Of a stretch of DNA of 64,000 nucleotides, positions 1 to 64,000 are shown piece by piece (position 1 is the stretch's first letter; each line of letters starts with the position of its first letter). The notes below the pieces were generated by a model that saw nothing but the letters and a program-made list of their open reading frames with translations, made no database searches and had not been told where the DNA came from. Origin of the DNA: Ceratorhiza oryzae-sativae (taxonomy: Eukaryota > Basidiomycota > Agaricomycetes > Cantharellales > Ceratobasidiaceae); NCBI GenBank assembly GCA_030998015.1, contig JARWMV010000251.1:682001-746000 (forward strand). Direction: 5' to 3'. The position numbers and the translations under genes are program-made.

Positions 1-410
1 GATCCGCCCACAGCGATAGCATGGAAATGTAGCCGTGAGCATGTAGCCTGGCCTGCTCTATAGATTTGATACACAATTTTTCCGCTCCAGGTATGCTGCT
101 CAGAAGGCCGGTTTAGGCTATGATAGATAGGCGAGTATACTTTCATCTGCATATCACAATGGGTGCGCGTTTTGCATCAGAAACTCGCGCCATAGGTTCA
201 CGAATATCGAGACTACGCACTTGTTCGCTGGGTAGCGCCGTCGGCTCGGTGCCTGGCACCTCGCGCATCCGTGGGGAGTATCGATGAGTCGGGTACTTTC
301 TATGCCCAGGTGGGAGAGTCGACCAACGGACGTTTTCCAAGCTGCTTGATTCTAGAATCTGCGGGGGCAGGTTGTGTTTAATATCAGCGATGAAACCCGT
401 GAAAGTTTGT
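1..410. other. 3' flank of kinase gene, no confirmed gene
   Basis: No gene can be assigned. On the minus strand an open frame covers 517-143 (124 codons) and overlaps the last exon of the neighbouring kinase in another frame. It has no recognised motif. It could be an alternative 3' exon of the kinase or chance. Confidence 0.3.
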
Positions 411-1870
411 TCATGGATCTCGTCGAGCATCCCAAGCGCTGAGTGAAAGGGAGCAGGGACTATGGTGTCCTGGGGAGGGGAGGGGATTGCTTTCTCTGGT
501 TGTGCTAGATCCCTCATCTATCTGATTGTAAGAATGTTTAGAAGAAAGCCGCTGCATATGTACGCGCACGCATTCAACAACCTGGGATGCGGTAGGCCGC
601 TCCTTAGGAGAATCGGCCCAGCAGCTCTTCAACAGCGACCAAATTCTATCGCCGTAGTAGGTATTTGATGGTATATAATTTTCCGGTCGCGCAGGTATCT
701 CTTTTGTGACAGCTTTTGCGAAGTAGATTGCGTGAACTGTTTTCATCACTTGTCAACATCACCCAATCCGCTGAAAGACATTTAAGAAAGCACTAAACTG
801 TTTTTCTTTTCGCAATAAGGAATCTTTCCCGTGATTGTCTCCTATACTGCCATCGTAAGCTCCGTCAATTCGTTTAGTAGATGGATGATCGTTACCAGTA
901 CAGTCTACCCAAATCTGTAGTTAGCGTAGACGATATGGAGTAACGATTTTAATAAGTATACCATCCCAAGCGAGTACACATCCGCCTCCCGAGTATTGCT
1001 GCTCTGCCTCTCGTCCATCAGCTCAGGAGCCTGTACTTGCTAAATACCAAAGTGACCTCGTACGACACAGCCCAGCACCTTACCGTCCAGTGGGGGGTAT
1101 TCCAATTCTTTTGTGTTGTTTCAATGATCGCTAATGTTCCGTCGTGAACTGCGTTGCCGAAGTCATTGATCATGGGGACACCTTCATTCGACACAAGAAC
1201 GTTAGACTGGAATTTACTAATTAGAACACCCGCTAGATTTAATGTACCGGGTGACTTACTCCCTTGAGATCTCCATGAACCTGTAGTACGACGAATTCAG
1301 TGTAATGGAGAAGAAATTAGGAGAGCACCTACGATTCCGACACAATGCAGATATTCCAGACCCTCGCATACTTGCATACTCTACTTAACCAGCTTTATGA
1401 GTCAGCACTCCCCTACAGAAAAAGAACACTCCGTACTAGAGAGTGGCGATCAATATTTGGGTGCTTGGTGAGGTATAGAGGCAAATTGCCATTGTCCATC
1501 CATAATGATATCATCCGAAGTTGGCTGTGAAACTCAACTAGTCCAAGCAGTGGCAGCACATTGGGGTGACGGCATTTTGACCACACATATAGCTCACGGG
1601 CCGCACGCTGTGGTCGTATCAGCTTCATTATAGAGAATTAGACACAGGATAACTTGCCCTTAGGAGTTTGCCAACGTTCTCCTCGGGTTCAGGACTATAT
1701 GGCAAGCGCAAGGTTTTGATTGCAACCCTTGTTCCGTCGGATAGTTCTCCTTGGTATACGTCTCCAAAGCCGCCAGTTGCTACTGGTTGGAGAGTGGTCG
1801 ATCCAGGACGGAGCTCATTTGTGAGATTTCTGCAACCACGTGCGGTAAGATGTGCTGCAATCTCGTGCAA
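411..1870 (-). CDS. Tyrosine-kinase-like protein kinase, 8 exons
   Basis: Joining 1870-1658, 1607-1437, 1380-1333, 1280-1260, 1206-1084, 1030-962, 841-799 and 748-411 keeps one frame of about 341 residues. All core kinase motifs are visible in order: glycine loop (ATGGFGDVY), VAIK lysine, catalytic loop HGDLKGSN, DFG in INDFGNA, and APE in the activation-segment end. The catalytic loop has HGD instead of HRD, common in basidiomycete TKL kinases. The tail after the kinase fold (about 30 residues) is low complexity. Intron 1 starts with GC (GCAAGT). No signal peptide or membrane segment is seen. The substrate is unknown; these families are expanded in agaricomycetes and many carry other N-terminal domains, so an upstream exon could be missing. 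The last two junctions are less certain than the rest. Confidence 0.75.
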
Positions 1871-2706
1871 TGGCTAAATACCCAGTTAAAGCCCAAAGCT
1901 ATATGATCTGGAGCAACTGATCTTACGGTGCTTCTATCAATAGCCTTATTCTCCACGATCTCGAAAACCGCATGAACATGGATATTCAGATTGAATGGTA
2001 CAGTGGACTGAACAACACCTACCGACTATGAACAGCGTAGTGTATCCTCAGTAAATTGTATTCTCCGATAGCCAGCATGACTCATGCATAAGACAGACAA
2101 AATGCATTGGCCAAATATTTGGTATCTAACCTGACAATCACAGAAATCACTTACCTATGAAACCACAAGAGGAATATGATATAAGGGCCAGGAGATTCAC
2201 ACTATACAAAAAGTGCTTACCACTCGATTGCCTCCTGGACCTTCACTGTTCATACTATTCACTGACAGATGCACAGTGATTTAGGCAGCCTAAGGGATTC
2301 TATTTGTTTACAGGTTATGTCTAACAAACTGGTGGCGGCGATATCGTGGTTTATTGATGGCTATCATTCCGGCACCAAGATATTCTGGTCGGCGCTTCAC
2401 ACCATTGGTTTTTTGAGACAGCCAAACATCAGTGCAGGCAACGTGACCTGATGGGGCCAAAAAGGCTTGCAAATCCAATTATGCAATGTAAGCTGGCTAT
2501 TACACACCAAAACCTGTGGGTAATTAGGTGTAATTAGGTGTAAAGAGGTGTAATGAAAACAGTGGTGTAGTAATAGTGACATTATGCCAAATTACACTGG
2601 CATAATGGTGTAATGATATATCATTTTTTTTTATAATCATGTATCTTATTGTTGTTTGAGGCCAGGCCTCATGTTTCAACACAACAGAAAAGTGGGAGGG
2701 AACAAG
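1871..2706. other. Unassigned AT-rich DNA
   Basis: No coding region can be supported. It would hold the kinase promoter. Around 2517-2556 there are imperfect tandem copies of a ten-base unit (AGGTGTAATT), followed by a T-rich tract near 2626. Confidence 0.4.
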
Positions 2707-3423
2707 TGTTATGGATCACTAACATTTTTCTATTAATTTAGTCTGCTCTGCCAACCTCAAGCGATGCCTCTGTAATTAATTTGTGAAATACTTGAATTTG
2801 TATGCGCTCCAAATTGTACTATTTTCTGTTCCATTAAATAGTACAAATTTCCCGCTCTCCAACGCATATTTTATTAAGATTTTACAATAAGATCTCAGAG
2901 AGATACAGAGGTTGCGATATTTCCTCTTATCAGGAGATATTGATTACTACATCACACAGCTCATGTCTTGGCAACTGCTTATGCTATCAAAGTGATCTTA
3001 TGCTCTATTGATAGCTAATCTTCAGAGGTATCTGCTGCCCAAAGATCGTCACGATCCACCAGATCCTCGCACTGGAATGGCCCAAAGATCATTAGAATCT
3101 TACTGGACCATCAATCAAGATCTAATGACTCCAGTGAGTCAGGAGAGCCTTCCAAATTGATCCAGAAGCTTCTCTGACTCACTTTATGACTCACTGAGAT
3201 GTAGCCTCCATTCATTACATGTATATACTATGATAATATGATCTACAAGCCAATAGCAGGTCTCAGATGCATCAATGCCTTTGATCCACACCCTGTCTTT
3301 ACTCTCATATCCTATACTGGGCTAGGGTGTACCCCAAGTATAGCAGTACCCTCTTTTGATGATCGCACTGGCATGCATGCATCTATTTGGCTCTGGAATG
3401 CCCTCCTCAGGGTATAAAAGGAC
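2707..3423 (+). mobile_element. Truncated LTR, family LTR-B
   Basis: Begins TGTTATGGATCACTAAC as in the other LTR-B copies at 23574, 22906-25516 (inverted) and 31704-33015 (inverted), and ends just after the TATA box (GGTATAAAAGGAC), where an LTR-C sequence starts. Only the U3 part is present. Compared with the 23574 copy it has lost almost every CpG, each changed to TpG or CpA. Confidence 0.85.
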
Positions 3424-3705
3424 TGTCATGGCCTAGACCATGACACAGATTTTATTATGATTTTCCTATATTTTATACATCTCTCTTTTTTCATATTTTG
3501 GACTAGAGATGTTGTGCCAGAATTCCTGCATTCTGGCATCAAGGGTAACTCTATTCCATCAGCTGACCAATCAGCACTTCTGAGCTGCTTCTGCAATTGA
3601 GTTACCCTTGATGCCAGAATGCAGGAATTCTGGCACAACATCTCTATTTTGGACAAGTCCTGTTTAATTGGATATATGCATAGAATTACTTACATGATCA
3701 TGTGA
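3424..3705 (-). mobile_element. Fragment of LTR-C, split by a MITE
   Basis: Starts TGTCATGGCCTAGACCATGA, the minus-strand start of the LTR-C family (complete solo copy at 30416-30982). It matches that copy to about 3705, is interrupted by the MITE at 3504-3646, and then breaks at a hAT-type element. Confidence 0.8.
3504..3646. mobile_element. 143-bp hAT-type MITE
   Basis: Ends are inverted repeats starting TAGAGATGTTGTGCCAGAAT; the two halves are nearly complementary through GGGTAACTC. It is flanked by a perfect 8-bp target-site duplication TTTTGGAC, the duplication length typical of hAT transposition. No coding capacity. The ends match those of the 1443-bp elements in this window, so they probably used the same transposase. 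Confidence 0.92.
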
Positions 3706-5148
3706 TAGAGATGTTGTGCCAGACTCCGTCTGCCAGAATCAGCCAGAATTCTGGCGCTTATTCTGGCATATTTCCGGCATGCAGGAGACGGAGACGGAGC
3801 CGGAATCAGCTCAGGGGTGCCGGAATTTTGCCAGACTCCGAGGAATTCCGGCGCCTGCAGGAATGCCGGAGTTCCTGCTCTGGCAGCTGCGAAGCATTTT
3901 TTGAAACCCATCGCAGACACTCTTAGTATACACCATTAAATGCAGAAAAATCACAGCGTCCCAACGATATATTACACATAGGGTCACAAAATTGTATAGG
4001 CCACATCGCTGGCTAAACAAGTTCAGAGAATAATCAGGGGTAAGCACACTTACAGCCCCTGTTTAGGACTTTACCAATCTCAGTCGTAATGAGTATCAAT
4101 CGATGCGTCTCAGTGAGGGGAATCCAATGGTACCATTCATCGGGCATTTGGAACATTCTACGAGAAGAAATCAGCGAAATAGGGGGGCTCAGCCCCTGAG
4201 GAGTGCCACAGGCACTAGCAATTCTAGCGGTGCAAATATCGCTCCCCTGTGTTCAATCGATGCGATACATCTATTACATGCTATATACAAAAAATCAGCT
4301 CGTTTGAAGCATTATTAACTGACAAAACAGGGGGTAGAACACTTGCAGGGACATAAATCGCTTACCAGAGGCGGTACCGGAGCAACTAGGCTGTTTGAGC
4401 GAATTCTGATGAGACAGATCGACTCCTCGACCTTGAAAACCATACTAGAGGTCCCCTGGTGCGTCTCAAATGTGCTGGAGCAAGTGTTCTATCATCACTG
4501 ACCATGTTTCAGCTGTTGGTATGCAGCACATGGGTGCACCATGCTTGGTTCACCTTGTTCCAACCCCCCTGCCAGAAACATGAAGAACTTTCTGGGGGTT
4601 TTCAGTGCCCAGAAACTCAATCGCACCATTATTGAAGCCTGAATATGCTTGGATACATGTGCATTTGGAGGTACGCATGTTTGGGATTATTTTCTGAGTA
4701 TGTATTGCGCCGCGCAAGACGCTACAGAATTTTCTAGCCTATACTTTTTGATATGAATCGCATGTCTGGAATTTTGCGCATTTAATGAGCTACTGAGCAA
4801 TAAGTTGTGGTGACTTTGAAAAATGTCAGGTTTTGATTCCCCCTGTCTGAGATGTAAAGGATGTCGCATTATACGCACGCGGGGATATTATAATTGGTGT
4901 TATATATCGTTCGAAAGCGCTCGTCAGCGCGCACATTTTGAGCTACAAAGTATCACGATCGGAGCACTTTTAGGGATCATCATATGCAGGAACTCCTTCA
5001 CTCCGGCAGTTCCTGCAACCCTGACGGAATTCCGTACGGAATCTGGCTTCTGGCAGACGGAGACGGAGCTGGAGCAGGAATTGAAAAAAACCGCCAGAAA
5101 CCGTATGCAGGAGACGGATTCCTGCATATTTCTGGCGCAACATCTCTA
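3706..5148 (+). mobile_element. 1443-bp non-autonomous hAT-type element, copy A
   Basis: Bounded by TAGAGATGTTGTGCCAGA and its inverse. It has exactly the same length as the copies at 28725-30167 and 8600-20278 (the latter after removing the nested retrotransposon). The first and last ~190 bp are crowded with short GCAGGAATTCC / CCAGAAT / GGAGACGGAG motifs, resembling subterminal transposase-binding repeats. No long open frame is conserved, so it must depend on a transposase made elsewhere. The flanks do not form a duplication (TCATGTGA against ACACCCTG), so one side has been rearranged since insertion. Confidence 0.85.
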
Positions 5149-5632
5149 ACACCCTGTTGCCTTCCTCAATCCTACTCCACCTATCCACAGCCATGAGACA
5201 TTGTTGCCCTATATGCACCTCTGTGAAACCTTGTACACCTATATCAGTTGAAGCACTACTGGTCTTCACAGATGTGGCTGCTCACTGACTAGAGGTGCTG
5301 TGCAGGAATTCCTGCATGCTGGCATCAAGGGTAACTGTATTGTAGAAGCACCAATTGGTAAGCTGATGCAATTGAGTAACCCTTGATGCCAGTATGCAGG
5401 AATTCCTGCACAGCACCTCTATCACTGACCAAAGGTTGGGTCCCTCACATGTCGTAACAAGCTTCGGTTCTCTAATCTCTTTCGTCAACAAGAGGTGGGG
5501 TCACTCATTGCCCTTAAGTAGTTGAGCAACGGAGGTCACCTTCCTATTCCAATAGACTCAGGAAAGGGTCTATTTTTCTTGTTTCACCTTGCTCTTGCTT
5601 GAGTACATCTCTGACGGAACGCATGGCCCTCA
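5149..5632 (+). repeat. Untranslated leader of retro-D, left copy
   Basis: This stretch is the reverse complement of 34014-34290, apart from the MITE at 5290-5421. In both places it lies immediately upstream of the retro-D first ORF, so it is read as retrotransposon leader. No coding region of its own. Confidence 0.65.
5290..5421. mobile_element. 132-bp hAT-type MITE
   Basis: Inverted ends TAGAGGTGCTGTGCAGGAAT with a perfect 8-bp duplication TCACTGAC on both sides. It shares the GCATCAAGGGTAACT interior with the MITE at 3504-3646. Non-coding. Confidence 0.92.
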
Positions 5633-6341
5633 GTGGCACAAACCTTTACAGAAGACCAGCGCTGCCATCTGTGTGGGTGGTTCAGACACCTATCCATCCA
5701 CTGCTTCACTCTTAACTTGGTTGAAGACATCCTTGAAGAGGCTGGGCACATCAATTTTAACCATGTGAAAATCATCAAAGTCCACCCCCAGAAAGTTGGA
5801 CGAGCCCAGCAAGCCTTCATCACTGAGCCAGGTGCCCCTGAGTGCAAGATTTGCCATTGGGCAAACAGAGCCACCTTCCCAGCGCACTGCCCTTACTGTC
5901 CTAAGAAGGACAAATTTTTATACTACTACATCATCCCCTGTAACCAGCTCTAAGCTGGCAAACCTTGGCCAACAACTTCTTTGTCACCTATTAGATACCA
6001 TCGAAACTTTCCAAGACAAGTATTGTCACTACCATAATAAGTATGAAGAAACTCATGAAAAACTTCATGAAGCCGAGGCCTGCTGCACATACCTAACTGA
6101 CTGTTTGCACAAACATCAGGAGGACTATCTATCCCTCCTCCAAGACCATCTCAGACTAGAAGCACTAGTCCAAGAAACCACTGCACCCCATGAGTACGCC
6201 TTCCCTGTCTTCTCAACACCATCAGACCTCCCTCACCCTACTTTTCTAAGTGGCACAGGCTTGCCAATTCAGGAAGAAGCACCCCTTCCAGCAGCCCAAA
6301 TCGATTCTCCCCAAGGAAGCACTCCTCTGGGACCAAACTAA
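5633..6341 (+). CDS. Retro-D ORF1, zinc-ribbon plus coiled-coil, two overlapping frames
   Basis: Frame one (5633-5953, 106 codons) has CHLC near its start and a later ECKICHW...HCPYC block that could bind zinc. Frame two (5796-6341, 181 codons) carries a long charged heptad-like stretch (about residues 60-120) with the look of a coiled coil. The same pair of frames recurs at 28724-28123 and, for frame one, at 33320-33000, so both are probably expressed, joined by splicing or frameshifting near 5940. It lies upstream of the gag gene of this Gypsy-type family. I do not recognise the product; an accessory or capsid-associated role is only a guess. Confidence 0.5.
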
Positions 6342-6547
6342 ACTAAAGAGGGTGGTACCACCGTACCATTGCCAGGAGACCAAGAGTTGGGACTTGGACG
6401 ATATGTGGCTGAGATTTGGAGGGATTGAAAAATTTGAAATTTATAGACTTGTACAGGGTACAGAAATTCTCTATTATCAAAACAACTCTCAATTCCCTGT
6501 AATTCCCTATCATCTCCAATGTCTTTAAAATTTACCTGAACCCTTTC
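6250..6547 (+). pseudogene. Retro-D inter-ORF segment, cut just before gag
   Basis: A frame at 6250-6528 (92 codons, with KSWDLDDMWLRF) is conserved at 28214-27936. The homologous right-hand copy continues straight into gag, but here a Gypsy LTR interrupts it a few bases before the gag start codon. It may be a further exon or just leader sequence. Confidence 0.4.
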
Positions 6548-7213
6548 TGTTGTGACCCTCTGGAGGCTTCCTTGTGAAGCACTTAAGTAGTGGCTGTGTT
6601 GACAGTTTGGTGCTATGCAATATGTATTGAGTGTTCTAGTTACAGTGTTTGCTATGGTCTATGGTGGTTGATGAGATAAAGCAAGCTGAGGCGTCCAGTC
6701 TTGCTTTATCCTTATATATACCTGTGGCTGCAGTGGCTGCAGACATATTATCTAAGCACACTCCGCAGTAGGTGTAGGTTATGTACAGTACTATGGGTTA
6801 GGTAATTGTTTGTCTTAAGTTTGTGTGGCTCCGAATCTTATAGAGCCACATGAGGTCCAAGGGGTAGGTGCTGAGGTCACGTGATCCTGCTGTAAGCACT
6901 GAGATCACATGACAACTCGCTCCTCGCTCCAAGTAACAAGGGAGAGAAATGCTGGAGCGAGTTCAGGGTAACCACTGTAAGTGCTGAGGTCATGTGACCC
7001 TGCTGTGAGCGCCAAGGTCATGTGACAACTCGCTCCTCGCTCCAAGTAACAATGGAGAGAAATGCTGGAGTGAGTTCAGGGTAACCACCATAAGCACTGG
7101 CTAAGTGCTGAGGTCACGTGACCTTGTTTATGGCTTGTTCTGCTTAGGAAAAATGCCATAAATCTGTAAGAATATTTGGTTGTTTTGTTATGTCCATTTG
7201 ACAGGTCATAACA
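6548..7213 (-). mobile_element. 3' LTR of Gyp-A copy 2
   Basis: 666 bp, TGTTGTGACCCTCTGG to GGTCATAACA, matching the LTRs at 9111 and 18662. It is followed by ATTATCCCCCCCTTTGG, which on the minus strand is the purine tract priming plus-strand synthesis beside a 3' LTR. Contains two copies of a ~100-bp unit with a CTCGCTCC / GGAGCGAG hairpin and CACGTG-like motifs. Confidence 0.9.
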
Positions 7214-7278
7214 TTATCCCCCCCTTTGGACATGTCTTGGGGGACCTTGAGACATGGTTTAGTTCCTTATGCAAAAGG

Positions 7279-7405
7279 AATCTCATGCACCAAGGAGGTT
7301 AAGGGCACTGGACTCGAACCAACAACCTTTTGGCTGATTCAGTATCGTTCGATGAGGTCAGGCTGAGTCAGGCTAGACCCCTTAACCTCTCCGTTACATG
7401 AGATT
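7279..7405 (-). other. tRNA-like sequence, copy 2
   Basis: On the minus strand AATCTCATG pairs with CATGAGATT at the ends. An A-box-like GGAGAGGTTAAGG and a perfect B-box GGTTCGAGTCC lie in tRNA order, and GAGGTTAAGGG pairs with CCCTTAACCTC. It is too long (~127 nt) and irregular to be a working tRNA. The same structure lies at the same place in copy 1. Confidence 0.55.
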
Positions 7406-7522
7406 GTTTTTCTTTTCTTTGTTGTGGAGGTTATTTAGGGGTGAGGATTTGTCTGCTTCTTCTCAGAATGCCCCAACTGTTTGGATGGGCATAGCAGAAG
7501 TTGTTCAGTACAGTAAATTATT

Positions 7523-8599
7523 CTAAGGGAATACAAAAAATGGTTTTCCTCCTGCATACACCCATTCCACATTTCTTGATACCCATAAGTCCCCTTCTTC
7601 CCCCTCTATGTCCGACCAACATTTCATGATTGCTGACCAGCTATTTCCCAGAATAACTGTTGGCCATACCTTCATTGATTTCACATGCGCATACCTGCCC
7701 ATGAAGTCCGCCTCGTACTGGCTCAGGGCCTTGAGTGAGTACTTCCCGTTTGACTGGACCATGTCGTCCAGGATCCAAATGTCGGCATCTTCCAACAAGT
7801 TGCCCATATTCCACACATTGCACATCTGGCTGTGGCAGCCCTTGGATCATGCATATGCCATTTTCCCTGTTCCAGTTTCTCCTTCTATCACCAGGATGTG
7901 ATGGCACACCCCTCTTCCCCTCTTCTCGACCTCCTCAGCAAACCATCTGTCTGCTCAGTCAATGTGCTCCCAGTCTTCCAGGACCTCTAACTCCACAGGG
8001 ATTGCAGGCATGCAACCCTGGTCTTCCTTGTATGTGTACTTGGCATATGCTCGTACCGAGTTCCACGTTGTCACCATCTGGAGGGGGCGGAGGCGCTTGA
8101 ACGCCTGGTAGTACTCCTGTTTTGTTGCTGAGGCAACAATCTCCGTCCCATCCTCCAAGTCTGCCTCCATCCTTGACTGTTTTCCACCCTTTCCCTTCAC
8201 CAAGATCTCCTCCAACCTTTCCAAGGTCAGGTCCCCTGCCATCAGATCCTCTATCTCCTCGCCATTAGCTCCGACGTCCTTCCAGAGATAGTTGAAGGCA
8301 TCCCTTGCTGGGTTGCCTCCTGGTCCGTCCTTGAGGTCTTTGGGCCGTATGTTGGGGTGTTGCCCCTCGAAGTCCCAGAACCCCGCATTCTGGGTGTTCC
8401 ACCCGCCCTTCTGTTCCTGACTGATGGAGAGGGCGTGGACATGCAGGGGCCGGGTTGGGTTGTAGTTCGGCTCCTCTGGGTTGTGCTGTTCAACCACAGC
8501 TAAGGTTGCCCAGTGATTGGGTCAGTGGTGGCAGAATGCCTCGTATTGGGTGGCGAGCCCACTTGAAGGCTGATCACATAGCTTCAACCAGGTCAGCAG
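7523..8599 (-). pseudogene. CRESS-type Rep, copy 2, decayed C-terminal part
   Basis: Homologous along its length to the open Rep gene at 9986-11272, including the HxH motif (HVHALS), the YLWKD nuclease motif and the IWILDDM helicase motif. It is broken by an in-frame stop after the HID motif and by a frameshift around the Walker A region. The N-terminal part was separated by a hAT element and lies at 20279-20537. Many differences from copy 1 are C-to-T or G-to-A. No working product is expected. Confidence 0.85.
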
Positions 8600-9110
8600 T
8601 AGAGATGTCGCGCCAGAAATATGCAGGAATCCGTCTCCTGCATACGGTTTCTGGCGGTTTTTTTCAATTCCTGCTCCAGCTCCGTCTCCATCTGCCGGAA
8701 GCCGGATTCCGTACGGAATTCCGTCAGGGTTGCAGGAACTGCCGGAGTGAAGGAGTTCCTGCATATGATGATCCCTAAAAGTGCTCCGATCGTGATACTT
8801 TGTAGCTCAAAATGTGCGCGCTGACGAGCGCTTTCGAACGATATATAACACCAATTATAATATCCCTGCGTGCGTATAATGCGACATCCTTTACATCTCA
8901 GACAGGGGGAATCAAAACCTGACATTTTTCAAAGTCACCACAACTTATTGCTCAGTAGCTCATTAAATGCGCAAAATTCCAGACATGCGATTCATATCAA
9001 AAAGTATAGGCTAGAAAATTCTGTAGCGTCTTGCGCGGCACAATACATACTCAGAAAATAATCCCAAACATGCGTACCTCCAAATGCACATGTATCCAAG
9101 CATATTCAGG
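8600..9110 (-). mobile_element. hAT-type element copy C, left part
   Basis: Inverted relative to copy A and starts TAGAGATGTCGCGCCAG. The 8 bp before it, GTCAGCAG, recur right after the other end at 20278. It is interrupted at 9110 by the complete Gypsy element. Left and right parts add up to 1443 bp once the 5-bp duplication is removed. Confidence 0.92.
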
Positions 9111-9688
9111 TGTCGTGACCCTCTGGAGGCTCCCTGGTGGAGCACTTAAGTAGTGGCTACGTTGACAGTTTGATGCTATGCAGTATGTATTGAGTGTTCT
9201 AGTTACAGTGTTTTGCTATGGTCTATGGTGGTTGACAAGATAAAGCAAGCTGAGGCATCCAGTCTTGCTTTATCCTCCTTATATATACCTGTGGCTGCGG
9301 TGGCTGCGGACGTATTATCTAAGCACACTCCGCAGTAGGTGTAGGTTATGTACAGTACTATGGGTTAGGTAATTGTTTGTCTTAAGTTTGTGCAGCTCCG
9401 AATCTTATAGAGCCGCGCGAGGTCCGAGGGTCATGTGACCTTTTGGACTTAAGCACCTGGCGCTTAATCGCTGAATAAGCGCCGAGGTCACGTGACAACT
9501 CGCTCCTCGCTCCAGGTAACATGGGAGAGAAACGCTGGAGCGAGTTCAGGGTAACCACCGGCGCTTAATCGTTAGGTAAGCGCCGAGATCACGTGATCCT
9601 GTTTATGGTTTGTTCCGCTTCGGGAAAAATGCCATAAATCTGTACAATATTTGGTTGTTAGGTTATGTCTGCTAGGCGGGTCATAACA
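9111..9688 (-). repeat. 3' LTR of Gyp-A copy 1
   Basis: 578 bp, TGTCGTGACC to GGTCATAACA. The minus-strand purine tract AAAGGGGGGATAAT abuts it at 9689, which fixes it as the 3' LTR of a minus-strand element. It has one copy of the hairpin unit that is doubled in the other LTR. Confidence 0.93.
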
Positions 9689-9764
9689 TTATCCCCCCCT
9701 TTGGACATGTCTTGGGGGATCTCGAGGCATGTTTCTTTTCTGGGTTCTAAAAGTTTCTAAAAGG

Positions 9765-9891
9765 TATCTCATATATCAAGGAGGTTAAGGGCGCTGGACC
9801 CGAACCCACGACCTTCCGTTCAATGTGTAATTGATTAGCTAGGAGATGATGAGTCAGGCTAGACCCCTTAACCTCTACGCTACATGAGATT
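9765..9891 (-). other. tRNA-like sequence, copy 1
   Basis: Same arrangement as 7279-7405: a terminal stem, A-box-like TAGCGTAGAGGTTAAGG, B-box-like GGTTCGGGTCC and pairing of GAGGTTAAGG with CCTTAACCTC. It has no canonical anticodon arm. It lies between the Rep stop codon and the polypurine tract. Confidence 0.5.
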
Positions 9892-9985
9892 ACTTTCTCC
9901 TTGCTTATTTCCTTGTTTAAGCTTACTTCTCGACACATGGTCTGTGAATAAAACAAGCTTATACAAAGATAATTTATTTTTATTT

Positions 9986-11272
9986 TTAAGGAAAAATAAA
10001 AAATGGCTTCCCTCCTGAGTATACCCAGTCTACGTTCTTGGATACCCATAAGTCCCCTTCTTCCCCCTCTATGTCCGTCCAACACTTCATTATGGCCGAC
10101 CGGCTATTCCCCAGGATCACCGTCGGCCGTACCTTCATTGACTTCACATGAGCATATCTGCCTGTGAAGTCTGCTTCGTACTGGCTCAGGGCTTTGAGCG
10201 AGTACTTCCCGTTTGACTGGACCATGTCATCCAGGATCCAGATGTCAGCGTCCTCCGACAGATTCCCCATGTTCCAGACATTGCACATCCGGCTATGGGA
10301 GCCCTTGGATCGTGCATACGCTGTCTTCCCAGTTCCTGTTTCGCCTTCGATCACCAGGATGCGATGGCGCACGCCCCTCCCTCTCTTCTCAGCCTCTTCC
10401 GCAAACCATCGGTCTGCCCTGTCGATGTGCGCCCGGTCTTCTGGGACTTCCAACTCCACCGGGATTGCAGGCATGCATCCCTGGTCCTCCTTATATGTGT
10501 ACTCAGCATATGCTCGTACCGAGTTCCACGTCGTCACCATCTGGAGGGGGCACAGGCGCTTGAATGCCTGGTAGTATTCTTTTTTTGTTGCTGAGGCAAC
10601 AATCTCCGCCCCGTCCTCCAGGTCCGCCTCTGCCCTTGACCTTTTCCTGCCCTTTCCCTTCACCAGGATTTCCTCTAACCTTTCCAAGGTCAGGTCCCCC
10701 GCCATCAGCTCCTCTACCTCCTCGCCGTTAGCTCCGACATCCTTCCAGAGGTAGTTGAAAGCCTCCCTTGCAGGGTTGCCTCCTGGTCCGTCCTTGAGGT
10801 CCTTCGGCAGGATGTTGGGGTGTTGCCCCTCGAAGTCCCAGAACCGGGTGTTCTGGGTGTTCCAGCCGCCCTTCCGCTCCTGACTGATGGAGAGGGCGTG
10901 GATATGGAGGGGCCGGGCCGGGTCGTAGTTCGGTTCCTCGGGGTTGTGGCGTTCCACCACTGCCAAAGTCACCCAATGATTTGGCCGTTGGCGGCAGAAC
11001 GCCTCGTATCGGGCGACGAGCCCACTTGAGGGCTGATCGCATAGCTTCGACCAGGTCAGCAGCACCGCCCTGGTCTGGACGCGGAACCGAGGGGCCGGCG
11101 CGGTTTCGGTCAGCTCTTCGGACCCTCGATCCGTCGGCGTAGGCCGCATAGAAGCGGGTGAGTGGGCTCGGCTTGATACCGAGGGCGCTGGCGATGGCGA
11201 CGCCGACCTCCGCCCTTCGCTTGATCCGCTTGGCTGGGGTGTTGCCGCGTTCGATCCATTTCCGCTTAGCAT
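9986..11272 (-). CDS. CRESS-DNA-virus-type replication initiator (Rep), open
   Basis: 428 codons, uninterrupted. The N-terminal ~60 residues are Ser/Pro rich. HUH-nuclease motifs follow in the expected order: motif I VLLTWSK (70-76), motif II PLHIHALS (121-128), an FxxxHPNI block resembling the geminivirus GRS region (~146-153), and motif III YLWKD (174-178) with the catalytic Tyr. The superfamily 3 helicase part has Walker A GETGTGKT (310-317), Walker B IWILDDM and motif C ILGN (386-389). In viruses such proteins nick the origin, join ends and unwind DNA for rolling-circle replication. Here the gene sits on the same strand as gag-pol in the env position of a Gypsy element, and a decayed copy holds the same place in a second element. 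Whether it is expressed or active is unknown. Confidence 0.9.
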   Translation of the reverse strand: MLSGNGSNAATPQPSGSSEGRRSASPSPAPSVSSRAHSPASMRPTPTDRGSEELTETAPAPRFRVQTRAVLLTWSKLCDQPSSGLVARYEAFCRQRPNHWVTLAVVERHNPEEPNYDPARPLHIHALSISQERKGGWNTQNTRFWDFEGQHPNILPKDLKDGPGGNPAREAFNYLWKDVGANGEEVEELMAGDLTLERLEEILVKGKGRKRSRAEADLEDGAEIVASATKKEYYQAFKRLCPLQMVTTWNSVRAYAEYTYKEDQGCMPAIPVELEVPEDRAHIDRADRWFAEEAEKRGRGVRHRILVIEGETGTGKTAYARSKGSHSRMCNVWNMGNLSEDADIWILDDMVQSNGKYSLKALSQYEADFTGRYAHVKSMKVRPTVILGNSRSAIMKCWTDIEGEEGDLWVSKNVDWVYSGGKPFFIFP

Positions 11273-11315
11273 CGTTTACAGTTTTAGAGGTATTTGGGGA
11301 CTGGGAAGAGAGCAT
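11000..11315 (-). CDS. Alternative N-terminal frame overlapping Rep
   Basis: A frame starting at 11315 overlaps the start of Rep in another register. Its first ~60 residues include a likely nuclear localisation signal (AKRIKRR). The corresponding frame in copy 2 (20279-20537) keeps the same residues better than chance (GNTPAKRIK, ALGIK, FYAAYADGS), with one stop. It may be the true N-terminus, joined to the Rep frame by a splice or frameshift I cannot place. Confidence 0.4.
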
Positions 11316-11753
11316 GAGAGTGCGGGTTATCTCGGGCCTTGTGCTTGTCTATATAAGCTGCAAGGTCCGTTTTGATCGTCACATGACTCCGTCTTGCATT
11401 TGTTGTGATCACATGACCTTGTTTTGATGATGACGCATCTCCGAGGGGTGCCCTCCCATCCGTTCCTCTGCGTTGGCCTTGATCCTCGCTACGCTCGGGG
11501 CCTCCGCTCCCCCACTTCGGTTGGTGCCCCCTCTCCGACCCCTCCGGTAGTTAGGGGATAGCGTATATTCACGTGACTAGGCTAGGTCATGTGATTCCTG
11601 TGCTTTGTTGTTTGTTTTCTGGCAGATGGTCACGTGTCTGTTGGTGTCACCTGACCAGACCTTGTTTTGATGTTTGTGCAAGTTATTGTGTTGCACTGTG
11701 ATTTTTTAATGTTTGTGGTTTTGTTGTTTTCCTTCCTCATCCCATTCTTTACT
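11316..11753. promoter_or_regulatory. Divergent promoter between Rep and ORF-X
   Basis: Intergenic stretch between two divergently read cargo genes. It contains several CACGTG or near-CACGTG sites (TTCACGTGAC near 11569, GTCACGTGTC near 11630) and repeated GACTAGGCTAGGTCATGTG blocks, also kept around 20777-20860 in copy 2. Function is inferred from position only. Confidence 0.45.
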
Positions 11754-12295
11754 ATGCGCGTTATTTCCCTTAACTACAATCCCCTTGACTGCACCTGCTG
11801 GTCTCTCCCTGAGGGGGAGTACTGCACCTACTGTGATGCCATGTGCGACGCCTCCCTTGAAGATTTCTATCAAGGTGTTGGGGACTGGTTCTTCTGTGGG
11901 GTGCCAGGTATGTGTGTTTGTTCTTCGTCATTCTCACGTAGCTAACTCGTTCTGTAGAAGAGCGCATCCTCCTTGATGGTCAGGCCCATGAGGCCACCCT
12001 TGAGCATGTCTGGGTGCTTGTTGATCAGGACTACAAGTCCTTTGAGGAGCGGTCCCACCAGGCCGCTCTTGCCAAATTCTTCGAGGAGGGCTCTGCTCCC
12101 TTGTTTGATGAGGCTTTGCCCTTTGCAGCATCTGGTTCTGGGTGTTTCCAGAACTACATGGCCGACTTCCCAGGGGGGGAGGCCCCCTGGCTGTTGCCTG
12201 AGAACCGGGCCGGTGGTTCTGTGGCCCATACTACTAGGAAGGATAAGAAGGCAAAAAAACCCTATACCCGGCCCCTCAAGGGCAAGAAAAAATAG
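11754..12295 (+). CDS. ORF-X, Cys-rich antisense cargo gene with an intron
   Basis: Two exons, 11754-11907 and 11958-12295, joined by a 50-bp GTATGT...TAG intron, give a protein of about 163 residues. The N-terminus has a Cys cluster (CTCW, CTYC, AMC, FFCG) that might bind zinc. The middle is acidic, and the last ~20 residues are strongly basic (KDKKAKKPYTRP, then KKK). It is read opposite to gag-pol and Rep. The copy at 20978-21534 keeps the frame, intron position and both splice sites, which supports a real gene. No family recognised. Because it is antisense, its intron is not removed from the retrotransposon's genomic RNA. Confidence 0.75.
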
Positions 12296-12375
12296 AAACA
12301 TTTTGAAATGTATTATTATATGATTATGAAAATTATTCTTAAGACATTCCAAAAAACGTGTGATAGGCCCGATAA

Positions 12376-13392
12376 TCACAGGGGCTCCGGGGCCAGCAGG
12401 GGCACTTCCTCCAGGGCGCCTGCCAGCTCATCCTCCCATTTGGCCCAATCCGTTTGGACTCCCTCTTGGGCCGGGTCCGGGGTTGGTTCCTTTATCGTTA
12501 CTCTCGGCTCCTCCTCCTTCACCACCAGGGACTCCAGGCTTGCCGTGAGGCTCGACATATCTGTGTCGTAACCGTGCAGGTTTGGGCGTACCTTCACCCA
12601 GTTACGGAAGTCGGCCAAGTTTGCTTCCTTCAACCTGATGGCAGTAAACATTTCATCAGTGGTAGTGGCCTCAAGCAGTCCCACATACGGTGCCGCCGGT
12701 GCCAGCTTCCACTGCTCCAACAGTGCCTTTGCCCGGCGCTCCACCTCCCAGTCCCCTCCGTCTGCCATTTGGCCTGTGGCCCTCCTCTGTTGCCTTGCTG
12801 CCTTGGTCACCACGTCGACTGTTGGTCCCACGATATTGTCGACGACATACATCGGTGTTCTTAACAAGGCGTTTCTCGTCGTTGGCTTCCGGCTTCCATG
12901 CCATGTCAGGACCCCTAACCTGGGATCCAGGTACTTGTCATCGTCAATCCAGTTCCTTTCATCCCTTAACTTCTTTGGGATGTACACTAGGTTAGCCCCT
13001 GGCAACAGTCGTTCGGCGTACCTCTGGGCGTCTTCCACACTGGAGCAGTACATCCCTGGTTTAGGACGATTTTCCCTGCCAGGGTAGGGTGCTGGCCGCC
13101 TGGTGGTGGGTGGCTGCCGAAGTGGGGCCACCTGATTTTCGGCAAGTGGGGTGTAACGGTTGGGATGTGCGATTGGGTGAGTGAAAAGGCATGCTTTTGG
13201 GGTTTCGCAGGTGTGTTGTGGTGCAAGTGAGGTAGTAGAGCGGGCTCTGGCCTTTCTTGGGTATCCTGGATGGCTCCTTTTAAAGCTTTCCAGATCCTCG
13301 TTTGGTTCTCTTTGGCCTGCCTTTCGAGTCACCTGAGTGCTGACTTGTCTTGACTGGCATTGGTGCGTCTGGTAAGCGCCTTTGCAAGTCAT
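12376..13392 (-). CDS. ORF-Y, unknown cargo protein downstream of pol
   Basis: Open for 338 codons, overlapping the 3' end of pol by ~110 bp in another frame. The most conserved part is the second half (CSSVEDAQRYAERLLPG; YIPKKLRDERNW; an acidic tail). In copy 2 the homologous frame begins with an ATG at 22530, whose equivalent here is ACG, and this copy has a small frameshift in its first ~60 residues. It may therefore normally start about 13320 or be made by reinitiation after pol. No domain recognised. Confidence 0.6.
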   Translation of the reverse strand: MTCKGAYQTHQCQSRQVSTQVTRKAGQREPNEDLESFKRSHPGYPRKARARSTTSLAPQHTCETPKACLFTHPIAHPNRYTPLAENQVAPLRQPPTTRRPAPYPGRENRPKPGMYCSSVEDAQRYAERLLPGANLVYIPKKLRDERNWIDDDKYLDPRLGVLTWHGSRKPTTRNALLRTPMYVVDNIVGPTVDVVTKAARQQRRATGQMADGGDWEVERRAKALLEQWKLAPAAPYVGLLEATTTDEMFTAIRLKEANLADFRNWVKVRPNLHGYDTDMSSLTASLESLVVKEEEPRVTIKEPTPDPAQEGVQTDWAKWEDELAGALEEVPLLAPEPL

Positions 13393-14421
13393 TTAGAACC
13401 TCTTTCATGTCAGCAAACTTGCTGGCACGTTCCATTGTGTCTTCTATTGGGTCGTAGCCCTTCCATCTGATTTGGTAAAACAGCTCGCCATTCCGCCATT
13501 CATAATTTGCAATGTGGTCCACCTCGTATTCCTCCTCTCCTTTTTCCGTTATGATTGGTGGTGGTTTGGCCTGCCTTCTTCGGAAGTCTTTATCTTCTGT
13601 GAATGGCGAGAGGAGATTTACATGGAATACATTGTGTACACGTATAGTTTTAGGTAGGTCCAGGCGATATGCATGGGATGAGATCTTTTCTGTGATTTCA
13701 AAGGGCCCCCCTTTTCGGTTGTCCAGTTTCTTGGAGGGTCTCTTGGACGAGAGGTTTGTTAGGAGCAGCCAAACCTTGTCTCCTACCTTGAATTCCCTCC
13801 CTTTCTTTTCCATTTGTTGGTGTAATTCCATTGAGGCTCTTGCCTCATCCCATACCTTTTCCATTTGATTACGCATGTTGTCTGCAGCGGGTGCCTCAGA
13901 TGGTTCTTCTCCCTCTCGGACAACCCATCTTGGGTTTTTTCCATATACTGTTTCAAATGGGGTTTGTCCTGTTGTAGCATTTACGTGGTTGTTATGGCAG
14001 AATTCGGCAATGGGTAACCATTTTACCCAATCATCTTGTCTATAATTGCAGAAGGTTCTTAAGAACCCTTCTACCCATTGATTTGTCCTTTCCGACAGAC
14101 CATCTGTTTCTGGATGGAAAGCAGTGGAGAATCTGGGCTTTGTCCCAATTCCTTTGTATAGGGCTTTAGGAATTGGCTGTTAAAGGTTGGCCCTCGGTCT
14201 GAGACAGTGGTTTCTGGGGTCCCGTGATGTCTCCATACTTCCCTTATGAATATTTCTGCCAGTTCTTCTGCATTGGTGCTCTCCAGACATGGTACAAAAT
14301 GGGCCTGCGGGAGAAGCGATCTACAACTGTCAAATACTGTCGTACCCCTTTGAGACAGGTAATTTGACGATGAAATCATATGCGACATCTGCCCATGGTT
14401 TCCATGGGATTGGTAAGGACT
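13280..14421 (-). pseudogene. Integrase core to chromodomain, frameshifted
   Basis: 13876-13280 is open and encodes the integrase C-terminal region (KVGDKVWLL; HNVFHVNLL) and a chromodomain (about 13530-13380, with YEWRNGELFYQIRWKGYDP). The upstream core, around 14388-14071, contains VSDRGPTFNSQF but is split by indels. Chromodomains direct chromovirus integration to marked chromatin. With the core broken, integrase cannot be made from this copy. Confidence 0.85.
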
Positions 14422-16689
14422 TCAGGGAGTGCCTTGTTTGTGTCCTTTGCTTCTTTGACACGTTTCACAAGATTCCACGTATCGGTTTACTTGGGCCTTC
14501 ATTCCTGGCCAATAGTAATCCCTTGATAGTAATTCTAGTGTTCGGGCTTGTCCCTGATGACCTGCCACTGGGGCGTCATGGCACTCCTCAAGGAGACTCA
14601 ACCTCAAGTCCTTGTCATCTGGGATGTAGAGCCTATCGTCATACCTTAATAGGCCCTCCTTCATTTCATACCGTCTAAATTCCTTCTGTACTGAGGGCGG
14701 TAGTTGTTCTTTATTTGCCACACTCAGCCTTAAGGATCTGATAGATTCGTCTTCTTCCTGAGCTTCTTTAAGCTCTTCCCAGAAATTCCCCTGTACTTCT
14801 GCCATGAAACCTATGAACCTTTCTTCTGGAATCATGATCTGTGGTTCCATAGGGGTATCCCCATGGTCGCTCCTTCTGGAAAGGGCATCTGGCTTCTGTG
14901 AGAGTTTCCCTGGTCTGTACACAATCTGAAAATTGAAGGGTGCCAGAGTGAGATACCATCTGGCATGCCTTCTATTCCACATCTGGGCATTTTGCCAGTA
15001 CTGGAGGTTCCTATGGTCAGTGTATATCACAATAGGTTCCTCTGTCCCTTCTAAGTATAACCTCCAGTGCTCTAAGGACCTAACAATTGCAAGCAACTCC
15101 TTGTCGTAGGTGTCATAATTTTTCTCTGGTGGGGTGAAGCTCTTCGATAGGAAGGCAATTGGATGCAATCGGTTGTCATCACCCTTTTGGCTTAGTACCG
15201 CCCCCATGGCCACTCCTGAGGCGTCTGTTTCCAGTATGTATGGCCTGTTTGGGTTTGGGTGGATCAGGACCGGTTCTCTTGCTACTGCTTCTTTGATAGC
15301 TTCAAATGCTTCCTGTTGTTTTCTTTCCCACAGGAATTTGACATCTTTTTGGGTGAGATCTGTGAGGGGTTTGGCTAAGGTACTAAACTTCTCTATCCAC
15401 CTTCTATAGAACCCCACGAAGCCTAGGAAGGCTTGGACTTCTTTTACTGTGTTAGGTTCTGGCCATTCTAGAACTGCCTTTACCTTTTCCTTTTCCATCG
15501 ATATCCCTTCTGGGGATATGACAATTCCAATGAAGCTTACCTCCTTCACAAAGAACTGACACTTGTGTGGTTTGAGGAAGAGGTGGTTTTCCCTCATTCT
15601 TCTTAACACTTCCCTGACATGTTGTACGTGTTCTTCCCTGTTTCTGGAAAACACTAGTACATCGTCCATGTAGATTACCACATAATCGTCTATTATATCA
15701 CGGAACTTTTCCATCATGAACCTGGTAAAGGTTCTTGGTCCTTCTTTTACTCCGAATGGCATGACCAAGCATTCAAACTGGCCTTCTCCTGTCCTGAAAG
15801 CTGTTTTCCATTCGTCTCCCTCTTTTACCCTGATGTTGTTGAACCCCCATCGAACATCCATTTTTGAATAGATGGTTGCATCCTTCAGTCTCTCAATCAA
15901 TTCTATTTGGATTGGAAGTGGAAACCTGTCTGGCTTGGTGATGTCATTCATCTTACGGTAGTCGACTACCAACCTAAGCCCTCCATCTGCTTTGTTCACA
16001 TAGAAACAGGGTGCAGCTACAACTGACTGGCTGGGCCTTATTTTCCCGTTTCTTAGTTCCTCCTCTAGGTACTCCCTGAGCGCCTTTGTTTCTGCTGGCG
16101 ACATACTGTACCTCTTTGCAGGCTTTGGCAGCTCCGCTCCCTCGATCAGGTCCATTTTGAAGTCTAGGTTACCTCGGTGGGGTGGAAGTTCTCGGAAACC
16201 TTCTTCCCCAAATAGGTCTTCAAAATCCCTAAATTCTTCTGGGATTTGTAGGCTTTCACTTGCTGCCCTTGCCTTGATTTCGTCTGGGTATGAGATGGTA
16301 AGGTCTTTCCAATCTATGATAGGTTCTGCTTCTTCAAGCCATTCTTTCCCTAGGACTATGTCTGTGTCACCTAGGGTCATTACATAAAGGGAGCATTTTA
16401 GTGTCTTCCCTTCCACTTCGATGTTTAGTTCTGCCCTTTCTTCTATGGCATCCTTGATTTCATTTCCATCAATGGCCACAATTGATTTCTTGTGTTTGAG
16501 GGGAGTGGTTGGAATCCCTTTTTCCCTTGAATAGGCCTTATCGATGAAGTTGGTTGAAGATCCTGAGTCAATCAGCGTCTTAGCTGGTTCCATGATTCCC
16601 TCTACCGTAGTGTATATTATTGATTGATTACTAGACTTCTTGAGGTAACATACATCTGCGGTAGGGGTTATATTGGGGTCCTCCAACAT
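14422..16689 (-). CDS. Gypsy pol: protease, RT, RNase H, integrase zinc domain
   Basis: 755 codons open. In order: aspartic protease (LIDSGSSTNF, ~40-50), reverse transcriptase with YMDDVLVF, RNase H (ETDASG; YTDHRNLQYW), and the HHCC zinc domain of integrase (CHDAPVAGH...CETCQ). The frame ends by a frameshift right after the zinc domain. Residue order and the chromodomain downstream mark it as a Ty3/Gypsy chromovirus. Confidence 0.92.
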   Translation of the reverse strand: MLEDPNITPTADVCYLKKSSNQSIIYTTVEGIMEPAKTLIDSGSSTNFIDKAYSREKGIPTTPLKHKKSIVAIDGNEIKDAIEERAELNIEVEGKTLKCSLYVMTLGDTDIVLGKEWLEEAEPIIDWKDLTISYPDEIKARAASESLQIPEEFRDFEDLFGEEGFRELPPHRGNLDFKMDLIEGAELPKPAKRYSMSPAETKALREYLEEELRNGKIRPSQSVVAAPCFYVNKADGGLRLVVDYRKMNDITKPDRFPLPIQIELIERLKDATIYSKMDVRWGFNNIRVKEGDEWKTAFRTGEGQFECLVMPFGVKEGPRTFTRFMMEKFRDIIDDYVVIYMDDVLVFSRNREEHVQHVREVLRRMRENHLFLKPHKCQFFVKEVSFIGIVISPEGISMEKEKVKAVLEWPEPNTVKEVQAFLGFVGFYRRWIEKFSTLAKPLTDLTQKDVKFLWERKQQEAFEAIKEAVAREPVLIHPNPNRPYILETDASGVAMGAVLSQKGDDNRLHPIAFLSKSFTPPEKNYDTYDKELLAIVRSLEHWRLYLEGTEEPIVIYTDHRNLQYWQNAQMWNRRHARWYLTLAPFNFQIVYRPGKLSQKPDALSRRSDHGDTPMEPQIMIPEERFIGFMAEVQGNFWEELKEAQEEDESIRSLRLSVANKEQLPPSVQKEFRRYEMKEGLLRYDDRLYIPDDKDLRLSLLEECHDAPVAGHQGQARTLELLSRDYYWPGMKAQVNRYVESCETCQRSKGHKQGTP

Positions 16690-16706
16690 GGAAGTGGTAG
16701 GACCAA

Positions 16707-16889
16707 TTAGTTTTCCGACTCAGAGCTGCTTTCTTCCTCAACTTGTCTGCTGGCCTTCCCTTGTATCTTAGCTTTGTCGTAGGTCCACTGGCCTCGGCAC
16801 TCCTTCAGGACATGCCCTGATTTACCGCATTTGATACAGAGTCCTTCTTTCCTTCGCCTGTCCTTTTCACTGTTTGGTATCCTTACCAT
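16707..16889 (-). pseudogene. Gag zinc knuckle
   Basis: Contains a CCHC knuckle CIKCGKSGHVLKEC, as in retroviral nucleocapsids, in a frame offset from gag core and pol. A small indel or stop separates it from 16928. Confidence 0.75.
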
Positions 16890-16927
16890 GTTGTTGGTTT
16901 GGGTATTCCCCTGTTTGCCGCTGGTCC

Positions 16928-18540
16928 CTAAAGGCTTGTTCCCCCTTGTTTGTATTTCGCTGGTGCCCAGGTTGAATTTGATGAGTTGCTGGTCCTTGTA
17001 TTCATTTTCTGGTTTGCAAACTGCATGTCATCCATTTTGCAGGCAAAGTCGATTAATTGATCTAAGGTATATGATGGACCTTCAGCCTCATTTGCCAGTA
17101 CTTCAATCCTTAAGATCTCTTGTCGTACTTCGGGTTTTAACCCTTCCCTGAATTGGTCCTTGAGGGCTTCCTGGTTCCAGTCTACCTCTTGGATCAGGAT
17201 CCGGAATTGGGTAGCATAATCCAATGCACTCTTGGTCTGTGTTAATTTCCTTAGTTTCCGGATGGTCTTTTCCTTTATGACTGGGTCATTAAAAGCATCC
17301 AGGAATCCCTTCCTGAAATCCTTCCAGGATGCAAGAATACCTGTGTGTTCGCCTGCTAGTAGTTTCCGGCGGTAAGGTTGTGCCCAGTTTGCTGCTTCCC
17401 CATCCTCCATGTTCATTAGCACAGCAGATATCTTTTTTCGGTCATCAAAGGCTGATTCGTCATAGTCAGCAAAGAAAAGTTCCATGCTGATTATGAAGTT
17501 CTCTGCTTCCTTCCCTTTTTCCCATTAAATTTGCTGGGTCTCCCTAGTCTCGCCTCCTTAGGAGTGTGGTTTGCAGCAAGGGTAGGTTGGTTTGCTTGGG
17601 ATGGAGGTTCTGTTCGGGGTCTTATTGTGGACTCAGCCTGGAAGGTTCTTCCCAGAAAGGGTGTTCGTACTGGGGAGGCTGAGGGGGATCGTGAGGGGCT
17701 TCCTATGACCACCCTAGTTCTTCCCCTGGTTTCTTCTGTCCCTTCCCTTGGCCTTCCTGCTTCAGTTGTTTTCCGGAGCTCATTTCCTAGATCGGTTACC
17801 CGTTGTTCTAGTGCGATTAGGATCTCCCCTGTGTTTTCGGTTTTCTTCTCTAAGCTTTCGAGCTTTCGCTCTTGCATTCCCAGTACCCGGTTTATTTCCA
17901 TGGAGATGTCCTTTAATTCTTTTATCAGGTTCCCCATTTCTGCTTTTAGGTCGTCCTGGTTCTTTGCCACATAGAGGACATTTTTGTTGGATGTTTCCAT
18001 TGACCTTACCATCCAGTCCACGTTTCCTTCTTGTCGGGTTAGTGATATTTGACACTGATTTATACCCGTGATTGCCTTTTCTAGTTCCCTATGATTATTG
18101 TCTCTAAGTTCCTTGAGCCCTGCCCTGATGGCTGTGGCAATGGTGTGAATAGGGTTGGCAGTGGCTATGGTTCTGGGACCTGGCTGGGGTTGTGTCCTTG
18201 CCTCTTCCGCCAAGGCTGTGCCTTGTTCGTATATGGTTCGGGTCATATCTTCTACCTCATCCCTTTCTGGGTTTGAGATATCTTCTGGGTCTGGATTTAT
18301 CAGATGAATTGTTGGTTGAGGGCTGCGGAGTGGTATTCCCCCTATTTCCCCTCCCAGGATGGGGGCCCGAGTGGGGTTGGGTTGAGCCACTGGTCGTGGG
18401 TTTTGTGGCAACCCCCCTGGCATTCCTTGGAGGGTCTCATCTGGGTTACCTTCCGCCTCTGGGGAAGCAATGGGTTTGGGTGATTGTGGCCTACTATTTG
18501 CCACCCTGCTTTGAGATCGAGTTTGTGGTCTCTGTGACAT
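16928..18540 (-). pseudogene. Gypsy gag, split by one frameshift
   Basis: 18540-17491 gives a Pro/Arg-rich N-terminus and a coiled-coil-like middle. 17485-16928 gives the gag core (MELFFADYDESAF... FRKGFLDAFND). The two parts are offset by a single-base change near 17500-17520, in a run of T and C. Otherwise continuous, consistent with a recent insertion. Confidence 0.85.
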
Positions 18541-18661
18541 AGTTTCTTTGTGTTCTCTTATGTATCACAGGAGTTAGCTGGTTTTCTCGTGTACTCAGCC
18601 CTTAGTATCTGTGTAGTATACTTGTGTTCGCCACTAGTTAAGTTAAGAGCTTGCTTTATAA

Positions 18662-19341
18662 TGTCGTGACCCTCTGGAGGCTCCCTGGTGGAGCACTTAA
18701 GTAGTGGCTACGTTGACGGTTTGGTGCTATGCAGTATGTATTGAGTGTTCTAGTTACAGTGTTTTGCTATGGTCTATGGTGGTTGACAAGATAAAGCAAG
18801 CTGAGGCATCCAGTCTTGCTTTATCCTCCTTATATATACCTGTGGCTGCGGTGGCTGCGGACGTATTATCTAAGCACACTCCGCAGTAGGTGTAGGTTAT
18901 GTACAGTACTATGGGTTAGGTAATTGTTTGTCTTAAGTTTGTGCGGCTCCGAATCTTATAGAGCCACGTGGGGTCCGAGGGTCATGTGACCTTTTTTGGA
19001 CTTAAGCACCTGGCGCTTAATCGCTGAATAAGCGCCGAGATCACGTGACAACTCGCTCCTCGCTCCAGGTAACATGGGAGAGAAACGCTGGAGCGAGTTC
19101 AGGGTAACCACCGGCGCTTAATCATTGGTAAGCGCCGAGATCACGTGACAACTCGCTCCTCGCTCCAGGTAACATGGGAGAGAAACGCTGGAGCGAGTTC
19201 AGGGTAACCACCGGCGCTTAATTGTTAGGTAAGCGCCGAGATCACGTGATCCTGTTTATGGTTTGTTCCGCTTCGGGAAAAATGCCATAAATCTGTACAA
19301 TATTTGGTTGTTAGGTTATGTCTGCTAGGCGGGTCATAACA
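18662..19341 (-). repeat. 5' LTR of Gyp-A copy 1
   Basis: 680 bp, same ends as the 9111 LTR. It contains two tandem ~100-bp units (19032 and 19132 onwards), each with TCACGTGA and a CTCGCTCC / GGAGCGAG hairpin. TSD TCAGG follows at 19342-19346. Confidence 0.93.
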
Positions 19342-20278
19342 TCAGGCTTCAATAATGGTGCAATTGAGTTTCTGGGCACTGAAAACCCCCAGAAAGTTCT
19401 TCATGTTTCTGGCAGGGGGGTTGGAACAAGGTGAACCAAGCATGGTGCACCCATGTGCTGCATACCAACAGCTGAAACATGGTCAGTGATGATAGAACAC
19501 TTGCTCCAGCACATTTGAGATGCACCAGGGGACCTCTAGTATGGTTTTCAAGGTCGAGGAGTCGATCTGTCTCATCAGAATTCGCTCAAACAGCCTAGTT
19601 GCTCCGGTACCGCCTCTGGTAAGCGATTTATGTCCCTGCAAGTGTTCTACCCCCTGTTTTGTCAGTTAATAATGCTTCAAACGAGCTGATTTTTTGTATA
19701 TAGCATGTAATAGATGTATTGCATCGATTGAACACAGGGGAGCGATATTTGCACCGCTAGAATTGCTAGTGCCTGTGGCACTCCTCAGGGGCTGAGCCCC
19801 CCTATTTCGCTGATTTCTTCTCGTAGAATGTTCCAAATGCCCGATGAATGGTACCATTGGATTCCCCTCACTGAGACGCATCGATTGATACTCATTACGA
19901 CTGAGATTGGTAAAGTCCTAAACAGGGGCTGTAAGTGCGCTTACCCCTGATTATTCTCTGAACTTGTTTAGCCAGCGATGTGGCCTATACAATTTTGTGA
20001 CCCTATGTGTAATATATCATTGGGACGCTGTGATTTTTCTGCATTTAATGGTGTATACTAAGAGTGTCTGCGATGGGTTTCAAAAAATGCTTCGCAGCTG
20101 CCAGAGCAGGAACTCCGGCATTCCTGCAGGTGCCAGAATTCCTTGGAGTCTGGCAAAATTCTGGCACCCCTGAGCTGATTCCGGCTCCGTCTCCGTCTCC
20201 TGCATGCCGGAAATATGCCAGAATAAGCACCAGAATTCTGGCTGATTCTGGCAGACGGAGTCTGGCACAACATCTCTA
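19342..20278 (-). mobile_element. hAT-type element copy C, right part
   Basis: Continues the element begun at 8600 and ends CAACATCTCTA; the 8-bp duplication GTCAGCAG follows at 20279-20286. The first five bases are the Gypsy target-site duplication. Confidence 0.92.
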
Positions 20279-20537
20279 GTCAGCAGCACCACCCTGGTCT
20301 GGACACAGAATCGGGGGGCCTGTGTGGTTTCGGTCAGCTCTTTGGACCTGCGATCCATCAGCGTAAGCTGCATAGAAGCAGGTGAGGGGGTTCAGCTTGA
20401 TTCCAAGGGCGCCAGTGATGGTGATGGCGACCTCTGCCCTGTGCTTGATTCGTTTGGCTGGGGTGTTCCCACGTTTGAGCCATCTTCACTTAGCATTGTT
20501 GGTGTTTTTAGAAGTAGATGCGTCTTGTGGGGAGGGC
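20279..20537 (-). pseudogene. CRESS-type Rep copy 2, decayed N-terminal part
   Basis: Homologous to the first ~75 codons of the Rep gene at 11272 and ends at the start of motif I, where the hAT element cut the gene. It holds in-frame stops in both candidate registers. The rest of this pseudogene is at 7523-8599. Confidence 0.8.
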
Positions 20538-20977
20538 ATGAGATGATAGCCCCCTTTACCCCCAAAGGTGTCCCCTAGATATACCCTCTCTGGTTGTTGT
20601 GGTCACGTGGTTTCCTGATGTAGGCTTGTGCTGGTTATGACACATCTCTGAGGGGTGCCCTTCCTGCGTTCCCCTGTGTCAGCCTTTCTCCTCGCTACGC
20701 TCGGGGCCTCCGCTCCTCCACTTCGGTCGGTGCCCCCTCTCTGACCCCTCCAGTAGTTAGGGGATAGCATATATTCACGTGACTAGGCTAGGTCATGTGA
20801 TTCCTGTGCTTTGTTGTTTGTTTTCTGGCAGGTGGTCATGTGACTAGGCTAGGTCATGTGTCTGTTGGTGTCTCCTGACCAGACCTTGTTTTGATGTTTG
20901 TGCAAGTTATTGTGTTGCACTGTGATTTTTTAATGTTTGTGGTTTTTGTTGTTTTCCTTCCTCATCCTGTCTTTACT
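20538..20977. promoter_or_regulatory. Divergent cargo promoter, copy 2
   Basis: Matches 11316-11753, including TTCACGTGACTAGGCTAGG and a shared CTCGCTACGCTCGGGG block near 20692. Some CACGTG sites have become CATGTG. Confidence 0.45.
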
Positions 20978-21534
20978 ATGCACGTTATTTCCCTTAACTA
21001 CAATCCCCTTGACTGCACCTGCTGGTCTCTCCCTGAGGGGGAGTACTGTGCCTACTGTGATGCCGTGTGCGACGCCTCCCTTGAAGACTTCTATGGAGGT
21101 GTTGGGGATTGGTTCTTCTGTGGGGTGCCAGGTACGTGTGCTCGTTCTTCATCATTCTCACATAGCTAACTTGTTCTGTAGAAGAGCGCATCCTCCTTGA
21201 TGGTCGGGCCCATGAGGCCACCCTTGAGTGTGTCTGGGCGCTTGTCGATCAGGACTACAAGTCCTTTGAGGAGCGGTCTCACCAGGCCGCTCTTGCCGAA
21301 TTCTTTGAGGAGGGCTCTGCTCCCTTGTTTGATGAGGCTTCACCCTTTGCAGTGTCTGGTTCTGGGTGTTTCCAGAACTACATGGCCAACTTCCCAGGGG
21401 GGGAGGCTCCTTGGCTGCGGCCCACTACCCAGTCAGTTGTTCAGACCAATAAGAAGGATAAAAAAGGCAAGAAGCCCTATACCCAGCCCCTCAAGGGCAA
21501 ACGTAAAATAGAGAGTAAAAGGGAAATGTATTAA
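20978..21534 (+). CDS. ORF-X copy 2
   Basis: Exons 20978-21131 and 21182-21534, with the same intron position and phase as 11754-12295. The Cys cluster is kept and the frame is open to the stop; the basic tail differs (GKRKIESKR). That both copies stay open over two exons argues against random sequence. Confidence 0.7.
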
Positions 21535-21600
21535 GTTTGATGTGTAAAAAAAAATAAAACTCTTATACATTCGGGAGAAAATCTGTGGGAGGCAAAGTGG

Positions 21601-22530
21601 TCATATGGGGGTTGGTTCCAACAGTGGCACCTCCTCCAGAGCTTCGACAAGCTTGTTTTCCCACTGGTCCCAGTCTTGTTTGGCTTCCTCCGCAGCTGGG
21701 TCCAGGGTGGGTTCCTTTATTTCTGGCTTGGCTTCTTCCTCAGCCACAACCAGTGATTCTAGGCTTGATGTAAGGCTCGTCATATCAGTGTCGTAATTGG
21801 TGTTTTTGTTTGGGTGCACCTTCACCTAATTTCGGAAGTCGCTCATGTTTGCCTGCTTCGTCCTGATAGCAGTAAACATCTCATCAGTGGTAGTTGCTTC
21901 GAGCAGTCCCACATACAGTGCGGCTGGTGTCAACTTCCATTCTTCCAGCAATGCCTTGGCCCGGCGCTCCACCTCCCAGTCCCCCCCATCTGCCATTTGG
22001 CCTGTGGCCCTCCTCTGTTGTCTTGCTGCCTTAGTCACCACGTCGACTGTTGGTCCCATGATATTGTCAATGACATACATCAGTGTTCTTAGCAAGGTGT
22101 TTCTTGTCATTGGCTTCCGGCTTCCATGCCATGTCAGGACCCCTAACCTGGGATCCAGGTACTTGTCATCGTTGATCCAGTTCCTTTCATCCCTTAACTT
22201 CTTTGGGATGTACACTAGGTTAGCCCCTGGCAACAGTCGTTCGGCGTACCTCTGGGCATCTTCCACACTGGAGCAGTACATCCCTGGTTTAGGACGATTT
22301 TCCCTGCCAGGGTAGGGTGCTGGCCACCTAGTGGTGGGTGGCTGCTGAAGTGGGGCCAACTGATTTTCAGGAAGTGGTGTGTAATGGTTGGGATGTGCGA
22401 CTGGGTGAGTGACAAAAGGCATGTTTTGGGGTTTTGCAGGTGTATTGTGGTGCAAGTGAGGTGGTAGAGCAGGCTCTGGCCTTTCTTGGGTATCCTGGAT
22501 GGCTCTTTTTAAAGCTTTCCAGATCCTCAT
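21601..22530 (-). pseudogene. ORF-Y copy 2, interrupted near the C-terminus
   Basis: 22530-21826 is open from an ATG (234 codons) and matches ORF-Y of copy 1. A stop (TAG after DFRN) splits off the acidic tail, which stays open from 21825 to 21601. It shows the probable true start of the protein. Confidence 0.65.
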
Positions 22531-22905
22531 TTGGTTCTCTTTGGCCTGCCTTTCGAGTCACCTGAGTGTTGACTCATCTTGACTGGCATTGGTGCATCTG
22601 GTAAGCACCTTTGCAAGTCATTTAGAACCTCTTTCATGTCAGCAAACTTGCTGGCACGTTCCATTGTGTCTTCTATTGGGTCATAGCCCTTCCATCTGAT
22701 TTGGTAAAACAGCTTGCCATTCCGCCATTCATAATTTGCAATGTGGTCCACCTTGTATTCCTCCTCTCCTTCTTCCATTATGATTGGTGGTGGTTTGGCC
22801 TGCCTTCTTTGGAAGTCTTTATCTTCTGTGAATGGCGAGAGGAGATTTACATGGAATACATTGTGTACATGTATGGTTTTAGGTAGGTCCAGGCGATATG
22901 CATGG
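22527..22905 (-). pseudogene. Chromodomain remnant of Gyp-A copy 2 pol
   Basis: 22778-22527 encodes the same chromodomain (YEWRNGKLFYQIRWKGYDP) as copy 1. The integrase tail just upstream is cut at 22905 by an LTR-B end, so the rest of this element (pol, gag, 5' LTR) is missing. Confidence 0.85.
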
Positions 22906-25516
22906 TGTTACGGGTCAGGGTACACTTGAATATCTAGAGCTTAAGCAAATGTAGATATGTTAGTATACACTAATCGTACTCAATACTTCTTAGACTAGAA
23001 TAAGAAGGCTCAAAGTTGTTGCAATGCAATCAAGTAACACTCAAGGTAGTCTTAATCTTTCACAGTGTAAACTGACTAATTTATAGGTATAAAGAGCAAG
23101 ACTACTATGGTCAGGTTCCCTTAGATATCTTAAATGTAGTTCAGCCCTAGTCGCTTGGACTAACTGATACTAATCTTAATACTAGACTTAAGTGATAGCT
23201 TATAGGATAGATGGTGGGCTGCCTAATGTGTGTAATTCCTCAGCTACAGGTACTTATATTTCCTCTAATAGCTGGTACTCAATGTCACGCTCAATCAGGC
23301 AATATTGTATCCTTATATAGCTCTGTATATAAGATACAATGACTCAGACAGTATATAACTAATATGGTACTTTATTCCTCAGTACTAGTTATATAAGAAA
23401 TCACACACAGACAAGAGAAAAATAGAAAGAGAAAAGAAACCAATAACCAGTCTGGGTTGAGTAGAGGAGTGAAGGTGTCTGGAAGGGCCTCAGAGGAGGT
23501 CCTTTTATACCCTGAGGAGGGCATTCCAGAGCCAAATAGATACATGCATGCCAGTGCGATCATCAAAAGAGGGTGTTATGGATCACTAACATTTTCTATT
23601 ATTTTAGTCTGCTCTGCCAACCTCAAGCGATGCCTCTGTAAATACCCAAATTTGTATGCGCTCTGAATTGTACTATTTTCTGTTTCATTAAATAGTGCAA
23701 ATTTCCCGCTCTCCAACGCATATTTTATTAAGTTTTTACGATAAGATCTCAGAGAGATACAGAGGTTGCGATATTTCCTCTTATCAGGAGATATTGATTA
23801 CAACATCGCACCGCTCATATCTCGGCAACCGCTTACGCTATCAAAGCGATCTTGTGCTCTATCGATAGCCAATCTTCGGCGGTATCTGCTGCCCGAAGAT
23901 CGTCGCGATCCACCGGATCCTCGCGCCGGAATGGCCCGAAGATCATTAGAATCTTACTGGACCATCAATCAAGATCTAATGACTCCAGTGAGTCAGGAGA
24001 GCTTCCCAAATTGATCCAGAAGCTTCTCTGACTCACTTTATGACTCACTGAGATGTAGCCTCCATTCATTACATGTATATAATATGATAATATGATCTAC
24101 AAGCCAATAGCAGGTCTCAGATGCATCAATGCCTTCGATCCACACCCTGTCCTTACTCTCATATCCTATACTGGGCTAGGGTGTACCCCAAGTATAGCAG
24201 TACCCTCTTTTGATGATCGCACTGGCATGCATGCATCTATTTGGCTCTGGAATGCCCTCCTCAGGGTATAAAAGGACCTCCTCTGAGGCCCTTCCAGAGA
24301 ATGTCACTCCTCTACTCAACCCAGACCGGTTATTGGTTTTCTTTTTCTCTTTCTATTTCTCTTGTCTGTGTGTGATTTCTTATATAACTAGTACTGAGGA
24401 ATAAAGTACCATATTAGTTATATACTGTCTGATTCATTGTATCTTATATACAGAGATATATAAGGATACAATATTGCCTGATTGAGTGTGACATTAAGTA
24501 CCAGCTATTAGAGGAAATCTAAGTACCTGTAGCTGAGGAAGTACACGCATTAGGCAGCCCACCATCTATCCTATAAGCTATCGCTTAAGTCTAGTATTAA
24601 GATTAGTATCAGTTAGTCCAAGCGACTAGGGCTGAACTACATTTAAGATATCTAAGGGAACCTGACCATAGTAGTCTTGCTCTTTATACCCATAAATTAG
24701 TCAGTTTACACTGTGAAAGATTAAGACTACCTTGAGTGTTACTTGATCGCATTGCAACTACTTTGAGCCTTCTTACTCTAGTCTAAGAAGTATTGAGTAC
24801 GATAAGTGTATACTAACATATCTACATTTGCTTAAGCTCTAGATATCCAAGTGTACCCTGACCCGTAACAGAGGGTACTGCTATACTTGGGGTACACTCT
24901 AGCCCAGTATAGGATAAAAGAGTAAAGACAGGGTGTGGATCAAAGGCATTGATGCATCTGAGACCTGCTTTTGGCTTGTAGATCATATTATCATAGTATA
25001 TACATGTAATGAATGGAGGCTACATCTCAGTGAGTCATAAAGTGAGTCAGAGAAGCTTCTGGATCAATTTGGGAAGCTCTCCTGACTCACTGGAGTCAAT
25101 AGATCTTGATTGATGGTCCAGTAAGATTCTAATGATCTTCGGGCCATTCCGGCGCGAGGATCCGGTGGATCGCGACGATCTTCGGGCAGCAGATACTGCC
25201 GAAGATTAGCTATCGATAGAGCATAAGATCGCTTTGATAGCGTAAGCGGTTGCCGAGATATGAGCGGTGCAATGTTGTAATCAATATCTCCTGATAAGAG
25301 GAAATATCGCAACCTCTGTATCTCTCTGAGATCTTATAGTAAAAACTTAATAAAATATGCATTGGAGAGCGGTAAATTTGTACTATTTAATAGAACAGAA
25401 AATAGTACAATTCAGAGCGCATACAAATTCAAGTATTTCACAATTTAATTACAGAGGCATTGCTTGAGGTTGGCAGAGCAGACTAAAATAATAGAAAATG
25501 TTAGTGATCCATAACA
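22906..25516 (-). mobile_element. Outer LTR-B, split by a second LTR-B
   Basis: TGTTACGGGTCAGGG at the left and GATCCATAACA at the right bound one LTR in inverted orientation; removing the inner insertion leaves about 1309 bp. The flanking five bases differ (CATGG and GTCCC) and belong to two different retrotransposons, so this is not a simple insertion. Confidence 0.85.
23574..24870 (+). mobile_element. Solo LTR-B nested in another LTR-B
   Basis: 1297 bp, TGTTATGGATCAC to GACCCGTAACA, with a perfect 5-bp duplication GAGGG on both sides. It holds a TATA box (GGTATAAAAGG, 24265) and an AATAAA signal near 24400. It is inserted head-to-head into an older LTR of the same family and keeps most of its CpG sites, so it is the youngest LTR-B copy here. 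Confidence 0.95.
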
Positions 25517-26527
25517 GTCCCCTTCCCAAATTCGTATGAGGTTGAAGCCCCACTTTAGATCAAACTTGGTGAATATCTTTGCCCCACACAGAGTCTCCAC
25601 AATATCATTGATGTGTGGGAGTGGGTACACATTAGAGATTGTCATTTCATTTAGTCGCTGGTAGTCGATGCACATGTGCAACTTCCCATTCTTCTTTTTG
25701 ACAAATATGACTGGGGATGCCATTGGTGACCTTGAGGGTCTGATGTGCCCTGCTTTCAGTTGGCGATCCAAGGTTTTGTGCAATTCTGCATCTTCCTTGA
25801 CACCCACACTATATATGGGGCCATGCCTTGGCTTGGCATCTGGTTTTAAATCTATTTCCATATCCCACTTTCTATGGGGTGGTAATGGTTGGACGTCGTC
25901 TTCTTCAGCAAATATTTTCTGGAATTCTTTATATTTTGTTGGGAGGGAGTCTAAGGAGTCCAGCTGAAGCTCCTTAGGTTCATTTGCACGCACATGCAAG
26001 GGCTTTGTGATGCAGTGCTTCAGGCATATTGGTGAGTTGAACTTCATGTCTTTTCCATCCCAATCAATGTTGGGGTTATGGAATTTGAGCCATGACATGC
26101 CCAGGACTAAATCATTTTTGCCAATGTTGACAACATAAGCACTGAGTATTTCTTGGTGCTCCTGAATGCACAACTCAAAGGTGCAATAGTGGGTCACAGA
26201 CCCTGAGTTGATCTCCCTTCCATCGATAACTCGTAGTTTTTTTGGTGTTTTTAGGGAGACGGTAGGAATATGGTATTGTTTAATCAAATCTTCATGTATA
26301 AATACTGACGTGGCCCCTGAGTCAATCATGGCCCATCCATTGAATTTCTTCATGTTATATGCAGACTTGTGTTTGGGGTTTATGCACAGAGGGAATGCAT
26401 GAAAGAAAAACTGTAGTTGTGATTGGTTTCCTAACAACATACATTCCATTTCCATATTTTTATTTTCATTATGCGCATTTTGTAACATAGCACCCAAGAC
26501 CGCCCCCCTGGCACAGTTTGAGCTCAT
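25517..26527 (-). pseudogene. Retro-D pol, protease and start of RT, truncated
   Basis: From ATG at 26527: aspartic protease (MIDSGATSVF), a linker, then reverse transcriptase up to FTKFDLKWGFNLIRI, where the LTR-B end cuts it. The remaining RT, RNase H and integrase are gone. Its start codon overlaps the gag stop as ATGA. Confidence 0.88.
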
Positions 26528-27912
26528 TCTTTTACCGACTCATTGTCGGTTGTTTCTACATCCTCAACCACTGCCTTGTATCCTGACATCTTGGCCAAGG
26601 GGCATTTGGCAGTGATATGGCCCTGTCCTCCACAGTTATAGCAGGTGTTTGTCCCCTTTCCTTTTCCTGCACTATCCAGATCCATTGCGTCTGGATCCTT
26701 TGCCTTGGGGGCTGCCGGTGGGTGATTATCCTTCTTTATGTCCTTGAAGGATTCTTGCACGTTGGCATTGCTGCCATCATAGTGGACGGTTGGAACCATG
26801 AAACCCTTTGTGTTGGGCCCAATGGCCACAATCTGACCTTTTACAGCTTTCCCATCCTTAATCTTGTATATCCATTCCCCATTTTTGAATTTCTCCTTTT
26901 GGGGAGTGCTTTGGGGGTTATTTGTTGGCCTACTGGATGAGGCATTGCTGCTGGACTTGTTACCCCCATGAGACGTTCGTTTGCTACCGAACAAGATGAG
27001 GTGGCGGTCAATTTCCAGGGCTTGCTGAGTGAGTTGGGCAAAAGTTTTGGTGCGGGGGTCATAGTTTTGGGCCACCATGCTATCTGTTATGTCTGATGAT
27101 AGACCATCATAGAACTGATCATGCATGGTGGCATCGTTGTAGTTGAGGCCTGTGGAATATAGGTTGAATAGGGTGAGGTAATCCTGAACTGTCTTGGATT
27201 GTTTCAATTTCTGCCACTTGTCACAGTTATTTTCGGTGTGGTTCAGGTCCCCATAACGGGTAGTAAATTCTTGCCAGAACAGATTGGCATCGTGAAGCCA
27301 GGGGATCGCAGTTCCAGGGTTTAAAATTTCGAATTCTTCATATGAGTTGACCCATTCAGCTGCTGACCCTTCGAGATAAGAGGTGATGAAGGCGACCACT
27401 TGATCAGCCAAATGCCCACTCATGTTTGTATTAATGTATTGGGCACATGCAATTCTGAATGAGATGGCGTCTTCTTGTTTTGTGCCATCAAACTTTTGAG
27501 GGGTGGCCATCTTAACCTTTGCAGTCGACCCACCAGAGGGAGCAGGTGCTGTTGGTTGTGGTTGGGCTGCACTGGAGGGAGCTAGTACTTGAGCAGCACC
27601 TGAGCCTCCTGTGGAAGTGTTGATTTGCACTTCGATGTGCGTGATAGTGGTCTGGAGAATGGCTAACATCCCCACTAGATTGTTGACATTGGTGGCTAAT
27701 CCAGCCATGTCTGCGTCTATTTTTGTCTGATTGGTGGTAAGTTTGGCCTCAAGTGAGTCCGTGTAGGTTTTATTATTGTGTTCAACATCTCCAATATCAT
27801 TTTGGAGATTGTTGGTTCGTTCTCGTAATTCATCCATTGACTGGAGCATATAGATGACTTTTTCCCCATCAGACATATTTGCCCAAGCAGGGGCAGAGGG
27901 TTGTGACGCCAT
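26524..27912 (-). CDS. Retro-D gag
   Basis: Open from a likely start at 27912 (MASQPSAPAW; the frame extends to 28011). Order: coiled-coil-like N-terminus with a heptad pattern, Ala/Pro/Gln linker, gag core (FDGTKQEDAISFR; ...FWQEFTTRYGD), and a CCHC zinc knuckle CYNCGGQGHITAKC near the end. About 462 residues. The stop TGA at 26526-26524 shares bases with the pol ATG. Confidence 0.88.
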   Translation of the reverse strand: MASQPSAPAWANMSDGEKVIYMLQSMDELRERTNNLQNDIGDVEHNNKTYTDSLEAKLTTNQTKIDADMAGLATNVNNLVGMLAILQTTITHIEVQINTSTGGSGAAQVLAPSSAAQPQPTAPAPSGGSTAKVKMATPQKFDGTKQEDAISFRIACAQYINTNMSGHLADQVVAFITSYLEGSAAEWVNSYEEFEILNPGTAIPWLHDANLFWQEFTTRYGDLNHTENNCDKWQKLKQSKTVQDYLTLFNLYSTGLNYNDATMHDQFYDGLSSDITDSMVAQNYDPRTKTFAQLTQQALEIDRHLILFGSKRTSHGGNKSSSNASSSRPTNNPQSTPQKEKFKNGEWIYKIKDGKAVKGQIVAIGPNTKGFMVPTVHYDGSNANVQESFKDIKKDNHPPAAPKAKDPDAMDLDSAGKGKGTNTCYNCGGQGHITAKCPLAKMSGYKAVVEDVETTDNESVKE

Positions 27913-28122
27913 TTCAGAGAGGGTTTGATAAAATTCTAAAGGCGATGGAGACAATAAGGAAGTACAGGGAATTGGGAATTGTTTTGGTAATATATGATTT
28001 CTGTTCCCCACACGAGTCTATAAACTTCAAAGTTTCTGATTCCTGTGAACCTTAACCAAGTATCATCCAAGTCCCAACTTTTGGTGTCTTGGCAACGATA
28101 TGGGCACTCCACCCTCTTCAGT

Positions 28123-28724
28123 TTAGTTTGGTCCCAAAGGAGTGCTTCCTTGGGGAGAATTGATTTGGGCTGCTGGAAGGGGTGTTTCTTCCTGAATTGG
28201 CGAGCCTGTGCCACTTAGAAAGGTGGGGTGAGGGAGGTCTGATGGCATTGAGAAGACAGGGAAGGTGTACTCATGGGGTTCAATTGTTTCTTGGACTATA
28301 GCTTCTAGTCTGAGATGGTCTTGGAGGAGGGATAGGTAGTCCTCCTGGTGTTTGTGCAAACGCTCGGTTAAGTATGCGCAACGGGCCTCGGCTTTGTGAA
28401 GTTTTTCACAGGTTTCTTCGTACTTATTCTGGTAATAACAGTACCTGTCTTGGAAATTTTCGATAGTGTTTAGCAGGTGACAAAGAAGCTGTTGGCCAAG
28501 GTTCTCCAGCTTATAGCTGGTTGCAGGGGATGGTGTAGTAGTAAAGGAATTTGTCCTTCTTAGGACAATAAGGGCAGCGCACTGGGAAGGTGGCTCCGTT
28601 TGCCTGATGGCAGATTTTGCACTCAGGGGCACCTGGCTCGGTGACAAAGGCTTGTTGGGCGCGTCCAACCTTCTGGGGGTGGACTTTGATAATTACTACT
28701 TGGTTGAAATCGATGTGCCCGGCT
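28123..28724 (-). CDS. Retro-D ORF1, right copy, 5'-truncated
   Basis: Same coiled-coil frame as 5796-6341 (28668-28123, 181 codons) plus the end of the zinc-ribbon frame, which is cut at 28724 by the hAT element. Lies just upstream of gag, confirming ORF1-gag-pol order in this family. Confidence 0.5.
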
Positions 28725-30167
28725 TAGAGATGTTGTGCCAGACTCCGTCTGCCAGAATCAGCCAGAATTCTGGCGCTTATTCTGGCATATTTCCGGCATG
28801 CAGGAGACGGAGATGGAGCCGGAATCAGCTCAGGGGTGCCAGAATTTTGCCAGACTCCGAGGAATTCCGGCGCCTGCAGGAATGCCGGAGTTCCTGCTCT
28901 GGCAGCTGCGAAGCATTTTTTGAAACCCATCGCAGACACTCTTAGTATACACCATTAAATGCAGAAAAATCACAGCGTCCCAACGATATATTACACATAG
29001 GGTCACAAAATTGTATAGGCCACATCGCTGGCTAAACAAGTTCAGAGAATAATCAGGGGTAAGCACACTTACAGCCCCTGTTTAGGACTTTACCAATCTC
29101 AGTCGTAATGAGTATCAATCGATGCGTCTCAGTGAGGGGAATCCAATGGTACCATTCATCGGGCATTTGGAACATTCTACGAGAAGAAATCAGCGAAATA
29201 GGGGGGCTCAGCCCCTGAGGAGTGCCACAGGCACTAGCAATTCTAGCGGTGCAAATATCGCTCCCCTGTGTTCAATCGATGCGATACATCTATTACATGC
29301 TATATACAAAAAATCAGCTCGTTTGAAGCATTATTAACTGACAAAACAGGGGGTAGAACACTTGCAGGGACATAAATCGCTTACCAGAGGCGGTACCGGA
29401 GCAACTAGGCTGTTTGAGCGAATTCTGATGAGACAGATCGACTCCTCGACCTTGAAAACCATACTAGAGGTCCCCTGGTGCGTCTCAAATGTGCTGGAGC
29501 AAGTGTTCTATCATCACTGACCATGTTTCAGCTGTTGGTATGCAGCACATGGGTGCACCATGCTTGGTTCACCTTGTTCCAACCCCCCTGCCAGAAACAT
29601 GAAGAACTTTCTGGGGGTTTTCAGTGCCCAGAAACTCAATCGCACCATTATTGAAGCCTGAATATGCTTGGATACATGTGCATTTGGAGGTACGCATGTT
29701 TGGGATTATTTTCTGAGTATGTATTGCGCCGCGCAAGATGCTACAGAATTTTCTAGCCTATACTTTTTGATATGAATCGCATGTCTGGAATTTTGCGCAT
29801 TTAATGAGCTACTGAGCAATAAGTTGTGGTGACTTTGAAAAATGTCAGGTTTTGATTCCCCCTGTCTGAGATGTAAAGGATGTCGCATTATACGCACGTG
29901 GGGATATTATAATTGGTGTTATATATCGTTCGAAAGCGCTCGTCAGCGCGCACATTTTGAGCTACAAAGTATCACGATCGGAGCACTTTTAGGGATCATC
30001 ATATGCAGGAACTCCTTCACTCCGGCAGTTCCTGCAACCCTGACGGAATTCCGTACGGAATCTGGCTTCCGGCAGACGGAGATGGAGCTGGAGCAGGAAT
30101 TGAAAAAAACCGCCAGAAACCGTATGCAGGAGACGGATTCCTGCATATTTCTGGCGCAACATCTCTA
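28725..30167 (+). mobile_element. 1443-bp non-autonomous hAT-type element, copy B
   Basis: Same ends, length and orientation as copy A, with only scattered differences. The left flank is retro-D ORF1; the right flank (GGCTATACCC) is unrelated, so no duplication is seen. Confidence 0.85.
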
Positions 30168-30415
30168 GGCTATACCCAATCCAAGGCCACATATAGGCCA
30201 ATACCAGAGGTTGCACTGGTACCCCTGGGCCAGCCAGGAGCCTTGGGAGAGCCCAAGACAGACCCCTCAAGCAGTCTGAAGTGCAGACCAACAGATGAGT
30301 TGCACTCAAGTGACAGATATGCACCCTGGGGAGGTACCAGGTTTGGTTTTGGCTGTGGTTGCAGCAGGTGGACACCATTCTGCTCAAAGTCCAGCCAAAG
30401 GGCAGATGTAGCAAG
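30168..30415. other. Unassigned repeat-flanking DNA
   Basis: No gene or known element recognised. CpG-poor, like old repeats in this window. It is the left flank of a solo LTR. Confidence 0.3.
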
Positions 30416-30982
30416 TGTCAGAGCCAACAACCTGAATGACAATGCCAAACACTTATGAGGTGATGGCAGACCTATAGGCTGTGATGGCCAAAGGTCTAAC
30501 TGCAACACCTAGAAGGGGACATGCAGTGAGGGGATGGGGTGCAACGACATGCAGGGAGGTATGAGAGATGCACTTGACCTTAAGAGGTCTGGGCAAGAAC
30601 TGTTAGGCTTGGTGACCACACAGGTAGAAGGGGATGTTCAACAGGAGGTTGAGTTCTGAGGCTTAAGGCTCTCAGACTCTCCCTTATATATTCATGTCCA
30701 AGGCTGTACATATCAAATCCAAGGACAAATAAGAAGTAGCAACAATGGTATGATCTGTAACTATGGTACAATGTTAACCAGGGTGCTAATGACATGTCAT
30801 CAGAGAAAGACATTTCTGGAAGATACAAACAAGGGTCAAACAACAACAAGGTCACATGATGCAGTCAATTATTCTATGCATATATATGAATAAACAGGAC
30901 TTGTCCATAAAGCAGAAAAATAGTGATAAAATAAACTGTATTAAATTCAGATAAATCTGTGCTCATGGTCTAGGCCATGACA
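30416..30982 (-). mobile_element. Solo LTR-C
   Basis: 567 bp with inverted ends TGTCA/TGACA and a perfect 5-bp duplication GCAAG (30411-30415 and 30983-30987). Related pieces are at 3424-3705 and 37684-38196. Confidence 0.93.
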
Positions 30983-31703
30983 GCAAGCTTTGAGGGAGGG
31001 TTCCTCAAACAAGGACCACAATGGGTGGTCAATAATAATGACCCCAAAGGGGTGGCCTTATGGCATGTGCACAATGCACAAGAAATACACTCCATTTTTA
31101 ATGGACCATCCATGACCTGAGTTGATGCAACCCTCTTTAGCCTCCAACAAGGCCTCTTATGACAGGCATGTCTTGTGCCTGATGAATATAGGTCCACAGC
31201 TCACCAAGAGGTGATCCACATTGGCATGCTCCTTGAGTGTAATTACAACCACCCTATACAGGGTTCAGATCATGTATCACCTGGCATGCAGATTGGCAAG
31301 TACAGGATGCTTAGTAGCATTGACATGTCTGTACTGTGCTTCATGCAGGCAATCCATCCTAATGGATGGACTTCACTTGCTCAACACTTTGAGCAAGTTA
31401 TGATTGATGTGTTTTCCTGCTGGGAACTTATGAGTGGGGTGTGGCTCAGCTAGATGCTACTGCATCTAGGGATATATTCAGTGATCCACTGAATGTGACT
31501 GTTATTATGGATGAGACACATGTTAATGTGTCATATTTCCTGACTCTCAAGTTGGTAACTCCCCTCCAAGTCATACAATGGCTCTGGAGGACTCTCCATC
31601 TCCCCCAGTCAATTGCCCAGGTCACATTTGAGCCATTCTATCAATGGTGGGCACAACATACTGTTGCCACCTGACAATTGGCTGACCTAGCCAACTCCCC
31701 CAG
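30983..31703. other. Unassigned low-CpG DNA
   Basis: A 720-bp stretch with no recognised gene. Short frames such as 31441-31674 have no motif. Probably an old degraded element: it lies between two LTRs and has almost no CpG. Confidence 0.3.
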
Positions 31704-33015
31704 TGTTATGGGTCAGGGTACACTTGAATATCTAAAGCTTAAGAAAATGTAGAAATGTTAGTATACACTAATCATACTCAATACTTCTTAGACTAGAGTA
31801 AGAAGGCTCAAAGTAGTTGCAATGCAATCAAGTAACACTCAAGGTAGTCTTAATCTTTCACAGTGTAAACTGACTAATTTATAGGTATAAAGAGCAAGAC
31901 TAATATGGTCAGGTTCCCTTAGATATCTTAAATGTAGTTCAGCCCTAGTTGCTTGGACTAACTAATACTAATCTTAATACTAGGCTTAAGCAATAGCTTA
32001 TAGGATAGATGGTGGGCTGCCTAATGTGTGTACTTCCTCAGCTACAGGTACTTAGATTTCCTCTAATAGCTGGTACTTAATGTCATGCTCAATCAGGCAA
32101 TGTTGTATCCTTATATAGCTCTGTATATAAGATACAATGAATCAGACAGTATATAACTAATATTGTACTTTATTCCTCAGTACTAGTTATATAAGAAATC
32201 ACACACAGACAAGAGAGAAAATAGAAAGAGAAAAGAAACCAATAACCAGTCTGGGTTGAGTAAGAGTGGGAGGAGATGGTCTGGAAGGGCCTCAGAGGAG
32301 GTCCTTTTATACCCTGAGGAGGGCATTCCAGAGCCAAATAGATACATGCATGCCAGTGTGATCATCAAAAGAAGGTACTGCTATACTTGGGGTACACCCT
32401 AGCCCAGTATAGGATAAGAGAGTAAAGACAGGGTGTGGATCAAAGGCATTGATGCATCTGAGACCTGCTATTGGCTTGTAGATCATATTATCATAGTATA
32501 TACATGTAATGAATGGAGGCTACATCTCAGTGAGTCATAAAGTGAGTCAGAGAAGCTTCTGGATCAATTTGGAAGGCTCTCCTGACTCACTGGAGTCATT
32601 AGATCTTGATTGATGGTCCAGTAAGATTATAATGATCTTCAGGCCATTCTGGCGCGAGGATCCAGTGGATCGCGACGATCTTCGGGCAGCAGATACTGCC
32701 GAAGATTAGCTATCGATAGAGCATAAGATCGCTTTGATAGCATAAGCGGTTGCTGAGATATGAGCGGTGCGATGTTGTAATCAATATCTCCTGATAAGAG
32801 GAAATATCACAACCTCTATATCTCTCTGAGTTCTTAAGATAAAATCACAATAAAATATGCGTTGGAAAGAGGAGATTTTGTACTATTTAATGGAACACAA
32901 ATAGTACAAATTCAGACACATACAAATTCATTTAATTTCAAGAAAATTACAGAGGCATTGCTTGAGGTTGGCAGAGCAGACTAAAATAATAGAAAAATGT
33001 TAGTGATCCATAACA
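31704..33015 (-). mobile_element. Solo LTR-B
   Basis: 1312 bp, same ends as the other LTR-B copies. Flanking five bases are CCCAG and GGGAT, not a duplication; the right flank is retro-D ORF1. Partly CpG-depleted. Confidence 0.88.
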
Positions 33016-33355
33016 GGGATGGTGTAGCAGTATAAAAATTTGTCCTTCTTAGGACAGTAGGGGCAGCATGCTGGGAAGGTGGCTTGGTTTGGCCAGTGGC
33101 AGATCTTGCACTCAGGGGCTCCTGGTTTGGTAATGTAGGCTTGTTGGGCTTGTCTGACTTTCTGGGGACAGACTTTAATGATTTTGACTTGGTTGAAGTT
33201 AATGTGCCTGGCCTCCTCAAGGATGTCTTCAACTGAGTTGAGGGTAAAACAATGGATGGATAAGTGTCTGAACCACTCACAAAGGCAACAGTGCTGATCT
33301 TCTGTAAAAGTTTGTGCCACTAAGGGCTGTGTGTTCCATCAGAAACATACTTGAG
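33016..33355 (-). pseudogene. Retro-D ORF1 remnant, third copy
   Basis: 33320-33000 matches the zinc-ribbon frame of 5633-5953 (CCLCEWFRHLSIHC; ECKICHW; CCPYCPKKD). It is truncated at its 3' side by the LTR-B end, while a solo Gyp-A LTR lies just upstream. Confidence 0.55.
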
Positions 33356-34008
33356 TGTCAAGACCCCTCTGTCTCTTCTGTTGTCTTGTTGATCCCTTAA
33401 GTAGTGGCTACATCCTTATGTGTTTTCCTATAGTATATATTGATGTATCTAGTGTTATGTACAAGTGGCCCCTGTGGTTGATGAGATAAAGCAAGCTGGG
33501 GCCATCAGCCTTGCTTTGGTTTTCTTATATATCCTTGTGTGAGGTGAGTCAGACAGTTCCACAGTCAACAATGTTTACTGGTCATGTGACATGAGGGGCA
33601 ACTGGGTGATTGTTGATTGGGGGTCACATGATAGCATGAGGAGTTATGTAAGTTGCTCTTAGGGTTGTTGTGGCTCTGAATCTTATAGAGCTGCACAGGG
33701 TCCATGGGTCATGTGGTTTAAGTGCCAAAGTCACATGATAACTCACTCCTTGCTCTAAGTTACAATGGAGAGAATTGCAGGAGCGAGTTGGGTAACCACA
33801 GTAAGCACCCATGTAAGCACCAAGGTCATGTGACAACTTGCTCCTTGCTCCAAGTTACAAAGGAGAGAATTGCAGGAGTGAGTTGGGTAACCATGGTAAG
33901 CGCCAGAGTCATGTGACCTGTTTCTAGCTTGTTTGACCATGGGAAAAATGCTATACACTACAGGCTAGACTCCTTGTTACATTATGAATGTTAGTGTGGG
34001 TCATAACA
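33356..34008 (-). mobile_element. Solo LTR of the Gyp-A family
   Basis: 653 bp, TGTCAAGACCCCTCTG to GGGTCATAACA, with a perfect 5-bp duplication TTGAG (33351-33355 and 34009-34013). It has two copies of the hairpin unit with CpG sites mostly lost, so it is an older insertion than the complete copy. Confidence 0.93.
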
Positions 34009-34363
34009 TTGAGCAAGGACCAGATAGAGCCCAGAGAGAAAAGATAGACCCTTTCCTGAGTCTATTGGAATAGGAAGGTGACCTCTGTTGCTCAACTACT
34101 TAAGGGCAATGAGTGACCCCACCTCTTGTTGATGGAAGAGATTAGAGAACCAAAGCTTGTTACAATGTGTGAGGGACCCAACCTTGATATAGGTATGCAG
34201 GGGTTTCACAGAGGCATGTATAGGGCAACAATGTCTCATAACTGTGGAGGGGTGGAGTAGGATTGGGGAAGGCAACAGGGGGTTATCTTAAGATGATGCT
34301 GACAGCATTCCAGATGTATCCCAGGTGACACTGAGACTTACGATTGAAAAGAACTTGACCTAA
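34009..34363 (-). repeat. Retro-D leader, right copy
   Basis: Reverse complement of 5149-5590, between an LTR-like end and ORF1. It begins on the minus strand TTAGGTCAAGTTCTT, also found next to the LTR-C end at 37683, so this is likely the primer-binding / leader start shared by related elements. Confidence 0.5.
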
Positions 34364-34800
34364 TGTCAACAACAACAAGTCAGGCAACAAGCAAAATAGA
34401 GAGTAAAAGAAAAGAACTTGTATTTGACAAGAGGTCAAGTTCTTGAGGAGTCCTCTGCAAACTTGACCCAGTTTATATACATTCTACAAGCCACATCATA
34501 ACAAACAAGTCTGTACAGTGAGTCACATCTGATAAGAGATAGAAGCTGCTGTGGAGCTGCAGAATTTCTCATCAAAGTTGAAATACATCCTGGTCAGCAG
34601 TCTGGAACATTCCACAAGTCACATGATACAGATGTACCATAAAAGGCAAGTATGTTTTGAAAATGATCTCATAAAATATAATAAATCAAGAAAATATTAT
34701 GGAGTGGATATATGTGTGTCAGCTTGTGACAATAGTCAGGACATAGTTCAGACCCATCAGAGGCACTAGCCACTTGTAAAGCAAAGTCCAACAACTGCTT
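34364..34800 (-). repeat. Probable LTR or LTR fragment
   Basis: Ends TGTTGACA on the minus strand immediately before the leader above. AT-rich, with no coding region. The upstream border with the gag pseudogene is unclear. Confidence 0.4.
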
Positions 34801-35620
34801 TCAGAGGTTGTGACAAAACACCCCAAGATGTTGATTGATTTTGAGAGCTTTTTCAGCCAGTACTTGAAGTGTAACTGAGCTGAGATTGTAATCAAAGTCC
34901 TGAGCCACCACAACCTTCTTGATCTCAACTGAGAGGTTGTCATAGAAATGGTCATGTAGCACCTGGTTGTTGTACCCAAGTCCCTGGGAGTATGTTTGGA
35001 AGTCTTTGAAGTATTCCTGAACTGAGCCTGATTGGGTAAGCTCCATGTATTTTGCATGGAAATTCTTGGTTTTGTTGGAAACACTCCAACAAGCATTGAA
35101 TTGCTCCCAGAAACTTTGTAGGTCATGGAGCCAGGGAACTGGTGTGCCTTGCATGACATCTTGGTCAAGGTAGGATTTGAGCCATTCATGGGCCTTGCCT
35201 TCTAAGCAGGAGATAAAATAAGCAATCTGCTCATCAACAGACACCTGGGGATATGAGATTTGCATATAATGTGTGACTGCAACCCTGAAAGAGATTGCTT
35301 TGTCCTTGTCTGAGCCATCAATTTTTGCCAGGGGGGCAAGTTTTGGAATACATGTCCTGGGCTGTGCAACTGGGGCTGGTGCTGGTGCAGGTACTGGGGT
35401 TTGTGCCATCACCCAGTTCATATTTGTTTCAAGGGCTTGGATGCTGGCCTCCATCCCCTGCATATTGTTGTTGGTGGTTTGTAGATCCACCCCAGTGACC
35501 CCTATGTAGACCAAAAAGTTATGATTTATGGCCACCAGGATGCCCTTGACTTCTTGGAAGAACCTGGCTTGATCAGCTTGGTCAGCAGGAAGGGTTATTT
35601 GGGAAGGGTCAACTGAGACA
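34801..35620 (-). pseudogene. Retro-E gag, 5' end displaced by a Tc1 element
   Basis: Encodes a gag core (FRVAVTHYM... FWEQFNACW... YFKDFQTYSQGLGYN) close in style to retro-D gag. It stops before any zinc knuckle. At 35621-35622 a Tc1-like element is inserted; the original 5' end of gag (Ala/Pro-rich) continues at 37262-37323. The two pieces do not rejoin in the same frame, so the gene was already or is now broken. Confidence 0.75.
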
Positions 35621-35622
35621 TA

Positions 35623-37259
35623 CACTGGCTTACTAAACTCTTGCAGCATGTGACTTTTCTCATGCTGGTTCAACTTGAAGCTGCAGCACCGAGCGAACGG
35701 TGGAGATTGAGATATTGGCGCACTAGTACGAAATGTAGCTACGTATCGAACCTATATGTGTGCGAAAAATGAAACAAATTGAATTGCTACGAACTGCGTG
35801 ACAGCAAAACTCCCACAGAGGTAGCCTGCAAGACTTATGTAATTCACTCACCACCTGCAAGGCTTCAAGATAAATGCAACTGGTTTTCTCAGCCTCCAGT
35901 CATTGTAACCACTCCATTCTTTCTGAAATGCCTGGTCAACATGTTGATGCACCTACTCAAGCTCTCATCACCAATATGTGTGCCAGAGGGCTTACCACAA
36001 ACAAAATCGGGGCTGCTTTCAACATTGATCCTACTACAGTGAGCAGAATTGCCAAATGTGCCTGAAAGCCCTGTAGCTCCCTCTCAAAAAAACCTAAACT
36101 TGGTCACCCACACAAGCTGACCCCTGCTGATGGTCAATTTGCTGCTCTTTCACTTGCCTGAACTTGTAATTTCATGGCTGTAGACTTGCAACATGACTTC
36201 TTTCCCTCAGTTCACCCCCAGACTGTTTGTCATGTGCTCAGGGACACTGGTCTTCAACCATATGTACATCAGAAGGTCCCATTTATCAATTTACATAACA
36301 AGGGGGTTTGTCTGGGCTGGGCTAAAGAATGTGCAGACTGGACAGTGGCAATGTGGCATAAAGGCATATTCTCTGATGAGAGTAAATTTAATGTCTTCAG
36401 GTCAGATGGGAAGGTTTACAGCTGGCATCACCCTGGCAAGTCTCTAGACCCTTGATATACCTCAAAAGTTGTGAAACATGGCAAGGGAAATGTCATAGTT
36501 TGGGGCTGCATCACACCCCAGGGTGTTGGGTGCCTCTACCACATTGACAAAATTCTTAATGGCTTGTTTTACATGGAGATTCTTGAGGAGGCTCTTCTTG
36601 GGACCCTGAAGGATCATAAACTGAGGAAAAACCAGATATTTTTTCAGCAGGATAACAATCCCAAACACACATTGCAGGTGGCTCAAAATTGGCTTGCCAA
36701 CCACTTGATCAATTTGCTCCCTTGGCCAGCCTCTAGCCCTGATTTAAACATCATCAAACATGTCTGGGACTATCTGGATCACAAGGTTCACACTAGGGAG
36801 TGCCTCCCACATAATAGGGAGGATTTGTGGTTGGCTTTGCAGGAGGAGTGGCACTGCATCCCACAGGATTTCATTGATAGGCTATATGTGTCAATGCCTT
36901 CTTGTATCTGGAGTGTTATTGATGCAAAGGGGGGGAACACTTGTTATTAGACTATTTAATGTGTTTTCGCTCCTTCTTTTGTTGTAAATTCATGTGTTCT
37001 GCAATGTTCAAAAAGCCTTCCAACTTTTGGTGCTTGTTATTACATAAGTCTTGCAGCCTACCTCCATGGGAGTTTTGCTGTCATGCAGTCTGTAGCAATT
37101 CAATTTGTTTGATTTTTCGCACATGTATAGGTTCAATACGTAGCTACATTTCGTACTAGTGCACCAATATCTCAATCTCCACCATTTGCTCAACACTGCA
37201 GCTTCAAGTCGAACCAGCATGAGAAAAGTCACATGCTGCAAGAGTTTAGTAAGCCAGTG
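35623..37259 (+). mobile_element. Tc1/mariner-type transposon with long inverted repeats
   Basis: 1637 bp, ends CACTGGCTTACTAAACTC and its inverse, flanked by TA on both sides. Terminal inverted repeats are about 225 bp (35623-35848 and 37034-37259). The interior encodes a decayed DDE transposase. Confidence 0.92.
35928..36950 (+). pseudogene. Tc1-like transposase, inactivated
   Basis: One reading frame runs from a helix-turn-helix (MCARGLTTNKIGAAFNIDP) to the C-terminus, but is broken by three TGA codons (36063, ~36159, 36453), each where CGA would give Arg. DDE landmarks: IFSDESKFNVF (first Asp), FFQQDNNPKH (second Asp). In the usual third site SPDLNxIExxW the acidic residue is replaced by Lys (SPDLNIIKHVW). 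Both the stops and this change rule out activity. Pieces 36174-36455 and 36471-36950 are open. Confidence 0.88.
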
Positions 37260-37261
37260 TA

Positions 37262-37683
37262 GTGGGTGCAGGAGCAGGTGCAGGCACAGGATTGGCAGCA
37301 GGGGTGGCAGGAGTAGATGACATAGCTAAAATAGGAAAGGGGATGGATATATATGGGTGCTCTTGGGGCCAGGATTTTCACTCTCAAACACTGTGGTTGC
37401 TCTTCCACCTAGCATTGGACAATGACTACTACTAATCAGCAAGCCATTGACAGGCATGATATAGAGCATCTTCTTTGCAAGCAGGTCACTGACTACAACA
37501 CGTGTGGTGATGGACAAGAGTCCTAGGGTTGGGCAATAGGAACCATCTGCCTTGTAGACACCTGTTACTGGATAGTCTCTTTCTGCTTTTGACTCTTATG
37601 CAGTCCAAACCCTTCTCCTTTTCACAGTAGGCTAGTACAGGGGTATTTCTCAACTCCCAAAGGGTACAAAGAACTTGACCTAA
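37262..37683 (-). repeat. Retro-E 5' leader and start of gag
   Basis: Minus strand: leader from 37683 (TTAGGTCAAGTTCTT), then an ATG at 37323 followed by an Ala/Pro-rich frame (ANPVPAPAPAPT) that meets the Tc1 insertion. Confidence 0.55.
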
Positions 37684-38196
37684 TGTCAGAGCCAACAACC
37701 TGAACAATGACACCTAACACTTGTGAGGCAAAGGCAGACCTATAGGCTACAATGGCCAAAGGTCAAACTGCAACATCTAAGGGTGGATGTGCAGTGAAGG
37801 GGAGGGGTGCAACAACATGCAGAGGGTGATAAGAAGTGCACTTGACCTAAAGAGGTCTGGGCAAGGACTGCTAGGCTTGGTGACCACACAGGTAGAAGGG
37901 ATGTCAACAGGAGGTCAAGTTCTGAGGCTTAAGGCTCTCAGACTCTCCCTTATATATTCATAGAGGGTTGGTACATATGAAATACAAAGTTGTACAATCT
38001 ATAAAAGTGGTGCCACATCACAGAAGATTCCAGAATACATCAACAGTGGTCAACAACAACAAGGTCACATGACTCAGTCAACAATTCTATGCATATATCT
38101 GAATAAACAGGACTTGTCCAAAAACCAGAGAATAGAGATGAAAATAAAATAAGATAAAATTGGAATAAATTTGTGCTCATGGTCTAGGCCATGAAA
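37684..38196 (-). mobile_element. LTR-C, probably the 5' LTR of retro-E
   Basis: Matches the solo LTR-C at 30416, with the internal leader directly attached. The outer end reads CCATGAAAATC instead of CCATGACA, so the last bases are altered. Possible trace duplication CCTAA at 37679 and 38198. Confidence 0.75.
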
Positions 38197-38338
38197 ATCC
38201 CTAATCTATCAAATTTTGCTTCAGGCCAAAATGTGCAGGGCCAGAGTTCAGCTCCCTAAGCATGTGTTGAGGACAATGAAATCCACTCCAAACCATCTCA
38301 ACAGCTTGTATGCAGCACAACTGATCTTACTTTGTATA

Positions 38339-39764
38339 CACTTGCTGACAAAAGTCTTGCAGCACGTGATGGATTTTTCACTGAACCCAGTCTGGCCAGC
38401 AGTGGTCTGGTCTTCCAATTTCGATGTACTATTAGAGGTTGTGTAATAGCTATACGTCTATCGCTGTACCAAGTCTCAAAGAAATCAAAACAGAGGCTGA
38501 AGAGATACAGCCAAATAAGTCATCGATTGTGCTGCAAGACTTTTGAAATTCAAGGTGCCATAAAGTCAAGCCTTGGACAATCCATGAATCTCAGCACCTA
38601 GCTGGCTGATTTTGATCAAACAAAGTGCATGCAGATAGCTATCACTATCTTTGGTATAGATCTGCGCCATTTGAGAGCAATTTTATCAGTAGATGTACAT
38701 GCATATAATCAATCATATATAGGGCACATTTCCCCCTATTACAGCTTGCCTATAAACAAAAAAGGAGGCTAGAGAGTTCTCTTTGCACTCAAACTATTAG
38801 ATATGATTAGTAGATCTCAGGAGAGTGTAAATTCTAAGGTATACTAAGCAGATGTAGACCAGACCCAAATGCTGCACAATACCCCCTGGTTTCAGAAACC
38901 TGAAAGCAACAGCTGTATAGGATTCAACCAGCCTGGTAATAGACATAGGCATGCTTCATATGTACACGCATCTTATGTATCACGCTCAAGACACAGAGCC
39001 AGCCATAACTCTAGCTACAGACTGTGCATCGCTCAAATCAACAATTTTACTATCAGAAACTGTCAAAAGTTCAATTCACAGTCTGTAGCTAGAGTTATGG
39101 CTGGCTCTGTGTCTTGAGCGTGATACATAAGATGCGTGTACATATGAAGCATGCCTATGTCTATTACCAGGCTGGTTGAATCCTATACAGCTGTTGCTTT
39201 CAGGTTTCTGAAACCAGGGGGTATTGTGCAGCATTTGGGTCTGGTCTACATCTGCTTAGTATACCTTAGAATTTACACTCTCCTGAGATCTACTAATCAT
39301 ATCTAATAGTTTGAGTGCAAAGAGAACTCTCTAGCCTCCTTTTTTGTTTATAGGCAAGCTGTAATAGGGGGAAATGTGCCCTATATATGATCGATTATAT
39401 GCATGTACATCTACTGATAAAATTGCTCTCAAATGGCGCAGATCTATACCAAAGATAGTGATAGCTATCTGCGCACACTTTGTTTGATCAAAATCGGCCA
39501 GCTAGGTGCTGAGATTCATGGATTGTCCAAGGCTCGACTTTATGGCACCTTGAATTTCAAAAGTCTTGCAGCACAATCAATGACTTATTTGGCCATATCT
39601 CTTCGGCCTCTGTTTCGATTTCTTTGAGACTTGGTACAGCGATAGACGTATAGCTATTACACAACCTCTAATAGTACATCGAAATTGGAAGACCAGACCA
39701 CTGCTGGCCAGACCGGGTTCAGTGAAAAATCCATCACGTGCTGCAAGACTTTTGTCAGCAAGTG
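38339..39764. mobile_element. 1426-bp palindromic foldback element with Tc1-like ends
   Basis: Ends CACTTGCTGACAAAAGTCTT and its inverse, flanked by TA. Two arms of 688 bp (38339-39026 and 39077-39764) are inverted copies of each other around a ~50-bp loop. No coding region. The ends resemble those of the Tc1 element at 35623 (CAC..GCTxAC..AA.TCTTGCAGCA.GTGA), so the same transposase family could move it. Confidence 0.92.
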
Positions 39765-40198
39765 TATGTTTCATGACTTTGAGTAATAAAGCACCCTCAA
39801 CAGGACTGTTTTTACAAAGTGCATTTATCCAAACAGAATCAGATTTCTTTCAATGGGTGACTTCCTGTAAGAGCTAAAACTAAGCTAAGCTACCCTAACA
39901 TCTGGATGACATCATTATTCATTAATCTCTGATTACTCCACATTTTAATCACTCCATCTTTAGGACAGTTTGGCTTTTGCTTTAGCCATTACAGGAAGTC
40001 ATCCAGTCCTCTGACACTTATGAGCTGGGTTTTCTGCCCAGAGGCGCCAGAAAATAACAATGATTGTCCAGATGTCAGGTTTCATTCTAGGATAATGGCC
40101 TAAGAACAAAGTCGATGTTTAGCCGTTCATGGTATTTGAGCTCACGTGTCCTCGCCTGCATTAGCACACGCATCCACATTGGTCAAACTATTTCACAT
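39765..40198. other. Edge of the repeat block, with a possible MITE
   Basis: TGACTTCCTGTAA at 39858 and TTACAGGAAGTCA ending at 40001 form inverted ends around ~144 bp, suggesting a MITE; no clear duplication. The remaining sequence up to the deaminase stop codon shows no gene. Confidence 0.4.
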
Positions 40199-41543
40199 CT
40201 AGTCGAAGCGGCTATTCAGACCACCCTCCGCTATCCTCCGCACTTCGTCCTCGTTGAGTCCAAGCCCTCGTGGCGGAGGCGCCATCAATAGCGCATACTC
40301 AGAAATAAGGCTAGTTCTAAATGGGAGTATATCGTCTGTCTGTCGGATATGTTTCAGCTAAACCCTCAAGGTGAATCTGAGTTGATTTATCTTACTGATA
40401 TGGCTAACGGATGTTCGACCTTCATATACCCAACGATATGATGCGCCTCAAGCGACAATACAGTCTTGCACCTATCGGGAATATAAACGAGTAGGTCAAC
40501 ATGCGCGGGAAAATCAAAACATACAACAAATTTGAACTGAGGCATATTTCAATTGCATGCTTTCGATCAAGTACCATAAGTTGTGTTGCAGCATTCAAGA
40601 ACGTCGCATGACCAAGGCGAGCTTTGCAGCCCGCTGGAATCAGCTCTAGCAGGTCCATAGTATCCTGAGTCGTATTTTCTGGAGTCTGGGGAATTGTTGA
40701 CACCAATTAGATCATTCTCGACGAGTCGATAGTAGTATAGGAGCCCTGCCTCTGCGATATGTAGTGTTAAACCGAGCCCTGCATCCCTGGCTCGAATTAG
40801 AGCCGGCCCAAACACAGATATGTCGTTTGCCTGTCAAAATATGCTTCAGCTAGGATAGAATCGTGGGAAGTTCCGCTTCAACCCACCGTCGGGGTCCCGC
40901 AGAGGTCTACACCAACAACCCGGCGCCCTTCTGCCTTCATCTGTATGGCTATGTCTACCACTTCATCCGCAACAGCTCGGCTCATCCGGCGGTCTACGCT
41001 CACGATCATCGCCGCTCGATCGGTCGGATACTTCTCTACTTCGTCTAGTACCGCTTGCACTGACCACCCGCTATCAGAATTTGTGGTTAGAGCATATTTA
41101 GTTCTACTTACCATACTCCATCCGAGTCATCTCTGGTGTCTCTCGTGGGGTGGACCTCAATTCCAGATAGCTGCACTGTGCTACGGCCGGTGCACCTTCT
41201 ACTCCACTAATAGACGGCTTTGGCTTCAAAAATTCTCTTAGCACAGCTTGAGTTGCTATACCCAAAGCGTGTACATTGCTAGTCAGAGCATAGATTGCGG
41301 GAAATAGACCGAAGAAGTCATTCACGTGTTCTAGCCGGACACCATTGGCCAGCTCTTCAATCAATGCAGCAAGTTCTGAAGACCGGTAAAGCCATTAGTC
41401 GCGTAGTTCCGAGCGAGCTGTTGTAAGCACGGTAGAGGAATGGAGCCGTTCAAGTGGGCATGAAGCTCTGCTTTTGGAAGCGACTCAAGAAACAGGATTT
41501 GAGCAGGCGTAAGAACGGCCAGTGCCAAGCCAGAATAATTCAT
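40199..41543 (-). CDS. ADAL-type adenosine/AMP deaminase-like protein, one frameshift
   Basis: Exons 41543-41112, 41059-40887, 40830-40750, 40685-40525, 40471-40396 and 40339-40199 give about 354 residues, close to the usual length for ADAL (N6-methyl-AMP deaminase). Metal and substrate motifs are in order: HAHLNGS (28-34), LELRSTPRE, DRRMSRAV, LTLHIAE, RLGHATFLN, CLSSNLLC and STDD. This family removes modified groups from AMP in the cytosol. In exon 1 near 41380 the frame is off by one base between NGFTG and ELAALIEEL; all other junctions keep frame. Intron 3 appears to begin with GC (GCAGGG). The break may be a sequencing error or a recent mutation, since everything downstream is intact. 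Confidence 0.82.
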
Positions 41544-41911
41544 TTTGTAGACCTCGAGTAGATCGAAATTTGTGTATTCGCAGTAACGGTGGTGGATAGT
41601 GTGAGTCACGAACCAGTGGAACTGACCTGCTCGAGAACCAATCAAGATCCGAATTGGCGACCTCTGTCTGGGAGGTGTGTGATAAATGCACGTGAGCGAC
41701 CGACTTGATCTCGTGAACTCATCAGTTCATCTGGCCAAATTAACAGCATTTGAGTTTGGCAGGTAAAAATGATATCCACAATCTCGCTACTAATAATTGA
41801 CTCGTTCATCGTCAATCCGTTTCTCTAGGTTCGCTTGGTCCGATCATCCAGTCGTTTGAGTAGTGGTTTATTGGACTGTTGGGAGGTAAGTAATAAGCCG
41901 ACATTGCATTA

Positions 41912-43354
41912 ATGTCTATAATGATGTCTACAGACATAACCAGTACTTCAATCATGTCCCAGATCTCACTAGGACGAGCTATGACTGTAGCTTCTCGACA
42001 GCTACAGCTATACCGACATTCTGCTCGTCCAAGAATTCTCTTGGGATGTTTCCAATCTACCCAGGCCTTCAGTGCCTCGCCCCCTTCAGATCAAAAAACC
42101 CCTTTCAAGGAGTTCTTCCTTTCGAATCCAAGGGTTCATGCCTCTATCCCAACGCTAGACATCGCAGATATGTCCTTGCGAAAAGGCAAATCAAGAGCAT
42201 TTGATGTTGATATCGACTCGGACATGTATCCGGAACCTGCAGCGAAGCCCGCGGCTGTACCTTCAGATATTCCCTCGCCAACAACAATTCCTCTGTCGCC
42301 CTATCCACCTCCGCACATTCCTCTTACAGCATATACGCCTATTCCTGCGCTTACGCTGAAGTCTCGGCTCAAATTATACACACAGCTGTCCAAATCTCGG
42401 CTTACCACCTTGGTGGTGCTCACCACCATGTCAGGCGTCGCACTGTGCCCTCTTCCAACGACAATTACAGTTTTACTTGCTACAGCCGCTGGAACCGCAC
42501 TGTGCTCCGCTTGCGCAAACACGTTTAACCAGATCGCCGAGGTCCCGTTGGACGCTCAAATGGTTCGCACCCGCACTCGGCCACTTGTAAGGAGAGCCAT
42601 TAGCCCTGCACACGCCGCTGCTTTTGGGCTCACTTCAGGAGTGGCGGGGGTTGCAACGCTTGCGACATGCGTTAATCCTTTGACAGCTGCGCTGGGTGCG
42701 TTCAATATCTTCTTGTATTCTGGTGCCTACACATACATGAAACGACGGAGTATACTCAACACATGGGTCGGAGCCGTTGTCGGTGCTATACCACCTCTCA
42801 TGGGCTGGGCAGCTTGTGGGGGACATCTGCTACCTTCCGCCGAACACCCCTTTACCTTCGTCTGGCCCTCCACTAGCCTCGATATGCTCCCGGTAGACAA
42901 TCCTTTCGCCGCTATTACCCTGTTCGGATTCTTGTTTGCCTGGCAATTTCCTCACTTTAACGCCGTTTCGCACTTGACGAGGGCTGGATATGCCCAGGCT
43001 GGGTACAGGATGCTCTCCGTCCTGAACCCTCAGCATAATTCGCTCGTGGGATTCAGATACGCGCTGGCTTTTATACCAATCTGCTCGCTCATGGCACCCT
43101 TGAGCGGGTTGACAACCTGGTGGTTTGCGCTTACCAGTCTGCCATTCAATATCGTGCTCGCGCGTGGAGCATGGCAATTTTGGAGGGAAGGAAGCGAAAA
43201 GGCGGCCAGGCAGGTGTGGAGGCAATGTCTTTGGTATTTGCCTGCCATGCTCGCATTGATGATGGCTAGCAAACCAAGCCTAGACTGGTCGAAATCAATC
43301 AAGCAGGCATTGGGATACGAAACTGAGGAGACGGGCACTGTAACAGTAGCATGA
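41912..43354 (+). CDS. COX10: Protoheme IX farnesyltransferase
   Basis: 480 codons in a single exon. It transfers a farnesyl group to heme b to make heme O, the step before heme A for cytochrome c oxidase, in the mitochondrial inner membrane. The first ~130 residues are a basic, Ser-rich targeting region and linker. The UbiA-type membrane domain follows with the polyprenyl-binding motif NQIAEVPLDAQM then RTRTRPL, a second motif YTYMKRRS, and several hydrophobic segments (TLVVLTTMSGVAL; FGFLFAWQFPHF). Several ATGs lie close together at the start (41912, 41921, 41924), so the exact start is uncertain. It is convergent with the ZNF830-like gene, 3' ends about 60 bp apart. Confidence 0.95.
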   Translation: MSIMMSTDITSTSIMSQISLGRAMTVASRQLQLYRHSARPRILLGCFQSTQAFSASPPSDQKTPFKEFFLSNPRVHASIPTLDIADMSLRKGKSRAFDVDIDSDMYPEPAAKPAAVPSDIPSPTTIPLSPYPPPHIPLTAYTPIPALTLKSRLKLYTQLSKSRLTTLVVLTTMSGVALCPLPTTITVLLATAAGTALCSACANTFNQIAEVPLDAQMVRTRTRPLVRRAISPAHAAAFGLTSGVAGVATLATCVNPLTAALGAFNIFLYSGAYTYMKRRSILNTWVGAVVGAIPPLMGWAACGGHLLPSAEHPFTFVWPSTSLDMLPVDNPFAAITLFGFLFAWQFPHFNAVSHLTRAGYAQAGYRMLSVLNPQHNSLVGFRYALAFIPICSLMAPLSGLTTWWFALTSLPFNIVLARGAWQFWREGSEKAARQVWRQCLWYLPAMLALMMASKPSLDWSKSIKQALGYETEETGTVTVA

Positions 43355-43417
43355 ATAAAATTATCTATGCAAAGATGTGATACAAACATTACGCCCAGGT
43401 ATGAAAGAGATTGAACA

Positions 43418-44340
43418 TCATGACGCGGCAGGCGCCTTCTTCTTGCCCCGCAAGAGTTTGAGCAACATCTTTTTGTCCCCCCGACACTGGGGGGCGTTGC
43501 CATTTGCACATCCCCCGTGGATGCTGTCTGTTTCTGTGTCCGCTCTAGCCGCACCGACTCCAATCGTGCCTTGAGCCGCGCCACACGATCGTCCGCCTCT
43601 TCCTGTGCTGCCTCCTCATCCCTCAGCCGGTCCATAATGAGCTCACGCTCCTCCTGCTCTAGCCTCTGGCGCTTTTGTGCTTCGGTTTCCTCCGGCTCCT
43701 CTGGTGCACCCGCTGCGCCTCCGCCAGCAACACCTTCAGGAAAGCCATCGGCCTGGTTGTTAAACATCTCTGGCTCGGCCATAGTGGTGGCTTGCTCGTA
43801 AACATCCGCGCCAGTAGTTTTCAGAGCTGGCTGGAGTACAGCTTTGGCGAACGCGGCAAATTCGTCATCTAGGGTCGATGATGGATTGGTGGTAGTTTGT
43901 GGGAGCATAGACTCATCAGCATCGTCTTCGTCTTCATCAGCTCCGAGATTCGGAGGCGCTCGAGAAGGATCTGAGAAGAAGTTGGCGGGGAATCCGCCAG
44001 CAGCTGCCGCTGCTGTTGTAGTGCTAGGAGGTGCCGGCTCTGGTTCAACCGTCCGCCTCTTCTTCTCCTCTACATCGTCGTCGACCTCGATGGCGTCGGG
44101 CGCTTCCTCGACCTTTCTCTTTCTGGCCCGCTCCTTTTCCTCCTCTGCACGCAGCCTGGCTGCTTGGGTACGATGCGCCTTGCTGCCGACGTGACCATCC
44201 CACGCATGTGGTTTTATAACAGTTCCACATGCTGCACAGCGGAGTTGTCCGGAGTTATTGTAGAGCGCTAGTGGATGAATGATGCGTTTTTCAGATTCAG
44301 CAGCTTTAGCTTTACGCAGGAGAGAACGGGCGTCAGACAT
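43418..44340 (-). CDS. ZNF830-like C2H2 zinc-finger, coiled-coil protein
   Basis: MSDARSLLRK start, then a single zinc finger (LRCAACGTVIKPHAWDGHVG..H), an acidic/Lys-rich middle and a C-terminal coiled coil (EAQKRQRLEQEERELIMD...). This is the layout of ZNF830/CCDC16, a nuclear protein linked to the spliceosome and genome stability. Two exons are proposed: 44340-43555 and 43486-43418, about 284 residues, ending KLLRGKKKAPAAS. Without the 68-bp intron the frame runs on antisense into COX10 with no family resemblance. An alternative to the intron is a one-base change in the run of six G at ~43480. Confidence 0.8.
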
Positions 44341-45444
44341 GATGTTTGGGCGCGAGGTCACGTGGTATCGGTGATTAGATAAAAAGTGAACAGAGCCGGT
44401 GCTGTATAACACCATTTCTATGGTGTAGCGGAGTGAATTCGACTCGAGTCTTTCCAAAACAACTATCATAACCCCGGTAAAAAATTAGCGCACATTTTAC
44501 CATGGCATAGGTGAATCGGGTTTGTATATATTTCCCACGTATTGCGGTGTTCAACCGCGGGCCCTTCTATAATCCCTTCCTCGTGCTCTCACGTTGTTGT
44601 TCCTACCAACAAGATAATGCAGATTGGACATCAATGGCATCACTCCCTGTGTACATCCGTTTTTACCAGTAGTTATGAGATGCTGGCACAACTCTTGCGG
44701 ATGCTCTTCTATATTCTATATGTAGGTCACGAATCTCAACCTATTCATATTCCTACGGGGTAAAGGGGGAATGAAATGACAAGGAGACATAGCTTGTAAC
44801 ATGGTTTAGAATGAACAAACCCCAACGTCGCTGTAACGACGACTTTCGAGAATCCGGTGCTCACAGAAGCGCCGCCAGAGTTCTGGGTTTGAACACGGCT
44901 CAAGGCAGCACATTGACGGCATCTTTTAGCTTTCAGCAGAGAACCCTCAGTATTATAGCTCTGCAGGGCCTGTTTGATATTTTCATAAAATTTGCATACT
45001 TATCCATGCGATAGTGTGGGAGACTGGATCTGATGCTGGCGCGGCACTGGTTCGCAATCTCGACCTCAGCACTACAAGGCTCCCGCAGAGGCACGCCCAA
45101 CTCCTTCAGCCCAATCGTAGAATTTATAGACAACAAGAGTGAGAAATTTATCCTGCAAACCCGTCAACTCACTACGGTAGATAGCTGATTCAAGTTCAGG
45201 AGCTAAGGCTTGTCTCTTGACGGTTGGGTGGAGTGAGACGCAAGTAGTGAGAGAAGATTCCACAAATCGAAGCCGAGCATAATTTATCAAAGTTTAAAAT
45301 ACCCATTTGGTACATCAAAATCATTCCCAATTCAATGACAGGATATATGAGCACTCGAGAGGGTGGACTGTTGGAAATGATTCACCAAGCGCTAATCGAG
45401 CTGACTCAGAACCCCGAAGATTTTAGTTTCAGGACCGAGCTAGC
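44341..45444. other. Intergenic, divergent promoters of ZNF830-like and JJJ1
   Basis: About 1.1 kb. TCACGTGG at 44359 is an E-box close to the ZNF830-like start. Short frames on both strands (44811-45014; 45290-44933) lack motifs and could be remnants; no gene is called. Confidence 0.4.
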
Positions 45445-47640
45445 ATGACGCTAACCACAACTCCTCAACCCAGCCACCCCAACATGGGTGCACAAGGCTC
45501 ACGTCCTGGGATCGGAGGACGTCAAGACGGCGAAGGTGTTACTGAAACCAGCTATTATGAACTACTTGGAGTCGAGGAAGATGCCACGAGCGATGAAATT
45601 AAGGTTCGTTAATTGAGGGTTTCGAATATCCGATTCTCAACAAGTTTTTCCTTTGCTAGCGCGCGTTTCGTAAATTGGCTTTGATCCACCATCCAGATAA
45701 GAATCACGACAATGTTGAAGAGGCGACAAAGAAGTTTGCACAATTGCAGCAAGCTTACGAGGTAAAGTTTGCCGGAATGTCTTATTGATGCTTTGATTGA
45801 ACTTGCTTGATGCACAGGTTCTGAGTGATGACCAGGTATGTTGGGCTTGGACGGTTATTGGTGGCTTTACTGAACTTGAGAGTCTAGGAACGGGCCTGGT
45901 ATGATTCACATAGATCTATGGGACCTGTGCTCGATGCGGATGAAATGTTTGAGGATATTGTCACCAACGTCAATAAGCCGTATCGCGCCCGGCCTGGGGA
46001 CCCCGGTCTTACCATCCCTCACCTTTTCCCGTTCTTCGATGCAACCGTTTTCACGGGCATGGACGACTCGCCGCACGCAAGTATATTTCGCTTCCACAAA
46101 GCCCGTCACTATGGGATTGACCATCCAACTGCAGGGCTTCTTCACTGTCTACCGTGGGCTATTTAATCGCCTTGCTGCGGAAGAAGCAGCATGGTCCTCG
46201 CTGAACGGCGAAACTATCGAGTACCCTTCTTTTGGCGACGCGAACACACCTTGGGCACCAGCAACGAAACAGAATGGCGGCGCAACAGAGGGTTACGCGC
46301 AGCTCTTCTACCGTGCTTGGTCCAACTTTTACACGGCGAAGGATTTCTCATGGAACGATATGTGGAATACAACCGAAGCACCGGATAGACGAGTTCGGAG
46401 GTAAGAGAGGACACGCTATGAGCACGTGAGAATGCGTAACCAAGGCTTTTCTCCTTAGATTAATGGAGAAAGATAACAAGAAAGCAAGAGATGAATCTCG
46501 CCGAGAGTACAACGATACCGTGCGAGTATGTCCCCAAAATATATGCTTCTAGCCCACCCGCCCTTACGCCGGTTTCCCAGACCCTCGTATCCTTCATCCG
46601 TAGACGCGATCCCCGCTTCAAAGCATACAAAGACGCTCAAGCAAAGGTTCAAGCTAACCCCATGTCCAAAAATGGCGTACCCCAACCCGCGAAGTCTACA
46701 TTCGTGGCACAGGAATGGCAACGCGCACACTCAACGGCCGATGAGCACGCGGATCTTGAATGGGGACTTGCCGAAGGCAACAACGAGGAATACGAGTGTG
46801 TGGTTTGCAATAAATTGTTCCAGAGCGAGGCCGCGTGGTTGAGTCATGAGCGAAGCAAGAAGCACATGAAGGAGGTTGAGCGGTGGGTTCGTATAGAGTT
46901 GCACTATTCAGAGTCTAATCACAATCAGCCGGTAGGCTAAAGAGGCGGATGGAAGTCGAGAACGTTGAGCTGGGTCTAAATGGTGAGGATCAGGGGCACG
47001 AATCGAAGAGCGAGGAACCGCCTACGCCCATAGACGCCGATGTGTCTGATGAAGAGCTTGAACACGTTTCGCCTAATACGTCGCCATCCAAGAAGAAGAA
47101 GAAAAAGAAGAAAAAGACACGAGGGGCGGCTGTTAACCAAGGGGAATCGGCCAACCAGTCCCCACTAGACCACAAGGACATGTCCCTGCCCGAGCCTAAT
47201 GACTTGACTACAGCAATGGAAGCCGTGTCCATCGAAACAACAACACACAAGAGGATGGCGACAAAGGACTTGAAGATGGTGACGACCAGGATCCCAACCA
47301 ACCACCTTCTGGAGCTAGCAAACGTGAAAAGCGACGTGCCCGCGAGGCTGCGAAAAAGGCACGCGAAGGCGAGACCCCTTCACAGGTGTGTGATAGTTGC
47401 TCCCAATGCCACACGGTGCTCCCCGTATGGATAAGCTTGATTGAACAGATATGCAATGTATGCGCTGAGTCCTTCGAGAGTCGCTCCAAACTTTTCGCAC
47501 ACATCGAGGCTTCTGGTCACCAGCTCGCCGCACCCCAGAAAGATGAGGTCCTCCAGAGCAAAAAGGGAACGGCAAAGAAGGAAAGAGTAAAGGGAAGCGC
47601 TAAACCCGTGATCTCTATCCGTTTTTTCCACTTTCGTTGA
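45445..47640 (+). CDS. JJJ1: J-domain protein JJJ1-like, 60S ribosome biogenesis
   Basis: Ten exons (45445-45603, 45660-45761, 45818-45835, 45888-46076, 46135-46400, 46459-46525, 46581-46882, 46936-47157, 47214-47385, 47449-47640) give 562 residues. J domain near residues 35-105 with the HPD triad (IHHPDKN), then the Jjj1 middle region ([34 protein letters not shown]), a C2H2 finger ([17 protein letters not shown]), an acidic/poly-Lys stretch, and a second C2H2 finger ([17 protein letters not shown]). JJJ1 works with Hsp70 to recycle factors from late cytosolic 60S subunits. Exon 3 is only 18 nt. Intron 4 starts with GCAAGT. The intron at 47158-47213 has a weak donor (GTCCCC) but a strong branch point and is needed to keep frame. 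A second possible start is at 45484. Confidence 0.9.
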
Positions 47641-47998
47641 GCTCAGATTTTTGTCCGCGTTCTTTGCACTGTATAGTATTATCGCAAGCATGTAGATAAT
47701 GTAAGTTATAGCCGCGCGGTTTCGTACGCGATATTTTTAAGTTCAGCGTTTGTGTAAGCTGTGCTCAAACAATGACGCATATGCTTGGCGTGGAGCATCC
47801 CTGATCGCAACACGTAAGCCACTCAGTTTGGGGACTCAGCCCCTATGCTCGAGCGATGACGCCTTTCATGTCGTTGGTATTCTGCGCCTGGAGCTACAGA
47901 GTCCATACAAAAAGTCTTGGGGTTCACGGCATCTTACCACCACTCTCCCTCAGTTCAATTCAAACCAGCTTCATTCAAATCAATCTCCACCCAGTATC
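47641..47998. other. Intergenic; JJJ1 3' end and Hmp1-like promoter
   Basis: 358 bp. A CT-rich tract directly before the next start codon (CACCACTCTCCCTCAGTTC) looks like a fungal core promoter region. Nothing else is seen. Confidence 0.4.
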
Positions 47999-48478
47999 AT
48001 GGCTCCTTCTCGCGTGAGCATTTAACCTGCACCCTCTTTCTTTCGGCCGGACTGACCAGCCACCATATTTAGATCGGTGGACAATTCAAGTCGGTGACCG
48101 GCACTCTCCAGAGGGCTGTTGGTACGTTGGTTCGTGCCCATGGGATGGCAGGCCGTGGACGCGACCGGTATGTACTTTTCGGCTACGGCCTCACTCGGGG
48201 TTTGACTGACGAACCGATCGTAGCCACAATCGTGGCGTTGCAGAAGTCCAAGCTGCCAAGGCTCGAGGTTATGTTTCTGGCACGAGTGATCGCGTACGTG
48301 GCAAGGGCCACTCCATCCTGGGAGGTATTACTGGCAACCGCAGGCGTCAGGCTCGCGGAAACGCCATGGGCGACAAGGGAAACCTCAAGGTAAAACCAAT
48401 TGCCTGTGCGGGCTGCCGAGCAAGTGCTAATACCCCAATGTTTTGCAGCAAGCGTTCAACAGTGGCAACCGCGCGTAA
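47999..48478 (+). CDS. CsbD-like / Hmp1-type small protein
   Basis: Four exons (47999-48013, 48073-48167, 48224-48389, 48449-48478), 101 residues. It has the repeated CsbD-like pattern: FKSVTGTLQRAVGT, then AEVQAAKARGYVSGTSDRVR, GGITGNRRRQARGNA and GDKGNLKQ. Ustilago Hmp1, of this family, was described as binding cruciform and mismatched DNA; bacterial CsbD proteins are stress-induced. The first exon codes only five residues. The middle segment is more Gly/Arg-rich than usual. Function in this organism is unknown. Confidence 0.85.
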
Positions 48479-48894
48479 ACTACCCAACTAGCCTTGATGC
48501 TCAGTCACTATGAATTTATGCTCTCTATATGATTAATCTTTTTCTTTCCTCCGAAATACCCGTTCCCAACTCCGCATATTTACGGCCCATATAGTGTATT
48601 GACTTGCCCATTTGTTATCTATATAATAAGCTCTTATATGCGCCACAATTCTAATGAGATACTATCAACCGGACTTGCACTTGAATCCGTCCCTAAATGG
48701 ATAAAAGCCGGCCTAGTCAACAGCATGGGCAATGCTGGGTTGGTTTCGACCAATCAGAGTATGTCGTTTGATGACTCGACGATTGACTCCCCCTTTCGGC
48801 CGCGCGTCTGATGCGATCAACGCTCGAGCCACACGCGTTAAAGGCTACCACAACCATGCGGTATTCTGCAGGAAACTCACTCAGTACCTCCAGC
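48479..48894. other. Intergenic, Hmp1-like 3' end and DUF4139 promoter
   Basis: 416 bp between two genes on the same strand. In-frame ATGs at 48811 and 48856 could lengthen the next protein. Nothing else is recognised. Confidence 0.4.
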
Positions 48895-51116
48895 ATGAAA
48901 GGCCATACCATCATCGACGCACAAGATCACCCTATCGAGGCTGTCACTCTGTACAGCAAGCGTGCAGAGGTTCGACGTGTAATTACTTTGGAATTAAAGG
49001 TATGCCCACCATGTTACATTTGAGATGGGCGCATCTGACGTCTTTGCCCAGGCCGGACGCAATGATTTTTCTATCATCAACTTGCCTTCTACTATCGCAT
49101 CGGACACGTTCCACGTCTCTGGTCTGAGTGTCGGTCAGGCATCAGTAGTTGACACTACATGCGTGGTTCCGAGGCCCAAAACGACTTTGTTTGGAGGCTT
49201 CTCCACACGACAAACCCGCGACGTTTCGGATAAGAAATACCAGGCCCGGGTTGTGCTTGAAATGAAGAAGAATCAACTCCTCCGTGAACAGAGTCGTGAG
49301 TTGCTTGTTGTCTCGCAGTGCTTCCAGCAAACTAACAGCCACTCATCGTCTAGTCATCCATGCCAAGAATGATGTGCTACTGTCCTATGCCAAGGTAAAC
49401 CTTACATCCTTACTTGTTTTCCGTGAATTGATCCGCTAGTCAGACTCTTACAGGAGAGAACACTGGACATGAAGATTTCGTTGAATTCCTGTCCCAATTC
49501 AATGAGGCTGGCCAAGCATCATTGGCCGCCACGAGCCAAATCGAGGCTGCCGTTGAAGATGTTGAACTCAAAATCAAGAAGCTTAACCTTGATGAGCAAG
49601 ATGATGAGAGTTCGGACGAAGAGGTTGACTTGTCGCCCAAGCAGAAAACAAAAGCGGGGGTTGTAGTGAGTGCAAAGGAGGATTGTTCTGTGAAGCTAAT
49701 ACTCACTTATGGTACGTGAACTCATCCATTGTTCCTCTTGCGAATGGCTCATGCTATTCATCCAGTTGTCTCTGGTGCGAGTTGGACGCCGGCGTATGAG
49801 CTACACGCAATCACCGACCAGACAACTAAAGCTGTTGCCGACACGGTCACTCTACATTACCGTGCCTCTGTGGTGCAAATGACAGGCGAGGACTGGGAGG
49901 ATGTCAACCTCACACTCAGTACCGCCGAGCTCTCGACCAACATGGCAGTGCCAACGCTCGCACGCAGCTTTATTCGAGACGTAACCTATCAGCCCCAACC
50001 ACCTCTCAAGGGACTTTTCACAGCAAATAATAACTGCGGAGGTCTCCGATTTGGCGGCGCACAGCAAGTGAACCTAACGCAGCAGCAAGCGCAAGCAACC
50101 GCGCCTTTTGCCTTCGGGAGCTCAGCGTTCTCCACAAGGGGTCTGTTTGGCGCATCTACTTCCGCCGCTGTTACATCTGGCCTACTGATTCAACAGGAAC
50201 TGTTGAACCCCCAGCTGCTACCGCAGAACCACATTCTCCCGTTTTGGTCGAGGCTAATCCAGAATACCAGCCTTTGGACCATGCTAGTGCTGAAGCGAAG
50301 GACCAAATACTTGCGAGCACCTATCGCGTGGACACTCCCGTTCGAGTCCAAAGCGACGACACACCTCATCGTGTAACGATCATGGCCGTGCAATTGGCAG
50401 CGGAAACCGAGTATGTTACCGTCCCCGCGGTTACGCGGTCTGCATACTTGCAGGCGAGTTATATTGTATTTATCGACAGACACAGACCTTACTTTTCTTG
50501 TGCACTAGTGTAAAGCCAAAAATACTTCTTCACACCAATTCCCTCCCGGTCCGATAGTTACTTACCTGGATGGTAGCTACATCGAAACCTCAAGGCTCTG
50601 GGTATGTTACAGTTTATTCACTCATCCTCAGCGCTCCCATTGAGACGTGTCGTTTAGCTGGTGCTTCCCAAAGGCGAGATCACACGTTCACTCGGAACCG
50701 ACCCTGGCATCCGTGTACTCTTCAAACGTACCAGTGAAATCAAGAAGGCTCCACCAGCAAATATGTTTGCTCGACAAACGACCACGATTGTCACCGACAA
50801 GATCACAATCAAAAACACTCGCTCATCTGTCGTCCCACGTGTGCTTGTGCGACATGCAATCCCCACTCCAGGCAATGACGAACGGTTCCGTGTTACACTC
50901 AAGGAACCAGAAGGTCTTGTGCAATTGGAGTCAGGATCTTCGCTCAAGTTGCGCGACCATGTCAGCGCCAAGTGGGCTGAGGATGCGAGCTCCGAGGCCG
51001 GATCGTCCGGGCTGTTGGCATGGTCCATCGACCAGCTTGCTGCTGGAGGAAGTGAAGAGATCAAGATGGTTTATGAAGTCACTGCTCCTGAAGGGGTAAA
51101 ATGGCATCAGTCTTGA
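48895..51116 (+). CDS. DUF4139/DUF4140 (MuiA-like) protein
   Basis: Eight exons (48895-48999, 49052-49295, 49354-49394, 49444-49711, 49766-50140, 50197-50453, 50509-50601, 50658-51116) give 613 residues. The N-terminal DUF4140 pattern (AVTLYSKRAEVRRVITL... FSIINLPSTI) is followed by a coiled-coil/acidic linker and the DUF4139 domain (SGASWTPAYELHA; DWEDVNLTLSTAE; FKRTSEIKKAP; KITIKNTRSS; WSIDQLAAGG). The family is widespread in bacteria and fungi and has no settled function. Intron 6 begins with GC (GCGAGT). A start further up (48811 or 48856) is possible; I chose 48895 because the conserved region begins directly after it. Confidence 0.88.
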
Positions 51117-51286
51117 GTTTGAAATGTAAATTAGTGTAATTGTATAACATACCCTCAAACGCACTTGCGGGGAACATTTTCCAAACAACCACTCAGTGAT
51201 CCAGGCTCACACAATAATCCAAGCGAATAGAAATATTTTATCGGCCTTCGATTTGGATGACGATTACACAAGGGTTTAATCTGCAA

Positions 51287-51863
51287 TCACGGTTCGAGGG
51301 AAGCAGGGAATGTGCCGTTCTCCCGTTGCTCGTCAAAACGCATAACCTGTAAATGCAGAGCATCAGTACAGGGCTTGAGCTGAGAAAAGGCTATCAGCGC
51401 TCACCCAATCGTCTGATATCAATTAACGATCCAGCAAATCAAACGGTTAATCCGAGCCAGACATCAGGTCGAGCATAAATGCACTCACTCGGGCAAAGCG
51501 AATGGTATGCACGTTTAAACTGCTTGCATGGCTTGAACTCGTCACCCTTGGCACTGATGCACTTGTGATAATCGATGTAGTTTTGGAAGCTGGCATGTGT
51601 GTGTGAGCTATCTGCATCGGATGCCAAACGGTGGATGAAGACTGTACCAATGCTTAGTCTTTGATTCTGGTTAGGGAATCGGGCTTGGCGTCATTGGCAT
51701 GTTAGACTATCTCCTATCCACCAGGAACAGAAGTTGAGACATACCATCAAAGCCGGCGGTTTGAAGGACGTATTTCCTAGAATGACGGCAGGCTTCATCT
51801 CATGCATTCCACAACCCTCTATAATCCAAAAACTTACGCCTTTAGTTCCTCGACTTCGGACAT
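51287..51863 (-). CDS. COX12: Cytochrome c oxidase subunit VIb, with a disturbed exon 3
   Basis: Exons 51863-51838, 51776-51745, 51683-51648, 51611 or 51589 to 51489, 51412-51405 and 51346-51287. The product (~94 residues) has FDARFPNQNQ, NYIDYHKC, FKPCKQFKRAYHSLCP and WVMRFDEQRENGTFP, all typical. It is a peripheral subunit of complex IV in the intermembrane space. In one splice path the first Cys of the first CX9C motif becomes Ser (ASFQNYIDYHKC). Another path, using the acceptor at ...AACCAG, gives TKHCFQNY with the Cys but skips ARFPNQNQ. The two conserved blocks cannot both be read because of two extra bases (or one missing) near 51660. Confidence 0.85.
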
Positions 51864-52054
51864 AGCTACAGATGAACGACAAGTGATATGATCGTTGGGT
51901 GGGAGAAGGTCAACGCCGGGGAGTATCGGGAAGGAGCGTGGCGTCGTATCTGTAAGGCTGTGTTTGGCCCCTCAGTTATCCTAGGCGCCGACAACCATCC
52001 ATAACTCCGGTCGCTGATCTCTTGTCTGTCGGATTAAATTACTTGACAGCTGAT
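51864..52054. promoter_or_regulatory. Shared promoter of COX12 and TIM13
   Basis: 191 bp between start codons of two divergent genes whose products both fold in the mitochondrial intermembrane space with paired cysteines. No TATA box is obvious. Shared regulation is inferred from spacing. Confidence 0.5.
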
Positions 52055-52538
52055 ATGTCCGACTTTTTCAAGAGTGCTACTAGCGGAGGCTCCGGCCTCG
52101 GTGGTGGGTGCAACATTTGGCTCGACCCACTTGTTTGATCGCTAACGCATAATTTATGATGCTCAGATCAAACAATGCGCAAGCAGCAGTTGATGGATGG
52201 CTTGAGGAATGAGATGGCGTTGGCAAATGCACAGGAACTCATCAATGTGAGTGATCATGTGCCTCCTGGCTTTCGTACGGTCAATACCGACTCTGTTGAA
52301 ATTTTAGAAAATCAATGAGAAGTGTTTCGCCAAATGCGTAACAAAACCTTCGACGTCGCTCGGGAGCTCGGAAGAAAGGTGCTTGTCGATGTGTATGGAC
52401 AGATACATGGAGGCTTGTGAGTTCTTCTTTCTGTTGCTTGCTAGTGCCCAGCCTGACCGACATTTGATAGTCAATGCGGTCTCACAAGCGTACGTCGCCC
52501 GTATTTCTAGAGAGCGTTCAACAGGTGGACTTGAGTAG
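52055..52538 (+). CDS. TIM13: Small Tim chaperone Tim13
   Basis: Four exons (52055-52103, 52167-52246, 52308-52416, 52471-52538), 101 residues. The twin CX3C motif is intact: CFAKC and CLSMC, 14 residues apart, with TKPSTSLGSSEE between, as in Tim13. It forms a hexamer with Tim8 in the intermembrane space and escorts membrane proteins to TIM22. The C-terminus (AYVARISRE) also fits the family. 3' end faces PRP18, about 215 bp away. Confidence 0.95.
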
Positions 52539-52752
52539 ATGCGCTTGTACGACTTTGATGGACTATATGACACCGTAGCCACTATAAAAGTAACCCACCG
52601 CCAGTCTTAATGCATCAAACAGTGAAACTTGCTCGGGCAACTCCCATTAAACGCCAAATCTTCAACAGCAAACTCTCAAAAACCTGTGAATTTTGGATTA
52701 TTACAGCGGGTATACATAAGAAAAGCAGAGAATATAACGCGCGCCAAGAAAC

Positions 52753-54112
52753 TTATCCCATAAGCTGCGACATATCCGAAGGTGGATACTTGGTCTGCGC
52801 AAACGTTAGTAACCTGATTATGTTCATTAGCCCCATGTAAATAATGAAATCAAAAGTTGTGCCAACCTCTTGACACTTTGGATATACTTTCTCGACACCT
52901 CGTCGTTTAGTACGTGCGCCACTTGGTCAGACGAAATCTTTTCGCGAGCCGAACGTTCGTGAATACTTTGTGTGTGTCAGTGGGTTGTAAAGAAGCACAG
53001 GTGAATCTACATACCCAACCATGGTCACGCCAATGGGCCATGCAGCATTGCCGATGCTCAACCGAAGGTAGGCGTCGTTGGCTCTCTGGTACTCGCGTTT
53101 CTGCATGTAGTGTATGATTTCTGCCAATTTCGCCAAGACATCTGGGGCCATGGTCTGTTGACCTAGAATCAGTATCGGTGAGTTATGCTGGTTTGTCCGC
53201 CATACCTTTGACCTAAGTTGCTTGAACAGAGGTTTCATGTACTCGGCGGATTGCACTTGTGTCGCTGCAGCCAATTTTCCCTGGGTAGAACGTTTTACGT
53301 TGTCTGATCGAAGGTACCGCTGTTAGTTGACATTATCCTATAGAAAATTCTTGGACACTTACCCGGACGCTCTGCCATAGATTGTTCCCACTCTTTCAGC
53401 GTCCTCTTGAGTGCATAGTAAATCAAAGGATAAAGCTTGTCCGGATTGGTCTTGATCAACGTCAGATCAATAACAGCATTCTCGTCTGCAGCTGCGCCAG
53501 CCGCACCAGGCGTTCCGGCCTTGCCCTCTGCCCCCTCGCTCTTGTCCACGCTCTTCCCCTTGGCCTTTTTCTCAATTTCCTCCTTGTCGAGCGTGCCCTC
53601 CATCCCCTCCAACGCTTTTTGGAACACGTTTTGGCCGCTCGCACGCTCGCCACGTTCCTCGATCAACTCGAGTGCACGCAGCCGCAGCCGACGCTCCCGG
53701 TCTGTCTCGGCAAACAGTCGGATAGGTTGACCTTTGAGTCGAAGACGTCTAATGGCCTCTTCGTTGGAGATGTTGAACGCCTCGCCGGTTCCTTCGCCAC
53801 CGGGTGTGCCGGTCTCTGGGAACGGCGAGTTGGACTTGGATTTGTTGGCGCGGGCTTTGAGTTTTTCTGCTGCCTAGACACACTACACGGTCATGTTTTG
53901 ATTTCTAAGGTAGCACGTTGGGAGCAACTCGCCTCTTTTTCCTTTTTTTCCTCTTCGGCTTGCCGAGCCTGCCGCTTTGCCTCGGCCTCTTGTTCCTTTT
54001 GTTCGCGCTTCAACCTTTCGATGTCCCCCTTTCGCATATACTTTTGCGGTCGGGCATCATTCGAATCTGTGGGCTTTCGCTTCGCAGCGATCTCAGCCTT
54101 CAAGAAATCCAT
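52753..54112 (-). CDS. PRP18: Pre-mRNA splicing factor Prp18
   Basis: Six exons (54112-53933, 53873-53363, 53303-53206, 53154-53015, 52965-52867, 52813-52753), 362 residues, close to the usual ~340. An N-terminal Lys/Glu-rich helix is followed by the SFM-type motif ([20 protein letters not shown]) and the Prp18 helical domain with its conserved loop ([20 protein letters not shown]) and end ([15 protein letters not shown]). Prp18 acts at the second splicing step, stabilising 3' splice-site pairing with U5. Intron 1 begins with GC (GCGAGT). Divergent from PNG1. Confidence 0.95.
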
Positions 54113-54297
54113 ATCAATAGCAATGAGGGGACGTGGCGGTGGCAGTTGGAAGGAGACTAAGCGCCGGGCGAGAGCAGCAGCAGATTGATGGGCAGCGATG
54201 GGCAAGCAGTGCATACACACGTCCCAGTTAAAACAGCGCATCCTGGGGGCGTACACTGCTCAGACACACACACACCAGCCCTTGCATACGACAAACG
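54113..54297. promoter_or_regulatory. Shared promoter of PRP18 and PNG1
   Basis: 185 bp between divergent start codons. Contains an ACACACACAC tract near 54265. No consensus element recognised. Confidence 0.45.
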
Positions 54298-56142
54298 ATG
54301 GACTTTCGGTCTGCACGAGCCTTGTCGCTGCGGCTTTTTCCGCGCTTTCTGCTCTATGCCCAGCAAAATGGATGGGCAGAGCCACACCGGCCGTCGCCGC
54401 AGGAACTGCAGCAGTTCCAGGTCGCGGTCTCGATGCTGATCATCACTGCCCCCGTCGGGTCGGGTCGGGCAGCCACGCCAGCCGCCCCGACGAGGCCGGC
54501 GCCTCGCACTCGTGCCGCCCCCGCCCAAAGGAGCAGCAAGCCCCGAGTCGAGATGGACATAATCGCGAGACTATACATCCTGGATGAACAGGTCGACATG
54601 TACGAAGATCCGGAACTGCTGGTAGGCGCTGCATCATTATCTATCTTGTGGCATGTGTACCCAATCGATCTGCGCATATTAGGAGGCCGCCCGGAAGGCC
54701 ATCCCAATCGAACGTCTTAGGTCTGAAGCCACGGAACTTCAGCAGTCCAGCTCGCCCTTGCCCTGCCAGGAAGACGCCCTCGCCCAAGTGCTCGTCCAAT
54801 GGTTCAAGAAAGAGTACTTCAAGTGGGCTGACCCTATCAAATGCCCCCGGTGCAATGGCAAGACCGAGCTCGGCGCCATGGTCCGCCCAACCGACTATGA
54901 GCTCGCGGGGGGCGCAGGACGCGTCGAGCTCCACCTCTGCACAAGCGAATTTGGCCCATGTGAAGGAAACACGCGGTTCCCGAGATTCCAGTAAGCTCGA
55001 GCCCCACCAACATCGATCGAGAGAATAGTCTGTGAGACTGATATGTCCTAAAGCGACCCGACGTACCTCATGAGGAGCCGGGTCGGGCGCTGCGGCGAAT
55101 GGGCCAACCTTTTCACGCTCTTTCTTCGCGCAGTCGGACTTCGAGCACGATACGGTGAGTGGCACCACCAGCACCAGACCTTCCCTGCCTTGCCCGCGAC
55201 CAATCGCTGCGCACCCCGCCTGTGCTCCCACACATCATCACCCTCGCTTACTCACGCCGCTCCGACGTGTCTGCGCGCCAATCCCTTCCTTCCCTGGTTC
55301 CTTAATGATAATAAACAACCTCCCCACTGACGATCGCCCTCTCTAGTATGGAACGTCGAAGACCACGTGTGGAACGAGGTACGCGTTCATTAACGCATCG
55401 ACTTCCTCCAACCCAGAGATGACCTCACGCGGGAATGTTCCCCTATTCTAGTATTTCTCCCCGGCCGCCGGACGTTGGCTCCACATCGACTCGTGCGAAG
55501 CAGCCCGGGACCAACCTTTGCTCTATGACCGAGGGTGGGGAAAGAAGGTGCGTGCGATAATTCCACACACACAAGCGCACGCATTCAAACCAACGACACC
55601 GATCATCTGGGTTTTGCTCGCCGCTGCTCAACAGATGAGCTACGCGATTGCGTTTTCCGTCGAGGGTGCGGTGGACGTAAGCAGAGGATACGTTCAGGAC
55701 TCGACCGAGATGTTCAAACGAAGGAACCTGGCGCCGGAAGCTGCGCTCGCTCAGGTCAGTGGGCTCAGTCTGGACTCGCGAGTATATTGAGCACGGTTAC
55801 CAACACAACCATTAAACCAAACAGCAACTCATGAACATCACGACCGAACGCCGACGACATTTACCCGCAACCAGGAAGGCCGAGCTTGAAGTCGAGGATG
55901 AGCTCGAACAGGCATGGCTCGCCGCTTCGGATGAGCGTGCTCAGCTAGAAGCCAAAGAGCTGGCCGCAGAACCCGAGCCAGCTCGCATCAGCGGCACCCA
56001 AGAGTGGAAGGAGGCGCGTGGCGAGGCTGGTAGCAGTTCCAGCTCAGACGAAGCTTCTAAACCGAGTGGTAAGTCCTATCCCTCCACCCTCACGTACACA
56101 GCATCTTAACCCTTGATCGCTCATCGAATCACGCCAGCGTAA
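54298..56142 (+). CDS. PNG1: Peptide:N-glycanase
   Basis: Eight exons (54298-54621, 54683-54990, 55054-55154, 55347-55378, 55452-55547, 55635-55754, 55825-56068, 56138-56142), 409 residues. Zinc-binding cysteines CPRC and LCTSEFGPC precede the transglutaminase-like core with the catalytic triad: Cys in [10 protein letters not shown], His in VEDHVWNE and Asp in LHIDSCE. The enzyme removes N-glycans from misfolded glycoproteins in the cytosol before proteasomal decay. The N-terminal ~100 residues are Ala/Pro/Arg-rich with no PUB domain; the tail is charged. The last exon supplies only the end of a codon and the stop. Confidence 0.94.
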
Positions 56143-57075
56143 CCACCCATGTGGCAGAGATGCACGAGCCCAAGCTCGATCGGTCGCACCCCTGAGATGA
56201 AATCGCGATGGCATATGAAATACTGGCTCTGACAGTTCTGGGGGTTTGTTTGAGGATTTGAGAGAGATTGTATAATATCAATGAGGAAAATTGGTGCTAC
56301 ATAAAAGCTCAGTGAGACCACAAAGGACGAAACGAACAAAAGACAGATAGGTATGTAGAAATGCAAGCATTGACGCGGGGTACGTAGGGGCCAGCTATCA
56401 CCAGGTACGGTATGGCAACAAAGTATCAAAAGGAAAAGCCAGCTTGTCGGCGGTCCCAAATTCGATAGACCACTGCGAAAAGGGCGGTAGGGTAAATCGA
56501 GAAAAACGCAGGTTATGCATGTGTATTGGGGCTAGCGGCAAATACCCTCGCGGGGGATGATGCAATCCAGGCGCCCAAGTTTCCAGTACGGCGGAGCGTA
56601 AAACAGTAACGAGTGTGGGTGGGAAGAGGGTAACTAAAAAAAAGAGTGTGGTGCTCCGGTAATACAAACAGGTCGCTGAGAAAAAAAGAAAAAGACGTAA
56701 GAACAAGTAGCGACCATGCGTCGAAGGGTTCGTATATGGTCAACACTGTTGTGGTAGCTACGGGGATCAGGTCACCTGCCAGGTGAAAACCGAATGGGGC
56801 CAGCGCGCGGGGTTCGCAGCGGAGAATGTCGGATAGAATAGGCCAGCGCTGGAGTGTGCGGAAGGGGAATATCGAAGGGAGACGCTAGGAAACAGATATG
56901 GAAAGAGAGCTAATAGATAGGGACCAGAATTTTTCGACCAGCAGATAGTAGAGATAGAGAAAGAGGACACCGAGAGACCAAGCGAGAGAGATAAAAAGCG
57001 GTTGTGCGGGAGCGGCCGGGCTGGATGCATGTGTTGGGGAATAGCGCCCGTCCATCTTCAAATAAAATATATGTT
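56143..57075. other. Intergenic between convergent PNG1 and homeobox genes
   Basis: 933 bp, probably two 3' UTRs. AATAAAATATATG at 57061 is just past the homeobox stop codon on the plus strand. Short frames on the minus strand have no motif. Confidence 0.4.
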
Positions 57076-59200
57076 TCACATCGATCCAGGCGACTGCGTT
57101 GTTGGGGGTTGGAGCACATCAGACACACCCTGTTCCTCGATCGTCGAATAGGCTAGTCCCATGCCCATGTTGAACATGGGAGAGCTGCCCCCAGGAACCA
57201 TGCCCCCACCGACTGACGAAAACACGTCATTGCCATACCCAAATTCCGTTGGAACCATCTCGGAATATCGGCGATGCACGTCCGGTACCAGCTGCGGCTG
57301 TTGTTGTTGTTGCTGCTGCTGATCTGGGGTGCCGTGCGCATGCACATCAAACGTCGCGCGACGCTCGACAAATGGCCGCTGGGGCGTGTTGTCTTGGTGG
57401 CCTGCGCTAAACGGTCGACTGAGCGATTGGGCAATGGGAATCGAAGTGAAGTCTGTCATCGAATTCTGGTGCTGGTGACCGTGGACGTGGCTCGGGCCAG
57501 CGTGGGTGTGGTTGTGTGCGGGGGTGGGCATTTGATTCATGACCGGCAGCTGGAACGAATTGAAACGGCTGTCCTCGGCATAATCGGGACCAAACAGCTG
57601 CTGCTGTTGCTGGGTGTTGAACGGAACCATGCCGTCCGCCTGGGGGTCGTGGTATGCGGGGGGGCCCGAGTAAGATCGCTTGCGACCGTGAGTCGCGTGG
57701 AAAGCGCGCGCTGCGTTATTCGGAGGGAAGCTGAACATGGGGGGAGTCGCCGACTGAGGGATCTGATGGTGGCCTTGAGGCTGCTGCACCCCAAGGAGGG
57801 GGGGCTGGGGTATTTGCATCGACACCGGTCGTGGAGCTTCGACGTTGGGATAGGCCATCTGACCCATGCCAGGAGCCAAGCCCCGACCCAGAAGCATGCC
57901 CGGATTTTGGCGACGAGCCTCGAAGACGCGGATAGCGTGGGAGAGCTGAACCGCGCTGCCGACGAGGTCGTGTTTGAATATATGCGAGGCTTGCCGGCCC
58001 TCGGTCCAGTCGTCGCAGACTTGCCAGCTGCCACCGGCGTTGGCATCCTCCATGAAAAAGATGGGCTTGTGAGACAAGTAAAAAGACGCGATGCCTTGGC
58101 CCGGGTGGGAATGAGTCGAGGGGGAGAACTCGGTCTTGGTGACGCTCGAGATGGGGATCTCCATCTTGAAACCATGTCCGCCCGAGTGGATGAACCATGT
58201 GAGCGACGCCTTGTGGTCGCTGATGTATGCGACCAGGTCGTGTCGGCCGGTGCGGTCGGCGATGCGATGCCAACTACCAATGGTCAGGTCGGTACACGGG
58301 ATGATCGAGATGGCTGAAAGGCGGTCAGAAGACGAAGCCGCAAGGGCGCACAGAGACACTCACGTTCCGTCTCGTGCAGCAGCGCCTGGAGATCAGCCTC
58401 GTATCCAGGGCTGAGCTCTGGGGGCGTATCTGGGGGGGTGTCGCGACCAGAGCCGGGGGAGCCGGGGCGACCGGAGCGCCCCTTGGACTCGACGAGCTTT
58501 GCCTTTGCGCGCCTAGCCCCTCGGGGTCAGCGTTCGATCAGTGCACGCGGCCCATGGACATACCTGTTCTGGAACCAGATCTGGGTCTGGCGCTCCTGCA
58601 TGCCGAGCTGCTCGCTGATCTCCTTGCGGCGGGCAGCAGTCGGGCTCCGGTCCTGCGCAAACACACGCTCGAGGTGGGCGAGCTGCTCGGGGGTGACCCG
58701 GGAGCGCTTGCGCTTCTGCATGTTGGCGCGCGAGCTGGCCGAGAGCCCGGGGGCAGTCGACGTGCTGGGGCTGGAGAGCGTCGCGCTGCGGACGCGCTGG
58801 GGCCCGATGCTCGACGGCTTCTGCTCGTCGGCGATCGAGTCGAGCGTGGCACGGAGCGGGGACGCAATGGTGGCGGAGCGGGTGCGGGATGGCGGGACTC
58901 CGGAAAAGGTCGCCGACTGGGACGGGGTGGACTCGGCCGAGGGGGGCGAGAGCGGAGACTCGAGATCGGTGGGCAGCGCCGGTGGTTGGGGGACAGGCTC
59001 TGCGGGGGCATGGGACGCCGGGTGGGCGGGCTTGTCGTCGTCGGGGACCTCGATGGTGATGTCGGTGCTGTGGGTGTGGTCGGTGCTCACAACGAGCTGG
59101 GCGGACGCCGTGCGGCGGGAGCGGCGGGGGGCGTCGGTGTTTTGGGCTGGGGCGGGTGTGAGCAGCAGCCGCGGCGCACAGCACTCGACTCACGATCCAT
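57076..59200 (-). CDS. Homeobox transcription factor
   Basis: Four exons (59200-59194, 59146-58564, 58512-58364, 58313-57076), 658 residues. The homeodomain spans about residues 147-204 (KRKRSRVTPEQLAHLERVF... then QTQIWFQNRRAKAKL), with WFQNRR split by an intron. Downstream is a conserved ~110-residue block (IIPCTDLTIGSWHRIA; LTWFIHSGGHGFKMEIPI; DDWTEGRQAS) seen after homeodomains of the fungal Hoy1/Pho2-like group, then a long Gln/His/Pro-rich tail with polyQ. The first exon holds only ATGGATC; the frame also allows a start 15 bases upstream. No mating-type partner is nearby, so it is probably a general regulator. Confidence 0.88.
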
Positions 59201-61580
59201 ATCAAAGGTCCAGGCCATGTACCCGGAGCACTGCACGGCGGCCAGGATGAAAGCAGAAAAGACAGACCAGCCGTCGCTTGGAGGCCAAGCTGAAATAAAC
59301 GAGTGTGTGAGCAACGAGCGGGGTGCAAGGGAGCGTGGGCGCGTCGAGCGGCGGGCGACGCTATAAGAACAGAGACGGCGTGGCGACGGTCAACAACCGC
59401 GTTGCTGACGCGACTTTTTGCGCCGCCGGACCGCGCCCTGAGAAACACGCGCAAACACACGACGCCACTCACCGGACTTCTGACACTGTCGCGGTAGAAA
59501 CGGCCCTCGCTCTGCAGCCCGCGCCCTTGTATACTGGCGGCTCCGGCGCTGCTCCACCACAAAGCCTAATCCCACGTGCTGCCCCGCCGTGCCTTCGCGC
59601 CCCTGCGGCCCGACGAATCCCCGCTTCGCTATCGTGCGCATCAGCTGACTGCACGATCCAGCGTCTGATAGCCGACCAGCGACGCCACCACCCGCTCCCC
59701 CGGATGAAACACATGCGTGGGAGCCGCCGCAGACACCCCGCCCATCATGTGCTGGCGCCCCGCCGTCGTGCGCCGCCACGTACCCGCACCCCGCCGTCCC
59801 CCCGGGTGCTGCGGCCGCGCGCGACGCCAGCGGCAACCCATCCAGCGGCCCAGCCCTCTGGTTGCACCCCCCCGCGTCAGACGCACCCCAAAAGCCTCGT
59901 CGACCGGCTAGGCCCGTGATGACGCACGCCCGTCCCGAAGCCACATACCGCATACAGCCCCATCAGACTCAAATCCGCCCAAGTCAGCATCGTACGCGCT
60001 TCCGTCCCCTGGCTCGCGTGTCGTGGCACGCAGAAACTCTGGCTCTCGGGACAATATGCACTTATCCAGGACCAGTGCACGAAACCTTAATCGTGCTCCT
60101 CCGACCGCGCTAGCACCAACCAAACCAGCGCAGATCGTCCATCCCTAGCCCCCCTCCCCTCCCCGCGAGCTGATCGTAGCTCGTCGATGACAAACGCAGC
60201 CTTGTCTACGTAAAACCGTACACGACCCCCACTCGTGATCGACACCCAGTTAGGTCTCGTCGATGTGTCCTTCGCTGGGCTACTCCAGCGTGCCGCCCCA
60301 GCGTGTCGCCCGACCCTGTTCTGTCGTCACAGCGCAGATCTGGCCGACTGCCCGGCCGAGCTCGTCTCAGGTCTCGCCCGTTGTCTCCCAGGCCACCAAG
60401 GACTATTTCATCGCACGGATTTCATGGTCCAAATCCACACATTCTATTTCACCCATCCCCATTACATCACGCTGCTCAACCCACACGATAGACGCTCGCC
60501 AAACATCCTGGATCTGAATCTGATAGCATTAGCCTAGCCATGGAACGAGCGACATGTCAGATCTCGCTATCGGGAGACGCCTGTCTCCGACTGCCGACGC
60601 CCGGCCAATATCCTATTCAATACCACCCCCTACCCGAATGACAATCACACAAACGCGTCTCATCCGTCCCTGTGCCTAGAGCCAATAACCACCGTCAAGT
60701 TCTCGTCGCTGCGCGATGAAAGCTGGTGGCGACGATCCCTTCCACGTGGTTGTCACGCAGACGACGAACGCGCTCAGAGCGGACCCCGGACAGTAACCTC
60801 CTGGTTGTCCAGCTGGCCAAAATCGAATGAGACGCAGCGTCATGCGAGCTTCAAGTCAACACGACAACCAGGCGGCCCGCCCGGGGCCGTGCTTTCCTCG
60901 ACAACAGCGGGGCAGATGGCAAGGGAACCGAGAGACAAAGAAGTTCAAGGATGATCGCGGAGTCTGCGAAGTTGTTGGTTGACATGCGTAATGTTGGATA
61001 AAGATCCCGAACCCCAGCGGGTTCCAGGTTCCGACACGCGTCAGACGCCTGGCAGAAAGCTGAGATTCATTGTGTCAACATATAACTCGTCCCCACCAAC
61101 CAACGCCCGGCATTCGAGTGCAGGCAACGAGACTGGTTCCGCACACGACCGAGCCCATAAACACGCCTGGATCTGTAACCGTGCTCTCGACCCGATTAAT
61201 TAGAGTACACAAGTTTGTTACATGCTTGGTTCGCCTGCGCCACGGTACAATGCATGTCGAGTGATTGTGGCGCTCGAAATGAACACGCACCGTCTTACAT
61301 TTCTTGGGACCTGCCATGAACAGATAACACAACACGTACTGAAAATTCACCACATATTGTACCGTACCAAATCCCCAGCTCAACATTACCTTCTATCGAG
61401 CATGGTTCCCCCGCGCGAAAAAGCTGCGCGAGCTAAAAAGAGCTACTTACACTACTACACCTGTGCCACAGCCGTGAAGCCTAACAAACCCGGTGAGAAG
61501 CAAGAGCACACAGAAAAGGGAAGGAGAGAAAAAAGAAACTGGAGGATAGCAAATGAAGAGCATGGCGCCCAGGGTCGGGT
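59201..61580. other. Long intergenic region upstream of the homeobox gene
   Basis: About 2.4 kb. 59320-59940 is GC-rich with open frames in several registers that look like base-composition effects. No gene, repeat or RNA recognised. It likely carries the homeobox regulatory region and the U1-70K 3' end. Confidence 0.4.
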
Positions 61581-63095
61581 TTAGTAGCGTGTTCGCTTCG
61601 AGTCGCGGTCCGCTCCATCGTCGTACCCCCGTTTAGGCGGATACCCGTTGTCCTGGCCTCCCCCGTATCCCCCACCCGAGTTCTGATACCCGCTGTCCTG
61701 ATGCCCACCGAACCCACCCTGGTAGCCAATGCCGCCACCGCGTCCCCTATCAAAAAGCGTTAGAACGTCAAGGCAGCTGATACCGCAGTGTCCTAGTCTT
61801 ACCGGCCTGGTCCGTACCCACCGCCCCCTGAGTCGTTCCGACCACCGTAGCCCTGGCGCGCGTGTGGTTGTGAGTCGGACCGGGCAACGGACTGAGAAAA
61901 CGTGCTCACCGAATCACCGTATCCACCACCGCCTCCCCCACGAGGCCCGTAGCCCCGATCACCCCCACCGAATCCACCTCGCCCTCCATCACCGTTCATA
62001 CCGCCGTACCCACCACGGTCTCCTCCGCGGTCGCCGTAGCCGCGGTCCCCGCCATACCCACCGCCACCCCCACGTCCACCAAACCCGCCACGTCCGCCTC
62101 GGAACCCTCCACCACCCCGGTCTCCGCCATACCCACCACCCCGGAAGCCACCGCGCCCGCGTTCTCCGAACCCACCGCGGAACCCGCCACCTCCACCAGG
62201 ACGGGGCGCTTCTGCAGGTGCTGCTGGTTTGGGCCGACCTGGACGACGATGATTTAGGCGATCGGAAAACAAACACGTACACGAAGCCTGCTTACCTCCG
62301 AGGCCACCGCCTAGTCGTCTTGGCTTCCAGCCACGGACGGTTCGGCCACGTTCGACGTCTACGAGGATGCGTTTGCCTAGAATGGTTAGACCGTCGGCTT
62401 CCTTGTACGCAGCTGCAGGGGAAAAGTCAGCGCAAGGTCAGGTTGAAGACGACAATACTCACCCTTCATATCCTTTTCCCGATCATACACGATAAACGCA
62501 TAGCCACGGCTGTTGCTGCGTTTATTTTTAACAAGACGAATACGTTCAATTCGACCGTAAACTCCGAATTCCTTGCGTAGGTCTTCTTCTGTGACGTTTT
62601 TGGCCTGTATCATAGGACAATATTAGTAACGGAGAAAAATGAATGTAAAAAAATGAACACTCACAAGACGTGAAATGAACAGTGTTTTGTATGGATCTCC
62701 AATCGCCTCGGGATCGTCCGCGGGTTTGTCTACAGTTGTCAATACACAGACTCCAAACCAGAGTATAGAGGAAACAAAGTCTGACACTTACAGGTTTCTT
62801 TAGCGCGCTGGAACTCTTCACGTTTGCGCTTTTGTTTCTGTTCGCGGTACATCATACGCTTAATCTCTTCAGCATATGTGAATCTCTCTTCTTCACCCTC
62901 TTCGCGGTCGTCACTTGTGCCTGCACCAACGATACCACGTTCATTGTCTTCACGGACTTGTGCCAAGAGGGCAGCGACACCAGACACGTTTTTCGACCGA
63001 ACCTTGTCTGGATCTTTCCCGACCGAACGCACAAATGGAAGAGGAGGGCGGGGCGCGAAGAGTTTGAGGAGATTAGGAGGTAGAAGGTGTGTCAT
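61581..63095 (-). CDS. SNP1: U1 snRNP 70-kDa protein
   Basis: Seven exons (63095-62792, 62729-62665, 62604-62463, 62412-62296, 62238-61910, 61852-61803, 61746-61581), 390 residues. The U1-70K N-terminus ([18 protein letters not shown]) is followed by the linker [12 protein letters not shown] and the RRM with RNP1 ([10 protein letters not shown]), then a Gly/Arg-rich tail full of GGY, GDRG and RGG repeats, ending DSKRTRY. It binds stem-loop I of U1 RNA and recognises 5' splice sites with U1C. A 57-bp segment (61909-61853) with GTGAGC...CAG ends in the RGG region is in frame, so it may be spliced or kept. Confidence 0.94.
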
Positions 63096-63292
63096 TTTTT
63101 TTGGTGGTGGTGGCGGATGTTGGGAACGCTGAGTGATGGGCGTGGCAGAAGAGAGCAAACATACACAATCAACCTTGACTCCCACACTTGAACCCATTAT
63201 TGCCCATGGGCCAATAGACACTAGACTTTACCGTTCTATCGTAAATCACTATCTTGATATATTTCTAAAACTATAAAGTGCTAGCATCATAG
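63096..63292. promoter_or_regulatory. Shared promoter of U1-70K and ZNG1-like gene
   Basis: 197 bp between divergent start codons. An A/T-rich stretch (CTATAAAGTG, 63271) precedes the ZNG1-like start by ~20 bp and could be a TATA-like element. Confidence 0.45.
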
Positions 63293-64000
63293 ATGGGCTC
63301 GATCAAGACCCCTATTCCCATCACTGTCTTTACTGGCAAGCGACAAACCCTGTTTCAAGCGTTAGTACTAATCAAGTAATAGGCTTTCTGGGCGCCGGGA
63401 AGACTACGATTATACTGTCTCTGCTACCTAAATTGCCTAAGGACTACAAGGTTGTTCTCCTGAAGAACGAGTTTGGGGATGTCGAAGGTAAGCATTCCGA
63501 ACGGTTACCTTGCGTCGTAATTGAAACCACCGACATTATAGTCGATAGCCAACTCGCCTCCAACTCGTCGCTTACGGCCGTGAGCGAAATTCTGAATGGT
63601 TGCATGTGAGCCTTTTGGATGCAATACGCGTCTATGACGCACCCCAACTTGCCGAGTTTCTAGGTGTTGTATACTCGTCGGGCAAATGAAAACCGCGCTT
63701 CTGGAAATTAGAGGTAAGCTCTGCTTACCATCAGATTATGGTCTTCTCAATAACCCTCCTCGGTATGTAGATCAATACCGCCCGGATCGCATTATCATCG
63801 AATCCTCGTTCGTTTGTCCTGGGGTAGCAACGTAATAGCACTAACGCTTATTTCAGAGGATCTGCGTTTCCCGCGACCCTTGCATTCCAAATCCGAGAGC
63901 TCGAAAGAGAGACAATGGGGATTTTAAGCTTGATGCCATTGTTACCGTTGTAGATGCGGAGAACTTTACAGGGTACGAGGACACGAGCCCGACCGCCAAG
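63293..64000 (+). CDS. CobW/COG0523 GTPase, ZNG1-like zinc chaperone (5' part)
   Basis: Exons 63293-63335, 63383-63487, 63542-63605, 63664-63713, 63771-63807 and 63857 onward; the gene runs off the window. Motifs: P-loop GFLGAGKTT, NEFGDVE, the metal-binding CMCC, ESSGSAFP and the start of the second GTPase block (DAIVTVVDAENF; GYEDTSPTAK). Proteins of this group pass zinc to methionine aminopeptidase in other eukaryotes. Intron 1 begins with GC (GCAAGC) and has a perfect TACTAAT branch site. Near 63917 one base appears missing, since REL-ERET and the following FKLDA are in different frames. Confidence 0.88.

Follow-up and report, generated by a model that had tools for sequence, protein, structure and literature searches.

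The 64,000-nucleotide stretch of DNA that was analysed (the window) contains a 10.2-kb Ty3/Gypsy chromovirus on the minus strand, with its 3′ LTR at 9111–9688 and its 5′ LTR at 18662–19341. Both LTRs have TG..CA ends, and they differ by seven mismatches in 578 aligned positions. The 5′ LTR is longer by ∼100 bp, corresponding to one additional tandem unit. The element is flanked by a 5 bp target-site duplication (TCAGG, at 9106–9110 and 19342–19346), and a polypurine tract at 9689–9702 (AAAGGGGGGGATAA in the element sense, minus strand) adjoins the 3′ LTR. An unoccupied paralogous target is available within the window: at 3984–5148 the target repeat recurs in inverted orientation and is uninterrupted across the insertion site. 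The whole unit from LTR to LTR, including the Rep gene described below, was therefore inserted together.

Between the LTRs the order of the domains, all encoded on the minus strand, is that of a chromovirus, i.e. gag followed by PR-RT-RNaseH-IN with a C-terminal chromodomain (Retrotrans_gag, RVT_1 and RNase H are matched). The gag capsid region lies at 16928–17485 (Retrotrans_gag and Ty3_capsid). It is preceded by an ORF at 17491–18540 that we take as N-terminal gag from its position, and that has no Pfam family above cut-off. Domain matches to protease, reverse transcriptase, RNase H and the integrase zinc-binding domain place pol at 14422–16689, and the C-terminal SH3-like domain of the integrase and the chromodomain are matched at 13280–13876. 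The TG..CA LTRs, the 5 bp target-site duplication and the polypurine tract are likewise the terminal features of a chromovirus. A preliminary description of this DNA had called it a complete retrotransposon. Structurally that is so, from LTR to LTR, but the gag-pol of the window copy is broken across several frames.

A Rep ORF of 428 codons occupies 9986–11272. As was originally proposed, it lies between pol and the 3′ LTR on the gag-pol strand; ORF, domains and LTRs are all on the minus strand. An open Rep with both HUH and SF3 motifs had also been claimed, and every motif of the two series can be located in the translated protein (P0001). HUH-type motifs are ordered in the N-terminal half (LLTWS at 71, HIH at 123 and YLWK at 174), followed by the SF3 helicase motifs GETGTGKT at 310, ILDD at 346 and ILGNS at 386. 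Motif I of CRESS Reps usually carries Y, and in this protein W replaces it. When P0001 was shuffled 200,000 times, using patterns that were composed after the protein had been seen, the motif-I/HxH/YxxK series appeared 56 times, the SF3 series four times, and both together not once.

Searching Pfam with the Rep gave no family above cut-off. Gemini_AL1_M (PF08283, the central domain of geminivirus Rep) matches seven of 14 Rep relatives below its curated cut-off with a best E of 0.001, and in several relatives the displayed alignments cover the profile from position 10–12 to 106 of 107. As a pCRESS/CRESS comparison set we used relatives of RepA of the Bifidobacterium plasmid p4M, aligning 25 of the 45 listed; p4M RepA itself matches Pfam Viral_Rep (E 3e-7) and a circovirus Rep in the PDB (E 2e-10). 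Comparison of the whole profiles of the Rep family and the p4M RepA set gave a match in the helicase only, with a probability of 83–85%, where 20 shuffles gave ≤1.2%. The helicase half alone reached 94% in the profile–profile comparison. The match covers Walker A, Walker B and B′ (the RY region), with motif C recognized by motif only. In single-sequence controls other P-loop proteins overlap the CRESS Reps, so that the P-loop alone is no argument; the argument is the match extending through Walker B to RY. For the N-terminal half the probability against the same set (hhalign) was 0.8%, inside the shuffled range, and the HUH assignment is therefore based on motif order and predicted topology. 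The earlier label of a CRESS-virus-type Rep is thus well supported for the SF3 helicase half, by profile, whereas the HUH half is without a profile match.

The HUH half is predicted to have the order β-α-β-β-α with the Y on the last helix. With pCRESS Reps included in the alignment, which is biased toward CRESS Reps as a result, the Rep model has a pLDDT of 51.9. CRESS Reps rank first for this model, given that alignment bias, both in a viral structure library and in the VIA-align 2 list; in the latter parvovirus NS1, AAV helicase and picornavirus 2C come just below them. When the same model was compared with solved structures using plain Foldseek, AAA ATPases lead and circovirus Rep is at rank 18. 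A model made from the relatives of the Rep only has a pLDDT of 35, and gave no structural match at E 0.001.

Every match bearing an organism name in phmmer and profile searches with the Rep is from Ceratobasidium, and the remainder are mostly metagenomic. Full-length Rep frames are present in Ceratobasidium strains AG-Ba, 395 and 428, and shorter frames in 394, 414 and UAMH 11750. Among 25 pattern matches in IMG/VR no relative of the Rep family was confirmed; two Walker A patterns matched zero and two contigs there, and both contigs are long and were taken as unrelated. Annotated phages gave no Rep match, and plasmids gave three Robbsia records at E 9, which we take as chance.

The preliminary description had the Rep extending from 9986 to 11315. 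The 9986 end stands, but the start codon of the Rep frame is at 11272, and 11315 is the start of a frame with a +1 offset (11094–11315, minus strand). It is this frame that is constrained over the first ∼57 codons. When two groups of copies are compared, their differences fall 19, 7 and 6 times on its third, first and second positions respectively (chi-square p 0.007). Its residues 39–72 are identical at 22 of 34 positions (65%, E 2e-12) to residues 39–72 of the Rep of Ceratobasidium AG-Ba (P0008), in which an N-terminus of the offset type is joined to the Rep frame. The offset is identical in 40 of 41 aligned rows (counting the window row and L001, which are one copy), and the offset frame is open for 75 codons from its ATG in 23 of 29 copies. 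It carries basic stretches that are NLS-like by eye. Given that the first ∼57 codons of the Rep frame are not the constrained frame, the true Rep protein may start at 11315 with a +1 shift close to where the frames meet; alternatively, two products may be encoded.

An antisense gene on the plus strand, at 11754–12295, is arranged head to head with the Rep. It comprises exons at 11754–11907 and 11958–12295, separated by a 50 nt GT-AG intron, and encodes 163 amino acids. The protein has a cysteine-rich N-terminus and a basic C-terminus, and no Pfam match. Of 37 aligned rows, in which the window row and L001 again represent a single copy, 36 preserve the intron boundaries; over at least 150 amino acids the spliced frame is open in 31 of the 37 rows, and the unspliced frame in none. 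A full-length match to the gene is present in 36 of 40 loci. For the printed pairs with dS above 0.1 the dN/dS is 0.12–0.33, excluding pairs with L012 or L039, which contain frame changes and give 0.33–0.92. The intron would survive retrotransposition because the genomic RNA is unspliced on that strand.

The intergenic region between the Rep and the antisense gene (11273–11753) has a TATA 83 nt before the Rep ATG and four TCAYRTGA motifs, and a ∼71 bp unit within it differs in number between elements. TCAYRTGA motifs are found in tandem units at 11569–11640 and in both LTRs, the number of units varying between copies; these arrays could bind a host factor or the Rep. Between the integrase and the Rep block is a 338-amino-acid ORF (ORF338, 12376–13392, minus strand) without a Pfam match, for which there are at least 119 matches in the genome. 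The stretch at 9759–9896, between the Rep and the 3′ LTR, is tRNA-like by eye, with A-box- and B-box-like strings and a 7 bp pairing of its ends. ARAGORN found no tRNA gene, in this stretch or elsewhere in the DNA searched, and Rfam gave two matches, both far under the gathering scores.

The preliminary description had allowed for the Rep being absent from other copies of this Gypsy family, or being an artefact of assembly. The copies surveyed support the Rep as a part of the family. A genome search places the Rep at no fewer than 98 places (all 98 that were scored, of 254 candidates, match), and 90 of these 98 rows span residues 1–428. We fetched 30 Rep loci, and an LTR lies 3′ of the Rep in the same orientation in all 30; within the fetched stretch the antisense gene was matched in 28 and ORF338 in 26. 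ORF338 or pol is listed upstream on the same strand for 79 of the 98 Rep rows. Starting from ORF338, a Rep is listed within 12 kb downstream for 77 of 119 rows, and for 64 of those 77 the distance is 999–1481 bp.

For 24 of 64 pol rows no Rep is listed within 14 kb downstream. We read the downstream DNA for 21 of the 24, leaving out C15, where a Rep is listed ∼16 kb downstream, and C190 and C210, which were judged to be near contig ends. All or part of the Rep is present in 20 of the 21. Ten of these pol rows have ORF338 within 1.5 kb; the Rep is found in all ten, in some with indels, and there is an LTR match in nine of the ten, one only an edge fragment. Among the eleven others the Rep is found in ten, although for two of them the stretch contains no more than the first 172 or 274 residues; an LTR is visible within the stretch in six of the eleven. 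The sole stretch without a Rep is L048. Its pol match ends at residue 685 and no chromodomain or ORF338 match occurs within 6 kb, which suggests a broken copy, not a family member that lacks the Rep. No intact Rep-less member of the family was seen among the 21 pol loci read downstream, nor any Rep locus outside an LTR-pol setting in the 51 stretches of genome read beside the window. The Rep, the spliced antisense gene and the 338-amino-acid ORF occupy the interval from pol to the 3′ LTR as one fixed block, which moves with the element.

Parts of the element differ in how closely they are related between copies. Comparing L012, L024, L026 and L030 with the window, the Rep is 89–91% identical, the spacer 75–76% and the LTR 87–89%, as against 95–97% for the intergenic region and 99% for the pol of the L012 element. 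Since the intergenic region and pol are closer than Rep, spacer and LTR, a 3′ module of Rep and LTR was probably exchanged between element lineages, as would be expected from template switching.

We calculated dN/dS for pairs of Rep sequences by the method of Nei and Gojobori, with L001 as the window copy. Comparison of L001 with L012, L024, L030 and L033 gave dN = 0.028–0.081 and dS = 0.37–0.71, i.e. a ratio of 0.08–0.11, and with L034 and L036 the ratio was 0.17–0.19. The overall range for the window lineage against these six divergent copies is thus 0.08–0.19. Among non-window lineages the ratio is 0.23–0.52, so that the signal of strong constraint is confined to comparisons with the window lineage. 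Inside lineages it is 0.28–0.52, as expected for the state after insertion. Of the 333 differences that separate L001 from ten close copies, 247 are of the CpG type. Because such changes dominate between close copies we also counted transversions only, and the Rep ratio was then 0.10–0.15 in six of seven pairs, and 0.22 in the seventh, which has 11 changes. The catalytic residues are retained. Full-length Rep rows without stops number 29 of 98; TAG or TAA is present in five of the 98, and every other stop is TGA, as expected from CpG loss. These substitution ratios show purifying selection on the predicted Rep protein between element lineages, and we take the Rep to be a gene that functions in the element between transpositions, and not a fossil.

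An LTR transcript must cross ∼7.4 kb before reaching the Rep, and for this reason we infer that the Rep would be made from an internal promoter of its own, head to head with the antisense gene. The TATA before the Rep ATG, and the TCAYRTGA motifs common to the intergenic region and the LTRs, are clues to such a promoter. Translation of the N-terminal part would use the other frame, with a +1 ribosomal shift or other means linking it to the rest. The Rep would then enter the nucleus and act as a DNA nickase and helicase on a DNA form of the element, cDNA or LTR circles, and this action would raise the number or the survival of integrable copies. That a chromovirus lineage of Ceratobasidium-type fungi acquired a CRESS-type replication initiator, and kept it as an accessory gene with this function, we consider to be an evenly balanced proposition. 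If the Rep is functional, action on the DNA of the element itself is the role that we somewhat favour, though at a little less than even odds. Action on the host cell, through the cell cycle or DNA methylation, is a less probable role, and a part mainly as a DNA-binding regulator of the LTR and internal promoters is less probable again.

Action on LTR circles or cDNA is speculation. A mixed RNA/DNA cycle, in which the predicted Rep would nick and unwind LTR circles or single-stranded cDNA to give rolling-circle copies before integration, seems unlikely to us; were it true, a single retrotransposon would have two replication engines. Neither NANTATTAC nor TARTATTAY, the forms of the CRESS nonanucleotide, occurs in 9111–19341. 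The nearest strings are ACGTATTAT in both LTRs and ATGTATTAT at 12308, neither of which has that form. With no CRESS nonanucleotide, rolling-circle copying of the element is possible but unsupported. A hairpin in the LTR (CTGCGGA..TCCGCAG, with TATTAT in the loop) is recognizable in most of 34 aligned loci. It was considered as an origin and rejected, as L020 and L022 have changes in both loop and stem.

Several other explanations of the Rep have to be weighed. A CRESS-like Rep and its neighbour might have landed once in the ancestor of the family and have been hitch-hiking unused ever since. Most copies are indeed decaying, with only the 29 rows of 98 at full length without stops and with stops that are nearly all TGA, and the ratios inside lineages (0.28–0.52) and among non-window lineages (0.23–0.52) could be accommodated. 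Yet an unused gene would not be expected to give 0.08–0.19 between the window lineage and six divergent copies, or 0.10–0.15 in six of seven pairs from transversions, or to retain the active-site residues of the Rep; moreover there are full-length frames in three named Ceratobasidium strains, with shorter ones in three others. Such a passenger is already disfavoured, and we regard it as quite unlikely. Retention of the full set of nuclease and helicase residues is also left unexplained if the Rep acts solely on the fungal cell, through S-phase entry or relief of DNA-methylation silencing, and not on element DNA. Geminivirus Reps act on the host cell cycle and on methylation, and since the copies undergo CpG decay methylation is a likely pressure on them. 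A host-directed accessory of this kind is possible, if somewhat unlikely.

Many CRESS replicons and viruses have a divergent two-gene layout, which the Rep shares with its antisense partner. This, and the truffle precedent of a Rep-bearing TIR transposon described by Liu et al. 2011 (PMC3198968), would suit an independent mobile element, e.g. a Rep-driven transposon, that is nested in the chromovirus by chance. Against it, the LTR is 3′ of the Rep in 30 of 30 loci, the distance from ORF338 to the Rep is 1.0–1.5 kb in 64 of 77 linked rows, 20 of the 21 additional copies that were read have the block downstream of pol, and the 51 stretches read beside the window hold no Rep locus outside an LTR-pol setting. 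We consider this explanation highly improbable. Lastly, the protein might be a P-loop ATPase of another kind, with a fused domain in which HUH-like motifs arose by chance, and not a CRESS Rep, given that the HUH half is without a profile match, P-loop controls overlap and no Pfam match is above cut-off. This too is improbable, as the Gemini_AL1_M alignments span almost the whole profile in several members, the helicase profile match reaches beyond Walker B to the RY (B′) region, the motifs are in order with a predicted β-α-β-β-α topology and the Y on the last helix, and the best structural matches, alignment bias included, are CRESS Reps. Acquisition of a CRESS-type initiator by the chromovirus remains our preferred reading.

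The Reps of CRESS-DNA viruses and pCRESS plasmids (e.g. circovirus Rep and p4M RepA) have in common with this Rep HUH-type motifs followed by SF3 helicase motifs. They belong to autonomous circular replicons with a stem-loop origin, whereas none was found in the window element. Helitrons likewise combine an HUH nuclease and a helicase in a eukaryotic mobile element, as is predicted here, but they have a two-tyrosine HUH domain with an SF1 helicase and no LTRs, in contrast to the single YxxK, the SF3-type motifs and the LTRs of this element.

LTR retrotransposons are known to pick up env and a few enzymes. In the available portions of the sources, the bdelloid Vesta and TelKA LTR elements have a captured ORF3 and Drosophila gypsy an env (PMC5408684), and Gypsy elements of orchids carry an AlkB (RNA) demethylase (PMC9289625). 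These ORF3-bearing elements are alike in having an extra gene, often downstream of pol and in some cases viral in origin, but theirs are env, esterase, exonuclease and demethylase, with no DNA-replication initiator in those portions (PMC5408684, PMC9289625). The nearest precedent, as far as the accessible text goes, is the geminivirus-like TIR transposon of Tuber melanosporum, which is multicopy with 37 bp TIRs, transposase ORFs, no obvious target-site duplication and an interrupted Rep (PMC3198968). Both are multicopy fungal mobile elements with a geminivirus-like Rep gene. The difference lies in the LTRs, the gag-pol with chromodomain, the 5 bp target-site duplication and the open Rep under purifying selection of the present element; it does not have the features of a TIR transposon, as its ends are LTRs with a 5 bp duplication and it encodes reverse transcriptase and integrase. 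None of the truffle, bdelloid and orchid precedents, within the same portions of those sources, joins a Rep with an LTR retrotransposon. Nor did the literature searched, a scope that excludes preprints and most subscription journals, contain a report of an LTR retrotransposon carrying a Rep. A replication enzyme of a DNA virus appears to have been recruited here by an element that copies itself through RNA. The replication initiator of a single-stranded DNA virus, under selection in a retrotransposon family of ∼100 copies, would unite two strategies thought to be separate, and the family is a concrete and testable case for the spread of Rep genes in eukaryotic genomes.

The window contains a second, older copy of the family on the minus strand. 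Its 3′ part (6548–8605) has an LTR at 6548–7213, and Rep residues 69–428 running from 8605 down to 7526. The 5′ part (20227–22904) has the N-terminal part of the Rep at 20496–20227, the intergenic region at 20625–20977, the antisense gene at 20978–21507 on the plus strand, ORF338 at 22621–21604 and the chromodomain at 22904–22512. The older Rep is split by a DNA repeat (8600–9110 and 19342 to ∼20200), and the newer element sits inside this repeat. There are therefore three nested layers, the older Rep element, the DNA repeat and the newer Rep element. The stretches at 3504–3646, 5287–5421 and 8600–9110 are inverted-repeat stretches starting with TAGAG(A/G)TG, and resemble small DNA transposons.
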